From assembly GCA_021775805.1 (NCBI GenBank), contig JAJFHD010000004.1, positions 43,953 to 107,952 of the forward strand: a DNA stretch of 64,000 nt, read 5' to 3'. The notes under the pieces were generated by a model. It did no database searches. It was not told the DNA's origin and saw only the letters and a program-made list of their open reading frames with translations. A program made the position numbers and the translations under genes. Below, in pieces: positions 1 to 64,000 of the stretch; the first letter of the stretch is position 1; the number at the start of each line of letters is the position of its first letter. This DNA comes from Alphaproteobacteria bacterium. GTDB lineage: Bacteria; Pseudomonadota; Alphaproteobacteria; Rhizobiales; JAJFHC01.

Positions 1-1649
1 GCGGTGTCGGCCGTTTCGGGCGCCATTGCGTTGTCCTGAACAGCACTTGCGGCGCTCGTTTCCTTTTCAGAGTCAGTGTCGTCCGCAGAGTCGGCTTTGT
101 TCTCGCCGTCGCCACTGCCCGCCTGATCCTCGACCTTGTTCTCGACCGTGTCTTCCGCAACCGGGCTTTCGTCCGGACCGGCAGACATGGAAGTTTCTTG
201 TTCGGCGTCGGGTTGGCTTTCCTGGACTTCTGCGTCCTCAACCGGATTGATGACCAATGCGGCATCCGCCGGGTCGGGTGGACCCTCCGCTGCCGCCGTC
301 GCGTCCAGATCATGGTCTGCGCTGAATTCCAGAGCGTCCAGCAACTCCGCAGCGCCATGATAGGCCAGGCCCTCCACCGGAACCCGCCACTCGAGAGCAT
401 CGAGTTTGCCCGAAACCGGTGAAACCGGCGACCATGCTTCCGCGACGTAGCCATCTGCCGTCCAGGCGGGATCACGCGGTGCCCGCACGGCCCGCGCGAG
501 CCATTCGCGCACCTTGCCGCGGGCGGCATTTTCACCGTCTTCGATTTCAGCCATCAGCAGGCAAACGCGCGACTGCAGCTTTTCATCGAGAAGCGGAGAC
601 AGAACGTTGCGGGCTTCCTTCCATTCTCTGGCCTCGATCGCCGCCCGCGCCACCGCCACCGGCCCTTCGATCGTGTCGGGCAGCTTTTGCGCGAGGGTCT
701 TGACGCGCTTGAGCCTGTCGCGCGGCGAATCTCCCGGTCGTGCATGCGCATAGACTTCCGCGAGATCGGGATGAGGCGCCAGTTTCCAGGTTCTCTCGAG
801 GACGCGCGCCGCCTTTTTCGTATTGCCCTGCGACGCCAGAATGCGGCCCGCAATTACCGCCGCCTGCACCAGGGCCGGTGCCAGTTTATGGGCATCGAGC
901 GCCAGCACCAGCGCCCTGTCCGTTTCGGCGTCTTCGATGTCCATGGCCTGGGCCACCATCAGAACCGCCTTCTGGCGGGCCGCATCCGGTTTCTCCACAA
1001 GCTTGTTCAGGCGCGCGGCTTCAAGCGTCCGTGTCGCCCCTTGCCAATCGTTATCGGCCGACTGCATGGCAAGCACGGCCAGGGTCGCCCAGGCGAGTTC
1101 CGGCTTCTCGCGCATGGCTCGCTCGGCATAGCCCCGCGCGGCTTCTGTATCGTTGTCGCGCCGGGCCTGGACGAACAGTCCATGCAGCCCCAGCGATTCG
1201 GTCTCCGGCGCTTGCAGCATGGCCTTGAAGACCCGGGTGGCGGACGCCTGGTCGCCATTCAGCTGAGCCGCTTGCGCCTTCAGCATCAAGGTCAGGGGCT
1301 CGTCGCGCAGCAGGTTCGCTGCCTGTTCTGACAGCTTGTTCGCGGTCCGGCCATCGCCCGCGCCAACCGCAATCATGCCCTGGCTCAACGCGTTGTAGCC
1401 CTTTTGGCGGCGCCTCGATCTGAAGAAGCCGCTGATCGATCCCGGCGCGCCTAAGATCCGGCGTACCACCGACCACAGGCTCAGCACCAGCACGATGAAC
1501 GCAGCCACGACGGCGGCGGCGAACATGACACTGGTTTGTATCTCATAACCAAGCCAGGTCAGGGTCACAGCCCCGGGCCGGTCGGCAAACCACGCCATGA
1601 CAAACGCCAGGATTGCGATGACGACGAATATGAAAATGGCACGCCACAT
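1..1649 (-). CDS. hemY: HemY family heme biosynthesis protein (TPR), partial, runs off the left edge
   Basis: Manual reverse translation from ATG at 1649 gives MWRAIFIFVVIAILAFVMAWFADRPGAVTLTWLGYEIQTS... with TPR-like C-terminal region. Absent from the ORF track because no stop lies in the window. Sits downstream of hemC-hemD-mitofilin. Confidence 0.85.
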   Translation of the reverse strand, partial: MWRAIFIFVVIAILAFVMAWFADRPGAVTLTWLGYEIQTSVMFAAAVVAAFIVLVLSLWSVVRRILGAPGSISGFFRSRRRQKGYNALSQGMIAVGAGDGRTANKLSEQAANLLRDEPLTLMLKAQAAQLNGDQASATRVFKAMLQAPETESLGLHGLFVQARRDNDTEAARGYAERAMREKPELAWATLAVLAMQSADNDWQGATRTLEAARLNKLVEKPDAARQKAVLMVAQAMDIEDAETDRALVLALDAHKLAPALVQAAVIAGRILASQGNTKKAARVLERTWKLAPHPDLAEVYAHARPGDSPRDRLKRVKTLAQKLPDTIEGPVAVARAAIEAREWKEARNVLSPLLDEKLQSRVCLLMAEIEDGENAARGKVREWLARAVRAPRDPAWTADGYVAEAWSPVSPVSGKLDALEWRVPVEGLAYHGAAELLDALEFSADHDLDATAAAEGPPDPADAALVINPVEDAEVQESQPDAEQETSMSAGPDESPVAEDTVENKVEDQAGSGDGENKADSADDTDSEKETSAASAVQDNAMAPETADT

Positions 1650-1653
1650 GACT

Positions 1654-3396
1654 TCAGTCTCCCGTACGCGCCAGGGCAGCGAGCATCCGCTGATCGGCTT
1701 CGTCCAAAGCAGCCTCGGCAGTAAGCCGTGCCTCGGCAAGGGCAAGCCATGATGTCATGCCCGTCGACACGGGACCCGCGATCGACTTTGCGCCCTTTAC
1801 CGCGGCTGCCAGGTCGCCGGATTTCAGATCGACTGCCATGCGGGCGGCAACGGACGCCTCATCCAGGGCATCGCCGGCGCCGGTCTTGCGGACTTTCACC
1901 ACCGATTCGAGACGGGAAATCAATCCGCTGACCAGGTCATCGGTCTGTGACGCGGCCTCGCCGGAAGAATTGATCTCCGCCAGCACCGTCGTGAAACCGG
2001 TTGTCAGGTCATCGCGGGTCGCAATGCCGGTTTGCACATGAGGCTCGACCACCGCCACCAGGGGATCGCTCGGCACAAGCGACTTGAACGCTGCGAACTC
2101 GTTGGCAAATCCCCTGCCCGTTCCGACCGCGCGCCTCAGTCCGGCAAGCGCAATCGCCGCTGCCGCGCCGCGGGTCTCGCCGGGGCCGCCCAGACGGGTC
2201 TCGATGGCATCCAGCCGGCCGGACACATCTCCCTTCAGGTCTGCGATGCCCTGAGAATTGGCGGCAACCGGAAGGGCATCGATATCGGTTTCAAGTTTGG
2301 CCAGCGCCGTCTTGATTTCCGTCACCGCCGTTGACAACCCGCCGGCTGTTTCATCGAGGGTCGAGAGTTTTCCGTCAAGGCCGTCGGGCAGGCTTGCCTT
2401 AAGGTCTTCGGCGATGCTGTCCAGCCGCGACGACAGGGACGACAGCTTCAGTGCAAGAGCATTCACCGACGGACCGGCGTCGCCTTCCGCTGTGCTCTGG
2501 CCGATGGCTTTGACCGATGCCTCCATATTCTTTACCCCGGCAAGGGCCGCCTCCGCAGACGCCGTTGTCTGTTCCAGACGGGCTTCGAGCTTGCCTGCGG
2601 CCTCCCGCTGCCCGGACACCTCACCGGCCAGTGTCGTGCTGGTCGTGGTGATCTCGCCGACACGGCCTTCCAGAGCCTCAATCCGTCCCCCGTAGTCGGG
2701 CACCGCCTGAGTCTCGCTGGTTGATTCGGCAATTCTTTTTTCAAGGGCGTCGATACGCTGGGTGACGGCCGCCTGATCGGAACTCGAGGCGTTCCACGGG
2801 ATCAGGTCGAGCTGGTCGAGACCCGCAATGATCACGAAGCAGACAAAGGCCCCCGCAGCACCGGCGCCCGCGAACGCAAGCATCCCGGTTTTCTCGTCCC
2901 TGGCAGTCGCCGCCGCCCGCGCCGGGCCCGACGACCCGGCCGGGTCTTTCAACGGGGCAGCCGTATTCCCGGCAGGGCGGGCCGGTTGCTTCGGCGTTGA
3001 ATCCTTCTCAGGCTTGTCCGGCTTGCTATTGCCGGTCTCGGATTTTTCAGCTGCGGGTTTTTGCGTCACCGACTCATCCGCTGGCTGACCGGCCTTTTTA
3101 ACGCCGGGCTTTTCTTGAACCGCGTCCTTTTTGGCAGGGGCCGGGGTCGCGGCGGCCGCCGTGCCGGCCTTCGCGATCTTTTCGGCTGCCGCGGTTTCTT
3201 TTTCTGCAGCCTTGGGGGTTTCGGCAGGCGGCGGATCTGCTGTTTCGGACGCAGCCTTATCAGCCGCCGGTTTGTCCGGAATTTCGGTTGCTTCCAGGTC
3301 GATCACAGGGGCCCGGGTGACCTTCTTGCGCGAGGCCGGCCCCGTCGTCCTGCGGGTCGTTGTCTTCTTCTGACCAGGTTTGTCCGACTCAGCCAC
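1654..3396 (-). CDS. Mitofilin/Mic60-like inner membrane protein (COG4223-type)
   Basis: 580 aa ORF: Pro/Ala/Lys-rich N-terminus, one TM segment, coiled coil, C-terminal mitofilin-like domain; located between hemD and hemY as is usual in alphaproteobacteria. Confidence 0.85.
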   Translation of the reverse strand: MAESDKPGQKKTTTRRTTGPASRKKVTRAPVIDLEATEIPDKPAADKAASETADPPPAETPKAAEKETAAAEKIAKAGTAAAATPAPAKKDAVQEKPGVKKAGQPADESVTQKPAAEKSETGNSKPDKPEKDSTPKQPARPAGNTAAPLKDPAGSSGPARAAATARDEKTGMLAFAGAGAAGAFVCFVIIAGLDQLDLIPWNASSSDQAAVTQRIDALEKRIAESTSETQAVPDYGGRIEALEGRVGEITTTSTTLAGEVSGQREAAGKLEARLEQTTASAEAALAGVKNMEASVKAIGQSTAEGDAGPSVNALALKLSSLSSRLDSIAEDLKASLPDGLDGKLSTLDETAGGLSTAVTEIKTALAKLETDIDALPVAANSQGIADLKGDVSGRLDAIETRLGGPGETRGAAAAIALAGLRRAVGTGRGFANEFAAFKSLVPSDPLVAVVEPHVQTGIATRDDLTTGFTTVLAEINSSGEAASQTDDLVSGLISRLESVVKVRKTGAGDALDEASVAARMAVDLKSGDLAAAVKGAKSIAGPVSTGMTSWLALAEARLTAEAALDEADQRMLAALARTGD

Positions 3397-3533
3397 GATA
3401 CCGATACTCCATTTGCCGGCTGGAAAAGGGCGGCCGGCGCCACGCCCGTGATCTTATACCAAAAGCCAGCTATAAGACGAGTTGGTAATGCATACCAGTG
3501 CCGCAGCGTCGCAAGCCGGCCGTTCCGCGACCA

Positions 3534-4259
3534 TCAATCCGGTCTCAACAGAGCCAGCATTCCTGCCAGATCGGGCGTTCTCGACGTCTGAACATTCGCG
3601 TCATGGCCCGACAACCCGTCGTGCACTTTCTCGGCAACAGCCCGCGACAGGCAGAACGCGTTCAGTGCGGCCGCGGCCGCGGCCAAGCCGGACCGGCACA
3701 CCAGGTCGGTCCAGATCGCGGCGGTTCTCGGTGAAAACAGAAGCACACCATCCACGCCGCCTCGTTCCAGCGCTTGGGCTGTCGCGGTCTTCAGCCGGTC
3801 CACCGGCACGGCATCGTACAACACCGCCCGCTCGACCGCGTACCCGTGCGTGCCCAGCATGGCTCTCAGATCGCCGGCGACCTTGCTTCCGGTCGGATAG
3901 AGCAGCGGACCGCTTTCAGGATCGACCCGTTCGCGGACAAGAGCCACCAGTGCCGCAAGATCGCCCGCCGCACTTTCCACATTTGAGAAGCCGGCCTGTC
4001 TGGCCGCATCGCGGGACGCATCGCCAACCGCATACACCGGCAGGCCGAGGCATCCCGGGCCGACGCCGTCAACCGCGAGATACCGCATCCCGTTGGCACT
4101 GGTAACCAGCAGTCCCTGATATCGACTGAGTATCGGACGCGTGGTCTCCCTCGGCACGATCTCCAGCAGGGGTTCGACGATAACGTCGTGCCCGTCGTGC
4201 CGCAGCACGGTGGCAAGCTCTTCAGAGTCGCCGCTTGGGCGGGTCACAACGAGACGCAT
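3534..4259 (-). CDS. hemD: Uroporphyrinogen-III synthase
   Basis: 241 aa ORF 'MRLVVTRPSGDSEELATVLRHDGHDVIVEPLLEI...', immediately downstream of hemC. Confidence 0.9.
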   Translation of the reverse strand: MRLVVTRPSGDSEELATVLRHDGHDVIVEPLLEIVPRETTRPILSRYQGLLVTSANGMRYLAVDGVGPGCLGLPVYAVGDASRDAARQAGFSNVESAAGDLAALVALVRERVDPESGPLLYPTGSKVAGDLRAMLGTHGYAVERAVLYDAVPVDRLKTATAQALERGGVDGVLLFSPRTAAIWTDLVCRSGLAAAAAALNAFCLSRAVAEKVHDGLSGHDANVQTSRTPDLAGMLALLRPD

Positions 4260-4265
4260 GGCCGC

Positions 4266-5258
4266 TCATCCAAAAAAGCCGGGGCCGCCGCGCGCTTTCA
4301 GTTCCCGGCCCGCGTCGGCTCCCAAGACGACTGCATCCTCGGCATTGCCGGTGCGTTGGGTTTCGTGACATGTCGTCCCGTCCGGGGTCAGGATCATGCC
4401 GCGCAACATCAGGCAGTCGGTTTCATCAAGCTCTGCCAAGCCCGCGATCGGGGTCCGGCATGAGCCGTCGAGTTCAGCCAGCAGTGCGCGCTCCGCCGAG
4501 ACACATATCGATGTCAGCTCATGGTTGAGAGGCCGCAGAATCTCGGCCATGTGGTGGTCTGCCTCGCGGGCCTCTATGCCGATCGCGCCCTGGGCGACGG
4601 CCGGAAGCATGTCCTGGGTGTCGACGCGCTCGGTAATTTCGTGCTCAAGACCCAGGCGCCGGAGTCCGGAGCAGGCAAGAATCGTCGCATCGACGACCCC
4701 TTCGCGCAGCTTGCGCAGGCGGGTGTCGACATTGCCGCGGTACATGACCACCTCGATGTCCGGCCTGAGGCGCTTGATCTGAGCCTGCCGGCGCAGCGAG
4801 GACGATCCGACCACGGACCCGTGCGGCAAATCCCTGAGCCGGGACGCGACCGGGCTCAGGTAGCCGTCAAGCGGGTCTTCGCGCGGCAGCAGACAGTCGA
4901 TCACAAGCCCGTCGGGCAGCGTTGTCGGCATGTCCTTCATCGAGTGGACGGCAATGTCGATTTCCCCTTCGATCAGTGCGGATTCGATTTCTTTTGTAAA
5001 CAGCCCCTTGCCGCCGACCTCTGACAGGGGACGGTCCTGGATTCTGTCGCCGGACGTCTTGATGATGACGATCTCGATGGCATCGAGGTCGATTTCATGG
5101 GTGTCGGCAAGAAGACTGCGCACCTGTTCGGCCTGAACCAGCGCGAGCTTGCTGCCTCTTGTTCCAATTCGAATTTGTGGCGTTTGCAATGGAGTGTCCT
5201 CGAATGATAGACGGTGTGCCCAGGCGTAGGCGCGCACTATATCGCCACAGGCGCACAC
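4266..5258 (-). CDS. hemC: Hydroxymethylbilane synthase (porphobilinogen deaminase)
   Basis: Contains [35 protein letters not shown]. True start may be TTG at 5189 ([13 protein letters not shown]). Confidence 0.95.
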
Positions 5259-5281
5259 GCAAAGAAAATTCTGGAAGGTTC

Positions 5282-6373
5282 ATGGACCCTGCCGCGCCCG
5301 AGCATATTGTCCTGGGGATAGAAACCAGCTGCGATGAAACCGCCGCCTCCGTGATCCTGCGTCAGGGCGATGGCGCGGGACGGATTCTTTCCAATGTCGT
5401 CTTCTCCCAACTCGACGACCACGCACCCTATGGCGGCGTGGTTCCCGAAATTGCCGCCCGCGCCCATATCGCCCATCTGGACACCGTGCTTGAGCAAGCC
5501 CTTGCCGACGCCGACCTCACGTTTGCCGATCTCGATGCGGTCGCCGCCACCGCCGGGCCGGGGCTGATCGGCGGCGTTATCGTCGGGTTGATGGCCGGCA
5601 AGGCCATCGCCCTGGTGCAGGATATTCCGTTGATCGCGGTAAACCACTTGGAGGGTCACGCCCTGACCGCGCGTCTGACCGACGGACTGGATTTTCCCTA
5701 TCTGCTGCTGCTCGTATCCGGCGGACACACCCAGCTTCTGGTGGTCGAAGGGGTCGGCGATTACACCCGTCTGGGGACGACCATCGATGACGCCCTGGGC
5801 GAAGCATTCGACAAGACCGCCAAACTCCTGGGATTGGGTTACCCTGGCGGGCCGGCCGTCGAACAGGCCGCCGCTCGGGGGATGTCCGGCCGCTTCGACC
5901 TTCCCCGCCCCCTGCTCGGTAGGCCGGGTTGCAATTTTTCGTTTTCCGGCCTCAAGACGGCGGTCCGCCGCGCCGCGGAACAGGTTGCCCCGGTCACCCA
6001 AACCGACGTCTGTGATATCTGCGCCGCCTTCCAGGACGCCGTCGCCGACTGCGTCCGCGATCGCACCCAAACTGCCGTGACCGAATTTCAACAGAGGTTT
6101 CCCGGCACGCCCGAGCCTGTTCTCGTGGTCGCCGGCGGTGTTGCCGCCAATCAGGCCCTCAGGCAACGGCTCGGACAGGTGTGCGGCAAGAACGGGTTCC
6201 GGCTTGTGGCGCCGGCCCCTTATCTGTGCACCGATAACGGCGCCATGATCGCATGGGCCGGAGCGGAACGCCTCGCCCTTGGTCTGATCGATCAGCTCGA
6301 TGCATCGCCCAGGGCCCGCTGGCCGCTCGATCCGGACGCCGAACCGGCACCTGGGGCCGGGGTAAAAGCGTGA
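5282..6373 (+). CDS. tsaD: tRNA N6-adenosine threonylcarbamoyltransferase
   Basis: [23 protein letters not shown]..., [21 protein letters not shown]. Start refined inside the ORF 5159..6373. Confidence 0.95.
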
Positions 6374-6466
6374 ATCTCGTTCCGGCATTTCACGTCCTGC
6401 CGTGACATTGCGGCCGGTCCGCGATAGCTATAAAGACTGGGTCTTGTCTTACGCGGGTGGACGGCT

Positions 6467-7462
6467 GTGAAATTTGAGCGCATTGGTGTTGTCGGGGGCG
6501 GTGCCTGGGGGACCGCGCTGGCGGGTGTGATCGCCCGCGCCGGTGGCAGGGCGCTTGTCTGGGCCAGGGAGGGGGACGTTGTCGACGCCATTAATCAGTC
6601 TCATGAAAACACGGTTTTCCTTCCGGGCATTCCGCTTCCCGCAAACATCACAGCCACCGCCGATCTCGCCGACCTGGGCGCGGCCGATGCGCTGCTGGTG
6701 GTAACGCCGGCCCAGGCGCTGCGCCAGGTATGCCTCGCGCTCAAGCCGTTTACCGGCCGGCATCAGCCTGTTGTCCTGTGTTCCAAGGGCATCGAGCAAT
6801 CCTCCGGCAAGCTCATGAGCGAGGCCTTCGAGGAGACGGTTCCCGGCAGCCGCGCACTGATATTGTCAGGTCCGTCTTTTGCCGCTGACGTGGCCCATGG
6901 TCTCCCCACCGCGGTGACATTGGCGGGGCCCGACCAGACAGTGGTCCAGGCTCTGGCAGAGGCCCTTCGCGGACCGGCTTTTCGGCCTTACCTCTCCAGC
7001 GATGTTGTTGGCACCCAGATCGGCGGGTCGGTCAAGAATGTGCTGGCGATTGCCTGCGGCATTGTCGACGGCAAGCGGATGGGGCCGAGCGCACGGGCGG
7101 CATTGGTCACCCGCGGGTTTGCGGAGATGGTGAGGTTCGGTGTAACCCGGGGCGCCGACCCGGCAACCCTGAGCGGCCTGTCGGGTCTCGGCGATCTTGT
7201 GTTGACCTGTTCCAGTCCGCAATCCAGAAACATGTCCCTTGGGATGGCTCTGGGCGAGGGCCGCAGCCTGACGGACGTGCTGGGCGAACGCAATTCGGTG
7301 AGTGAGGGGGTTCATTCAGCCGCCATCGTCACCAGAATGGCCGCCGACGCCGGTGTGGAAATGCCAATCTGCAAGGCGGTGGACGATATTCTGAATCACG
7401 GCGCCGACATTGACGCCACAGTGGAAGCCCTGCTCAACCGGCCGTTACGGTCCGAAATCTGA
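6467..7462 (+). CDS. gpsA: NAD(P)H-dependent glycerol-3-phosphate dehydrogenase
   Basis: GVVGGGAWGTALA N-terminus, LSGPSFAADVA, GSVKNVLAIACGIVDG. Confidence 0.95.
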   Translation: MKFERIGVVGGGAWGTALAGVIARAGGRALVWAREGDVVDAINQSHENTVFLPGIPLPANITATADLADLGAADALLVVTPAQALRQVCLALKPFTGRHQPVVLCSKGIEQSSGKLMSEAFEETVPGSRALILSGPSFAADVAHGLPTAVTLAGPDQTVVQALAEALRGPAFRPYLSSDVVGTQIGGSVKNVLAIACGIVDGKRMGPSARAALVTRGFAEMVRFGVTRGADPATLSGLSGLGDLVLTCSSPQSRNMSLGMALGEGRSLTDVLGERNSVSEGVHSAAIVTRMAADAGVEMPICKAVDDILNHGADIDATVEALLNRPLRSEI

Positions 7463-7509
7463 TACCGGCACAATCAATTGTCGATAACCTGAACCATCGG
7501 AGTTGCCTC

Positions 7510-7800
7510 ATGCTTTTTGCTGTTATCTGTACGGACAAGCCGGGAAGTCTGGACGTCCGTCTGGCCAACCGGCCCGATCATGTTGAATTCCTGAAAGGAC
7601 TGGGCGATCGGTTGAAGCTGGCCGGTCCCTTTACGGGAGAGGATGGAGACGGCATGAACGGCAGCCTGTTGGTCCTGGAGGCAGACTCTATCGCCGAAGC
7701 CCGGCTGATTGCCTGCGAAGACCCGTATGCCGTGGCAGGCCTTTTTGACAAGACGGATATCCGGCCCTGGAAACGGGTCATCAGCAATATGGGAGATTGA
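7510..7800 (+). CDS. YciI family protein
   Basis: 96 aa, MLFAVICTDKPGSLDVRLANRPDHVEFLK...GPF...DPYAVAGLF typical YciI pattern. Confidence 0.85.
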   Translation: MLFAVICTDKPGSLDVRLANRPDHVEFLKGLGDRLKLAGPFTGEDGDGMNGSLLVLEADSIAEARLIACEDPYAVAGLFDKTDIRPWKRVISNMGD

Positions 7801-7804
7801 GGCC

Positions 7805-8230
7805 ATGGCCTATTGGCTGTTCAAGTCTGAACCCAACACATGGGGTTGGAACGACCAGGTAAAGGAAGGCGACAAGGGCGCCGAGTGGGACGGCGTCCGC
7901 AACCATCAGGCCAACAATTTCATGAAGGAAATGAAAGTTGGCGACTTCGGTTTCTTCTATCACTCGGTTAATGAAAAACAGGTCGTGGGCATTGTCAGGA
8001 TCGTGCGCGAACATTATCCCGACGACACCGATGCCAGCGGACGGTTCGGCATGGTCGATGTCGCCGCTGTTGACCCGGTTCCAACACCGGTGACTCTGGC
8101 CCAGATCAAGGTCGAACCCGGGCTTGAGGACATGATCCTGGTCAAGAACTCACGACTTTCCGTCCAGCCCGTGACCAACAAGGAATGGAAGATCGTATGC
8201 CGGATGGCGGGTCTCAAGAAAGCCCCGTGA
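7805..8230 (+). CDS. EVE domain-containing protein
   Basis: MAYWLFKSEPNTWGWNDQVKEG...WDGVRNHQANNFMKEMKVGDFGFFYHS; EVE/PUA-like family. Confidence 0.9.
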   Translation: MAYWLFKSEPNTWGWNDQVKEGDKGAEWDGVRNHQANNFMKEMKVGDFGFFYHSVNEKQVVGIVRIVREHYPDDTDASGRFGMVDVAAVDPVPTPVTLAQIKVEPGLEDMILVKNSRLSVQPVTNKEWKIVCRMAGLKKAP

Positions 8231-8233
8231 CCG

Positions 8234-8587
8234 GTGTCCGCGCCGATTCCCATATGCCGCACGGATCAAGTGCCGAACCGCAGCGCTCACGGCTTTCTGC
8301 TCGATCTCGACGATCGGCCGCTCAATCTGATTGTGTTTCGTCGTGACGGAGACGTCAGGGTCTTCGTCAACGCCTGCCCGCATGTGGGCACACCGCTCGA
8401 GATTTTCCCCGGCCGTTTCATGACCCGCGACGGTCGACATCTCCTGTGTTCCACCCACGGTGCCCGGTTTCGGCCCGAGGACGGGTTATGTATAGCGGGA
8501 CCCTGCAAAGGCAAGTATCTGAGCGCTCTGCCCTGTTTCAACCGTGACGGCACGGTCTGGTTATCCTCCGGGGACGCAGCGATCTAG
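8234..8587 (+). CDS. Rieske (2Fe-2S) domain protein
   Basis: GTG start; CPHVGTPLE and CSTHGARFRPEDGLCIAGPC (C-x-H / C-x2-H Rieske motifs). Confidence 0.85.
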   Translation: MSAPIPICRTDQVPNRSAHGFLLDLDDRPLNLIVFRRDGDVRVFVNACPHVGTPLEIFPGRFMTRDGRHLLCSTHGARFRPEDGLCIAGPCKGKYLSALPCFNRDGTVWLSSGDAAI

Positions 8588-8610
8588 CCTTTACTGTCAT
8601 CGGGAGAGAC

Positions 8611-9030
8611 ATGACCATGCTGTTCAACGTTGACTTTTTTGTCGTGGCCAGAGCGTCTGGGGCCGGGTTCGTCGTGGCGGTGCTCTGGTTCGGCATTCTC
8701 GACCAGTGGTGGCGTCGTTTACAAGATCGTCCGGCATCGGCATGGGCGTTTCAGTTGTCTTTCAGGCTTGCGGCATCGGCAGTGTCATCCTGTGTCACGG
8801 CATTCATGCTTCATCATCTGCTGCTTGGCTATCTTGGCGCCGAGGATCCACGGTCCGGAGCACTGGTCGCCGGTCTGATCTGGGTGGGATTTACAGCGCC
8901 GTTTCTGGTTTTGTCCTGGGTGTCTTCGGGTTCCTCCCCCCGGCGTCTGGCCACAGACGGGTTCGGGGCCCTTTTGGTTATTGCAGCGATTGGTTGGGTG
9001 ACCGGATTGGCGGGCGGTCCCTACCGCTGA
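8611..9030 (+). CDS. DUF1761-like membrane protein
   Basis: 139 aa, four hydrophobic segments; general resemblance to DUF1761. Confidence 0.5.
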   Translation: MTMLFNVDFFVVARASGAGFVVAVLWFGILDQWWRRLQDRPASAWAFQLSFRLAASAVSSCVTAFMLHHLLLGYLGAEDPRSGALVAGLIWVGFTAPFLVLSWVSSGSSPRRLATDGFGALLVIAAIGWVTGLAGGPYR

Positions 9031-9156
9031 GGGCCGGCGTATTGGCCCAAACGTCTAAAGACGAAAGTCGAACGGCCAATCGCTTGCCGCAGACTTGAGG
9101 CCTGCGCATAATGCGGCCCGCAACGAATTCGATTAACAGGGGAAAGGAAGCCCGTC

Positions 9157-11106
<1,950 letters not shown>

Positions 11107-11226
11107 GCGGTTGCCAATGGCCGCTGCTCGGCGGTGTAGAAGGTTTTGAGAGGCGCCTGGACATTGTTCAGGCGACTTTTCATTGTATGTTGTTGCCAAC
11201 CACTGCGGACCACGAGGAGCGCAACC

Positions 11227-11616
11227 ATGTCGACAGACCTCACCATGCTCACCTGGACGGCAGGCCTGACCCTGGTCCTGTGGCTCCCCTACATCCTCAA
11301 GCGGCTCATGACCTTCGGTCCGCTTGGCGCCCTGACCTACAAGAACGACGCCGAGCCTCTCGACGACTGGGCGGAGCGCGCCAAGAAGGCCCATTACAAC
11401 GCTATTGAAAACCTCGCCCCGTTCGCCGTCCTGGTGTTGGTGGCGCATGTGGCCAGCGCCGCAAACGCGGCCACGGCGGCCGCCGCGATTGCCTACTTCT
11501 GGGCCCGTGTCGCGCACTATATTCTGTATGTGGCCGGCGTACCGTTTGGAAGGACGCTAACGTTCGCGTTAGGTTGGTTGGCGCAATTGTGCATCCTCTA
11601 TCAGATCATCACCTGA
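11227..11616 (+). CDS. MAPEG family membrane protein
   Basis: ATG at 11227; ~130 aa four-TM, 'ERAKKAHYNAIENLAPFAVLVL' is MAPEG-like. Confidence 0.85.
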   Translation: MSTDLTMLTWTAGLTLVLWLPYILKRLMTFGPLGALTYKNDAEPLDDWAERAKKAHYNAIENLAPFAVLVLVAHVASAANAATAAAAIAYFWARVAHYILYVAGVPFGRTLTFALGWLAQLCILYQIIT

Positions 11617-11760
11617 CAAGTTTTGCGCTTGTCTTGACGTTAACATTCATATTAGTTGATGCGACTCAGATCAGTTAACGTGCGCGTCCTTTACAACATG
11701 CCCTAGAGTCTGGACGGGTCACGATTAAGGGTCCACGAATCGATCTTATTTCCGTTAACG

Positions 11761-12012
11761 TTAGAAATCAGATGAAATTCCGTTTATTTCCCAATCACCG
11801 TAACGAACAGGATCAAGCCCGCCGCGCCCGTCAACTTCCTTCGGTCGTTGCGCCATTTCTGCATCGCGCTTTGCCCGCCGCGCTTCCGCTTCCTTTAGGG
11901 CCCGTTCGGCCGGCGTGCTCACATTGCTGTCCTTGACGTCACGTTCAAAGCCTTCGGAATTACCATCGTCGGATTTCGATGATGCGGGCGTTTCATTCGA
12001 TTCTGCATTCAT
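11761..12012 (-). CDS. DUF1674 (SDHAF4-like) protein
   Basis: C-terminus 'EVDGRGGLDPVRYGDWEINGISSDF' matches the conserved DUF1674 tail. Confidence 0.85.
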   Translation of the reverse strand: MNAESNETPASSKSDDGNSEGFERDVKDSNVSTPAERALKEAEARRAKRDAEMAQRPKEVDGRGGLDPVRYGDWEINGISSDF

Positions 12013-12160
12013 GACGTTAACGGCAACCTTACTTTTTGGACAGGTTCTTGCAATTCGTGCTTGTGTTTCCCATCATATATCATGAAACCGTAAAGTGCAT
12101 CAGGACATGCACGATCTGGGGTGACGGTTTGACCCTCGACTTTGGAAGGACTGCCTGCCC

Positions 12161-13066
12161 GTGAATTACATGCGTACATCTCTTCTGCTCGCGGCCATGA
12201 CCGGATTGTTCCTGGCTGTCGGTTATCTGGTCGGCGGACAGGCCGGCATGCTGATCGCCTTTGCCGTGGCCCTGGCGATGAATGCGTTCAGCTACTGGAA
12301 TTCCGACAAGATGGTCCTGCGCATGCACGGTGCCCAGGAGGTCAACGATCAGACCGCGCCGGAATATGTCGAAATCGTCCGCCGCCTCGCCCGCAATGCG
12401 GACCTGCCGATGCCCAAGACTTATGTCATGCACAACGCCCAGCCCAACGCTTTTGCCACCGGCCGCGACCCTGAACATGCAGCCGTTGCCGCGACCACCG
12501 GTCTTCTCGAACGATTGACGCCTGAAGAGGTCGCCGGCGTCATGGCCCACGAGCTGGCCCATATCAAGAATCGCGACACCCTGATCATGACGATTACCGC
12601 GACGATTGCCGGCGCCATATCCATGCTCGCCAATTTTGCCATGTTCTTCCGCGGCGATCGCAACAACCCGCTTGGCCTGATCGGATCCCTCGCCCTGATG
12701 TTCCTGGCGCCGATGGCGGCGATGATCGTCCAGATGGCAATCAGCCGGAACCGGGAATATGCCGCGGACCGTCTCGGTGCCGAAATCTGCCGTCGGCCCA
12801 TGTGGCTGGGTTCGGCACTGGGACGACTGGAACAAGGGGCTCACGACTACGAAAACCAGGCGGCCGAACGCAACCCGGCGACAGCCCACATGTTCATCAT
12901 CAACCCCTTGTCCGGCGAGCGCATGGACGGTCTGTTTTCGACTCACCCCAACACACGCAACCGCATTGCAGCGCTCCAGAAACTGGCCAATGAATGGCAG
13001 ACCCCCGGTGCTGACACGGTGTTCGACCATGACGAAGACGAACGCAGGTCTGGACCCTGGACCTGA
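12161..13066 (+). CDS. htpX: Zinc metalloprotease HtpX
   Basis: [17 protein letters not shown] (HExxH), multi-TM N-terminus, [12 protein letters not shown]...[14 protein letters not shown]. Confidence 0.95.
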
Positions 13067-13144
13067 ACCGGTCTAAGGGAGACGTCTGAAGTCGGGGATG
13101 CGTCTTCCTTCACCCTGGCAGTAACCCTGAAGCCGGACCTCTCC

Positions 13145-14476
13145 GTGACACCAACAAAAACCGGATTACCCGTCCGCCGCCTGTCTGCAGAAATCGTCCG
13201 CGACATCCTGGTCGGCAGAAATCCCCTCGATGAGGTGTTGGGCACTTGTGCCCAATCCAGTGACTTTCGCGCTCTGGAACAGCGCGACCGATCCTTTATC
13301 CGTGCCATTGTCATGACCACCATCAGACGACTTGGACAGATCGACGCCGTATTGGCCTCGTTTCTGGCGAAGCCGTTGCCGGCCAAATCGGGAACCGCCC
13401 GCCACATCCTGCTCACCGGTGCCGCCCAGTTGCTGTTTCTGGAAACCTCGCCCTATGCCGCCATCGACAATGCCGTCCGGCTCGCCGCCCTCGACCGCAG
13501 CACCGCCGGTTTCAAGGGGCTGATCAACGCCGTCCTCCGCAAGGTTGCCGATCAGGGTCCGGCCCTGATTGCCGCCCAGGATGCCGCCAGGCTCAACACA
13601 CCCGACTGGCTGTGGAACCGCTGGATGGCCACCTACGGAGAAACCGTCACCCGGCAAATCGCGGAGCATCATCTGAAGGAACCTGCCCTGGATCTGACGG
13701 CCAGGTCCGATCCTGAAGCGTTGGCGGCAGCCCTCCAAGGCCAGCGCCTGCCCACCGGCACGGTGCGGTTGGCCTCAGCGGGGCGGATCGAGAGCCTGGC
13801 CGGATATGAACGAGGAGAATGGTGGGTGCAGGACGCTGCCGCCTGTCTGCCGGCGCTTCTGCTCGGCGACATCGCCGGCCGCAACGTGCTCGACCTGTGC
13901 GCCGCACCCGGTGGAAAAACCGCGCAGCTTGCCGCCCGGGGCGCTCGGGTGACCGCCGTCGACCGGTCCGCTGCGCGCCTGGAACGCCTGAACGAAAACA
14001 TGAAACGTCTGGGCCTTGACACGGATGTGGTCAAGGCCGACGCGTCGACGTTTACCCCTGATGTGCGACCCGACGCCATCCTGCTCGATGCCCCGTGCAG
14101 CGCCACCGGAACCATCCGGCGCCACCCCGATGTCGGCTGGAACAAGACCGAGGCCATGATCGAGACATTGACCGTGACCCAGGCCCGTCTTCTGCGTCAC
14201 GCTGGATCGCTGCTCGACCCCGGAGCCCGGCTCATATACTGCACCTGTTCGCTGGAACCCGAGGAAGGGATCGCCCAGATCGAGGCACTGCTGGTAGAAG
14301 ACACCGGGCTGTCACGCGTACCGGTCGAACCTGCCGAAGTGCCCGGATTCGAAGCTGCCGTCACCGCGGCCGGTGACCTTCGTACCCTGCCCTTCCACTG
14401 CAACGGCCCGGCAATCGCCAATCCGGGGGCGGACGGGTTCTTTGTTGCGCGTCTTCAACGCGTGAACATCGTCTGA
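13145..14476 (+). CDS. rsmB: 16S rRNA (cytosine-C5)-methyltransferase, RsmB/NOP family
   Basis: NusB-like N-terminus; LCAAPGGKTAQLA, DAPCSATGTIRRHPDV, YCTCSLEPEEG. Confidence 0.92.
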   Translation: MTPTKTGLPVRRLSAEIVRDILVGRNPLDEVLGTCAQSSDFRALEQRDRSFIRAIVMTTIRRLGQIDAVLASFLAKPLPAKSGTARHILLTGAAQLLFLETSPYAAIDNAVRLAALDRSTAGFKGLINAVLRKVADQGPALIAAQDAARLNTPDWLWNRWMATYGETVTRQIAEHHLKEPALDLTARSDPEALAAALQGQRLPTGTVRLASAGRIESLAGYERGEWWVQDAAACLPALLLGDIAGRNVLDLCAAPGGKTAQLAARGARVTAVDRSAARLERLNENMKRLGLDTDVVKADASTFTPDVRPDAILLDAPCSATGTIRRHPDVGWNKTEAMIETLTVTQARLLRHAGSLLDPGARLIYCTCSLEPEEGIAQIEALLVEDTGLSRVPVEPAEVPGFEAAVTAAGDLRTLPFHCNGPAIANPGADGFFVARLQRVNIV

Positions 14477-14521
14477 TCAATCTGTTGCCGGTTTAGGCAT
14501 CCGCTGATAAGGAATAGGCCC

Positions 14522-15199
14522 ATGTCCCAGGTATCCAAATCCCGCGAAATCAAGATCGCTCCATCCATCCTGGCCGCCGATTTCTCCCGTTTAGGCGCCG
14601 AGGTCCGGGCTATCGACGAGGCCGGCGCCGACTACATCCATCTGGATGTCATGGACGGCCATTTTGTCCCGAACATCAGTTTCGGTCCCAGCGTTATCAA
14701 ATCGTTAAGACCCCATACCGATAAGATATTCGATGTGCATCTGATGATTGCACCGGTTGATCCATTTGTGGAGGCATTTGCCGAGGCAGGCGCGAACATC
14801 ATTACCTTCCACCCGGAAGCGGGACCACACTGCCACCGCACCATTCAGGCCATCCGCGCCCAGGGCTGCAAGGTCGGTGTGTCTCTCAATCCGGGGACGC
14901 CAATCGACGTGCTCGAACCGATCATCGGTGACATCGATCTGGTGCTGGTAATGACGGTCAACCCCGGCTTTGGCGGTCAGGGTTTCATTGACAGCCAGTT
15001 GAACAAGATTGGCCGTCTGCGCGAATGGATCGATCAACTGGAACGTGACATTGATCTGGAAGTAGATGGCGGCATCAACTTCGATACAGCCCCTAAGGCG
15101 ATCGCGGCAGGCGCGAACATTCTGGTTGCCGGCACAGCCACCTTTGCCGGTGGGCCGCCCGTCTATGGCAGCAACATTACCCGGTTGCGAACGCCCTGA
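14522..15199 (+). CDS. rpe: Ribulose-phosphate 3-epimerase
   Basis: [45 protein letters not shown]. Confidence 0.96.
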
Positions 15200-15214
15200 G
15201 CAACAAGACCTCCC

Positions 15215-17020
15215 GTGCTCCCTCTTCCGGGAGCAGGCCCGGTGAAGCTGTCAGCACTTCAACACAGCGGCGCACGTTCAAACACTCTGCCGGGGTTTCT
15301 GACCGCACTTGGCCGCTACACGGTCCTCAAACCGTTTTTCAAGAAATTGCCGCAGCGTGTGTTTGTCGGCGGCCCGTCTCCAAGCCGCATTGTTGCAGAC
15401 ACGTCACCGCTTCTGGCGGGAGACCCGGCCATCGCGGATGCCTTCTACCGTGGTGAGGTCACCCTCGCCGGGCACACCGTGAGGACGGGAACTCAATCGC
15501 TCTTTGCATCTGCCCCTACCAGGACCTGGCTCCTGGAGCTGGTTGGCTTCGATTGGCTCAGGCATCACGCCGCTGCCGCCAATCCGGTTGCCAATGCCCA
15601 GGCTCAGGCCATCGTATCCGAATGGATTGACGTTCAGGGCCACTGGCACGATATCGCCTGGAAGCCGGTAGTCGTGGCCAGGCGCCTGTCAGCCTGGATC
15701 TGCAATGCGGAGATGTTGTATCGCCAGGCACCGGAACCGTTTCAGGACAAGCTTGTAGACTCGATGGGCCGCCAGTTGAGATATCTGCTCTGGTCTGCGG
15801 ACAGTGTTTCCCAACCCGTCGACCGGCTCATGGTCCGCACGGCGATTGTTCAGGCTGTGATCTGTCTGGATGGATGCCAGAAATATCGAAGCCGTGCCGT
15901 TGAAAGCCTGTCTGCCGAGCTCGAAACCCAGATCCTGGCGGATGGCAGTCACCGGTCCCGCAACCCGGAGGTGCTGATCAGACTGCTTGGCGTGCTGATC
16001 CCCTTGCGGCGAACCTTCGAGACCTGTGCATTGGAGCTGCCTCATGCCCTGTTATGTGCCATCGAGAGGATGATCCCAATGCTGCGGCTGTTGTGTCATT
16101 CGGACGGCGGACTGGCGCTGTTCAACGGCGTTCGCACAATCATGAAAGACCGGGTCGCCGGCATTCTCGAAACCGACTCGACGCAAGGCCGCCCGCTGAC
16201 CCACGGCCGTCACAGCGGTTATCATCGCATGGTCCATGACAAGACCACGGTAATTGCCGACATGGGACGCCCGGCCCGGGGACCCTACGGTCCGGACGCC
16301 CACGCCGGCTGTCTGTCTTTCGAGCTCAGCCACGGCCATCATCGGATCGTCGTCAATTGCGGGGCGGCCTCCGACGATGACCTCGAATGGCACCACGTCG
16401 CCTGCACCACGGCCGCCCATTCCACAGCCACACTCAACGACCGCTCCAGTGGACGTATTCGAAAATGGCGCGGTTTCGGGCTGTTCCGCCAGCGGGTCGC
16501 CGGACCGACCCTGTGCGAGAGTGAACGCAGAGACGGGCCTGCCGGTGCGATAGTCGAAGCCTGGCACAACGGTTATGAATCCCGCTTCGGCCTGACCCAC
16601 GCACGGCGGCTTTTCCTCGATCATGACGGCGGCGACCTGCGCGGTGAAGACAGGTTCAATCAATCCTTGGCGTCCGGTGCCCCGGCACGGACCGACAATG
16701 AGTACTGCATAAGATTTCATCTCCATCCCGCTGTTCGGGCCACAAGGGCCAAGGACGGCAACACCATCCTGTTGAGCCTCCCCAATCATGTGGGATGGCG
16801 CTTCAATGCGTCGGGCGCGCGGATTTCTCTGGAAGACAGCATCTATCTTGCCGACAGCGACACACCGCGCCGCAGCCGCCAGATCGTCATTCACGGTCAC
16901 GTCAACGATGCACCCGTGGTCAAATGGGCGTTCAAGAAAATGTCAAAGGTCACGTCCCCCCCGAATCAGCCTGCCGATCAGGCCCTCCAGCTTCCACTTC
17001 AAGGTGGATCCGACGGTTGA
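15215..17020 (+). CDS. Heparinase II/III family protein
   Basis: 601 aa, GTG start; location between rpe and purH and C-terminal 'LTHARRLFLDHDGGDLRGEDRF' typical of alphaproteobacterial heparinase II/III proteins. Confidence 0.85.
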   Translation: MLPLPGAGPVKLSALQHSGARSNTLPGFLTALGRYTVLKPFFKKLPQRVFVGGPSPSRIVADTSPLLAGDPAIADAFYRGEVTLAGHTVRTGTQSLFASAPTRTWLLELVGFDWLRHHAAAANPVANAQAQAIVSEWIDVQGHWHDIAWKPVVVARRLSAWICNAEMLYRQAPEPFQDKLVDSMGRQLRYLLWSADSVSQPVDRLMVRTAIVQAVICLDGCQKYRSRAVESLSAELETQILADGSHRSRNPEVLIRLLGVLIPLRRTFETCALELPHALLCAIERMIPMLRLLCHSDGGLALFNGVRTIMKDRVAGILETDSTQGRPLTHGRHSGYHRMVHDKTTVIADMGRPARGPYGPDAHAGCLSFELSHGHHRIVVNCGAASDDDLEWHHVACTTAAHSTATLNDRSSGRIRKWRGFGLFRQRVAGPTLCESERRDGPAGAIVEAWHNGYESRFGLTHARRLFLDHDGGDLRGEDRFNQSLASGAPARTDNEYCIRFHLHPAVRATRAKDGNTILLSLPNHVGWRFNASGARISLEDSIYLADSDTPRRSRQIVIHGHVNDAPVVKWAFKKMSKVTSPPNQPADQALQLPLQGGSDG

Positions 17021-17133
17021 CAATCCCGACCGTTACTTAAGGGCTCCACAGGCGTCAATCTGTCTGTTCATGATCACGCCGTTTCATGCTATCGCGTCTG
17101 CGATTGCCGTTCGTACTGATCCCGGGAGCCCCC

Positions 17134-18726
17134 ATGTCCACAGACCTCCAGCCCGTTCGCCGCGCCTTGATATCGGTTTCCGACAAGGCAGGGCTTACGG
17201 AGTTCGCTGCCAGCCTTGCCGGGCAGGGCATAGAGCTTGTTTCCACCGGCGGCACCTCGAAGGCGATTGCCGGGGCCGGCCTGTCCGTAAGGGACGTCTC
17301 CGACCTGACCGGTTTCCCCGAAATGATGGACGGGCGGCTCAAGACCCTTCATCCGCTTGTCCATGGCGGATTGCTCGCCATCAGGGACGACGAAGCCCAC
17401 CGCGACGCCCAGGCCAGCCACGACATTGCCGACATCGATCTGCTGGTGGTCAACCTCTACCCGTTCGAAGAAACAGTTGCGGCCGGCGCGGACTTTGCCG
17501 ACTGTATTGAGAACATAGACATCGGCGGGCCGGCCATGATCAGGGCGGCCGCCAAAAACCACAGGTTTGTCATCGTTGTCGTCGATCCGGCTGACTACAG
17601 TGTAGTCCTCGACGCTCTTGCCGCCGGCAACGGTATGATTGGTACAGATTTGCGTCAGCGACTGGCGGCAAAGGCCTATGCCCGGACAGCCGCCTATGAT
17701 GCCGCCATAAGCGCCTGGTTCGCCGGTCAACTGGGTGAGACGGTGCCCGACTACAGGGCATTCGGCGGCCGCCTTGCCCAAAGCCTGCGATACGGAGAAA
17801 ACCCCCATCAAACTGCGGCGTTTTACAAGACCGGGGATGCCCGGCCGGGTGTGGCCAGCGCCCGCCAGGTCCAGGGCAAGGAACTGAGCTACAACAACCT
17901 CAACGATACCGATGCCGCGTTTGAATGTGTCGCCGAGTTCGCCGCTCACGAAGCCGCCGCCGTCGCCATAATAAAACACGCCAATCCGTGTGGCGTTGCC
18001 GTTGGCGAAACCCTGACCGAAGCCTATCGCAAGGCCTTGCGCTGTGACCCGGTCAGTGCCTTCGGCGGGATCATCGCGCTCAACCGGCCGCTCGACGGCG
18101 AGGTCGCCGAACAGATCGTTGACATCTTCACCGAAGTGATCATCGCGCCCGGCGCCGATGAAAACGCACTGTCCATTCTGGCGGCAAAGAAGAACCTGCG
18201 CCTGCTGCTGACCGATGGCCTGCCCGACCCCCGCGACGAAGGGTTGACGGTCAAGTCGGTCTCCGGCGGCCTGCTTGTCCAGAGCCGCGACAATGGCAGT
18301 GTGGATGGGCTTGACCTGAAAGTCGTCACAAAGCGTCAGCCGTCAGAGCGGGAACTGGCAGATCTGAAATTCGCCTTCCGGGTCTGCAAGCACGTCAAGT
18401 CCAACGCGATCATCTATGCCCGCGACGGCGCGACGGTGGGCATTGGTGCCGGTCAGATGAGCCGGATCGACTCGTCGCGGATCGCTGCCCGCAAGTCGGC
18501 GGATGCCGCCGGGACCGAGGGTTTGAGCGAGCCCTTGGCGGTCGGGTCCGTGGTCGCCTCCGATGCTTTTTTTCCCTTTCCGGACGGATTGCTGAGTGCC
18601 GCTGAGGCCGGCGCCACGGCCGTAATCCAGCCGGGCGGCTCGATGCGCGACGGCGACGTCATTGCCGCCGCCGATGACGCCGGTCTGGCCATGGTGTTCA
18701 CCGGCATGCGGCATTTCCGCCACTAG
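17134..18726 (+). CDS. purH: Bifunctional AICAR transformylase/IMP cyclohydrolase
   Basis: [42 protein letters not shown]; start refined to 17134. Confidence 0.96.
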
Positions 18727-18845
18727 ACCGGATACGGTCTAAAATTCGGCCCCTTACCAACCATCTATCACGAGACGCAGCGACTCATGGTGGTCCGGCA
18801 GCCGTCTGGTCTCGTTTTAAGCGAGTGTTTGAAAGGTATTCTGCG

Positions 18846-19337
18846 ATGACGGTGGTGGTTCGCGTTTTGAGTCTGTTGGCTCTGCTGTTTCCAGGAGCCC
18901 TGTTTCCGGCAGCAGCCAAGGCCGGCGAGGTCGGCAAGGTCGGCGTCGACTGGCTCGGCAACGACATCGTCGTCGAGGCCATTGCCGATCCGAAGATCGA
19001 GGGGATAACCTGTCACGTTTCCTTCTTCGAACGCGGATTGATCGACCGGCTGCAAAAGGGTGACTGGTTTGAGGATCCATCAAACTCGTCGATCTCCTGC
19101 CGCCAGACCGGGCCGATCTCGATCGGCGATATCGACAAGGACAAGAATGGCGAAAAAGTCTTCAGCCAGCGTACCTCGTTGATCTGGAAAGCGTTGGACG
19201 TCACCCGGATCTTCGACGCCGGGACAAACACGCTGATCTACCTGGCACACGCAAAACAGGTACAGGACGGTTCCGCCAAAATGTCGATTTCCACGGTTCC
19301 GCTGTTCAATACGCAAGCCGTGTGGAAAAAGAACTAG
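18846..19337 (+). CDS. CreA family secreted protein
   Basis: Signal peptide then GEVGKVGVDWLGNDIVVEAIADPKIEGITCHVS..., CreA-like. Confidence 0.88.
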   Translation: MTVVVRVLSLLALLFPGALFPAAAKAGEVGKVGVDWLGNDIVVEAIADPKIEGITCHVSFFERGLIDRLQKGDWFEDPSNSSISCRQTGPISIGDIDKDKNGEKVFSQRTSLIWKALDVTRIFDAGTNTLIYLAHAKQVQDGSAKMSISTVPLFNTQAVWKKN

Positions 19338-19345
19338 GGCAGCGT

Positions 19346-22300
19346 TTACCCGTCCTGCAGATCGAGCAGATAGCTGCCGGCCACGGCCACTTTCGCAAGT
19401 GTCAGATCGCCGCTGTCGATCATTTCCATCATTGCCTTCTCGGTGCGTTCAAGTGTTTCCGGCCGGGCCTTGGCCCACGCCGACAGGGCATCCCCCTTGC
19501 CTTTTGAGGAACGCAGGATATCGGCAACAAGACTCCGCTGGGTACCGAGGATGCTCTCGACAGACCGGCCAAGCGCCAGCCGGTCGAAATAGTCCGTGAC
19601 CTCGACGTCGCCAGCCCGTGCGGCCAGGCGATCGATGCCCAGACGCACGCCAATCCCATAGAAAGCGCGGGCAACGTCAGGCACGGACTTCTTGGTTTGT
19701 GTCGCCACAAGGACGATGTCGGTGCCGCGCGACAGATAGCGGAGCCGGGCAACCTGGCCGGCCAGCGCTTTGGGAACCTTTTGGGCGACAAGGTCCTTTT
19801 CGGCCGCAGCAACGCGCTTCTGGGCTGCATCCGGCAGCACTTTGTCCAGAACGCCGGACAACGCCTGTATGCCGGCGTGGTAATGCGCAATCTGCTTGTC
19901 CAACGGAGCCGACATCGATCCGTTGCGCAGGAACCAGACGGTCTGTCGTCTGAGCGTTTCCTGAAGATCGAGATAGAGCGCGGTTTGTGTCCCGCTGGCA
20001 ACCTTGTTGTCCAGGCTGTCGACTTCTTCGTTCAGGGCCCGGAATCCGAAGCAGTCCCGCGCCATGGCAAAGGCCCTGGCAATGGAAGCCACGTCCGCTC
20101 CGGTTTCATCTTGAAGACGGCTGACGAATGTCGGGCCGCCGCGGTTGATGATGCTGTTGGCAAGCAGTGTCGCAATGATTTCCCGCCTCAGCCTGTGTCC
20201 GGCAATTTCCTTGGGGTATTTGGATTGCAGCCGGGTCGGGAAATATCCGAGGAGTTCGCTGTCAAAATAGGCATCGTCAGGGATGCTGCATTTGAGCAGA
20301 TCTCCAAACAGGGTGATCTTGGCATAGGCCATGATGACCGACAGTTCCGGCCGGGTGAGCGGGTCTTTCGCGACTTCGCGCTCGGCAAGCTCCAGATCGT
20401 CGGGTAGAAATTCTATCGCACGGTCGAGCAGGTCCCGCGACTCGAGCTCACGCATGAAGCGGGCGTGATAGGCCATGTCGTCGAGGCTGATGGTCTCGGT
20501 CAATGTCAGGCTCAGGGTCTGCTGATAATTGTTCCGCAACACCAGGCTGGCGACTTCGCTGGTCATTTCGGCCAGCAGCTTGTTGCGGGCCTTGCGGTTC
20601 AGTTTCCCCGCAGCCTCCGCCGCCCCCAGGGCAATCTTGATGTTGACTTCCACATCCGATGAATTGACGCCGGCCGAGTTGTCGATCGCATCGGTGTTGA
20701 CGCGGCCGCCATGCTTGGCAAACTCGATGCGGGCCCGCTGGGTAAGTCCCAGATTGGCGCCTTCGCCGATGACCTTTGCGCCCACTTCCGGCGCCGTGAT
20801 CCGCAAAGGATCGGTCGCACGGTCCCCGACCTGATCATCGGTTTCGGTCGTGGCGCGGATGTAGGTGCCGATGCCGCCGAACCACAGAAGATCCGACGGC
20901 ATCTTGAGCAGCGCTTTGATCAGATCGTTCGGGGTCGTGGTCTTGGTCTTTATCCCGGTCAGTGCCTGAATTTCCGGACTGAGCGCAATCGACTTGTCGG
21001 CCCGGCTGAAAATGCCGCCGCCCTTGCTGATCAGTTTGGCCGAGTAGTCCCGCCATGTGGACCGCGCCAGGTTGAACATGCGCTGGCGCTCGGCATGGCT
21101 CTTGGCCGGATTGGGGTCGGGGTCGATGAAGATGTCGCGATGGTCGAAGGCCGCCACCAGCTTGGTCTGAGTCGACAGCAGCATGCCGTTGCCGAAGACA
21201 TCGCCCGACATGTCGCCGCAGCCCACCGCCGTGAACGGTTCGGATTGAATGTCTCTTTCCATCTCCCGGAAATGCCGCTTCACGGCTTCCCAGCCGCCAC
21301 GCGCGGTGATGCCCATCTTCTTGTGATCGTATCCGGCCGAACCGCCCGAGGCGAAGGCATCGCCCAGCCAGAAGTCGCGGTCTTCGGAAATGCCGTTTGC
21401 GATGTCGGAGAATGTGGCCGTGCCCTTGTCGGCAGCGACCACCAGGTAAGGGTCGTCGCCGTCGTGACGGACCACTTCCAGAGGCGGCACCACCGCCTCG
21501 CCCTTGAGGTTGTCCGTAACATCGAGCAGGCTTGTGATGAACACCTTGTAACACCGGATCGCCTCTTCCTGAATGACCTCCCGGGCCGCACTCATGTCCA
21601 GCAGTTTGGGAACGAAGCCGCCCTTCGAGCCGACCGGCACGATCACTGCGTTCTTGACCTGCTGTGCCTTGACCAGGCCCAGCACCTCGGTGCGGAAATC
21701 TTCCGGCCGGTCGGACCAGCGCAGCCCGCCCCGGGCAATCGCGCCGCCGCGCAGGTGAATGCCTTCGATGTCCGGTGCATAGACGAAGATTTCCGCAAAC
21801 GGCCGTGGCTTCGGCAGATCGTCGATGTTTTTGGATCGAATCTTGATCGCCAGGGCCGCCCGGAAGCCGCCGTCTGCATTGCGTTGGAAGAAATTGGTGC
21901 GCAGGGCCGTGTTGATAACATTGGAAAACCGCCGCAGGACGCGGTCTTCGTTGAGGCTGGCGACATCGTCGAGGGCCTTTTCGATCGCCTTGTTGATGCG
22001 TTTTTCGCGGGCCGCCCGGTCCTTGGCCGTGGCCGGATCGAAGCGGCAGTGGAACAGCTCGACAAGCTTGGCGGCAATGCCGGAATGCCTGACCAGCGTC
22101 GACCAGATATAGATGTTGCTGAAGGGAATCGCTGCCTGGCGCAGGTATTTGGCAACCGCCCTGAGCACCGACACATCCCGCCAGGCAATCGACCGGGCGA
22201 TCACCAGGGCGTTGAAACCATCGTTCTCCGCTGCACCGTTCCACACAGCCAGGAAGCATTCCTTCAGGAGTACCTTGAGGTCGTCCAGCGCCACGTCGTT

Positions 22301-24160
22301 CTGGTTTGCAGTCTGCAGAACGATGTCGTGAATCCAGACCTTGCTGGACACCTTGTCCGAACGCGATACCTCGTAGGATCGCTCGTTGATCGCCCTGAGC
22401 CCCATGCTTTCAAGGATCGGCAACCGGTCGCTGAGCGCAATCGGGGTACCCACGTGATAGAGCGTCAACCCGAACTGATGGCCCGGATCGCCGTCTTTAC
22501 GGTAAAAATCGATGGCAAGGTCGCCCGCCTCGTACAGCCCTTCCATATGCTGGATATCGCCAATGGCCCGCGCCGGTGCGAAAGCGTCCTGGTAGGCTGC
22601 AGAAAACCCGTCACGATACCTGTTGGAGACAACCGTGGCCGATTCGGCGTCGTATTGTGCTGTGACGGCATCGGCCAGGTGATCGTCCCAGGTGCGGACA
22701 ATGGCGCCGACGTCGGCTTCAAGCTGTGCGTGGTCGGGGGTTGGCGTCGGGGTTTCGTTGCGCCCGATGATGTAGTGGACGCGCGCCAGAGCGCCTTCCG
22801 GAAACGCCGGATAGAATGCCGACTGGCGGCCGTCGAAGGCCACCGACAGGTAGTCGCCGATGCGCATGCGCACAGACGTGCTGTAACGGTCGCGCGGCAC
22901 ATAGACCAGCAATGACACAAACCGGTCGAACTTGTCCCGGCGCACGAACACCCGCGTGCGCGGACGCTCCTCAAGCTGCAGGATGCCCATTGAAATGGTG
23001 AGCAGCGTATCGGGATCGATCTGGAACAGATCGTCGCGAGGATAGTTCTCCAGCGTACTCAGCAACGCTTTGCCGCTGTGGCCCTCGGGATTGAAGCCGC
23101 TCTGCTCGACCACGTAGTCGAGCTTACGCCGCAGAAGGGGAATAAAGCGCGGGCTGCGCGTATAGGCGCCGGACGTGAACAGGCCGATAAAGCGGATTTC
23201 ACCAATTACACTGCCATCCTCACCGAACCTTTTGACGCCGATGTAGTCCATGTGGACCCGTCTGTGCACGGTCGCGCGCACATTGGCCTTGGTGATGATC
23301 AGGGGCGCCGGCTGCGCCAGAAATTCGCGCAGCTCCGGTGTCATCGACACAAGCTTGCCGGCCCGCCGAAGTACGTGGACGGAAGGATCGCGCAGGATTC
23401 CCAGGCCGGTTTTCTTGACCGCCTCGAATTCGCCTTTACTGACGCCGCCGGCAAACTGGTACTCGCGCACGCCGAGCAGCGTAAAGTTGCCGTCGGCCAT
23501 CCACTCCAGGAAATGGATCGATTCAGCCAGCTCGTCGACCGGCACCGGCGGCGGGTTTGTCTGGAATTCCGTAACCACCGACCGCACGCTCTCGAGCATC
23601 GGCCGCCAGTCGAGGACCGCCGTGCGGACATCCGTCAGCACCGCCAGAAGTTCGGCCTTCAGGGTCTCTGCAAGTTCTTCGCTTTCCAATTGCCGCACAT
23701 GGATGTGAATGAAGCTTTCACGCGAAACACCTTGTTGGGATTTTGACCGCTCACCCAGGACCGCCTTCAGTTTGCCGTCGGTGCCCCGTTCCACCGCAAG
23801 GATCGGATGCAGCACCAGGTCGATTTCTATGTTCCGTTCGTTCAGCAGACCAAGAACCGAGTCCACCAGAAACGGCATATCATCGTTGAGTATTTCAATT
23901 GTCGACACCGCCGGACTATGGTCCTTGAGCGTGTGGATCTCGACTTTCGGCCGGCCATGCAGCCGCTTTGCGGCAAAGGCAAAGGCGGTTTGTGTTATCG
24001 CGGCGAGACTGGCCGGTGAGTACCGATGGAGATCGTCTTCCACCCCTTGCGCCAGAAAAGCATTGGCGAATGTCTTGAGCTGTGTGTTCTTGCCGCCCTT
24101 GGAAGAAAGTTTGGACTGGACTTTCTTGACCAGGTTCTGAATCCCCTCGTGCGCCTGCAT
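19346..24160 (-). CDS. NAD-specific glutamate dehydrogenase, large (GDH180-type)
   Basis: ~1600 aa; 'RGGLRWSDRPEDFRTEVLGLVKAQQVKNAVIVPVGSKGGF', 'GCGDMSGDVFGNGMLLS'. Likely start at 24160. Confidence 0.95.
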   Translation of the reverse strand: MQAHEGIQNLVKKVQSKLSSKGGKNTQLKTFANAFLAQGVEDDLHRYSPASLAAITQTAFAFAAKRLHGRPKVEIHTLKDHSPAVSTIEILNDDMPFLVDSVLGLLNERNIEIDLVLHPILAVERGTDGKLKAVLGERSKSQQGVSRESFIHIHVRQLESEELAETLKAELLAVLTDVRTAVLDWRPMLESVRSVVTEFQTNPPPVPVDELAESIHFLEWMADGNFTLLGVREYQFAGGVSKGEFEAVKKTGLGILRDPSVHVLRRAGKLVSMTPELREFLAQPAPLIITKANVRATVHRRVHMDYIGVKRFGEDGSVIGEIRFIGLFTSGAYTRSPRFIPLLRRKLDYVVEQSGFNPEGHSGKALLSTLENYPRDDLFQIDPDTLLTISMGILQLEERPRTRVFVRRDKFDRFVSLLVYVPRDRYSTSVRMRIGDYLSVAFDGRQSAFYPAFPEGALARVHYIIGRNETPTPTPDHAQLEADVGAIVRTWDDHLADAVTAQYDAESATVVSNRYRDGFSAAYQDAFAPARAIGDIQHMEGLYEAGDLAIDFYRKDGDPGHQFGLTLYHVGTPIALSDRLPILESMGLRAINERSYEVSRSDKVSSKVWIHDIVLQTANQNDVALDDLKVLLKECFLAVWNGAAENDGFNALVIARSIAWRDVSVLRAVAKYLRQAAIPFSNIYIWSTLVRHSGIAAKLVELFHCRFDPATAKDRAAREKRINKAIEKALDDVASLNEDRVLRRFSNVINTALRTNFFQRNADGGFRAALAIKIRSKNIDDLPKPRPFAEIFVYAPDIEGIHLRGGAIARGGLRWSDRPEDFRTEVLGLVKAQQVKNAVIVPVGSKGGFVPKLLDMSAAREVIQEEAIRCYKVFITSLLDVTDNLKGEAVVPPLEVVRHDGDDPYLVVAADKGTATFSDIANGISEDRDFWLGDAFASGGSAGYDHKKMGITARGGWEAVKRHFREMERDIQSEPFTAVGCGDMSGDVFGNGMLLSTQTKLVAAFDHRDIFIDPDPNPAKSHAERQRMFNLARSTWRDYSAKLISKGGGIFSRADKSIALSPEIQALTGIKTKTTTPNDLIKALLKMPSDLLWFGGIGTYIRATTETDDQVGDRATDPLRITAPEVGAKVIGEGANLGLTQRARIEFAKHGGRVNTDAIDNSAGVNSSDVEVNIKIALGAAEAAGKLNRKARNKLLAEMTSEVASLVLRNNYQQTLSLTLTETISLDDMAYHARFMRELESRDLLDRAIEFLPDDLELAEREVAKDPLTRPELSVIMAYAKITLFGDLLKCSIPDDAYFDSELLGYFPTRLQSKYPKEIAGHRLRREIIATLLANSIINRGGPTFVSRLQDETGADVASIARAFAMARDCFGFRALNEEVDSLDNKVASGTQTALYLDLQETLRRQTVWFLRNGSMSAPLDKQIAHYHAGIQALSGVLDKVLPDAAQKRVAAAEKDLVAQKVPKALAGQVARLRYLSRGTDIVLVATQTKKSVPDVARAFYGIGVRLGIDRLAARAGDVEVTDYFDRLALGRSVESILGTQRSLVADILRSSKGKGDALSAWAKARPETLERTEKAMMEMIDSGDLTLAKVAVAGSYLLDLQDG

Positions 24161-24327
24161 CGTTTGACCCCTATCGCCACGTATTATTCCTTGTGGCCAA
24201 GACATATTTGAACAATGTGAATGATCGTGACTGTGCGCCAAGTCCCGTCCCATGACAAGGCAGAAGCGACATCCAACGCGATGTTAGGCAGCCCCGTTGA
24301 ACAGACAATGCCGGGATTTCAGAACCC

Positions 24328-25266
24328 TCAAACGGCCGGACCTGGAAGAGCCCTGTCGGTGCTGCCTTCGACTTCCTCCATCAACCACGATCTGAAGGCC
24401 ACGATGTTGGGCTCGTCGGAGCGCGACCTGAGGCTGACCGCAAAGAACGAATAGTCCGCCTTAAGTTTGAGGTCGAATGGTGCCACCAGCCTGCCGGCGT
24501 CGATATCGGCCTGGGCCAGCACCATGCGGCCCAGAACGACGCCGGCACCGGAAATCGCTGCATCGATGGCGTGATCGGCAACGTTGAAGTGAAGACCGCT
24601 CGTCGACGGACGAACGCCGGACAGACCGGCGGCGTCAAGCCAATGCTGCCAATCGGGCAGATAGAAGACTCCCAAATGGGTGTCGTCGTGTATCAACGCG
24701 ACATCGGCCAGATTTTCTGGCGACGACAGAGCGTCTTCGCCTTCCAGAAGTGTCGGCGCGCACAGCGGCGTCACGAACTCGTCGACCAGTTTGACCGAGT
24801 CGCAATTCCGGTAGTCGCCCTGGCCAAACCGGATCGCCACGTCGATGTCGTCATGTTCGAGGTCTGCCATCTTGATGCTGGCCGTGATCCGGGCGTCGAC
24901 GTCCGGGTATTGGGCAATGAACCGGTAAAGCCTCGGCGCCAGCCATTTTGCGGTGAAGGCCGGTCCGGCCGAGACCACCAGCACGTTTCCGGCACGCCGG
25001 GTCTCCAGTTGACGCATGGTCTGCGACAACCGGTCGAAGGCGTCCCGGACACCCGGTGCGATCAGCCGGCCGTGTTCCGTCAGTTCAATCGAACGGTTAT
25101 GCCGGATGAACAGTTTCAGGCCAAGCTGATCTTCCAGCTGGCGGATTTGATAGCTGAGAGCGGCAGGTGTCACGAACAGCTCTTCCGCCGCCTTCTGAAA
25201 ACTCATGTGGCGGACAGCGGCCTCGAAGGCGCGCAGGGCATTGAGGGAGGGCAGGCGGTCTGACAT
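24328..25266 (-). CDS. LysR-family regulator (GcvA-like)
   Basis: MSDRLPSLNALRAFEAAVRHMSFQKAAEELFVTPAALSYQIRQLEDQLG. Confidence 0.92.
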   Translation of the reverse strand: MSDRLPSLNALRAFEAAVRHMSFQKAAEELFVTPAALSYQIRQLEDQLGLKLFIRHNRSIELTEHGRLIAPGVRDAFDRLSQTMRQLETRRAGNVLVVSAGPAFTAKWLAPRLYRFIAQYPDVDARITASIKMADLEHDDIDVAIRFGQGDYRNCDSVKLVDEFVTPLCAPTLLEGEDALSSPENLADVALIHDDTHLGVFYLPDWQHWLDAAGLSGVRPSTSGLHFNVADHAIDAAISGAGVVLGRMVLAQADIDAGRLVAPFDLKLKADYSFFAVSLRSRSDEPNIVAFRSWLMEEVEGSTDRALPGPAV

Positions 25267-25425
25267 GTATCACTTAAAGAAATTTATCCTGAAGTGCCGA
25301 AATTACTCGTTTGTCACTGGCAAATGCAATCCCTATTTTCATGAACAGCAGAGGTGCTGTTTGGCTGCCGTCGCCGAACAAGTCTCCACTTTTGAGTTTA
25401 ACGTATTGTAATAAAGGACATAATC

Positions 25426-25614
25426 ATGAACTCGCATGAACTCCCCGAATACGATCTGCAGGCCATGTTGCACCGGGGCCGCGTCGAACGTTCGCTTGCC
25501 TTTCACCGGTTTCTCAGAAGCAGTGTTTCACAGGTCAAGAATATTTTCTTGAACCGTGTTGCGGAAGACGCGTGCGTCCGTCATCCCGGCGCAACCGCGC
25601 GCAGCTGCTCATAA
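25426..25614 (+). CDS. Small hypothetical protein (62 aa)
   Basis: Preceded by an AT-rich leader 'gtaataaaggacataatc'; short ORF only. Confidence 0.4.
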   Translation: MNSHELPEYDLQAMLHRGRVERSLAFHRFLRSSVSQVKNIFLNRVAEDACVRHPGATARSCS

Positions 25615-25716
25615 CATTGGATCTGCCAGGAATTTTCCTGATCCCGGCCCGGCCATCCTCCAAAAGACTCCCTCCCAGGCGTCCGGATGGTCGGGCCGGT
25701 GGTTTCCGGTCTGCCG

Positions 25717-26343
25717 TCAGATTTCAATCAGATGATTGGGCAGAACGTCGTCTGCTGATGCGTCTTCGGGGAAATGTCGTGCCAGCACGTCACCGCACAG
25801 ATCGATGGCCGTCACAAACCCATCCGCCGTCCGGCCGTCACGGACAGCCTTCGTAACCGCGTCGACAGCATCCCGCCAGACCTCCCCATCGACCTTTTTA
25901 TATATCCCCTCGTCGGCAATCACTTCGCAGTAACGCTCGAACACAGAGACGAAGATCATGACACCGGTCCGCGCCGGTGTGGTGTGCATGTCTTGAGCCA
26001 GGAACTGCTCCATGGCATGGCGGTGCGCCCGCCGCCGTTTCAGGCCGGCGGGCACCACATGTTTCAATACCGGCTGGAATCGCAGAGCCATCACCACACC
26101 AATGAAAACGCAAAGCTGGATCAGGTAAACGACCGGCAGCGACAGTGACGGGATCCAGAGCGCCGGCAACGGCACCGCCAAGGCGGCAAGGGCTGCCCAA
26201 AGGAACGGCACATAGGCGTAGTCGTCGCTGCTTTGGGCGACCAGAGCCACGACTTCACCGCTGGTCTTGTTTTCTGCCCTTGTGATCGCCTCGGAAATCC
26301 GGGCACGTCCATTGTCGTCGATAAAGGCCATGTGTCCTACCAC
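25717..26343 (-). CDS. TPM domain-containing membrane protein
   Basis: ITRAENKTSGEVVALVAQSSDDYAYVPFLWAALAAL... TPM_phosphatase-like; overlaps the next gene start. Confidence 0.8.
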   Translation of the reverse strand: MVGHMAFIDDNGRARISEAITRAENKTSGEVVALVAQSSDDYAYVPFLWAALAALAVPLPALWIPSLSLPVVYLIQLCVFIGVVMALRFQPVLKHVVPAGLKRRRAHRHAMEQFLAQDMHTTPARTGVMIFVSVFERYCEVIADEGIYKKVDGEVWRDAVDAVTKAVRDGRTADGFVTAIDLCGDVLARHFPEDASADDVLPNHLIEI

Positions 26344-26702
26344 TCTCCGTCCTCGCCGCGCCCGCCCGCGCCGGCATCCAATCGCCCCTGTTTTCGGCGC
26401 CGCCTGCGCGAACGCAGGAACGTCACGGCAAACATGAACGCCACCGCCCCCATCATGATGAACACCAGGGCCGGGACGAGGGTCTTGTAGAAATCTTCAT
26501 CATAGACGCGCCCGTCCCGGATCACCGGGTTGTCGGGAGAGGCCCAGGGCGAGCCCGGATCGTCCTTTTCCGTAGCGGGCCCGGCCCATGTGGTACTCCC
26601 GACCGAATCGGGGGCCATCGATTCGACAACAATTCCTGAACACAAGACGGCGGTCAGCACCACGAGGCGCATGGCGAGTTTATGGAAACGCTGCTTCACC
26701 AT
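26337..26702 (-). CDS. Small hypothetical membrane protein in the LemA/TPM operon
   Basis: 121 aa with signal-like N-terminus and one C-terminal TM; overlaps both neighbouring TPM genes by a few nt. Confidence 0.65.
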   Translation of the reverse strand: MVKQRFHKLAMRLVVLTAVLCSGIVVESMAPDSVGSTTWAGPATEKDDPGSPWASPDNPVIRDGRVYDEDFYKTLVPALVFIMMGAVAFMFAVTFLRSRRRRRKQGRLDAGAGGRGEDGEW

Positions 26703-27466
26703 CCGCCCGATGACCCGCCGCCGCCAAAGCTGCCGCCCCCGCCGGAAAACCCGCCGCCGCCGGAGAACCCACCGCCGGACGAGCTGCCGAACGAGCCGCC
26801 ACTGTTCGAGCCACCAACGCTGTTGCCAAAGCGGGTGATCAGAACAAAGATCACGATGAATATGATCAGCAGCAACCAGAAGGGAATTTCATCGCCATCG
26901 GATGTCCGCTTCGCCTTCGCCGCCACCTGTTCCGGATCGCCGGAGATGACGGCGACGATATCGGTGACGCCTGCCTTGATGCCAGCAGGCATGTCGCCGG
27001 CCTTGAACTTGGGCAGGATGGTGCGCTCGATGATGATCTTGCTCAGGGCATCCGTGAGCGTGCCTTCAAGACCATACCCGACTTCGATCGCCACCTTGCG
27101 CTCGGCAGGGGCAATGATCAGCAACACGCCGTTGTTTTTATCCTTCTGGCCGATCCCCCAATGGCGTCCCAGCCGGTAACCGAAATCCCGGATGTCGTAG
27201 CCTTGCAGCGACTTCAGCGTCGCGACAACGAGTTGAGCGGACGTCTTTTCCTCAAGCGCCTTGGAGGCATCTTCGATTTCGATTTCGTCAACGCTGCCGA
27301 GCAGCCCGGCCTGGTCCACCACCCGGCCCGACAGGGCGGGAAAATCCGGATCCGCCGCCAGGCTTTGCGATGACCAGAATCCAGTGCCGGACAAGATCAC
27401 CGCAAGGACCGCAGCGACCTTCAGGAACGAACATTTGCTGCCGATGGTGGCATGCGGACCGGCCAT
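26696..27466 (-). CDS. TPM domain protein with Gly/Ser-rich C-terminus
   Basis: FPALSGRVVDQAGLL...LVVATLKSLQGYDIRDFGYRLGRHWGIGQKDKNNGVLLIIAP; tail GGGFSGGGGFSGGGGSFGGGGSSGGW. Confidence 0.9.
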   Translation of the reverse strand: MAGPHATIGSKCSFLKVAAVLAVILSGTGFWSSQSLAADPDFPALSGRVVDQAGLLGSVDEIEIEDASKALEEKTSAQLVVATLKSLQGYDIRDFGYRLGRHWGIGQKDKNNGVLLIIAPAERKVAIEVGYGLEGTLTDALSKIIIERTILPKFKAGDMPAGIKAGVTDIVAVISGDPEQVAAKAKRTSDGDEIPFWLLLIIFIVIFVLITRFGNSVGGSNSGGSFGSSSGGGFSGGGGFSGGGGSFGGGGSSGGW

Positions 27467-27483
27467 GGGGGCTCAGCCCGCCA

Positions 27484-28077
27484 TCACTCGAAACTCACCT
27501 TGGGAACTTCCTTGGCGCCTTCTTCGATGGTGAACGTCTGCATCGGCTGGTTTTCCGAATAGAGCAACGACGCCCACCAGCGGCCCGGAATTGTCTTGAG
27601 TTCGGTATTATAGACCCGCACTGCCTCGATATAGTCCCGCCGGGCGACCGAAATCCGGTTTTCCGTACCCTCAAGCTGGGACTGCAGCGCCAGAAAGTTC
27701 TGATTGGATTTCAGGTCCGGATAGCGCTCCACCACCACCAGCAGTCTTGACAGTGCCGAGGTCAGCGCGCCCTGGTTTTCCTGGAAAGCCTTGAAGGCTT
27801 GCGGGTTTGTCAGCACGTCCTTGGGCAGGGTCGTTTGGGTCGCCTTGGCCCGGGCGTTGACCACGGCGGTCAGGGTGTCGCGCTCCTGGGCGGCATATCC
27901 CTTGACGGTCGCCACCAGATTCGGGATCAGGTCGGTGCGCCTCTGGAACTGGTTAAGCACCTGACTCCAGGCGGCTTTTGCCTTTTCTTCAAAGGTCGGA
28001 ATGTTGTTGATCCCGCAACCGGCCAGCCACACACTCAAGGCACAAACGACGGCGACGCTACGTAGTGATCCGTTCAC
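27484..28077 (-). CDS. LemA family protein
   Basis: GCGINNIPTFEEKAKAAWSQVLNQFQRRTDLIPNLVATVKGYA. Confidence 0.92.
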   Translation of the reverse strand: MNGSLRSVAVVCALSVWLAGCGINNIPTFEEKAKAAWSQVLNQFQRRTDLIPNLVATVKGYAAQERDTLTAVVNARAKATQTTLPKDVLTNPQAFKAFQENQGALTSALSRLLVVVERYPDLKSNQNFLALQSQLEGTENRISVARRDYIEAVRVYNTELKTIPGRWWASLLYSENQPMQTFTIEEGAKEVPKVSFE

Positions 28078-28194
28078 GGCTTATCTCCCGGTCAGTTTAT
28101 CGATTCGCGCAGGGCGCCTCATTGCTACAATATCGCAACGTTCGGTGCAAAATACTCTTCAAATCCGGCAAAAGGCATTCAAGGGAGTTCTGCC

Positions 28195-29067
28195 ATGGAC
28201 ATGGTGATCACGAAAAGCGACTGGGGCATGGATCATATCGGCGACCTCAATGCCAAACTCCGCGCTGTGGCAGACGCCGGGTATGACGGCATCGAGTGTT
28301 TTTTTGTCGACATGAACCCGGCCGAGTTCAACGCCGCCCGCAAGGACCTTGGCCTGGCGTTCAATGCCGGGATGGTGGCCCCCAGCATAGCCGCCTTCCG
28401 CACCGAACTGCAGCGCGTACTGGCCTACCAACCCGACCTGATCAACTGCCACGGCGGCCGCGACTATTTCGCTTTCGACGAAGGCGTCGCCTTCTTTCGC
28501 GAGTGCATCGACATCGCCAGATCCGAGACCGACATCGAAGTGGTTCACGAAACCCACCGCCGTTGCGCCCTCTACAGCCCCTGGGGCACCCGGCGCTACC
28601 TGGAAGCCGTGCCCGATCTCTACATCTGCGCCGACTTCAGCCATTTCACCGTCGTCTCTGAAAGCAACATGCAGACCAGCACATCGAGCGTGGCCGACGA
28701 GAACGGCCTCATGGCCCTGATCCCCGACCCCGAGAAGGACGCCATGATGGACATCGCGATTGCCCGCACCCATCACATCCATGCCCGCGTCGGCGACCTG
28801 CATCGGCCGCAATGCCTTGATCCCCGCGTCGGCTGGGGTCTTGAATGGACCGCGCTGTACGAGACCTGGTGGGATCGCATCATCGAGGCCCGCCGCGCCG
28901 AAGGCCGGGCTACGATGACCGTTTGCCCGGAATATGGACCACACCCCTATGCCCCGGCTGATCGGGACACCAATGTGCCCTATTCTGAACCCTGGGACCT
29001 CAGCCTCTGGGCGATGGACCGGTTTCGCGACCGCTGGCCGGCCGACCGGCTGAAACGGTCCGATTGA
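28195..29067 (+). CDS. Sugar phosphate isomerase/epimerase family TIM-barrel protein
   Basis: 290 aa; LRAVADAGYDGIECFFVD..., CHGGRDYFAF, HIHARVGDLHRPQ. Confidence 0.8.
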   Translation: MDMVITKSDWGMDHIGDLNAKLRAVADAGYDGIECFFVDMNPAEFNAARKDLGLAFNAGMVAPSIAAFRTELQRVLAYQPDLINCHGGRDYFAFDEGVAFFRECIDIARSETDIEVVHETHRRCALYSPWGTRRYLEAVPDLYICADFSHFTVVSESNMQTSTSSVADENGLMALIPDPEKDAMMDIAIARTHHIHARVGDLHRPQCLDPRVGWGLEWTALYETWWDRIIEARRAEGRATMTVCPEYGPHPYAPADRDTNVPYSEPWDLSLWAMDRFRDRWPADRLKRSD

Positions 29068-29173
29068 GGGGCTGCTGCAATTTCTGCGGTGCACTGCCCC
29101 GGAGCGACACAGGCATTTACCATTTGTCAGGAATTTGCGTGCCTGCACGCCGCGCCCTGTTAGAATTTGGCCC

Positions 29174-29686
29174 ATGTACACACGGCCCAGATTCAACCCG
29201 AACGAAACCGACGGCGCGGACGACTACGCCTCGGCCTGCGAAAAGGCGTTGGGTGAGTTGAACGACACGATTGTGGTTCAGGGCGACCTGAAGGCCCGGC
29301 TCAGGGAGATCGACCAGCGCATAGCCCGCCTGCGGCCGCTGGCTGTCAGCCTGTATGGCCAGTGCAAGGAACCCACCCGGCGGGTTCTGGCGGAAAAGTT
29401 CGACACCACCGAACTGCTCGATCTGCCCGAGAACGGCAGGGTCAGCGACCTTCTGCGCCGGGTCGAGCGGACATTTCAGCAGGCCAACGCCACGCCCTTG
29501 TGTGCCGGTGACGTCATCAACCGTCTGAACGCCGATGGGGTCACCTGCCCGGAAAAGGCTGTGTACAACGCCATTCAGCGCCTGGCCCATGCCGGTCACC
29601 TGGTGCGTGTCAGCCGCGGCCGTTACCTCGCACCCGACCACGGCATCGCGATCGAGACTTCGGATACCCCGTGCGAAAACTTCTGA
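29174..29686 (+). CDS. Hypothetical protein with possible C-terminal winged-helix
   Basis: MYTRPRFNPNETDGADDY... ; C-term 'AGDVINRLNADGVTCPEKAVYNAIQRLAHAGHLVRVSRGRYLAP' looks like wHTH. Confidence 0.6.
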   Translation: MYTRPRFNPNETDGADDYASACEKALGELNDTIVVQGDLKARLREIDQRIARLRPLAVSLYGQCKEPTRRVLAEKFDTTELLDLPENGRVSDLLRRVERTFQQANATPLCAGDVINRLNADGVTCPEKAVYNAIQRLAHAGHLVRVSRGRYLAPDHGIAIETSDTPCENF

Positions 29687-29720
29687 TTTTTCTGGAAACG
29701 TCCTCTGCAGCACGTCCTGA

Positions 29721-29734
29721 TTGACCTGAATCAA
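29721..29734 (+). promoter_or_regulatory. FNR/FixK/DNR-type box TTGACCTGAATCAA
   Basis: Matches TTGAC/T-N4-ATCAA; 64 bp upstream of the ppk2 ATG. Confidence 0.55.
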
Positions 29735-29797
29735 GGTCACAAGCGTCGTTTTTGGCTAGCCTTCCCGTTTGAGTATTGTGAACAGCGGGAGACAGAC

Positions 29798-30808
29798 ATG
29801 AGTACGCAAGCCAGCACCAACAAGGTGAAACCCGGACTGCCGGAAGACCGTGAAAAGAATCCGGCCAACACCGCAAAGAGCAATGGTGCCGGTGTTCCTC
29901 TGGACGCCCGCAAGACACCCCTGCACGCGAACGCGGCCATGCCGGATTTGGGATTTGACCAGGACGCCAAGCGTCGGGTCTTCGAAGACGGCGAATACCC
30001 CTACAAGAAGAAGATCGATCGTGCGTCCTACGAAAAGCAGAAGGCGGAGCTTCAGATCGAACTGCTCAAGGTTCAGGAGTGGGTGAAGACGACCGATCAG
30101 AAGATCGTCCTGCTGTTCGAGGGCCGCGACGCGGCCGGCAAGGGCGGCACCATCAAACGCTTCACCGAACACCTCAACCCGCGCGGCGCCCGCGTCGTGG
30201 CGCTCGACAAACCGACCGAGCGGGAAAGGAAGCAGTGGTTCTTCCAGCGCTACATCAACCACCTGCCGTCGGGCGGTGAAATGGTCCTGTTCGACCGCTC
30301 CTGGTATAACCGCGCGGGCGTCGAACGCGTCATGGGTTTCTGTTCGCCGCACGATTACCTGGAGTTCATGCGTCAGGCCCCGGAGATCGAACGCATGATC
30401 GCGCGCAGCGGAGTACGGCTTTACAAGTACTGGTTTTCAGTAACCCGCAAGGAACAACTCAAGCGTTTCTCGTCGCGCGAACGCGAACCCTTGAAGATGT
30501 GGAAACTGTCGCCGATCGATCGCCAATCCCTCGACAAGTGGGACGACTACACCGAAGCCAAGGAAGCGATGTTCTTCTACACCGACACCGCCGACGCGCC
30601 CTGGACGATCGTCAAATCCGACGACAAGAAACGCGCCCGGCTGAACTGCATGCGGCACTTTTTGTCCAGCCTGCCGTATCCGGGCAAGGACACCCGTGTA
30701 GTCGGCCATCCCGATCCGCTGATCATCGGCTCAAGTGCGGATGTCATTCGGAACAGTGAGCATATTCTGGGCAAAAGTCTGCATCCCGGCCATCGCCGGA
30801 CGAAGTAG
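29798..30808 (+). CDS. ppk2: Polyphosphate kinase 2
   Basis: VLLFEGRDAAGKGGTIKRFTEHLNPRGARVVALDKPTERE, FDRSWYNRAGVERVMGFC. Confidence 0.95.
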   Translation: MSTQASTNKVKPGLPEDREKNPANTAKSNGAGVPLDARKTPLHANAAMPDLGFDQDAKRRVFEDGEYPYKKKIDRASYEKQKAELQIELLKVQEWVKTTDQKIVLLFEGRDAAGKGGTIKRFTEHLNPRGARVVALDKPTERERKQWFFQRYINHLPSGGEMVLFDRSWYNRAGVERVMGFCSPHDYLEFMRQAPEIERMIARSGVRLYKYWFSVTRKEQLKRFSSREREPLKMWKLSPIDRQSLDKWDDYTEAKEAMFFYTDTADAPWTIVKSDDKKRARLNCMRHFLSSLPYPGKDTRVVGHPDPLIIGSSADVIRNSEHILGKSLHPGHRRTK

Positions 30809-30906
30809 GACCGCATTCTGTTTTCTCGCGAGAAAGCCCGCGGATCTCACAAGTGGTTGGAATCATACGGTTTCGCCGTGTGCATCGTATTCTTGACGTC
30901 GAAAAA

Positions 30907-32139
30907 TCAAGAATGTCCCCGGTCGAGCATGGCAATCACCTCGATCTCGATCACCATGCCCTCGTAAACCAGATTCGGCACCGGAATTCCGGTGGTCGCC
31001 GGTCCCGGTTCCGAGTAGGAATTTGATCGTATCAACAGGTTTTCATGCAGCGCCTCCGCCGAGGCCGTGCCCTGGTAGAACGTTGTTACCTTGACCACAT
31101 CGTCGAGGGTGGCGCCGAACTCGGCGAGGACCGCCGCCACATTGCCCATGGCCCGGCGTGTCTGGGCCACCATGTCGCCCGGATCGATGACCGCCGCGGT
31201 ACTGTCGAGCGACACCTGGCCGCCCAGATGTAGGACGCCGTTGCAGGCGTTGCCGTGCTTGTAGGGCAACGGCGTGGTCCAGTCCCAGTGTCCGTCCGGC
31301 CACGCGTAGGTTTTCTCCAGCCGTTCGCCTGTGGGCCCGCGCATGGCGGTCGCGGCAATCTTTGTCAGAAGGCCCGGCTGCGCAAATCCAGTGACCGGAA
31401 TGCCGGTCGCCGCCGGCCCCGGTTCGTCGAAATAGCCGGCCCGGAGCCTCGCCGGTTTTTCCCAGTCCTCGGCGGTGCCGTCGCCCACGTAAAACACGCT
31501 GAGCCTGACCACGTCCCGGGTGTCGGCACCGGCCGCGGCGAGGGCTGCACAAAGCCGGTCCATCATGATCCGGGTCTGCCCCGCCAGGTCAACCCGTGCG
31601 CCCACCACACCGTCCGGGGAAAGCGCCGACATGTCGCCGGTGAAGATCATGTCGCCACAGGCGATCACGTGAGAGAACGCGTCCGGCAGCAGAGGCATGC
31701 CGTCCAAATGCAGACACCGGCGCGCCAGGCGCTCGCCGCCGGGCCCGCGCATGGCCACGCCCTCGATCTCGATCAGCATATCCTGGTAACACAATTGCGG
31801 CTTGGCCACCGTGTTGACCACCGGCTGCACCTGCGGACCAAGCCTGGTGCCAATCAACTCCAGAATTCGTCGTTCAGCCGCGTCATCGCCGACAAAGTAG
31901 ACCACCAGTTTTACCAGATCATTGAGGTCGACATCCAGATCCACCAGCACGGTTTCCAGATAGGCCATGGCACTGTCGCATTGCGCCTCGAGATTTCCCG
32001 GCGTCCGCACACGGCCCTGCGGGTCGAGGTCAACCTGGCCACCGGTGAAAATCAGCGATCCGGCGCGAACCCCGTGTTTGTGCGTGAGCTGCACCGGCCA
32101 GTTCCAATGCCCCTCGGGGAAACTGTACCTTCGGTCCAC
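30907..32139 (-). CDS. Three-domain RidA/YjgF-like protein
   Basis: 410 aa with three consecutive RidA-like units (each GxVxFTGxxxxDxxG-like ... VxxxTFY ... GPxxTGIPV...EIExIAM). Confidence 0.85.
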   Translation of the reverse strand: MDRRYSFPEGHWNWPVQLTHKHGVRAGSLIFTGGQVDLDPQGRVRTPGNLEAQCDSAMAYLETVLVDLDVDLNDLVKLVVYFVGDDAAERRILELIGTRLGPQVQPVVNTVAKPQLCYQDMLIEIEGVAMRGPGGERLARRCLHLDGMPLLPDAFSHVIACGDMIFTGDMSALSPDGVVGARVDLAGQTRIMMDRLCAALAAAGADTRDVVRLSVFYVGDGTAEDWEKPARLRAGYFDEPGPAATGIPVTGFAQPGLLTKIAATAMRGPTGERLEKTYAWPDGHWDWTTPLPYKHGNACNGVLHLGGQVSLDSTAAVIDPGDMVAQTRRAMGNVAAVLAEFGATLDDVVKVTTFYQGTASAEALHENLLIRSNSYSEPGPATTGIPVPNLVYEGMVIEIEVIAMLDRGHS

Positions 32140-32274
32140 GGCTCGCGTCCTTCATTGCGGGTTGCCAGAAAATGGGATGATGCGCCAGGGTAAAGGCAAA
32201 TCTGACCCCGGATTGTGCGGCATCAGGATTGTGCATACAACACCGCCTGCGCTGGTGCCATACCCGGCTAGGGT

Positions 32275-33177
32275 TCATCCCGGCTTTGTCCCGGTGAGCA
32301 ACCCGCGGCGTTGCTTGAGTGCGGCGAAGACAAATTCCATCAGGGCACGAACCCGGGCTGCCTTGTGCAGGTCGCGGTGTGTCAGTATCCACAAATCGGT
32401 CGCAAGTTCGGGAATCGCATCGCTGAACCGCACCAGTTCCCGATCCGGATCGCCCAGATAACACGGCAACACGGCAAGGCCATGGCCCTGACGGACACCG
32501 GCATGCATGCCGACAACGCTGTTGACGCGATAGCGGCACTGCCTGTCCAGATTCTGGCTGGTCATCCAGCTCTCGAGTTCCGGATAGTTCAGCGTTTCAT
32601 CCGGCCCAACCCATTGTGACTCCTGCAGCTTCGGGAACTCGTCTGGATCTCCGCCAGTTTCTCCCCGGCCGTATGCCGCATAGGCAATGGTGCCGGCCTT
32701 GCGCCCGACAAGCGCGGGCGACGGCGCCATCGAGGGGCGAATGGCCACATCCGCCTCTCTTTTTGACAGGCTGTAGAGGTGGTTGGACACCGCAACTTCC
32801 AGAGCGATTTCCCCATGCATTATCTGGAATTCCGCAAAAATCGGCGAAAGGAACCCGACCAGAAAGGAGTCCAGGGTAGCGACACGCACGGTCCCGGACG
32901 GCCGCAGGTCCTGCCCGACCACACGGCGTTCGGCGTCTTTTACGTGGATTTCTATCTGCCGGGCGGTCGCCGCAAGCTCTTCCCCCGCAGGCGTCGGGGC
33001 ATAGCCCGACTTCGCACCGTTGAACAACACCACCCCCAGGCGGTCCTCGATCCCGGCGAGACGCCTGTAGACGGTGGCATGGCTTATTCCGAGACGGCGC
33101 CCGGCACCAGACAGCGTGCCGGCGTCATGAACCGCAAGGATCAGCCGCAGATCGTCCCATTTTGTCTTGCTGTTCAT
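32275..33177 (-). CDS. LysR-family transcriptional regulator
   Basis: MNSKTKWDDLRLILAVHDAGTLSGAGRRLGISHATVYRRLAGIEDRLGVVLF; start refined from 33249. Confidence 0.9.
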   Translation of the reverse strand: MNSKTKWDDLRLILAVHDAGTLSGAGRRLGISHATVYRRLAGIEDRLGVVLFNGAKSGYAPTPAGEELAATARQIEIHVKDAERRVVGQDLRPSGTVRVATLDSFLVGFLSPIFAEFQIMHGEIALEVAVSNHLYSLSKREADVAIRPSMAPSPALVGRKAGTIAYAAYGRGETGGDPDEFPKLQESQWVGPDETLNYPELESWMTSQNLDRQCRYRVNSVVGMHAGVRQGHGLAVLPCYLGDPDRELVRFSDAIPELATDLWILTHRDLHKAARVRALMEFVFAALKQRRGLLTGTKPG

Positions 33178-33279
33178 TATTGCAAACGGTTTTCTCAAAT
33201 TTGGCGAATTGCCGTTGGTTTTTGCACAGCATATCTGTTCAAGGAGCAATTCACCAGATCAGCGAAGAAGGCACCGGTC

Positions 33280-34041
33280 ATGCATGTTCTGATCGTCTTT
33301 TGTCACCCTGAAGCCGACTCCTTCAATGGCGTGTTGAGGGATGTAGCGGTTCGGACCCTCCGGAAACAGGGCCACGGCGTGGAAGTCGCGGACCTGCATG
33401 CCGAGGGATTCGACCCTGTCGAGCGCGGCTGTCACTACCCCCAACGCAAGAACCCGGATTGGTTTTCAGGCATGGACGAGCAGCGTCATGCCAGCACAAT
33501 CGGCTCGCTGCCCGATGATGTTGCCCGTGAAATCGAGCGGCTGGAGCGTGCCGATCTGGTGGTCTTCCAGTTCCCTCTGTGGTGGCATTCCCAGCCGGCG
33601 ATGCTCAAGGGATGGTTCGACCGGGTCTTCGTCAACGGCGCGCTTTACACCAGCACCATGCGCTACGACCGCGGCTACTTCCGGGGCAAACGCGCCATCT
33701 GCTCGCTGACCACCGGCGCCCCGGAGGCCGCATTCCGCGAAAATGGCCGCGGCGGCAACATCGACACCATGCTGTGGCCGACCCAGTATTCGCTCTATTA
33801 CATGGGATTTACGATCCTTCAGCCTTTCATCGCCCATGGCGTTCAGGGTCTTTCCGACTTTGTCCGGGTGGAAGAAAGCCGGTTCGGCGATCATCTTGAA
33901 GGACATAAACTGGCTTGGTCACAAAGGTTGGAAAACCTGGCAATGGCGGAAACCGTTTGTTTTCCCGGCTGGAAGGATTGGGACGAACAGGGCCATGCCG
34001 CGGCCCCGGCCGGCAACGAAACCGTCCTGACCAGGGCCTGA
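33280..34041 (+). CDS. NAD(P)H-dependent oxidoreductase (flavodoxin-like NQO family)
   Basis: MHVLIVFCHPEADSFNGVL..., VFQFPLWWHSQPAMLKGWFDRVFVNGALY; divergent from LysR. Confidence 0.92.
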   Translation: MHVLIVFCHPEADSFNGVLRDVAVRTLRKQGHGVEVADLHAEGFDPVERGCHYPQRKNPDWFSGMDEQRHASTIGSLPDDVAREIERLERADLVVFQFPLWWHSQPAMLKGWFDRVFVNGALYTSTMRYDRGYFRGKRAICSLTTGAPEAAFRENGRGGNIDTMLWPTQYSLYYMGFTILQPFIAHGVQGLSDFVRVEESRFGDHLEGHKLAWSQRLENLAMAETVCFPGWKDWDEQGHAAAPAGNETVLTRA

Positions 34042-34154
34042 CGGCTACGAGCAAGACGCTGAAGCGCTCAGGCTTCTGAAGGGGCGTTTTCTTGTCACAT
34101 TCAAACTTTCGTGACAGTGTCCGTTAGTAATGTCCATATACGGGGGTGTGAAAC

Positions 34155-34589
34155 ATGTACGGATCTGTTTTGCGTTATAATCCTCTGCGAGTAATTGCTT
34201 TGTTCTCACTTGCATTTACTGTCTTGTTTGCATCGGTGGACAGAGCCGATGCTGGCGCCGCCAAACGCTCGATTGCCCGCGCCAATGCGGAACTCAACAG
34301 ATGCGCGACTTTGCCGAAAGAGCAGCGCTATGACTGTGTGTCGGACGCGTTTTCCGATGTCAGCACCTCGATCGCCCGCTTCCGGAATTATTTCAAGGCA
34401 TCCCGGATCGTACGCGAGGCGGCAAACAAGGTTGGTGCGACGCGCATCATCAGCGTCGCCATTTCAGCCCTTGAAAAGGCCCGCAAGAGCTTGCTCAGGT
34501 CGGTGAGCGGCGTCGAGAAACGCCACCAGGGCAACTACAAGGATCTGTCGAAACTGATGGCACGGGCCAAGAGTGTCTTGAGGGCATAA
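34155..34589 (+). CDS. Hypothetical secreted helical protein
   Basis: 144 aa with signal peptide (ALFSLAFTVLFASVDRADAGAA) and K/R/A-rich helical body. Confidence 0.6.
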   Translation: MYGSVLRYNPLRVIALFSLAFTVLFASVDRADAGAAKRSIARANAELNRCATLPKEQRYDCVSDAFSDVSTSIARFRNYFKASRIVREAANKVGATRIISVAISALEKARKSLLRSVSGVEKRHQGNYKDLSKLMARAKSVLRA

Positions 34590-34630
34590 CGCACGAGGAT
34601 TCTCGGTTTGTCTGACCGGAACCGCCTGAT

Positions 34631-36589
34631 CTATCGCCCACCGAACGGAATCGTCACCTGGCTGGAGAGCGAATAGATGTCCAGCTTGCTGGCGCCGAAC
34701 CCGGAGTAACCCCCCGACAGGGAAAGCTGCATGCCATTGACGAGGTTGACGGCAAGGCCGCCATTGAGACGCGCAAGCACCTCATCCCCTTGAATGACTG
34801 CACCATTCGTAAGCCTGGTGTCGTCGGCCTTGATGAAGTTCCAGACACCGTTGACAGCCAGATAAGGCGAGATCGTCTCCACGGTGCCGTCGTCGATTCT
34901 CTTGAGATATCTGACGCGCGGCCCGAAGGACAGCTGTCCCCGCTCGGTCGTGCCGCCGGAGACCCGCGTGCCGCCGCTGTTGGTATAGCTTTCCCGGTCC
35001 ACATGGGCGTAGGTGATGGAAGCTGTGGGTTCGAAGGTCCAGGGGCCCTCTATAAACCGGCCTTCCAGGCTGCCCGTCAGCGTCAGCTGTTCGGCATCGA
35101 AGGTGCCCTTGCCGCCGGTGGTACGGATATCGTTGTCGCTGAACTCGTAGAAGGCAAACCCGCTGGCGGAGATTTCGGGGGTCAGGAGATAGGTCGAATG
35201 GAGACCCAGGCCAAACCCCGTGGTATCGAGCTTGGACGACTGGGACGAACTCCTGGCTTCCGCTGCGCGGACCCGCAACAATCCGCCCAGAATAAAGCCG
35301 TCGCCGGGATTGTAGTAGGCGCCGGCGGCCAGGTCGGCTGCGTGTCCGTCACGCTTGGCACCGCTCTGGTCGGCATCGAAACCGACCACACTGCCGCGAA
35401 CCCAGGCATTGGGGCGCGTCGGCGCCACATGGAGCCGATCCGATTTGCCGGATATGTCTGCAATGCCATCGCCCGCAAGTCCTGCCTGTGCCTCGCGTTG
35501 CGCGTTGGCCCGCAGCGTGTTCAGGTCGGTGAAGAACGACGCGCTGTTCCCTCCAAGGTTGAACCGTAAGGGGTTAAAGCCGAACGTGTCTGATCCGGCA
35601 GGGCCACGGTGTCCAAATCCTGCCCGGAACGGCCGTGCGCTCCCAGACGCGCGCGCTGTTCGCCGGGCACTCACGGTTTCTAGGTCGCTTCGGGCTTGTG
35701 TTTCGGCAGCGTTAGCCTGAGCAATCTGGGCCTGTGCCGCCACAATCTTGCCCTTCAATATGGCAATACTCCGTTGATACCGGGCAACGAGTTTGGCCAC
35801 CGCTTCGTACTTGCGCAACACTTTGAGCCGAGCTTTTTTGCCGGGTGTTACCCTGTAGGCTAACGCGAGCGTCCTCAAGGTTATTCTGGCAGATACGATG
35901 AACGCGGTCGCCTTCGCTATTCGTTCCTCCTCGGCTCGGATTCTTTGTTCGTTCAGCTTGGCGAGCCGTTCCTGAATCTCGATTTCACGTTGCAGCCGGT
36001 TCTGTGCGGCGGCATCGCGGGCATCGTCGGCCGCCAGATTGAGATCCCGTCTGAGGTCCTCAAGCTGGGTGAGTTCGGTGCTCAGGCCTGTATTCGTGAG
36101 CGCGTCGACCGCAGCTTCATCGTCCGTGCTGGCGCCGGCGCAGGTCGCCGTTATCGCTGATGCGGATAGCCCACTGGACTGCAGGACCTGGTCGATCCGG
36201 AAGGTGCCCGACGCCGGAATCGTGAATGTCGCCGTACCGTCGGTGACCGCCAGTGCAGCACCCAGGTTGATGTTTATGGTTACGGTTGGCGTATTGCCGG
36301 TGATCGTCCAGGTGATGGTCTCGCCGGTTTCGAACGCCGCCGTCAGTATCGGTACATTCTGGACATTGAATCCCAGCCCAGCATTCTGCGAAAGCGCCCC
36401 ACCGTTGACCGCCGTACACCCCGCCGAAACAGCGTGGGCGCGATCAGCCTGAACCACCGCCAGGAACAAGCCAAGACATATTGTGAAAGCAGCCGGCCAC
36501 AGGCCCCAGTCCAGCCAACCGGAAAACCGGCCCCCAAAACGACATGCGCCCCCAACGAGACGGCACTTTGGCTCCCCAGCCTGCATCAC
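34631..36589 (-). CDS. Autotransporter-domain protein with coiled-coil passenger region
   Basis: Long signal peptide, Ig-like segment, long charged coiled coil (LQREIEIQERLAKLNEQRIRAEEERIAK), C-terminal beta-barrel ending VTIPFGGR. Confidence 0.8.
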   Translation of the reverse strand: MMQAGEPKCRLVGGACRFGGRFSGWLDWGLWPAAFTICLGLFLAVVQADRAHAVSAGCTAVNGGALSQNAGLGFNVQNVPILTAAFETGETITWTITGNTPTVTININLGAALAVTDGTATFTIPASGTFRIDQVLQSSGLSASAITATCAGASTDDEAAVDALTNTGLSTELTQLEDLRRDLNLAADDARDAAAQNRLQREIEIQERLAKLNEQRIRAEEERIAKATAFIVSARITLRTLALAYRVTPGKKARLKVLRKYEAVAKLVARYQRSIAILKGKIVAAQAQIAQANAAETQARSDLETVSARRTARASGSARPFRAGFGHRGPAGSDTFGFNPLRFNLGGNSASFFTDLNTLRANAQREAQAGLAGDGIADISGKSDRLHVAPTRPNAWVRGSVVGFDADQSGAKRDGHAADLAAGAYYNPGDGFILGGLLRVRAAEARSSSQSSKLDTTGFGLGLHSTYLLTPEISASGFAFYEFSDNDIRTTGGKGTFDAEQLTLTGSLEGRFIEGPWTFEPTASITYAHVDRESYTNSGGTRVSGGTTERGQLSFGPRVRYLKRIDDGTVETISPYLAVNGVWNFIKADDTRLTNGAVIQGDEVLARLNGGLAVNLVNGMQLSLSGGYSGFGASKLDIYSLSSQVTIPFGGR

Positions 36590-36782
36590 AACCCCTCCAT
36601 GTTGTCGAAAACGTTAACAAAACATTAATTTCGGGGCAATACTGGTGGTGATGCCGGCCGCAGGAGCAGAGTTCTGTGGAAATCTTCTCGTATTTGGGCG
36701 CTGACCGGACCCTGCCGCAAAGACCTGCCGGAGCGCAAACCTGAAGTATCAGGGCTCTTTGGTCTACATGGATAGGGAAAAT

Positions 36783-36833
36783 TTGGAGCGGGCGATGAGA
36801 TTCAAACTCACGATTTCAGCCTTGGCAAGGTTG
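36783..36833 (-). repeat. Degenerate copy of the tRNA-Gly 3' end (putative distal att site)
   Basis: tttggagcgggcgatgagattcaaactcacgatttcagccttggcaaggtt resembles 40708-40757 with a few mismatches. Confidence 0.7.
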
Positions 36834-36995
36834 AAGTCATTCCATCTATATCAAGAGGCTAGCGTCCCACTAGTTGGGCACAGCTATTCACAGGGACTCA
36901 AACGTCACCACAGCTTGCTAATGTGGTACAATGTAAGACGCGATTTTGTTGCTCTCCAAGAATGTACGCCAAATTTGACCAAAGATCGTGGTTAG

Positions 36996-38231
36996 CTATT
37001 CGGTCGCCAAATCGTTGAGTATGGATTTGCTGGCTTCGCCAAACAAATCACGAATGTCCACTCTGCAATCAATGAACTGAAGCAGTTTCATGTAGGTAGG
37101 AAGTTGAGCGGTATCGATATAGATCGGTACAAGGACGTTCTTGCCGACTTCTCTCTGCCGAAACAGCGCAATGTTAAATTCTTCAATACATACCTTTGAG
37201 GATAGATAAGAAGGCGATAAAAAAGACACCACTTTTTTGCTCTTGTCCAAAGCCTCATAAATTTCATATTGCCATGCAACGCCTGGCTGCAATTCCAACC
37301 TATCGACAAACACACGAAGATTGGGTTTCTGGTGTTTAAGTTCCCGGACAAACTCAAATGCCCTGTCCGCATCTTTATGAGAATAACTGATAAATAGGTC
37401 CCACTCCTGCGTTTCGCTGGTAGGAAGAACATGATTTGAAAATCTACGCTTAAGGGTCGAAAACTGGCTCTTCAGATGAACTGAATTTTTGACGCTCGGT
37501 TCAACGATTTTCAGTTTGTTGAGTGGCAGTCCTAACGCCATCCACTGAACGGCAGCTTCAACAATGGCGTCGAGCATCTGGGGCGCAGTAACACCGCGAC
37601 GATGTGTAGAAACTAACGGCATTGCAATAGTTGTGTATCCGTCTTTAGCTCCTAAGAACGGGCTGATGCTGCGGAATATGTCGCCGACGGTGTCTAGCGG
37701 ATTAACTCTTTCATATACTGGGGCACCAACGGATTCCTGAATGTCGAGTGTGGTGCGAAATCCAGGTTCAAAACATAGGATTCTTTTGCATTGTACGCCT
37801 CGAAGCCGAATGCGAGGGCCTATTGGTTTTGATATCCAACAGGAAAAATCCATACGCAAGTCTTCATGGGGGTTTCGTGCTAATTCGTCGACGGAAAGAC
37901 CCTTACTATTAATTGCACCAATCAGCGTACGTGGCCCTGTGTTGTATCGATTAGGGAACGCAGATATCACCATGATATCTACTGCCTCCCATGGTCGCAT
38001 TGTGGTAAGATCGCCCTGATAGAGTTCAATGGTTTTCGGGCCATCGTTGCTAGGAACATTTATCGATTCCAACAATTTCATGTTGCGTACAGGCCTCGTA
38101 ACAAACTCAAAACACATTCGGTCATAGTTGATTGCCATGATACCGGAGTCGAGCTTTTTCCAAAGCCGCGTAAATCTATGTTTCCAATTTATCTTTTGTC
38201 GCCAGCGCGTCCGACAAAACAGAGTGTCCAA
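36996..38231 (-). CDS. TIR-domain protein with macro-like N-terminal domain
   Basis: C-term: WDLFISYSHKDADRAFEFVRELK...RVFVDRLELQPGVAWQYEIYEALDKSKKVVSFLSPSYLSSKVCIEEFNIAL. N-term: IELYQGDLTTMRPWEAVDIMVISAFPN...TTIAMPLVSTHRRGVTAPQMLDAIVEAAVQWM. Confidence 0.85.
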   Translation of the reverse strand: MDTLFCRTRWRQKINWKHRFTRLWKKLDSGIMAINYDRMCFEFVTRPVRNMKLLESINVPSNDGPKTIELYQGDLTTMRPWEAVDIMVISAFPNRYNTGPRTLIGAINSKGLSVDELARNPHEDLRMDFSCWISKPIGPRIRLRGVQCKRILCFEPGFRTTLDIQESVGAPVYERVNPLDTVGDIFRSISPFLGAKDGYTTIAMPLVSTHRRGVTAPQMLDAIVEAAVQWMALGLPLNKLKIVEPSVKNSVHLKSQFSTLKRRFSNHVLPTSETQEWDLFISYSHKDADRAFEFVRELKHQKPNLRVFVDRLELQPGVAWQYEIYEALDKSKKVVSFLSPSYLSSKVCIEEFNIALFRQREVGKNVLVPIYIDTAQLPTYMKLLQFIDCRVDIRDLFGEASKSILNDLATE

Positions 38232-38308
38232 GGCTTGGAATTCGTCAGAAAATTATTAGCGGTTGTGAACAACGAGAAAACAAGCATCACTCGCCGTATA
38301 GGCGTCAC

Positions 38309-38514
38309 GCGGGCGTAGCTCAGGGGTTGAGCGCATGGCCACAGTAACGCTGTGAACACCTTCCCATACAAATTTCAATACGATCGATGCACACAAATTG
38401 TGCATAACATCTTGTTTTGTGTACGGGCGTCATCATAATTATGGGGGTGAGACCCTAGGAAAAGAGCCAGAATTTGGAGCGGGCGATGAGATTCGAACTC
38501 ACGACTTCAACCTT
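38309..38514 (+). repeat. ~206-bp direct repeat, copy 1 (tRNA-Gly 5'-half-like + hairpins + tRNA-Gly 3' end)
   Basis: Starts gcgggcgtagctcaggggttgagcgc, ends ggagcgggcgatgagattcgaactcacgacttcaacctt; colinear with 40542-40748. Confidence 0.85.
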
Positions 38515-38814
38515 CGCAAGCTCACAATGCTGCGCCCATTGCGGCCAAGCCCTACGATCTGTTCCCGGAGTTCCGCAGCGTACGGGTTCCTTGTTCTCGG
38601 CATCTGGACACTCTCATATGAAAGTCAGAATGTGTCCATCAAACCTGGGAAACTCCAGCACTATGTCAACGCTCGATGAATCTCAACAAACGGAATTGGG
38701 AGAATCAACTTCCGACTTCTCATTTTGACCCCAGGGAGGCATTCACGATTGGTCGGTCTGGGGACTACAATGTGGGCGTTGTTGCCGTTCACAAATTCAC
38801 AAGGAATGAACGCC

Positions 38815-39726
38815 TTAGTCAGCAGCATTCACTTTTTTGAAAATAGCTTTGTAACGTGGTGCGAAGAAGGCCGAGAATGCTTTGACTTCAGGGCGGCGAT
38901 AGGCATCGGGACTGATCAGGAGCCACGAACTGGCTGAAGTTCCTTCTGGCGGTACGATGCAGCGCAGAAGGGTGCCATCATCTTTAGCCATGGATGTGGA
39001 CACTATCCCGATGCCAATTCCAGTTTTTATCGCCGCAATCATGGCTTCTGCATCGGAACACGTCGAGACAACCTGGGATTTCTCAATCCGTTCCATAAGC
39101 CATTGGTTGACGCCCAGACTACCGGAAAAGCGGTCATAGACCACGAATGTATGACCCTTGAAGTCAGATTCGGATGTCGGAATGCCATTCCGGTCCGCGT
39201 AGCCCTGCGAGGCATAAAGAGACGCTGTAACAGTTGTAAGCTTTCTGCAGATCAATCGCTCGTCGTCTATCTTTTTCGAGATCCGAATTGCCACGTCGGC
39301 CTCGCCTCCCGAAAGATCAAGGACGTCGTAGGTTGAAATGAATTCGAAGTGAACTCCAGGATACTCGGCGCAGAAATCCGAAATGATTGCAGAGAAATTA
39401 GTCGAAAAATTAGTCCTGGGCATCGTTATGCGTATGGGCAGCAAACTGGCCCGAACTGAATTTTCTGCTTCGCCCTCAAATGCTTCTATCGACGCCTCGA
39501 TTTTTTCGGCGGTGGTTGTCAGTCTAAGCGCGTCTTTTGTTGGTCGGAAGCCACGCGTATCACGATCGAACAGCGTCAGTCTCAATGCATGTTCCAATGC
39601 GTCAATGCGTCGGGCGACGGTCGGTTGTGCCATTCCAAGTTGCTTGGATGCCGCCAGTGTCGAACCGGTTCTGAGAACCGCAAGAAAGACCCTTACGTCC
39701 GACCAATTGTGAAAAGAGCTATTCAT
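38815..39726 (-). CDS. LysR-family transcriptional regulator
   Basis: MNSSFHNWSDVRVFLAVLRTGSTLAASKQLGMAQPTVARRIDALEHALRLTLFDRDTRGFRPT; start refined from 39801. Confidence 0.9.
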   Translation of the reverse strand: MNSSFHNWSDVRVFLAVLRTGSTLAASKQLGMAQPTVARRIDALEHALRLTLFDRDTRGFRPTKDALRLTTTAEKIEASIEAFEGEAENSVRASLLPIRITMPRTNFSTNFSAIISDFCAEYPGVHFEFISTYDVLDLSGGEADVAIRISKKIDDERLICRKLTTVTASLYASQGYADRNGIPTSESDFKGHTFVVYDRFSGSLGVNQWLMERIEKSQVVSTCSDAEAMIAAIKTGIGIGIVSTSMAKDDGTLLRCIVPPEGTSASSWLLISPDAYRRPEVKAFSAFFAPRYKAIFKKVNAAD

Positions 39727-39820
39727 TTTTGAAGAACAGCACAACGTCAGAGCGGATACCAGAAAAATAGCCGTCAAAGTAACTTCGGATCGCAGAAGCA
39801 ATCAATTGCGAGGACCGAAA

Positions 39821-40045
39821 ATGGCAACCTACACCTTGTTCCCAAACATCTGGAGAATTTTGGGGAAGAATCTGTTCACTCCCTCGGCAAGTCCCGATTC
39901 CAAGCATTCGGACAGGGACAACGCGGAAGAAATCAGGCGCGCTGAACGCGATTGCGTAAGAGATATGATTTGGAGCAATCCGGAAGCATTTTCGAGCGAA
40001 CTGGATTTTCAAGCCCTAGCATGCAGATTTCGCGGCAAGTTCTGA
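39821..40045 (+). CDS. Small hypothetical protein divergent from LysR
   Basis: MATYTLFPNIWRILGKNLFTPSASPDSKHSDRDNAEEIRRAERDCVRDMIWSNPEAFSSELDFQALACRFRGKF; 95 bp from the LysR start. Confidence 0.5.
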   Translation: MATYTLFPNIWRILGKNLFTPSASPDSKHSDRDNAEEIRRAERDCVRDMIWSNPEAFSSELDFQALACRFRGKF

Positions 40046-40541
40046 GAATTGTCGGACTCAGGGTAAGGCGAACATCTCAGCAGTCCCGCGCTGCTGATGA
40101 TAATCAGTGGCTATAATTCACTGACGAAAGGTCGAACAGTTTCGTCACGGTCGCAAAATCACCGTTATTGCGGACGTTCTCCACCACGCGAAGGATTGTC
40201 AGAACGGGCTCGAAGTTGTTGATCGCTGAGTAATGTAAGAGTGACTGCAACTGGCACTAGATCCACGTACCGAGATTGCCGAATAGTCTTCCGGTGATGA
40301 TCCGACTACGGAAGTTCCAGGCCCGAACGTCCGTTCAACCCCACTTAGGAGAACCTAGACCAAGTCGCCATTATGTCCGCACTACAACCTTGAGCGGAAT
40401 TGGCCTACCATCAATTCTTCCCTAGTCAGATTGATCTGACCACTTCGCTAAGGAGAGTGTCAAACAGGCAATTCTGTTCAGAAATCCATAATCGTATTTG
40501 AAAAACAACAAGCCGGGGATTTCTCGCCGAACAGGCTTCAC

Positions 40542-40748
40542 GCGGGCGTAGCTCAGGGGTTGAGCGCCCTGCCACAGCTATGCTGTGAGCACCTTGTCAT
40601 ACGCATTTCCATACGATGCATGGACACAAAATTGTGCACAGAACCTTGTTTTGTGTACGAACGTCATTGTCATGAGAAGGATGAGACTCTAGGAAAAGAG
40701 CCAAATTTTGGAGCGGGCGATGAGATTCGAACTCACGACTTCAACCTT
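40542..40748 (+). repeat. ~206-bp direct repeat, copy 2, overlapping the intact tRNA-Gly
   Basis: Colinear with 38309-38514; shared start, hairpins, ctaggaaaagagcc and tRNA 3' end. Confidence 0.85.
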
Positions 40749-40783
40749 GGCAAGGTTGCGCTCTACCCCTGAGCTACGCCCGC
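40709..40783 (-). tRNA. tRNA-Gly(GCC)
   Basis: Minus strand gcgggcgtagctcaggggtagagcgcaaccttgccaaggttgaagtcgtgagttcgaatctcatcgcccgctcca: cloverleaf, anticodon GCC, encoded CCA. Confidence 0.95.
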
Positions 40784-40935
40784 GCAATCGCCTTGGCGGC
40801 AATTTCGACGGCTGTTATTGCGCACCCCGGCGACAAATGCAATAGAGATTTGCCAGCCTGCTTCCAGGCCGCATCGAAACCGCTTGTACAACGCCGCCAA
40901 CCGTCGATATTCCCCGCCACAAGGACATTTTTTCC

Positions 40936-41433
40936 ATGCCTGCAACCCCTGAAGACCTGCTTGGCCACCTGGACGCGCTTGGCATCGAGACCGTCATCCA
41001 CCGCCATCCGCCGCTCTATACGGTGGAGGACTCCCGCAAGCTGCGCGGCGACATTGAAGGCGGCCATTGCAAGAACCTGTTCTTCAAGGACAAGAAGGGC
41101 GCGCTTTGGCTGGTGGTCACCCTTGAGGATGCCGACCTCGATCTCAAGCGGCTTCATGGCGTCATCGGATCGGCGCGCCTGAGTTTCGGCAAGCCCGACC
41201 TGCTGATGGCAACCCTGGGCGTCATTCCCGGCGCGGTGTCGCCGTTTGCCCTGTTCAACGACACCAACGCGGTCGTGAACGTCGTGCTCGACGAAGCCAT
41301 GATGGCCCATGACATCCTCAACTATCATCCTTTGAGCAACGAGATGACCCTATCGGTGGCCAGCGGCGATCTCATCCGCTTCATCGAGGCCTGCGGCCAT
41401 GCCCCGAAGATTATCGCCCTGCAGCCGCAATGA
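40936..41433 (+). CDS. YbaK/ProX-type aminoacyl-tRNA deacylase (prolyl-tRNA editing)
   Basis: LDALGIETVIHRHPPLYTVEDSRKLRGDIEGGHCKNLFFKDKKG. Confidence 0.92.
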   Translation: MPATPEDLLGHLDALGIETVIHRHPPLYTVEDSRKLRGDIEGGHCKNLFFKDKKGALWLVVTLEDADLDLKRLHGVIGSARLSFGKPDLLMATLGVIPGAVSPFALFNDTNAVVNVVLDEAMMAHDILNYHPLSNEMTLSVASGDLIRFIEACGHAPKIIALQPQ

Positions 41434-41590
41434 AGGACCGCGGGTTCACCCTGAACGACCGCAGGCCCAGAGACACATTGCCTTTTGCAACCGCGCGGTC
41501 CATCTAGTAGGAATGGGCGTTGAGAGGGCCGTTTGCGGGGCGGTCTTTCGTGAGACGACACTTGAATAATTTGCTGGCAGGAGAACGATC

Positions 41591-42499
41591 ATGGACAGTC
41601 CCTTAGCGGGCAGCGCGGCGGGCGGCGGCAACGCTCTGATCAAGGACGCGAATACCGCGTCTTTCATGACCGACGTGATCGATGCGTCGATGACCACCCC
41701 CGTGATCGTCGATTTCTGGGCGCCTTGGTGCGGCCCGTGCAAACAGCTGACGCCGGTGTTGGAGAAGGCCGTGAATGCCGGTCGGGGCGCGGTACGCCTG
41801 GTCAAGATCAACATCGACGAAAACCCCGAGATCGCCCAGCAGATGCGGATCCAGTCGATTCCCGCGGTCTTCGGTTTCAAGGAAGGCAAGCCGGTCGACG
41901 GCTTCATGGGGGCGCTGCCGGAAAGCCAGATCAACCAGTTCATCGAGCGCCTGGTAGGCGAACCGATCGGTGCCGAACTGGAAGCCATGCTTGAAGCCGC
42001 CAAGGCGGCCTTCGACGAAGGCGACATCTCGACCGCGGCCCAGGCCTTTGGCCAGATCCTGCAGGAAGACCGCGAACACATCGGCGCCATCGCCGGGCTG
42101 GCCCGTTGCCAGCTTGCCGGCGACGACCTCGAGGGTGCCAAGGCGACCCTGGCTCTGGCGCCTCCAGGCAAACAGAACGACCCCGAAATCTCCAGCGTCC
42201 GCGCCGCCATCGAGCTGGCCGAGGCGCCGGTCGACGATGAGGATGTGGCCCGGCTGAAGGCTGCCGTCGAGGCCGACCCCGGTGATCATGCGTCGCGTGT
42301 CGACCTGGCCGTGGCACTGAACGCCGCCGGCCAGCGCGAGGAGGCGGCAGACCATCTGCTCCATGTCATCAAGACCGACCGTCAATGGAATGACGAGGCC
42401 GCGCGCAAGCAACTGGTTCAGTTGTTCGAGGCCTGGGGCCACATGGACGAGCTGACGATCGCCAGCCGCCGGCGCTTGTCGTCGCTTTTGTTTTCGTAG
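41591..42499 (+). CDS. Thioredoxin-TPR co-chaperone (CnoX/YbbN-like)
   Basis: VDFWAPWCGPCKQLTPVLEKAV followed by TPR region. Confidence 0.92.
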   Translation: MDSPLAGSAAGGGNALIKDANTASFMTDVIDASMTTPVIVDFWAPWCGPCKQLTPVLEKAVNAGRGAVRLVKINIDENPEIAQQMRIQSIPAVFGFKEGKPVDGFMGALPESQINQFIERLVGEPIGAELEAMLEAAKAAFDEGDISTAAQAFGQILQEDREHIGAIAGLARCQLAGDDLEGAKATLALAPPGKQNDPEISSVRAAIELAEAPVDDEDVARLKAAVEADPGDHASRVDLAVALNAAGQREEAADHLLHVIKTDRQWNDEAARKQLVQLFEAWGHMDELTIASRRRLSSLLFS

Positions 42500-42553
42500 A
42501 GACTTTTGTATAGGGGCCCGGCCGTCGCGGGTCCCGAAGCTGGAAGTAACATC

Positions 42554-43246
42554 ATGAGTCTGTGCAGTCAGTATTCCAAGCCGTCCGATCTCCCCCGGGC
42601 GATCCCGGTTTTCCCCCTTGGCGGCGCCTTGCTGCTGCCACGCGGGCAATTGCCGTTGAACATTTTCGAACCCCGCTACCTGGCCATGGTCAACGATGCC
42701 CTGTCGGGCGACCGCATCATCGGCATGATCCAGCCGTCGACGGACAAGGATCTCGAGTTGCAGGACGACCCCGACGCTGTGCCCGACCTGTGCCGCATCG
42801 GCTGTGCCGGACGCATTACGTCCTATGCCGAAACCGACGACGGCCGGATCCTGATTACCCTGACCGGCATCAGCCGGTTCGAGACGCTGGAAGAAGTGGC
42901 GTCGCGCGAAGCCTACCGGTGCTTCAACGTCGATGCCGCACCCTTTATCGAGGATTTCAACATCGGTTCAGGCGAGTCGGATATCAACCGCGAACGTCTG
43001 CTCCACGTCTTTCGCTCCTACCTCGATGCCCATGATCTTGAAGCCGACTGGGAGTCGGTGCACGGCTCGTCCAACGAATCCCTGGTCAATGCGCTGGCCA
43101 TGATTTCGCCCTACGGACCGAAAGAGAAGCAGGCCATGCTCGAAGCGCCGGATTTGAATGCCCGGACCGAAATTCTGATCGCGCTCACCGAAATGGCGCT
43201 GGCCCAGCAGGCCGCCGTGTCGCCGTCCAGCAACAAGCTGCAATAA
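42554..43246 (+). CDS. LON peptidase substrate-binding domain protein
   Basis: [34 protein letters not shown]. Confidence 0.93.
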
Positions 43247-43290
43247 GCCGAAAATCCAGCGGGATTCTGGAATTCAAGGAATTGAACCCC

Positions 43291-43503
43291 ATGGCAGATG
43301 AAACCGAACCCCAGACCGCCATCAGCCATGATGTCGACCGCCGGTTGCTGGAAATCCTGGTGTGCCCGCTGACAAAAGGCCCGCTTGACTATGACCGCGA
43401 GGCCCAGGAACTGATCAGCCGTCAGGCCAAGCTGGCCTATCCCATCCGCGACGGCATCCCGATCATGCTGCCCGAAGAAGCGAGACAACTGGACGATGAA
43501 TGA
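43291..43503 (+). CDS. Trm112 family protein
   Basis: [47 protein letters not shown]. Confidence 0.93.
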
Positions 43504-43858
43504 ACCCCGCGCCTGGCCGACCGAGATCCGGCTGAACCCCGAGAAGACCGTGCTTCACGTGACCTTCGATACCGGCGACACTTTCGATCTTGCCGCCGAA
43601 TACCTCAGGGTCGAAAGCCCGAGCGCCGAGGTCAAGGGCCACGGACCCAGCCAGGAGAAAACCATTCCGGGCAAACGCCACGTCTCGATGACGGCGCTCG
43701 AACCGATCGGCAATTACGCCGTGAAAATCACCTTCAGCGACGGCCATGACACCGGCCTCTTTTCCTGGGACTACCTCTACAAGCTGGGCTCAGCCCACGG
43801 CGATATCTGGCACGGCTACCTGGCCAAACTCGAGGCCCAGGGCCTGAGCCGGGATTGA
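43496..43858 (+). CDS. DUF971 (gamma-butyrobetaine hydroxylase-like N-terminal) protein
   Basis: [47 protein letters not shown]; overlaps Trm112 stop. Confidence 0.9.
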
Positions 43859-43867
43859 GTTGAACTG

Positions 43868-43930
43868 TTTCCCGGGCGCGACGCAGCACGCCAGTGCTGC
43901 TTCGCAGAACCGGGACCGCGCCACCCTCAA
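43868..43930 (+). repeat. REP-like palindromic repeat copy A
   Basis: tttcccgggcgcgacgcagcacgccagtgctgcttcgcagaaccgggaccgcgccaccctcaa; ~90% identical to 57753-57815. Confidence 0.8.
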
Positions 43931-43949
43931 GCGCTTGTATTAGGTACGG

Positions 43950-43988
43950 CCCCGGCTCACGCTACGCGTGCCCGGGGAACGACTTTTT
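43950..43988. terminator. GC-rich hairpin with T-tract between convergent genes
   Basis: CCCCGG-ct-CACGC-tac-GCGTG-c-CCGGGG then aacgacttttt. Confidence 0.55.
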
Positions 43989-45253
43989 CAAAGCGCGTCA
44001 CCGCGCAACAGCTTGGGCAGCGCGCCGCCCAGGCCTGCCGCCTCGTTGACAAAGAACCCCTTGGCCTGCGGCAACCGGTCGACCAGTCCCAGACCCATGT
44101 CCCTGATCGCCTTGAGCGCCGGGTTGTCGTTGGAAAACAACCGGTTGAGGCCGTCCATGGCAAAGGCGGTGGCCACATTGTCCGGCCGTCGCCAGGTCGT
44201 GTAGCGGTCGAGCACGCTCAAGCTCCCGGGATCCATGCCCAGCCTAAGGCCGTCGACGCAGACCTCGCTCAAGGCGGCCACGTCACGCAGGCCCAGGTTG
44301 AAACCCAGTCCCGCCAAAGGGTGAACGCTGTGCGCCGCATCCCCCACCAGGGCGACCCGCTCGCAGGCATAGTCCCTGGCAAGCATCATTTCCAGCGGAT
44401 AGGCCCAACGCGGCCCCCGGGCTTCGAAGGCGCCGAGCCGGTCGTCGAAGCGCCGCCTGAGTTCTTCCGCAAAACCAGTGTCGTCCAGACCGACAATGCG
44501 CGTCGCGTCACCGGTTTCCTCGGTCCACACGAGCGAGGAGCGGTTGCCGGTCAAAGGCAGAACCGCGAACGGCCCCGCCGGCATGAAGTGCTCCTGGGCG
44601 ACGCCATCGTGCGGCCGGTCGTGGATCACCGTGGCGACGATACCGGACTGGTCGTAGCGCCAGCCCACCGTGTCGATGCCGGCCACGCCCCGCAGCCAGG
44701 ACCGCCTGCCGTCGGCGGCAATCACGAGCGGGGCCCTTAGCGTGCGTCCTGACTCAAGCTCAAGCAAGCCCTCAGAAGGCGTGCGCTTGAACCCGGTCGC
44801 CCTTTCGGGGGCGATGACCACGACCGTTTCTGTCGCCGCCACCCGGTCGGCCAGTGCCGATCCCAGCCGCACGTTTTCGACCATGTGGGCGGCCACGTCG
44901 CCGCGTCCGCGTGCAGGTTCGAATTTCAGCAGCACAGGCCGCGACACATCTCCGGGCCGACTGTCGGTGACGATGATATCGCGCATCGGTTGGGCGTGGT
45001 CGGCAACATCCGGCCAGACGCCCAGGGCCTCCAGCATGGTGCGCGAGGCGGCAGTTATGGCCGACGCCCTGCCGTCGAATTCCGATTTGGACCAGATGTC
45101 GGGCGTGTTGTTGTCCACCAGGGCAACGCGCAGGCCGGCGCCTATGCGACTGTCGCCAAAGGCCAGGGCCATTGAGAGGCCGACCAGCCCGCCGCCCAGG
45201 ATCACAATGTCTGCGTCAATGTCATCGGCAGGGTTTTTGTGGTTCGGGTTCAT
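43988..45253 (-). CDS. UbiH/UbiF/COQ6-family FAD-dependent hydroxylase
   Basis: DIVILGGGLVGLSMALAFGDS..., ALVGDAAHSVHPLAGLGFNLGLRDVAAL. Confidence 0.92.
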   Translation of the reverse strand: MNPNHKNPADDIDADIVILGGGLVGLSMALAFGDSRIGAGLRVALVDNNTPDIWSKSEFDGRASAITAASRTMLEALGVWPDVADHAQPMRDIIVTDSRPGDVSRPVLLKFEPARGRGDVAAHMVENVRLGSALADRVAATETVVVIAPERATGFKRTPSEGLLELESGRTLRAPLVIAADGRRSWLRGVAGIDTVGWRYDQSGIVATVIHDRPHDGVAQEHFMPAGPFAVLPLTGNRSSLVWTEETGDATRIVGLDDTGFAEELRRRFDDRLGAFEARGPRWAYPLEMMLARDYACERVALVGDAAHSVHPLAGLGFNLGLRDVAALSEVCVDGLRLGMDPGSLSVLDRYTTWRRPDNVATAFAMDGLNRLFSNDNPALKAIRDMGLGLVDRLPQAKGFFVNEAAGLGGALPKLLRGDAL

Positions 45254-45403
45254 GGGTCATGGCTAAGATGAATTCCGGGCCGATGCAACCTTCCATGGAG
45301 CCGCACACAGCCGAATTTCTTGCCCCGACACCCCCATTGCATCTATGCCCGCGGATCATCCTCCCTTAAGAAGTAGCGCAACACAAACTTCGGAAGACAC
45401 GTC

Positions 45404-46273
45404 ATGGCCCTGCCCATCGAAACCCTCATGGAGACCCTTGACCTGGAACCGCTGGAGGAAAACCTCTTCCGCGGGCGGTCGCCACAGGTCGGCTGGCAGC
45501 GGGTGTTCGGTGGCCAGGTGATCGGCCAGGCTCTGGTTGCTGCCGCCAGAACCGTCGAGGACCGTTCGGTCCATTCCCTGCATGGCTATTTCATGCGTCC
45601 GGGCGATCCATCGGTGCCGATCGTCTATCAGGTCGACCGTCACCGCGACGGCGGCAGCTTCACCACCCGCCAGGTTGTCGCGATCCAGCATGGCCAGCCC
45701 ATATTCACCATGGCCGCATCGTTTCACGTCACCGAGGACGGCTTTGACCATCAGTTCGAGATGCCGCAAGTGCCCGCACCCGAAGACCTTCCCAGTGAAG
45801 AAGAGCTGGTTGCCCAGTTCGGTGACGCTATCCCCGACAACATTCGCAAATACTGGGAGCGCAAACGGCCGATCGAACTGCGCCCGGTCAAGCTCAGAAA
45901 CTATCTGGCGTCAGAAGCCGAGGAAGCCGACGATCCCGTGCAGCAGGTCTGGATCAGGGCGACCGGCAGCCTGCCCGACGACCGTGCACTCCATCAATGC
46001 GTCCTCGCCTACGCCTCTGACATGACTTTGCTGGATACCTCGCTCATCCCCCATGGTCACTCGGTTTTTGACCGGGATCTGCAGCTCGCCAGCCTCGATC
46101 ACGCCCTGTGGATCCACCGCGACTTCAGGGCCGACGAATGGCTGCTGTATTCCCAGGACAGCCCGAGCGCGTCCAGTGCCCTGGGTTTCAATCGCGGCAG
46201 CATATTCAGCCGCGACGGCAAACTTGTCGCCTCCGTCGCCCAGGAAGGCCTGATCCGCCAGCGAACACGGTAA
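45404..46273 (+). CDS. tesB: Acyl-CoA thioesterase II
   Basis: LEPLEENLFRGRSPQVGWQRVFGGQVIGQALVAAARTV; LDHALWIHRDFRADEWLLYSQDSPSAS. Confidence 0.93.
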   Translation: MALPIETLMETLDLEPLEENLFRGRSPQVGWQRVFGGQVIGQALVAAARTVEDRSVHSLHGYFMRPGDPSVPIVYQVDRHRDGGSFTTRQVVAIQHGQPIFTMAASFHVTEDGFDHQFEMPQVPAPEDLPSEEELVAQFGDAIPDNIRKYWERKRPIELRPVKLRNYLASEAEEADDPVQQVWIRATGSLPDDRALHQCVLAYASDMTLLDTSLIPHGHSVFDRDLQLASLDHALWIHRDFRADEWLLYSQDSPSASSALGFNRGSIFSRDGKLVASVAQEGLIRQRTR

Positions 46274-46418
46274 TCGGCATCTCTGTCTGCATAACAGTTA
46301 AGCAGCACGCTCTATCTGCTTAAATTATGTGCAGAAAGCGATTGTTGTTTTGTGACCCTGTTGCTTCGAAAAAATTTTAATCACACAAAATCAGTACCTT
46401 AAGTAGGTTCAAGAAAAC

Positions 46419-46434
46419 CGGCACGGTTGTTGAA
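46419..46434 (+). promoter_or_regulatory. Putative sigma54 promoter (-24/-12) of glnK-amtB
   Basis: cGGCACggttgTTGaa aligned to TGGCAC-N5-TTGCW; one deviation at the -12 GC (GA here). Confidence 0.5.
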
Positions 46435-46534
46435 AGGTATTGCGCGAACGGGAGGGTTTCCCGTCGTTTGCGTAATCCTGCTCGTCAGGACCTCGCCTTG
46501 GTCCGGCGCAGCACCCAGAACAGGGGACAACAAC

Positions 46535-46873
46535 ATGAAGCTGGTTATGGCGGTCATCAAGCCGTTCAAACTGGATGAAACCCGGCAAGCCTTGACCGAC
46601 ATCGGGATACAGGGACTGACGGTTTCCGAGGTCAAGGGGTATGGCCGGCAGAAGGGCCACACCGAGATCTATCGCGGTGCCGAATATGCCGTGAATTTCC
46701 TGCCCAAGATAAAAATCGAAATGGTAACGAGCGATCGGCAGGCTGACGCCGCTGTCGACGCCATAACCCAGGCCGCCAACAGCGGACAGATTGGGGATGG
46801 CAAGGTTTTTGTCTATCCGATTGACCATGCCGTCCGGATCAGAACCGGCGAAACCGGCGAAGCCGCACTTTAA
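46535..46873 (+). CDS. glnK: P-II family nitrogen regulatory protein
   Basis: MKLVMAVIKPFKLDETRQALTDIGIQGLTVSEVKGYGRQKGHTEIYRGAEY; adjacent to amtB. Confidence 0.93.
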   Translation: MKLVMAVIKPFKLDETRQALTDIGIQGLTVSEVKGYGRQKGHTEIYRGAEYAVNFLPKIKIEMVTSDRQADAAVDAITQAANSGQIGDGKVFVYPIDHAVRIRTGETGEAAL

Positions 46874-46884
46874 GGGAACCAGAA

Positions 46885-48210
46885 ATGAACACTGCATACA
46901 AACATATCGGCCGCGGGGCGGCGGTTCTCGCGCTGTGTCTGGCGGGCACCCAGACAACTTTCGCTCAAGGTGCCGCGGGCGTGCCGCAGGAAACAAAATT
47001 CGTCCTCAATACGATCCTGTTTCTGGTCGGCGGGTTTCTGGTCATGTGGATGGCCGCGGGCTTCGCCATGCTCGAATCCGGTATGGTCAGATCCAAGAAC
47101 GTCGCAACCATATGCCTGAAGAACATAGCCCTGTTTTCCATATCCGGACTGATGTTCTGGCTGATCGGCTACAACCTCATGTATGGTGTGTCCGAAGGCG
47201 GATACATCGGCACCCTCGGCTGGTTCAGCCATGCGGCTCACGAAGCCGAAAACATCGCAAAGTATGCCGCCACATCCGACTGGTTCTTTCAGATGATGTT
47301 CTGCGCGACCGCCGCCTCGATCGTCTCGGGCACGCTTGCCGAACGCATCAAGCTGTGGCCGTTCCTGGCGTTCGTCGCCATCCTGACGGGCATTCTCTAT
47401 CCGATCCAGGGGGCCTGGAAATGGGGCGGCGGCTGGCTTCAGGTCGCAGGCTTTCAGGACTTTGCCGGGTCGACACTGGTCCACTCCGCCGGTGGATGGG
47501 CAGCCCTGATGGGCGCCATCATTCTGGGCGCACGACATGGCAAATACACCAAAGACGGCAGGGTTACGCCTTTTCCAGGGTCCAGCATGCCGCTCGCAAC
47601 CCTGGGTACGTTCATCCTGTGGCTCGGCTGGTTCGGCTTCAACGGCGGGTCTCAACTGGCGATGGGCTCGCTCACCGACGCCTCCGATGTCGCCCGGATC
47701 TTCGCCAACACCAACAACGCGGCCGCCGGCGGGGTCGTCGTTGCCATGATCGTCACACAGATCGTCTACAAGAAGACAGATCTCACCATGGCGCTTAACG
47801 GGGCGCTGGCGGGTCTGGTTTCAATCACCGCGGAACCTCTGACACCCAGCCTGGGCATGGCGGCCCTGATCGGCGGCGTCGGCGGCGGTCTGATCGTCCT
47901 GGTGGTACCGCTTCTCGACAAACTGAAAATCGATGACGTGGTCGGGGCAATTCCCGTACACCTGGCCGCCGGCATTTGGGGCACGCTTGCAGTTCCCCTG
48001 ACAAACCCTGCCGCCGATATCGCCACGCAGGCCTTGGGCATCATTGCCATCGGTGCCTTCATGAGCATTGCCAGCGCGATCGTCTGGTTGGCCCTGAAGG
48101 CCACGGTCGGGATCCGCGTCAGCGAGGAGGATGAGTTTCTAGGTCTCGATCAGGTTGAATTGGGGCTTGAGGCCTATCCTGAATTTGGCCAGGGCAGCCA
48201 GCGCATCTGA
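46885..48210 (+). CDS. amtB: Ammonium transporter
   Basis: 441 aa Amt/Rh; DFAGSTLVHSAGGWAALMGAIILGARHGKY, NTNNAAAGG. Confidence 0.95.
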   Translation: MNTAYKHIGRGAAVLALCLAGTQTTFAQGAAGVPQETKFVLNTILFLVGGFLVMWMAAGFAMLESGMVRSKNVATICLKNIALFSISGLMFWLIGYNLMYGVSEGGYIGTLGWFSHAAHEAENIAKYAATSDWFFQMMFCATAASIVSGTLAERIKLWPFLAFVAILTGILYPIQGAWKWGGGWLQVAGFQDFAGSTLVHSAGGWAALMGAIILGARHGKYTKDGRVTPFPGSSMPLATLGTFILWLGWFGFNGGSQLAMGSLTDASDVARIFANTNNAAAGGVVVAMIVTQIVYKKTDLTMALNGALAGLVSITAEPLTPSLGMAALIGGVGGGLIVLVVPLLDKLKIDDVVGAIPVHLAAGIWGTLAVPLTNPAADIATQALGIIAIGAFMSIASAIVWLALKATVGIRVSEEDEFLGLDQVELGLEAYPEFGQGSQRI

Positions 48211-48242
48211 CCAATCCCCGGCCAAACGTCACTCTGTTTTTG

Positions 48243-48270
48243 CCCCGGCGCCAAGGCGCCGGGGTTTTTT
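48243..48270 (+). terminator. Rho-independent terminator after amtB
   Basis: CCCCGGCGCC-aa-GGCGCCGGGG followed by TTTTTT. Confidence 0.85.
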
Positions 48271-48427
48271 GTTGGATATCTGCGGTTTTTTGGGGCAAGA
48301 GCGCCGGACTTAACCTCGCTTTAACCCTGACCCTGCCACTATTTCGGACACACATAGTTCAAGAATTCGGACTTGCCCGATACCGCAGGTCTCGATCAGG
48401 GCCGCGACCACGTATCCATGACACAGC

Positions 48428-49618
48428 ATGTTTGAAACCCGATTTGATAGCCTGCCGGAATCGCCGTTTCCAAGGCTGGCCGCCCTGCTGGAGGGCATTG
48501 AACCGGGCGGTCCGCCGGTCGTCATGTCAATTGGTGAACCTGCGCACCCGATTCCCGGGTTCGTTCGCGATATTCTGGCCCAGCATAACGCCGACTTCTC
48601 CCGGTATCCTCCAGCCCTTGGCACGGAATCCCTTCGACAGGCGATCGCCATCTGGATTGCCCGGCGTTACGGCTGCGGGTCGCTGGTCGACCCGGACAAG
48701 CACATTCTGCCGGTTTGCGGCAGCCGCGAAGCCCTGTTCACGATCGCGCTTCTGGCCGTGGCCGAGTCGCGGGGCCCGGACCGGCCCGCAGCCCTCATGC
48801 CCAATCCGTTTTACCAGACCTACGCAACCGCAGCGGTTGCCGCCGGCGCCGAACCGGTCATGCTGGCCGCGACCCGGGACACCGGCCATCTGCCCGACCT
48901 CGGTGCGATCAGCGAGGAACTGTTTGACCGCACGGCCATATTTTACTTGTGCTCGCCCGCCAACCCGCAGGGCGCGGTGGCCGATCTCGATTATTTTGCC
49001 GAGGCGATCCGGCTTGCAAGAACTCACCGTTTTTTGCTGGTTGCGGACGAGTGTTACTCGGAAGTTTATGCCTCGACGCCGCCCCCCGGTGTCGTCGAGG
49101 CCGCCGACCGCATCGGGGACGGTCTCTCCAATGTCGTGTTCCTGAACTCTTTGTCGAAACGGTCCAATCTGGCCGGTCTGCGCTCCGGCTTCTGCGCCGG
49201 CGACGCCGAATTCATGGCAAGTTTCCTCAAGTTCAGAAACCTTGCGTCGCCGCAACTGCCCCTGCCGGTACAGGCCGCCTCGGCGGCGGCTTGGAGCGAT
49301 GAAAGCCACGTCGATGCAAGCCGTGCGCTCTATCAGGAAAAATACCGGCTGGCCGCCCGTATCCTGGACGACCGCTTCAACTTTGAACCACCCCGGGCCG
49401 GCATGTTTCTCTGGCTAGACGTATCCGGTCACGGCGGCGGTGAGGCAGCAACAAGAACCTTGTGGCGGGAGACCGGCGTCAAGGTCCTGCCGGGGGGTTA
49501 TCTGGCAAACGACATGCCCGACGGCAGCAATCCGGGGTCGGACTATATCCGTGTGGCCCTGGTCAAGGACGCCGAAACGACAAGACGGGCTCTCGAGCAG
49601 ATGGTTGCCGTGTTGTAG
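48428..49618 (+). CDS. PLP-dependent class I/II aminotransferase (possible succinyldiaminopimelate aminotransferase)
   Basis: LFTIALLAVAES..., YLCSPANPQGAVADLDYF, NSLSKRSNLAGLRSGFCAGD. Confidence 0.88.
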   Translation: MFETRFDSLPESPFPRLAALLEGIEPGGPPVVMSIGEPAHPIPGFVRDILAQHNADFSRYPPALGTESLRQAIAIWIARRYGCGSLVDPDKHILPVCGSREALFTIALLAVAESRGPDRPAALMPNPFYQTYATAAVAAGAEPVMLAATRDTGHLPDLGAISEELFDRTAIFYLCSPANPQGAVADLDYFAEAIRLARTHRFLLVADECYSEVYASTPPPGVVEAADRIGDGLSNVVFLNSLSKRSNLAGLRSGFCAGDAEFMASFLKFRNLASPQLPLPVQAASAAAWSDESHVDASRALYQEKYRLAARILDDRFNFEPPRAGMFLWLDVSGHGGGEAATRTLWRETGVKVLPGGYLANDMPDGSNPGSDYIRVALVKDAETTRRALEQMVAVL

Positions 49619-49682
49619 GCCCTGGTGGCCGGAGCATCTTGCCCTTGCATGGGTGAATACAGGTTACGCTTAGGAAAACGAA

Positions 49683-52337
49683 ATGGCAGTGTCAAAGTCA
49701 CGTTCCTCGGATTTCTCGGTCCTCCCGGCCGGGGCCCGTCAGTTCATGCGCAACAAGGTTCTGGAAATTGCAGGCCTTGGCGTTCTTGGAATTGTTTTTG
49801 CGATTGCCGTGGCGCTGATGACCTGGTCGATCAAGGATCCCAGTCTCAATCATGCAACCGCCGCGCAGCCAACCAACCTGCTGGGTTTTCCCGGCGCCGT
49901 GATCGCCGACCTGATGATGCAGTTGTTCGGCCTCGGTACCATCGGGTTGTTGTTTCCAATCTGCGTCTGGGGCGGCAAGCTGCTGTCGCATTCAACGGTA
50001 CCGCGGTTTCGCAAACGCCTTTTTGTATGGTCTCTGGCCGGTCTGTTGACCTCAGGTTTTCTGGCAAGCTTTTCGGTACCGGCGAGTTGGCCGCTGCCAA
50101 CCGGACTGGGCGGTGTCTGCGGTGATTTTGTTGCAGCGCCGTTTTTCGCAGCCATGGGGCGTTTTGTCGATCCTGTCGTCATTCGTCTGGTTTCCGGCAC
50201 GATATTGGGAGCCTTCGCCACGGTGGCGATGGTCTATGCCACCTCCCTGACCATCCGGCAGATCACGATGCCGTTGCGTTTGTTCGGCGAAGAAGGCGCT
50301 GAACTGGCGATCAGGGGTATCGGCGGATTGATTCACCTGGGCTTGAGCTTCAAGGCGATGCTGGCACGGAAGGTCAGACACAGTGCTGACAGGGCACGTA
50401 CGATCGTCGAGCGCAGGGCGTCACCTCAGTTCGACGACGACGACGACGATGCCCCTGTCGACGTCCGCGATACCGATCAACCGACAGACGGCGACAGGCC
50501 AACGTCGCGGTGGACGATCGCCGATCTGGCACAGGGTCTGGCGCGTCAGTTCAAGTCGGACAACGATGCAACCCCGGCGCAGCGCATTGAACCGGGCTTC
50601 CAGAACGACAGTCCGGGGCAGCCCTATTTCGATGACCCTGGCGACCCGCACCCAAGGCACGCCGATCACCATGAACCTGGCCCGGGCGATTTTGAAGAAG
50701 AACCCGCGCCCGTGCCCTCCGTCCGCGTCAGCCAGGCCGCGGCACCGATCAAGCAGGGCAAACGGGTACGCAAGGATGCGCAACCGCCCCTGTCGTTCAG
50801 TGACGATCAGGAATACGAACTGCCGCCGTTGACGCTCCTTTCGGCGCCAAAATCGCGTGGCGCGCGCAAAAACACCAGCATGAGCGACGAGGCCCTCGAG
50901 CAGAACGCGCGCATGCTGGAGACGGTTCTGGAAGACTTTGGGGTTCGCGGCGAAATCATCAATGTCAGGCCCGGTCCGGTCGTCACGCTTTACGAACTCG
51001 AACCTGCACCCGGCATCAAGTCCTCACGGGTCATTGGCCTTGCCGACGATATCGCCAGGTCGATGAGTGCGATTTCCGCCCGTGTCGCCGTTGTGCCCGG
51101 CCGCAACGTCATCGGTATCGAACTGCCCAATGCGGAACGCGAGATGGTTTACCTGCGCGAACTCCTGGCGTCCGAGGACTATGAAAGCACCGGTTACGAC
51201 CTCTCTCTGGCGCTGGGCAAGAACATCGGCGGTGAACCGATAATCAGCGATCTTGCCCGCATGCCGCACCTGTTGATCGCCGGCACGACCGGATCGGGCA
51301 AGTCCGTCGGCATCAACACCATGATCCTGTCCCTGCTCTTCCGCCTGCCGCCGGACAAGTGCAAGCTCATCATGATCGACCCCAAGATGCTCGAACTGTC
51401 GGTCTATGACGGCATACCCCACCTTCTGTCACCGGTCGTTACGGACCCGAAAAAGGCGGTTGTCGCCTTGAAATGGACCGTCAAGGAAATGGAAGACCGT
51501 TATCGCAAGATGTCGAAGGTCGGTGTCCGCAACATTGACGGTTTCAACGCCCGGGTCGAGCAGGCCATCGCCAAAGGCGAGACCATCGTTCGAACCGTGC
51601 AGACCGGCTTCGACAAGGAAACCGGTCAACCGATCTACGAGCAGGAGGAGATGGATCTGGAGCCGATGCCCTACATCGTCGTCATTGTCGACGAGATGGC
51701 CGACCTGATGATGGTCGCCGGCAAGGATATCGAAGGCACTATCCAGCGGCTGGCCCAGATGGCACGGGCCGCCGGCATCCACATGATCACCGCCACCCAG
51801 CGTCCCAGCGTCGATGTCATCACCGGCACGATCAAGGCCAATTTCCCGACGCGTATCAGTTTTCAGGTGACGTCGAAAATCGACAGCCGCACGATCCTTG
51901 GCGAGATGGGCGCCGAGCAGCTCCTGGGCCAGGGCGATATGCTTTACATGGCCGGTGGCGGCAGGATTTCACGTGTTCACGGTCCTTTCGTCTCCGACCA
52001 GGAGGTTGAGAAAGTCGTCAAGTTCCTGAAAAAACAGGGAATTCCGAAATATCTCGAGGCTGTCACGGAGGAACCCGAAGACGGCAGTTACGAACTTCCC
52101 GGAATGGCGTCCGGCGACGACAGCGACTCTGAAGACCTCTACGACCGCGCCGTCGCCATTGTCGGGCGCGACAAGAAGGCATCCACCAGTTACATCCAGC
52201 GCCGGCTTTCGATCGGTTACAACCGGGCGGCGACGATCATCGAACGCATGGAGAACGAGGGCGTCGTCGGACCGGCGAACCATGCCGGCAAGCGGGAAAT
52301 CCTGATCGGCGAGCCGGGAGACGGCGTCAACGCTTAA
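49683..52337 (+). CDS. ftsK: DNA translocase FtsK
   Basis: 4-TM N-terminus, acidic linker, HLLIAGTTGSGKSVGINTMILSLL, C-terminal gamma wHTH (YIQRRLSIGYNRAATIIERME). Confidence 0.95.
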   Translation: MAVSKSRSSDFSVLPAGARQFMRNKVLEIAGLGVLGIVFAIAVALMTWSIKDPSLNHATAAQPTNLLGFPGAVIADLMMQLFGLGTIGLLFPICVWGGKLLSHSTVPRFRKRLFVWSLAGLLTSGFLASFSVPASWPLPTGLGGVCGDFVAAPFFAAMGRFVDPVVIRLVSGTILGAFATVAMVYATSLTIRQITMPLRLFGEEGAELAIRGIGGLIHLGLSFKAMLARKVRHSADRARTIVERRASPQFDDDDDDAPVDVRDTDQPTDGDRPTSRWTIADLAQGLARQFKSDNDATPAQRIEPGFQNDSPGQPYFDDPGDPHPRHADHHEPGPGDFEEEPAPVPSVRVSQAAAPIKQGKRVRKDAQPPLSFSDDQEYELPPLTLLSAPKSRGARKNTSMSDEALEQNARMLETVLEDFGVRGEIINVRPGPVVTLYELEPAPGIKSSRVIGLADDIARSMSAISARVAVVPGRNVIGIELPNAEREMVYLRELLASEDYESTGYDLSLALGKNIGGEPIISDLARMPHLLIAGTTGSGKSVGINTMILSLLFRLPPDKCKLIMIDPKMLELSVYDGIPHLLSPVVTDPKKAVVALKWTVKEMEDRYRKMSKVGVRNIDGFNARVEQAIAKGETIVRTVQTGFDKETGQPIYEQEEMDLEPMPYIVVIVDEMADLMMVAGKDIEGTIQRLAQMARAAGIHMITATQRPSVDVITGTIKANFPTRISFQVTSKIDSRTILGEMGAEQLLGQGDMLYMAGGGRISRVHGPFVSDQEVEKVVKFLKKQGIPKYLEAVTEEPEDGSYELPGMASGDDSDSEDLYDRAVAIVGRDKKASTSYIQRRLSIGYNRAATIIERMENEGVVGPANHAGKREILIGEPGDGVNA

Positions 52338-52455
52338 AGGATGCGTCGATGTAAGGTTGATATTTGCGTGTTTATGAATTACGTGCCAATGGTTAGTGTC
52401 GGTTGCTTTCGCTGACATCATTGTTTCGACATATTGGGCGGATAGAGCACTCCTC

Positions 52456-53148
52456 ATGGTACCAAAAATCCAAAGACAATTTGCGAGATTCCTGACAGTT
52501 GCGTCAGTGATTGTCGCGGCGGCTGTGATGCTGAATGGTGGAATCGCGAATGTAGGCGTGCAGGCTCAGGCCGCCACGTCAAAGGAGGCCTCCCTCAAGC
52601 CGAAAGAGGAAGATGCTGTTCGCGAGGTCGGCTCATACTTCAATACACTCAAGAGCCTGCAGGGTGAGTTTGTGCAGGTAGGGCCCCGCGGCCATATCTC
52701 CAGCGGCACGTTCTACCTGAGCAAGCCCGGTCGGTTGAGGTTCGAGTATTCACCGCCCAACCCGTTTCTCATCGTAACCGACGGCACCTGGCTGGTGGTC
52801 AACAACCGAAAGAAGAACAAGGCGGACTATTACCCGCTTTCCCAAACGCCGTTGCGTCTCGTGCTGTCCGAAAAGGTCAACCTTCTGACCGAAGCCAAGA
52901 TCCTTCACGTCCGCGAGAGCAAGGAAACGATTTCCCTTACCCTTGAAGATCGCGACCAATTGGTGCCCGGGCAACTGACAGTTGTCTATGACAACAAGAA
53001 AAAGCATCTCAAGCAGTGGGTGATCATAGATGGTCAGGGCCTGCGAACCACAATCTCACTGAAGAGTCTTCAAAACGGCATCGACGTCGACCCGTCTTTG
53101 TTCGTGGTAAAACTTCGCAAAGAAATCAAAGACCGCGAAGGCAAATAG
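52456..53148 (+). CDS. lolA: LolA-like outer membrane lipoprotein carrier protein
   Basis: LKSLQGEFVQVGPRGHISSGTFYLSKPGRLRFEYSPPNPFLIVTDGTWLVVNN; directly after ftsK. Confidence 0.92.
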   Translation: MVPKIQRQFARFLTVASVIVAAAVMLNGGIANVGVQAQAATSKEASLKPKEEDAVREVGSYFNTLKSLQGEFVQVGPRGHISSGTFYLSKPGRLRFEYSPPNPFLIVTDGTWLVVNNRKKNKADYYPLSQTPLRLVLSEKVNLLTEAKILHVRESKETISLTLEDRDQLVPGQLTVVYDNKKKHLKQWVIIDGQGLRTTISLKSLQNGIDVDPSLFVVKLRKEIKDREGK

Positions 53149-53237
53149 CGTCTGGCAAGCCCTTGAGCCGGGCTCTTTCCAGTCTCCCTCATATGTCCTA
53201 AGTATTGTCCTCACGACTAATTTCGATATGAGGCGAT

Positions 53238-54596
53238 ATGGCTACCGGATCGAAGACCAAGCTCAAAAACTGGCTGCAGCAACGACGCGTCACGGAAGTC
53301 GAATGTATTTTTCCGGACATGTCCGGGATTGCACGCGGCAAGATACTGCCGACAGCGAAGTTTCTCGACACGATCGACCAAGGCACCTTGCGCGTGCCCG
53401 AATCGATTTTTGCCCAGACCGTCACAGGCAGTTTCATCGACAGCAAGATTCTGGATTACACCGAACCCGACGTCATCCTCAAGCCTGATCCCAAGACCAT
53501 TCGTGTCATACCGTGGTACTCGGAACCGACGGCGCAGGTGATCTGCGATGCCTATTATGGCGATGATACGCCGGTGGCCGTCAGCCCGCGCGCTGTATTG
53601 AAGAAGGTCGTCGACCTCTATGCCCAGCAGGGTTGGCGTGCGGTGGTGGCGCCGGAGCTCGAGTTCTATCTGGCGGCCAAGAACATCGACCCCGACTACC
53701 CCCTCGAACCACCGATCGGCGCCAACGGTCGGCCCGAAACCGGGCGCCAGTCCTATGGCATCGACGCCGTCAACGAATTCGATCCTCTGTTCGAGGACAT
53801 GTACGATTATTGCGAGGCTCAGGATATTGACATCGATACCCTGATTCACGAAGCCGGTGCGGCCCAGGTCGAGATCAATTTCAACCATGGCGACCCGCTG
53901 GAACTCGCCGACCAGGCCTTCCTGTTCAAGAGAACAGTCCGTCAGACCGCCATTCGCAAGGGTCTGTATGCCACATTCATGGCCAAGCCGTACCAGGGCG
54001 AACCCGGCAGCGCCATGCATCTTCATCAGAGCATCGTGTCGGTGAAAACCGGCAAGAACCTGTTCGGGGCCCGCGACGGCGGCCATACCGAGCTTTTTCT
54101 CAATCACATCGGCGGCCTGCAACAGCATCTGCAAGGCGCCATGGTGCTGTTTGCGCCCAACATCAACTCCTACCGCCGTATCATCAAGGAGATGTCGGCC
54201 CCCATCAACACCCATTGGGGCGAGGAAAACCGGACGGTGGGCCTGCGTGTTCCGGAATCGGGCATCGGTGCCCGGCGCCTGGAAAACCGGGTCCCGGGAG
54301 CGGATGCCAATCCGTACCTGTCGATCGCCGGTTCCCTGGCCTGCGGTTATCTGGGAATGGTCAACAAACTGGAGCCGACCGCTCAGATGAAAGGCAACGC
54401 CTACGACTCAAAACGTCATGTGCTGCCGCGCCACATGCTGGATGCCCTGTCGAAGTTCGAGCGGGCAAAGGAACTTCATGAGGTCCTGGGTCCTGATTTC
54501 GCGGTCGTCTTCGCCGAGGTCAAACACGAGGAACATGAAGCATATCAGCATGTTGTAAGTGCCTGGGAAAGAGAACACCTGCTCCTGAACGTGTGA
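53238..54596 (+). CDS. Glutamine synthetase family protein (GlnA3/PuuA-like)
   Basis: VECIFPDMSGIARGKILP..., APELEFYL, GSAMHLHQS, NRTVGLRVP, RVPGADANPYL. Confidence 0.92.
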   Translation: MATGSKTKLKNWLQQRRVTEVECIFPDMSGIARGKILPTAKFLDTIDQGTLRVPESIFAQTVTGSFIDSKILDYTEPDVILKPDPKTIRVIPWYSEPTAQVICDAYYGDDTPVAVSPRAVLKKVVDLYAQQGWRAVVAPELEFYLAAKNIDPDYPLEPPIGANGRPETGRQSYGIDAVNEFDPLFEDMYDYCEAQDIDIDTLIHEAGAAQVEINFNHGDPLELADQAFLFKRTVRQTAIRKGLYATFMAKPYQGEPGSAMHLHQSIVSVKTGKNLFGARDGGHTELFLNHIGGLQQHLQGAMVLFAPNINSYRRIIKEMSAPINTHWGEENRTVGLRVPESGIGARRLENRVPGADANPYLSIAGSLACGYLGMVNKLEPTAQMKGNAYDSKRHVLPRHMLDALSKFERAKELHEVLGPDFAVVFAEVKHEEHEAYQHVVSAWEREHLLLNV

Positions 54597-54675
54597 GATG
54601 GCGTTGGGCTGCGGGGATCACATTAATTTTTCGTAGGGTGTATTGAAAACCCGGCAGTCAGTGCATATTTACAGA

Positions 54676-54827
54676 TAACAGCGGTTGAATTGATTTTGAT
54701 ACCCCAATCGCCCCCCGCTTGTCAGGGTATCATATCAACCGCGGGTGTCGGCTTCCCCTCCCGACGCCATTCGCATGTAATGCGTGACGACGCCCGGCTT
54801 CCCCAAGGCCGGGCGTCTGACTTTTTG
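54676..54827 (+). ncRNA. Candidate structured sRNA with C-rich loops and intrinsic terminator
   Basis: Four consecutive hairpins: GCGGTTGA/TCAACCGC with inner GATACCC/GGGTATC; GGTGTCGG/CCGACGCC with loop cttcccctc; CGCAT/ATGCG; GACGCCCGGC/GCCGGGCGTC with loop ttccccaag plus T5. Possible -35 TTGAAA at 54643. Confidence 0.55.
54789..54826 (+). terminator. Rho-independent terminator
   Basis: GACGCCCGGC-ttccccaag-GCCGGGCGTC then tgactttttg. Confidence 0.8.
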
Positions 54828-54924
54828 AACACCGGAAAGTTAGTGGGTATAACCCGTGCTTTCGTGTGGTCATCGCAAGCACCCCGGCTAAAATGTGTCG
54901 CGATGACATAAAGCGGGATCCGGC

Positions 54925-55743
54925 ATGAAGATTTCTCTTATCACCTGGAACATCAATTCCGTCCGGCTTCGGATGCCGCTGCTGGAACAGCTCGCCGGCG
55001 CGCTCGACCCGGATGTGATCTGCCTGCAGGAAACCAAGTGCCCGGACGGCAAGTTTCCGTCTTCCGCGATCCGCAAGCTCGGCTACGACCACATGGCGAT
55101 AAACGGTCAGAGCGGCTATCACGGCGTGGCGATTCTGTCCCGGATACCGCTGACCAACATCGACAAGAAATCGTTCTGCGACATGGGCGACTCGCGCCAC
55201 GTTTCGGCCGATCTGGCCCTGTCGGCGCCGGCACAGTCGCCGATCAGGGTTCACAATTTTTACGTGCCCGCCGGCGGCGACGTCCCCGACCCTGCCGAGA
55301 ATCCCAAATTTGCCCACAAACTAGGATTTCTGAACGAAATGGAATCCTGGTTTCTCGACAAGAAAGCCGGCCACATCGACCGCATGGTGCTCGTCGGCGA
55401 CCTCAATATTGCCCCGTTCGAGCATGATGTCTGGTCGCACAAACAGTTGCTGAAGGTCGTGTCTCACACACCCGTCGAGGTCGAGCATCTGGAAAAGGTG
55501 CGGCTTTCCCGCGGCTGGGTGGATCTCATGCGCGATCATGTGGCCCACGACGAAAAGCTATACACGTGGTGGAGTTACCGGGCGCGTGACTGGTCTGCTG
55601 CCGACAAGGGGCGCCGGCTTGATCACGTCTGGGTATCGCCGGCGTTGAGTGACTTCGCAGGCGAAACCAGGGTCATCCGCGATGCCAGGGGATGGGAGCG
55701 TCCGTCCGATCACGCGCCGGTGCTGTACCGTTTCGAGACCTGA
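54925..55743 (+). CDS. xthA: Exodeoxyribonuclease III
   Basis: MKISLITWNINSVRLRMPLLEQL..., ICLQETKC, VGDLNIAP, RLDHVWVSPAL, SDHAPV. Confidence 0.94.
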   Translation: MKISLITWNINSVRLRMPLLEQLAGALDPDVICLQETKCPDGKFPSSAIRKLGYDHMAINGQSGYHGVAILSRIPLTNIDKKSFCDMGDSRHVSADLALSAPAQSPIRVHNFYVPAGGDVPDPAENPKFAHKLGFLNEMESWFLDKKAGHIDRMVLVGDLNIAPFEHDVWSHKQLLKVVSHTPVEVEHLEKVRLSRGWVDLMRDHVAHDEKLYTWWSYRARDWSAADKGRRLDHVWVSPALSDFAGETRVIRDARGWERPSDHAPVLYRFET

Positions 55744-55746
55744 ACG

Positions 55747-56208
55747 TCATTCCGGTTTGTTGAGCAGATACTTGATCCTCGACAGATCGCTCAGGGTGCC
55801 GGTCAGCCGGTTGTTGATCACCCGCCGCACTTCGACGGCCATTTCGGGAAACTCGTCGATCACCCGGAAAAAAAGTTCCTTGGAAATCTTCAGCGCTTCA
55901 AGCCGCGACGTCGCCCTGATGGTCGCGGCATAAGGCTGGCCGCCAAGCATGGCCATTTCGCCCACGAACGAATTGGACGTGACCACGGTTGTCTTGGTAT
56001 CTTCCTCGTCTTCGTCTGAAAAGGCTTCCGCCTCGCCGCCGATGATCAGAAACGCGGCCTTGGCATCGTCGCCCTTCTTGATCAGGGTCTGGCCATTGAG
56101 CAGCACGACGTGTTCCGTTGCGAACGCGAGCACCTTCAGATGCGACTCATCCACATTGGCAAACAACGGAATCTGGCGCAACAGCGCCGCTTGGTCGTGA
56201 ATACTCAT
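55747..56208 (-). CDS. Cyclic nucleotide-binding domain (Crp-like, no HTH) protein
   Basis: LLRQIPLFANVDESHLKVLAFATEHVVLLNGQTLIKKGDDAKAAFLIIGGEAEAF...SFVGEMAMLGG. Confidence 0.88.
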   Translation of the reverse strand: MSIHDQAALLRQIPLFANVDESHLKVLAFATEHVVLLNGQTLIKKGDDAKAAFLIIGGEAEAFSDEDEEDTKTTVVTSNSFVGEMAMLGGQPYAATIRATSRLEALKISKELFFRVIDEFPEMAVEVRRVINNRLTGTLSDLSRIKYLLNKPE

Positions 56209-56288
56209 GACCCCCCTTCACATAGACCGAGTCAGTATTAAACCCGCACCGGTCCACAGAAAAGGGCAAATGACTGGAATGGTGAACG

Positions 56289-56975
56289 TTATGGAACTAA
56301 TTTGTATCCGCCCGTCTCCGTAACCAGTATTTCCGCATTCGACGGATCCCGCTCGATTTTTTGTCTCAAGCGGTAAATGTGGGTTTCCAGGGTGTGTGTC
56401 GTCACACCAGTGTTATAACCCCAAACTTCGTGCAAAAGCACGTCGCGCCCCACAACTTGTTCTCCGGCCCGATAAAGAAACTTCAGGATTGCTGTTTCTT
56501 TTTCCGTCAATCGTACCTTCGATTCAGCGGCATCGATCATTATCTTTGCACTGGGACGGAAAGTATAGGGCCCAATCGTGAAAACCGCATCCTCGCTTTG
56601 CTCGTGCTGGCGCAGATGGGCTCTGACCCGGGCCAGCAGCACGCCGAAGCGAAACGGCTTGGTTACGTAGTCGTTCGCGCCTGACTCGAGCCCCAAAATC
56701 GTATCGGAGTCCGAATCATGGCCCGTCAACATGATGACCGGGCTTTTCAACCCGTTCTTGCGCATCAGCTTGCAGGCTTCGCGCCCGTCCATGTCCGGCA
56801 GGCCAACGTCCAGAATGACCAGGTCGGTGTGCTCTTCCTTTACCGACTTGATGGCATCCGCGGCGGTGCCGACTGCCGACGGGATAAATTCTTCATGCAG
56901 AGCAAATTGCTCCACCAGGGATTCCCGCAACGTCTCGTCGTCGTCGATCAGGAGGATCTTCTTTGCAGTGCTCAT
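56289..56975 (-). CDS. OmpR/PhoB-type response regulator
   Basis: KKILLIDDDETLRESLVEQF..., LVILDVGLPDMDG, GANDYVTKPF, C-terminal wHTH. Confidence 0.93.
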   Translation of the reverse strand: MSTAKKILLIDDDETLRESLVEQFALHEEFIPSAVGTAADAIKSVKEEHTDLVILDVGLPDMDGREACKLMRKNGLKSPVIMLTGHDSDSDTILGLESGANDYVTKPFRFGVLLARVRAHLRQHEQSEDAVFTIGPYTFRPSAKIMIDAAESKVRLTEKETAILKFLYRAGEQVVGRDVLLHEVWGYNTGVTTHTLETHIYRLRQKIERDPSNAEILVTETGGYKLVP

Positions 56976-57162
56976 TTTGGCCGTTCCCATTGGGTTCCCG
57001 CAACATCTTTAAGGTTTGTGTCGACGGGACTCCGGTTGTCTTGTGTTTTTACTCTGCAACGGTAATCCGGTCGAAGTGTATCGCATAAAGGAATTTTGTT
57101 CCAATTTCATGACCCCGCCCCTACCATATTCGCCGTGTTTTCAAACCTGAGAGTCTGGCGAC

Positions 57163-57693
57163 ATGATCAAACGGGCGGCTTCACACATTTGCGTCACTTG
57201 TACGAACCCGTCAGCCCATCACGGCAACGTGGTGGTGTCGAATCGGTTATACAAGTGTGCATTGGGCATAACCGGGGTCAGATTACGCAAACGTGAAGGA
57301 GACGGAGCAACGCCGATTGGCGCCTGGCCGATGCGTCATATTCTGTACCGCCGCGACCGCGTGGCCCGGCCGGCATCCGGCCTGCCGGTTTATCCCCTGT
57401 CTCCGGACATGGGTTGGTGCGACGATCCCGATGACCGCGCCTATAACAGCGCCGTGACCTTGCCTTACCCGGGCCGCTGCGAAACCATGTGGCGCGACGA
57501 CGGGCTATATGATGTTGTTGCTGTCCTCGGACACAATGACGATCCGCCGGTTGCCGGGCGCGGCAGCGCCATATTCTTTCACATCGCCAGACCGGACTTT
57601 GCGCCGACCGAAGGCTGTGTCGCGGTGCGCCTTGCGGACATGATCCGCATCCTTGCAGTCTGCAGCACGTCTACCGTCCTGCGTATCTGCTAG
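57163..57693 (+). CDS. L,D-transpeptidase (YkuD) family protein
   Basis: CALGITGVRLRKREGDGATPIGAW..., IFFHIARPDFAPTEGCVAV (H-x-G-C like motif). Confidence 0.85.
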   Translation: MIKRAASHICVTCTNPSAHHGNVVVSNRLYKCALGITGVRLRKREGDGATPIGAWPMRHILYRRDRVARPASGLPVYPLSPDMGWCDDPDDRAYNSAVTLPYPGRCETMWRDDGLYDVVAVLGHNDDPPVAGRGSAIFFHIARPDFAPTEGCVAVRLADMIRILAVCSTSTVLRIC

Positions 57694-57752
57694 GGCATCA
57701 CCCTGACGGGCGTCCGGCGAACCAAGATCGTGAACATGGATCGGGCCGCTCG

Positions 57753-57815
57753 TTTCCCGGGCGCGATGCTCCACGCCAGTGCTGCTTCGCAGAACCGGGA
57801 CCGCACCAGTCTCAA
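57753..57815 (+). repeat. REP-like palindromic repeat copy B
   Basis: tttcccgggcgcgatgctccacgccagtgctgcttcgcagaaccgggaccgcaccagtctcaa. Confidence 0.8.
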
Positions 57816-57869
57816 CGGTCGGCGTGTTTAAGGCGTTCCGGCATGAATCATATTGCGTGCGCCGTGCCT

Positions 57870-58562
57870 CTAGGTTTGCGGCTTTGTCCTTTCACCGAAA
57901 ATGGCGCTGCCCACACGCACGCAGGTTGCGCCGAATTCGATCGCCGTTTCAAAATCGGCACTCATCCCCATACTGAGCTGTTCCAGTCCGTTGCGGCCGG
58001 CCATGTCCGAAAGCAGCGCAAAATGCGGCGCGGGCGCCTCGCTCGATGGCGGGATGCACATCAGTCCGGAAATCGTCAGGCCGAATTCAGACCGGCATTG
58101 CCCGACAAAACTGTCGACGTCTTCGGGCATGACACCGGCCTTTTGCGGTTCTTCGCCTGTGTTGACCTGGATGAAGAGACGAACCGACCGTCCCGTCCGT
58201 TCGATCTCGCCGGCAAGGGCACGGGCAAGCTTGGGCCGGTCAACGGTCTGTATACAGTCGAAAAGACCGACGGCGTCCTTTACCTTGTTTGTCTGCAGCG
58301 GACCGATGAGATGCAGGTCCACGTCAGGGAATTCGGCTTTCAGGTCAGGCCATTTCTGCAATGATTCCTGGACCCGGTTTTCGCCGAATATGCGATGGCC
58401 CGCAAGCAGCACGGGCCGGATCCGGTCGGCGAAGAACGTCTTGCTGACAGCCACCAGATCGACGCTGCCCGCGGTCCTGCCCGCCAGCGTCTCGGCGTTC
58501 CCGATTTTGGCGATGACATCGTCCAGGGCCCGGTGATGTTGCAGCTCTTGTGTGGTCTTCAT
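57870..58562 (-). CDS. YggS/PROSC family PLP homeostasis protein
   Basis: VDLVAVSKTF, FGENRVQE, HLIGPLQTNKVKDAV, LSMGMSADFETAIEFGATCVRVGSAIFG. Confidence 0.95.
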   Translation of the reverse strand: MKTTQELQHHRALDDVIAKIGNAETLAGRTAGSVDLVAVSKTFFADRIRPVLLAGHRIFGENRVQESLQKWPDLKAEFPDVDLHLIGPLQTNKVKDAVGLFDCIQTVDRPKLARALAGEIERTGRSVRLFIQVNTGEEPQKAGVMPEDVDSFVGQCRSEFGLTISGLMCIPPSSEAPAPHFALLSDMAGRNGLEQLSMGMSADFETAIEFGATCVRVGSAIFGERTKPQT

Positions 58563-58768
58563 GGTCATAAGCTCGTGTAATGAACCTCGTGTGCCTAGAA
58601 ATTGCCACACTGGACTGGCGACACTGTTACCGTTTTTTGACCATTGCGCCAGTGTCCCGGTCGCAAAAACTCCCATGCCGTTGTTGCAGCAGACCTGAAC
58701 ACCGTGTAAGTGCTGCGGTCTGTTGTATTTCTGGACCGACGCTTCAAAACCTGGCAGAGAAAACTGTG

Positions 58769-61384
58769 ATGGAACGATACAATCCCCGGGAGTGCGAATC
58801 CCGCTGGCAATCTGTCTGGGAGGAAAGAAAGACCTTTTGCGTTGTGGAGGATACCTCCAAGCCGAAATACTACGTGCTTGAGATGTTTCCCTATCCGTCG
58901 GGCCGAATTCACATGGGACATGTGCGCAACTATGCCATGGGCGATGTGGTTGCCAGATATCGGCGCGCCAACGGCTTCAACGTGCTCCACCCGATGGGAT
59001 GGGATGCGTTTGGCATGCCCGCGGAAAATGCCGCGATGGCGAACAATATCCATCCGGCGAAATGGACCTACGAAAACATCGACACCATGCGCACCCAGCT
59101 CAAATCGATGGGCCTGTCGCTCGACTGGGACCGGGAGTTCGCCACCTGCGACCCGGAATATTACCACCACCAGCAGTCCATGTTCATCGACTTCCTCGAC
59201 AAGGACCTCGCCTATCGCCGCAAGAGCAAGGTCAACTGGGATCCGGTCGACCAGACCGTCCTGGCCAACGAGCAGGTGATCGACGGCCGCGGCTGGCGCT
59301 CAGGCGCACTGGTTGAAAAGCGCGAACTCACCCAGTGGTTCTTCCGGATCACCCGTTATGCCGACGAACTCCTGTCGGCAATCGACACGCTTGACCGGTG
59401 GCCGGACAAAGTCCGGCTCATGCAGAGCAACTGGATCGGACGCTCCGAAGGCGCGCAGATGCATTTTGAACTGGTCGGCACGCCCGCCCATGTGGATGCC
59501 GGTTCCCTGGAGGTCTACACCACCCGTCCCGATACGCTTTACGGTGCCGGGTTTTGCGCACTGGCCCCCGATCATCCGCTCTCCCAGTCCGTGGCGGCCG
59601 GGAATCCGGAACTTCAGGCATTCATCAAGACCTGTCAGCAGATCGGCACCAGTGAAGAAGCCATTGAAAAAGCGGAGAAACTCGGCTTCGATACCGGCAT
59701 CAAGGCCAGGCACCCGTTTGAGGACCGGCTTCTTCCGGTCTATGTTGCAAACTTCGTGCTCATGGACTACGGCACCGGCGCCATATTCGGCTGTGCGGCT
59801 CACGACCAGAGGGATCTGGACTTTGCCCGCAAATACGACCTGCTGGTGCGTCCGGTGGTTCTGCCGCGCGATGCGTCTCCTGAGTCCTTTGAGATTGCTG
59901 ACGAGGCCTATACCGGCGATGGCACGATCTTCAATTCGGGATTCCTTGACGGGCTCGATGTCGATACCGCCATTCGGACCGCGATCGACAAGCTTGAGTC
60001 CCTGACCCTGGACGGCCGACCGCAGGGACGCGGGACCGTCAATTTCCGTCTGCGCGACTGGGGCGTGTCGCGCCAGCGCTACTGGGGCTGTCCGATCCCG
60101 GTGATTCACTGTCCGGCTTGCGGAACCATACCCGTGCGCAAGCAAGACCTGCCGGTCACCCTGCCCGATGACGTCACGTTCGATATTCCCGGCAATCCGC
60201 TCAACCGCCATGAGACCTGGAAGCACGTGACCTGCCACACGTGCGGCGCGGCGGCGGAACGGGAAACCGATACGTTTGACACGTTTGTCGATTCGTCTTG
60301 GTATTTCGCGCGCTTCTGCAGTCCCAGGGCATCGTCGCCTACCGACCGCGATGCGGTCGATTACTGGCTGGCGGTGGATCAGTATATCGGCGGTGTCGAA
60401 CACGCCATCCTGCATCTGCTGTATTCGCGGTTTTTCACCCGCGCCATGCGGGCCTGTGGCCATGTTGATCTCGATGAGCCGTTTGACGGGTTGTTTACCC
60501 AGGGCATGGTCAATCACGAGACCTATCGTGCCGGCGACGGTTCCTGGCTCAGCCCGGCGGAGGTTGAGGTCGAAGGCGACGGCGGCAACCGTGTGGCCCG
60601 GCATGCCCGGACACACGAGCAGGTGTCGATCGGATCGGTTGAGAAGATGTCGAAATCGAGACGCAACACCATCGATCCCAGCGACATTCTCGATCATTAT
60701 GGTGCCGATACCGCCCGGTGGTTCATGCTCTCGGATTCGCCTCCCGAACGTGATGTCATCTGGACCGAAGCCGGCGTTGAAGGTGCCCACCGGTTCGTTC
60801 AGCGTCTTTGGCGTCTGATCGGGGAGACAACCGGACATTGTGCACCGGCCGCCATGGAAATGCCCGAAGCCTTCGGTAAACAGGCATTGATGGTGCGGAA
60901 AGCGGCCCACAAGGCGCTCGACACGTTCAATGACGACGTCGGAAATCTGCGGTTCAATCGGGCGGTTGCCCAGGTCTACGAGTTCACAAATGCCTATTCG
61001 ACCTGTCGATCGGCCCTGATTGACAGCGACGATCCGTCCGACAAGTGGGTTTTGCGCGAGGCCAGCGAGTATCTCGTGCAGATGATCGGGCCGATGATGC
61101 CTCATCTGGCAGAGGAATGCTGGCAACAACTGGGGCACGACACGTTGCTCGCCGACCAGCCCTGGCCGGTGGTCGACTCACAGCTTCTGGTGGAGGATTC
61201 CGTCACCATTGCGGTTCAGGTGAACGGAAAACGCAGAGATGAATTGACAATTTCTCGCAATGCATCGAAAGAGGAGGTTGAAGAGGCAGCGCTTCGGTTG
61301 GATAATGTCGCACGTGCAATAGATGGCCGCACCATAAGGAAAGTGATCATCGTGCCGGAAAGGATCGTCAATGTTGTTGCCTGA
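58769..61384 (+). CDS. leuS: Leucyl-tRNA synthetase
   Basis: [19 protein letters not shown]..., [27 protein letters not shown]. Confidence 0.96.
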
Positions 61385-61904
61385 GTCGCGTTTTGCGGGG
61401 TGGTCGTGCCGGATCGGTCTGGCCGTGGTTCTGTCGGCAGGCCTGTTGGCGTCCGCTTGCCAGTTTCGTCCGCTTTATGGCACGGCACCTGCTGAACGTT
61501 CAATTGCCGCGGATCTGAGCACGGTGGATATCTCGCGAAGCGGTGGCCGCCTTGTCCAGTTGATTCGAAATCGTCTGATCTCGACCATGTCGCCGCCCGG
61601 CAAAGTGGGTGTGCCCAGGTACCGGCTGGAGCTGGACCCCGTGGAAAAGACATCGAGCGTGTTCGTCCGTTCCAACACCGAAGTCGACCGGCTCAGTTAC
61701 AAGTTGTCGGTCAAGTACAGCCTGTACGATGTCGGCGGCCGCCGGATTGTCCATACCGGTGGCACGTTTTCGATTGTATCCTACGACCGTGTCGACTCTG
61801 AATTTGCCAATGTTCGGGCGTACAAGGATGCGCGCGAAAAGGCTGCTGTAACCGTAGCCGACGACATTCGGAAGGATATCGCCTCAAAGCTTACGACACT
61901 GTGA
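61371..61904 (+). CDS. lptE: LPS-assembly lipoprotein LptE
   Basis: Lipoprotein signal ([14 protein letters not shown]), between leuS and holA, overlaps leuS. Confidence 0.85.
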
Positions 61905-61928
61905 TAGCGCGCTTGCGGGGACAGGCTA

Positions 61929-62969
61929 TTGGTTGCTCTTAAAGGCGCCCGTATCGAAAGCTTTCTGAAACGACCGGATCCGGATGTGCGGGCCGTCCTG
62001 GTTTATGGACCCGATGCCGGTCTGGTGTCGGAACGCGGCGCGGTGATTTGCCGGCACGTTGTGGACAATCTCGACGACCCCTTCAACGTCGCCCGTCTGG
62101 ACGAAGCCGATATTTCCCAGGACCCGGCGCGCCTCGCCGATGAAATGCAGTCCCGGTCGCTCATGGGCGGACGCCGGGTGGTGAGGGTGCGTTCCGCCGG
62201 TGCCGGATTTGCAAAAGCCATTGAAGCCCTGCTTGACGACGAAAACTGTGACGCTCTCGTCGTCGCCGAGGCCGGGGATCTCAAACCTTCAGCCAAGCTG
62301 CGCAAGATATTCGAGGCATCAAAACGGGCGGCGGCCCTCCCGTGTTATGCCGACAATGCCCGGTCGATCGACGATTTGATTTCGAGTGTTTTGAGTTCGC
62401 ACGGACTGGATATTTCCACTCCCGCGCGGGCCTCTCTGGCCGAGGCGCTTGGTTCCGACCGGCGGCTGTCGCTGTCCGAGCTCGAGAAGCTCGCCCTGTA
62501 TTGCCATGGCATGGAATGCATCGAGGTCGAGCATGTCGACGCCATATGCACGGATGCCGCTTCCACGACCCTGGACGACATGGTCGATGCCATCGCACGG
62601 GGAAACGTCGAAGACCTCGACATGCTCTATCGAAACGCCTTGGCGTCGGGCGTTTCCTCAAGCGGATTGCTGATCGCGTTGTCGCGTCATTTATTCCGGA
62701 TACAGAGTATTCTGGCGACGGCGAATGAATCCGGAAACCTTGAAAGCGCAATGAAGTCGGCCCGACCACCGGTCCATTTCATGCGGCAGGACTCCATGCG
62801 GCTTCAGTTAAGTATCTGGAATAATACGCTCATCAAGCAGGCCATCCAGAAGACCGCGCACTGTGAACTGGAAAGCCGGACTAATGCCGTTCTGTCGGAC
62901 ACCCTTGTCTGGCGTTTGTCGATGAGTATCTGCCGCCAGGTTCATTCCCTCCGTAGACGGAGGAATTAG
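61929..62969 (+). CDS. holA: DNA polymerase III subunit delta
   Basis: TTG start; VLVYGPDAGLVSERGAVI..., follows leuS-lptE. Confidence 0.92.
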   Translation: MVALKGARIESFLKRPDPDVRAVLVYGPDAGLVSERGAVICRHVVDNLDDPFNVARLDEADISQDPARLADEMQSRSLMGGRRVVRVRSAGAGFAKAIEALLDDENCDALVVAEAGDLKPSAKLRKIFEASKRAAALPCYADNARSIDDLISSVLSSHGLDISTPARASLAEALGSDRRLSLSELEKLALYCHGMECIEVEHVDAICTDAASTTLDDMVDAIARGNVEDLDMLYRNALASGVSSSGLLIALSRHLFRIQSILATANESGNLESAMKSARPPVHFMRQDSMRLQLSIWNNTLIKQAIQKTAHCELESRTNAVLSDTLVWRLSMSICRQVHSLRRRRN

Positions 62970-63122
62970 CCGCGGATCCGGCCGTTTTGCCCTACAGCGT
63001 TTTGCGTTCATTTGCCGTCATCCCGGCAGGTTCGCCCGGCACTTCCGTTTCGGAACGACCGCGGCTCGCCCCGACGGGCGGCCGGGGAACGAAGGCGGTG
63101 AACGTCGATCAGGGTACTCGTT

Positions 63123-63145
63123 TCCCGGTTCTGCGAAGCAGCACT
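63123..63145 (-). repeat. REP-like repeat copy C (partial, inverted)
   Basis: Reverse complement shares 23 bp exactly (agtgctgcttcgcagaaccggga) with copies A and B. Confidence 0.65.
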
Positions 63146-63492
63146 CCGGGCGGCAATCATCCGCTTCATTGCCGGGCATATCGTGGTCGAGGCAAAGCCC
63201 GTCGTCTGGCGTGCCGAACCGGACGTCATCATCGCCGGCCGCAGTCAAGGCTTCCAGGCGCTGGGGGCAACCAGTGGCCACTGGGACGTGGTTAAGGGCA
63301 GCTTCGAGCCCAATGCAGTCGCTCACTAATGGGGTGGGCCATAGAGGGCTTTTGCATGCGTTTACAGAAATCCGGACGCTGTGATATGCAGGTATCTGCG
63401 CCCTGACTGGCGGCACAGTCAGCGCAGGCGCTAAAAAACTCGCCCATTTCATCATGTCGGCGATCAGCCGCTCACCCGATCGGGAGAACGAC

Positions 63493-64000
63493 CATGACAG
63501 ACAAATCCGGCTTTCAGCTGAAACAGGGCGGCCCGGAGGTCTATGAGCTCTGCTGGGTCCGCGCCCAGCTGGCCCAGTCCGCCGAGGAACTGGTCGAAGC
63601 TGCTGGCGTCGCCCACGGCGACCGGGTGCTCGATATCGGGTGTGGCACCGGCGTCGTGGCGCGCGTTGCCGCCACCCGCTCCGGCGTCGCCGCGAACCTG
63701 ACCGGAATCGACGTCAATGCTGGCATGCTGGAAGCCGCAGCGCGCTTCGCCGCCGAGGCCGGTCTTGCGGAGATCGCTTGGCTCGAATGCGACGCCGCCG
63801 CGATGCCCCTGCCCGACGCCGCTTTCGATGTCGCGCTCTGCCAGCAGGGGCTGCAGTTTATGCCCGACAAGCCCGGCGCGATGGCCGAGATGGCGCGCGT
63901 GCTGAAGCCCGGCGGCCGGCTCGCCCTCAGCGTTTGGAAGACCCAGTCGCCGATCGGCGCAGCCTTCGCGACCGTGCTCGATCGGCATTTCGGCGCCGGA
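63493..64000 (+). CDS. Class I SAM-dependent methyltransferase, partial at right edge
   Basis: MTDKSGFQLKQGGPEVYELCWVRAQLAQ...GDRVLDIGCGTGVVARVAA...ARVLKPGGRLALSVW; open to window end. Confidence 0.9.

Follow-up and report, generated by a model that had tools for sequence, protein, structure and literature searches.

A probable RusT-family small RNA between lolA and xthA in an alphaproteobacterium

The 64,000-nt stretch of alphaproteobacterial DNA analysed here (hereafter, the window) contains, upstream of xthA, four hairpins that very probably make up a genuine small regulatory RNA (sRNA). We consider it likely, with good confidence, that this organism has here its own orthologue of Caulobacter RusT, in an order other than that of Caulobacter, with a proposed promoter, mode of pairing and set of targets. 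RusT (CCNA_R0199) of Caulobacter crescentus is a 118-nt sRNA encoded between lolA and xth (PMC11005374), and our assignment to its family follows from the locus, the hairpin order and the loop-2 seed that the two RNAs have in common.

Four hairpins, the last a terminator, upstream of xthA

Folding of the window sequence gave four hairpins, the last of them an intrinsic terminator, at positions 54678-54826 of the forward strand, a stretch of about 149 nt whose 5' end we inferred from the promoter and from homologs and whose 3' end was set by the terminator. The original prediction had placed such a run of four hairpins between a glutamine-synthetase (GS)-family gene and xthA, and folding bore it out at that place. 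The folding energy was -65.8 kcal/mol, compared to a mean of -46.9 for 200 dinucleotide shuffles, none of which reached so low a value (z -4.69). The opposite strand gave a milder z of -3.4 and would end without a T-run. The features of the locus are as follows.

52396-53148, forward strand: lolA (Pfam LolA, E 7.5e-29), in other genomes the gene conserved on the upstream side of the sRNA
53238-54596, forward strand: glutamine-synthetase-family gene (Pfam Gln-synt_C), between lolA and the sRNA and not part of the system
54617-54621, forward strand: ATCAC, half of a palindromic site, CAC-N6-GTG, that is complete upstream of 14 homologs; the window has this half only
54643-54671, forward strand: predicted sigma-70-type promoter, TTGAAA (54643-54648), 17-nt spacer and TATTTA (54666-54671), from the sequence and homologs
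54678-54826, forward strand: the sRNA, from its fold, covariance-model homologs and synteny
54681-54742, forward strand: hairpin P1, with an outer 8-bp and an inner 8-bp stem, from the fold and an arm-swap test
54711-54717, forward strand: CCCCCCG in the loop of P1, more conserved in the order than any other block
54744-54768, forward strand: hairpin P2 with the seed loop, from stem covariation and comparison with RusT
54772-54784, forward strand: hairpin P3, CGCAT/ATGCG, short (5 bp), read from the sequence and in the position of RusT SL3
54789-54826, forward strand: intrinsic terminator P4, with a TTCCCC loop and a T-run, from the fold and stem covariation
54925-55743, forward strand: xthA (exodeoxyribonuclease III; Pfam Exo_endo_phos), the conserved downstream neighbour

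The outer stem of P1 pairs GCGGTTGA (54681-54688) with TCAACCGC (54735-54742) over 8 bp, and the inner stem, GATACCC/GGGTATC, extends to 8 bp (54697-54704 with 54725-54732) and is capped by the 20-nt loop CAATCGCCCCCCGCTTGTCA. Both stems predicted for helix 1 are present, stacked in one long hairpin, although the inner one has 8 bp where 7 had been proposed. P2 is an 8-bp hairpin in which GGTGTCGG (54744-54751) pairs with CCGACGCC (54761-54768) around the loop CTTCCCCTC, which as RNA reads CUUCCCCUC. The terminator hairpin of P4 has 12 bp (54789-54817) and is followed by a T-run at 54822-54826. Read from the sequence, the loops of the sRNA contain CCCCCCG, UUCCCCUC and UUCCCC, and the fold leaves UUCCCC unpaired at two places, as had been claimed. 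The sRNA is present as one copy in its own genome, and a plasmid BLAST search with its sequence gave no match.

Conservation of the hairpins and their loops

The original prediction had been staked on the hairpins being conserved in relatives that share the synteny; we found that they are, with covariation in hairpins 2 and 4. Across 62 aligned sequences, 96.2% of the cells in these two hairpins were paired. Shuffling the 3' letters lowered this to 85.6%, and sliding the partners lowered it to 42.5% or less; two-sided changes were present in 17 of 18 pairs (155 cells, versus 42 when shuffled). None of 500 shuffles reached these pairing and two-sided-change values. Taken separately, the P2 stem was 97.7% paired with two-sided changes in 6 of 7 pairs, and the P4 stem was 95.3% paired with such changes in all 11 of its pairs. 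As MAFFT aligns hairpin 1 poorly, we tested this hairpin by swapping its arms between species, and native arms exceeded the swapped maximum for both the outer stem (20.8 versus 13.1) and the inner stem (14.8 versus 12.0).

The loops, in contrast, are conserved in sequence. A run of five or more C followed by G is present in loop 1 of 60 of the 62 homologs, and loop 2 reads CCCUC(C/U)C in 59 of them. The TTCCCC of the terminator loop is less conserved than loops 1 and 2, with a run of four C in 41 of 62.

Distribution and gene neighbourhood

A BLAST search of the order to which this genome belongs produced two convincing matches (L112 and L113), both located between lolA and xthA and with no GS gene. 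We built a covariance model (R1) from ten sequences, including further copies of the RNA at this junction, found beside xthA relatives, with the window sRNA in the seed alignment. This model, whose E-values (like those of all our covariance models) are rough, matched 109 of 398 genomes of the order, representing 59 of 141 genera, and did so nearly always once per genome. Methylocapsa aurea, Methylocella tundrae and an Aestuariivirgaceae genome are among the carriers that have a name, and there was no match in the tested genomes of Roseibium, Pseudovibrio, Stappia, Brucella, Rhizobium, Sinorhizobium and Mesorhizobium. Model matches below about 35 bits that have neither lolA nor xthA nearby (L206-L210 and several class-level matches) are probably false, and L206-L210 were left out of the set of 64 homologs that we analysed.

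Homologs found in further families of the class combine a C-run loop 1 with a AUCCCCUCCC loop 2, and by carrying both loops they bridge the window form and the Caulobacter form. In addition, five congeneric species that lie outside the order (L242-L246) have a hairpin-rich element, scoring about 30 bits, upstream of xthA; in L242, the one whose upstream gene was read, a Peptidase_C26 gene takes the place of lolA. This element may represent a more diverged branch of the sRNA family. The combined distribution suggests an old sRNA that has stayed at a single gene junction throughout much of the order and in parts of other orders of the class, and this constancy of place makes its core function testable by comparison. 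Loop 2 does not vary, and loop 1 is constant in one branch but altered in another; evolution has thereby set up a natural experiment on what each loop does.

Within the fetched stretches, lolA is near 55 of 63 homologs and xthA near 42 of 63, with at least one of the two near 60 of 63; when the seven homologs first found via xthA are excluded, lolA and/or xthA adjoin 53 of 56. The gene order is lolA-sRNA-xthA in relatives and lolA-(GS)-sRNA-xthA in the window, where the end of the terminator is about 100 nt from xthA. A GS gene was near none of the 63 other homologs checked, so that the framing of the element by GS and xthA in the original prediction is accidental, and its conserved neighbour is lolA. 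Among the genomes checked, only this one has a GS gene between lolA and the sRNA.

A conserved promoter and an upstream palindrome

The predicted -10 box ends six bases 5' of the modelled RNA start. An equivalent promoter (TTGA..-N16-18-[TC]A...., with its end 2-10 nt upstream of the RNA start) was found at 42 of the 64 homologs, compared to a mean of 1.0 and a maximum of 4 in shuffles. Its recurrence in these upstream regions argues for independent transcription and against the RNA being a 3' UTR of lolA or GS. Upstream of the promoter, the operator-like palindrome CAC-N6-GTG is present in 14 of 64 regions (shuffles: mean 1.4, maximum 4); its full form is seen, for example, at L175, L189 and L194, as TCACGTTTTCGTGA about 66 nt 5' of the RNA start. 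The pattern proposed for NtrX is GCA-N9-TGC (PMC7240162), which differs from CAC-N6-GTG and was found in 1 of the 64 upstream regions, with no enrichment. There was likewise no enrichment of CAAN3-5TTG in these 64 regions.

Alternative explanations for the element

The strong inverted repeats and the GC-rich genome might suggest a chance structure, a repeat or a mobile palindromic element. However, the single copy, the fixed position across genera, the compensatory changes and the z of -4.69 have already refuted this explanation, to which we assign practically no weight. It also seems quite unlikely that the element does not act in trans and is instead the end of the upstream gene's transcript (a terminator plus hairpins for stability, or an RNA derived from the 3' UTR) or the leader of xthA. 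Although the sRNA lies on the same strand behind lolA or GS and ends in a terminator, and P4 by itself is an ordinary terminator, the promoter conserved directly 5' of hairpin 1 is difficult to reconcile with a transcript end, as are the conservation of loop sequences instead of stem sequences and the retention of the sRNA despite an intervening GS gene, or without adjoining xthA or lolA. A further point against this explanation is that the terminator ends about 100 nt short of xthA.

Several C-rich loops, each on a separate hairpin, are also what one would expect of the catalogued C-rich-loop sRNAs (alpha-r7, alpha-r8/MmgR/SisA-D, alpha-r14/NfeR1 and cuckoo/CcsR), which would repress mRNAs through anti-Shine-Dalgarno loops, and there is a weak resemblance to Rfam families in the window (CC1840, 27.4 bits, cut-off 50; ar7, 17.8 bits, cut-off 60) and in relatives (suhB, 30 bits, cut-off 41; ar14, 32.1 bits, cut-off 58.8). 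All of these scores, however, fall below the Rfam cut-offs, and we rejected membership in alpha-r7, alpha-r8 (suhB), alpha-r14 and CC1840 on this ground, in agreement with the earlier proposal that the RNA is distinct from alpha-r14 and cuckoo. A scan of the 64-kb window with Rfam 15 identified tRNA-Gly only, with no gathering-level match to the sRNA, and 20 further loci, including Caulobacter-type RusT loci, had no match at E<0.05. Furthermore, the published motifs are CCUCCUCCC and UUUCCUCCCU, in contrast to UUCCCCUCCC here, and the lolA-xthA locus is a different one. We therefore regard membership in a catalogued family as very unlikely, and prefer the RusT-family assignment. The 32.1-bit ar14 score belongs to L169:1511-1645, exactly over the sRNA, and may reflect distant kinship of the C-rich-loop families or convergence.

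Proposed mechanism and candidate targets

In Caulobacter, NtrX represses RusT, and iron chelation or zinc induces it (PMC11005374). RusT binds Hfq at SL3 (nt 72-87) and, via its SL2 seed, represses TonB-dependent receptors, OmpW, glutamine synthetase (glnA) and others (PMC11005374). That glnA is among these targets while a GS gene lies beside the sRNA in the window is possibly a coincidence.

Taking the locus, structure, conservation, promoter and seed identity that we observed as a starting point, we propose that the sRNA would be transcribed from its own promoter just past the lolA unit (here lolA-GS), and that transcription would stop short of xthA at a terminator belonging to the sRNA. Most likely, the hairpin-2 loop, with its C-rich sequence UUCCCCUCCC, would pair with G-rich ribosome-binding regions of mRNAs and repress their translation; the earlier idea that C-rich loops could pair with Shine-Dalgarno regions appears broadly right. 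By analogy with Caulobacter, from which the pairing mechanism, the Hfq dependence, the control by NtrX and iron and the kind of target are inferred, Hfq would assist pairing, and the probable targets would be membrane transporters and other genes turned down in iron shortage. As loop 1 and hairpin 3 differ from those of RusT, Hfq may bind elsewhere in the window RNA.

A genome scan for the perfect seed complement GGGAGGGGA within 12 nt of an ATG identified 6 sites, compared to 2 for a reversed control, and only one of the six precedes a long gene, that for cytochrome oxidase subunit I. In the leader of this gene (GAGGGAGGGGAAACTTCAATG, G000:C101:8080-8098, locus L348), GGGAGGGGAA pairs with the seed over 10 bp (-22.1 kcal/mol). 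Since a single seed-complement site is within chance, cytochrome oxidase subunit I is only a candidate target, although as a heme protein it would suit an iron-sparing regulator.

The fixed loop 1 leads us to a more tentative idea, to which we give somewhat less than an even chance: RusT of this order may have two seeds. Next to the ancestral seed in loop 2, the nearly invariant CCCCCCG presented by the long hairpin 1 may have come under selection of its own as another site of pairing, one that Caulobacter lacks and that either brings in a different set of targets or base-pairs with another RNA. We know of no RyhB-like RNA in many of the alphaproteobacteria concerned, for which the sRNA may provide a post-transcriptional regulator related to iron and the envelope.

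Comparison with known systems

The alpha-r8 RNAs (MmgR, SisA-D; Rfam suhB, RF00519) are also alphaproteobacterial and have a C-rich anti-Shine-Dalgarno-like core and a terminator in common with the window sRNA, but their core, UUUCCUCCCU, is single-stranded, the RNA is shorter, it is usually found beside an FGase gene, and the family has no Rfam match in the window. Like the window sRNA, the alpha-r14/NfeR1 and cuckoo RNAs (SmelA075, SmelA099, RS0680a) have several hairpins with C-rich loops, which are proposed to block ribosome-binding sites. Their loop motif is CCUCCUCCC, repeated (PMC3927594), and they are multi-copy, whereas the window sRNA is single-copy, has three different loops and lacks this motif. 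The alpha-r7 RNAs (Rfam RF02342) have a similar layout, with hairpin loops GUCCCC, CCCCUCUCC and CCUCC, but the low alpha-r7 score of the window sRNA comes with many broken pairs, and its relatives have no match. EcpR1 (divK-pleD/rpmG locus, loop UCCGCCGCAUCU) and GspR (SMc03844-SMc03845) were each rejected for a different locus and a different motif.

RusT is the closest counterpart. It is published as four stem-loops, the last a terminator, with a seed at nt 45-57 in SL2 (PMC11005374). To obtain the corresponding locus, we located genomes of Caulobacteraceae, presumably of the genus Caulobacter, by means of their PopZ (a query that we had verified with PDB 6xry), and retrieved from them the junction that lies upstream of xthA. 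At one Caulobacter-type locus (L314), the 118 nt up to the T-run fold into four hairpins at exactly the published positions, with GAUCCUAUCCCCU at nt 45-57, cytosine as nt 53 and a hairpin spanning nt 72-87. The seed 10-mer of this locus, UCCCCUCCCG, is identical to window positions 54754-54763, and C53 corresponds to window C54755. Repression by RusT is weaker when C53 is mutated, and for two targets it is regained with compensatory changes (PMC11005374). Both RNAs lie in the lolA-xth junction on the strand of these genes, have their own promoter (by position) and terminator, and present four stem-loops in the same order; the LolA proteins of the window and of the Caulobacter-type locus are homologous (31% identity, E 1e-31).

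The two RNAs also differ. The window RNA, at about 149 nt versus 118, is about 30 nt longer, and has little sequence in common with Caulobacter RusT beyond the loop-2 seed, stem 2 and the general layout. Its loop 1 is of the C6G-bearing type on a long two-part stem, whereas Caulobacter SL1 has ACCGACC and no CCCCCCG. Hairpin 3 keeps the position of RusT SL3 with no similarity in sequence, and the GS gene between lolA and the sRNA in the window is absent in Caulobacter. Caulobacter-type loci have TTGTGA-N5-TCACAA where part of the family has CAC-N6-GTG, and model R2 scores these loci at only 16-33 bits. Given these low scores, the differing loop 1 and hairpin 3 and the half-site palindrome, the orthology rests on locus, architecture and seed. 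As the window RNA has neither the 118-nt length nor close similarity to the Caulobacter homologs, we limit our claim to a RusT-like orthologue, outside the narrow Caulobacteraceae group.

The published RusT homologs are from close Caulobacteraceae only, and low variation was stated only within closely related Caulobacteraceae (PMC11005374); our literature search found no wider report of RusT beyond this family. The original prediction of a candidate new sRNA therefore holds in part: the RNA is unmatched in Rfam 15, and the distribution of the RusT family across the order and the near-invariant CCCCCCG of loop 1 are new here, whereas the locus, hairpin order and seed are those of RusT. As Rfam 15 has no family for either the window or the Caulobacter form, and as the RNA has these RusT traits, we place it in the RusT family, as a new and distant member with a second loop that is probably functional, and not as a new kind of regulator.
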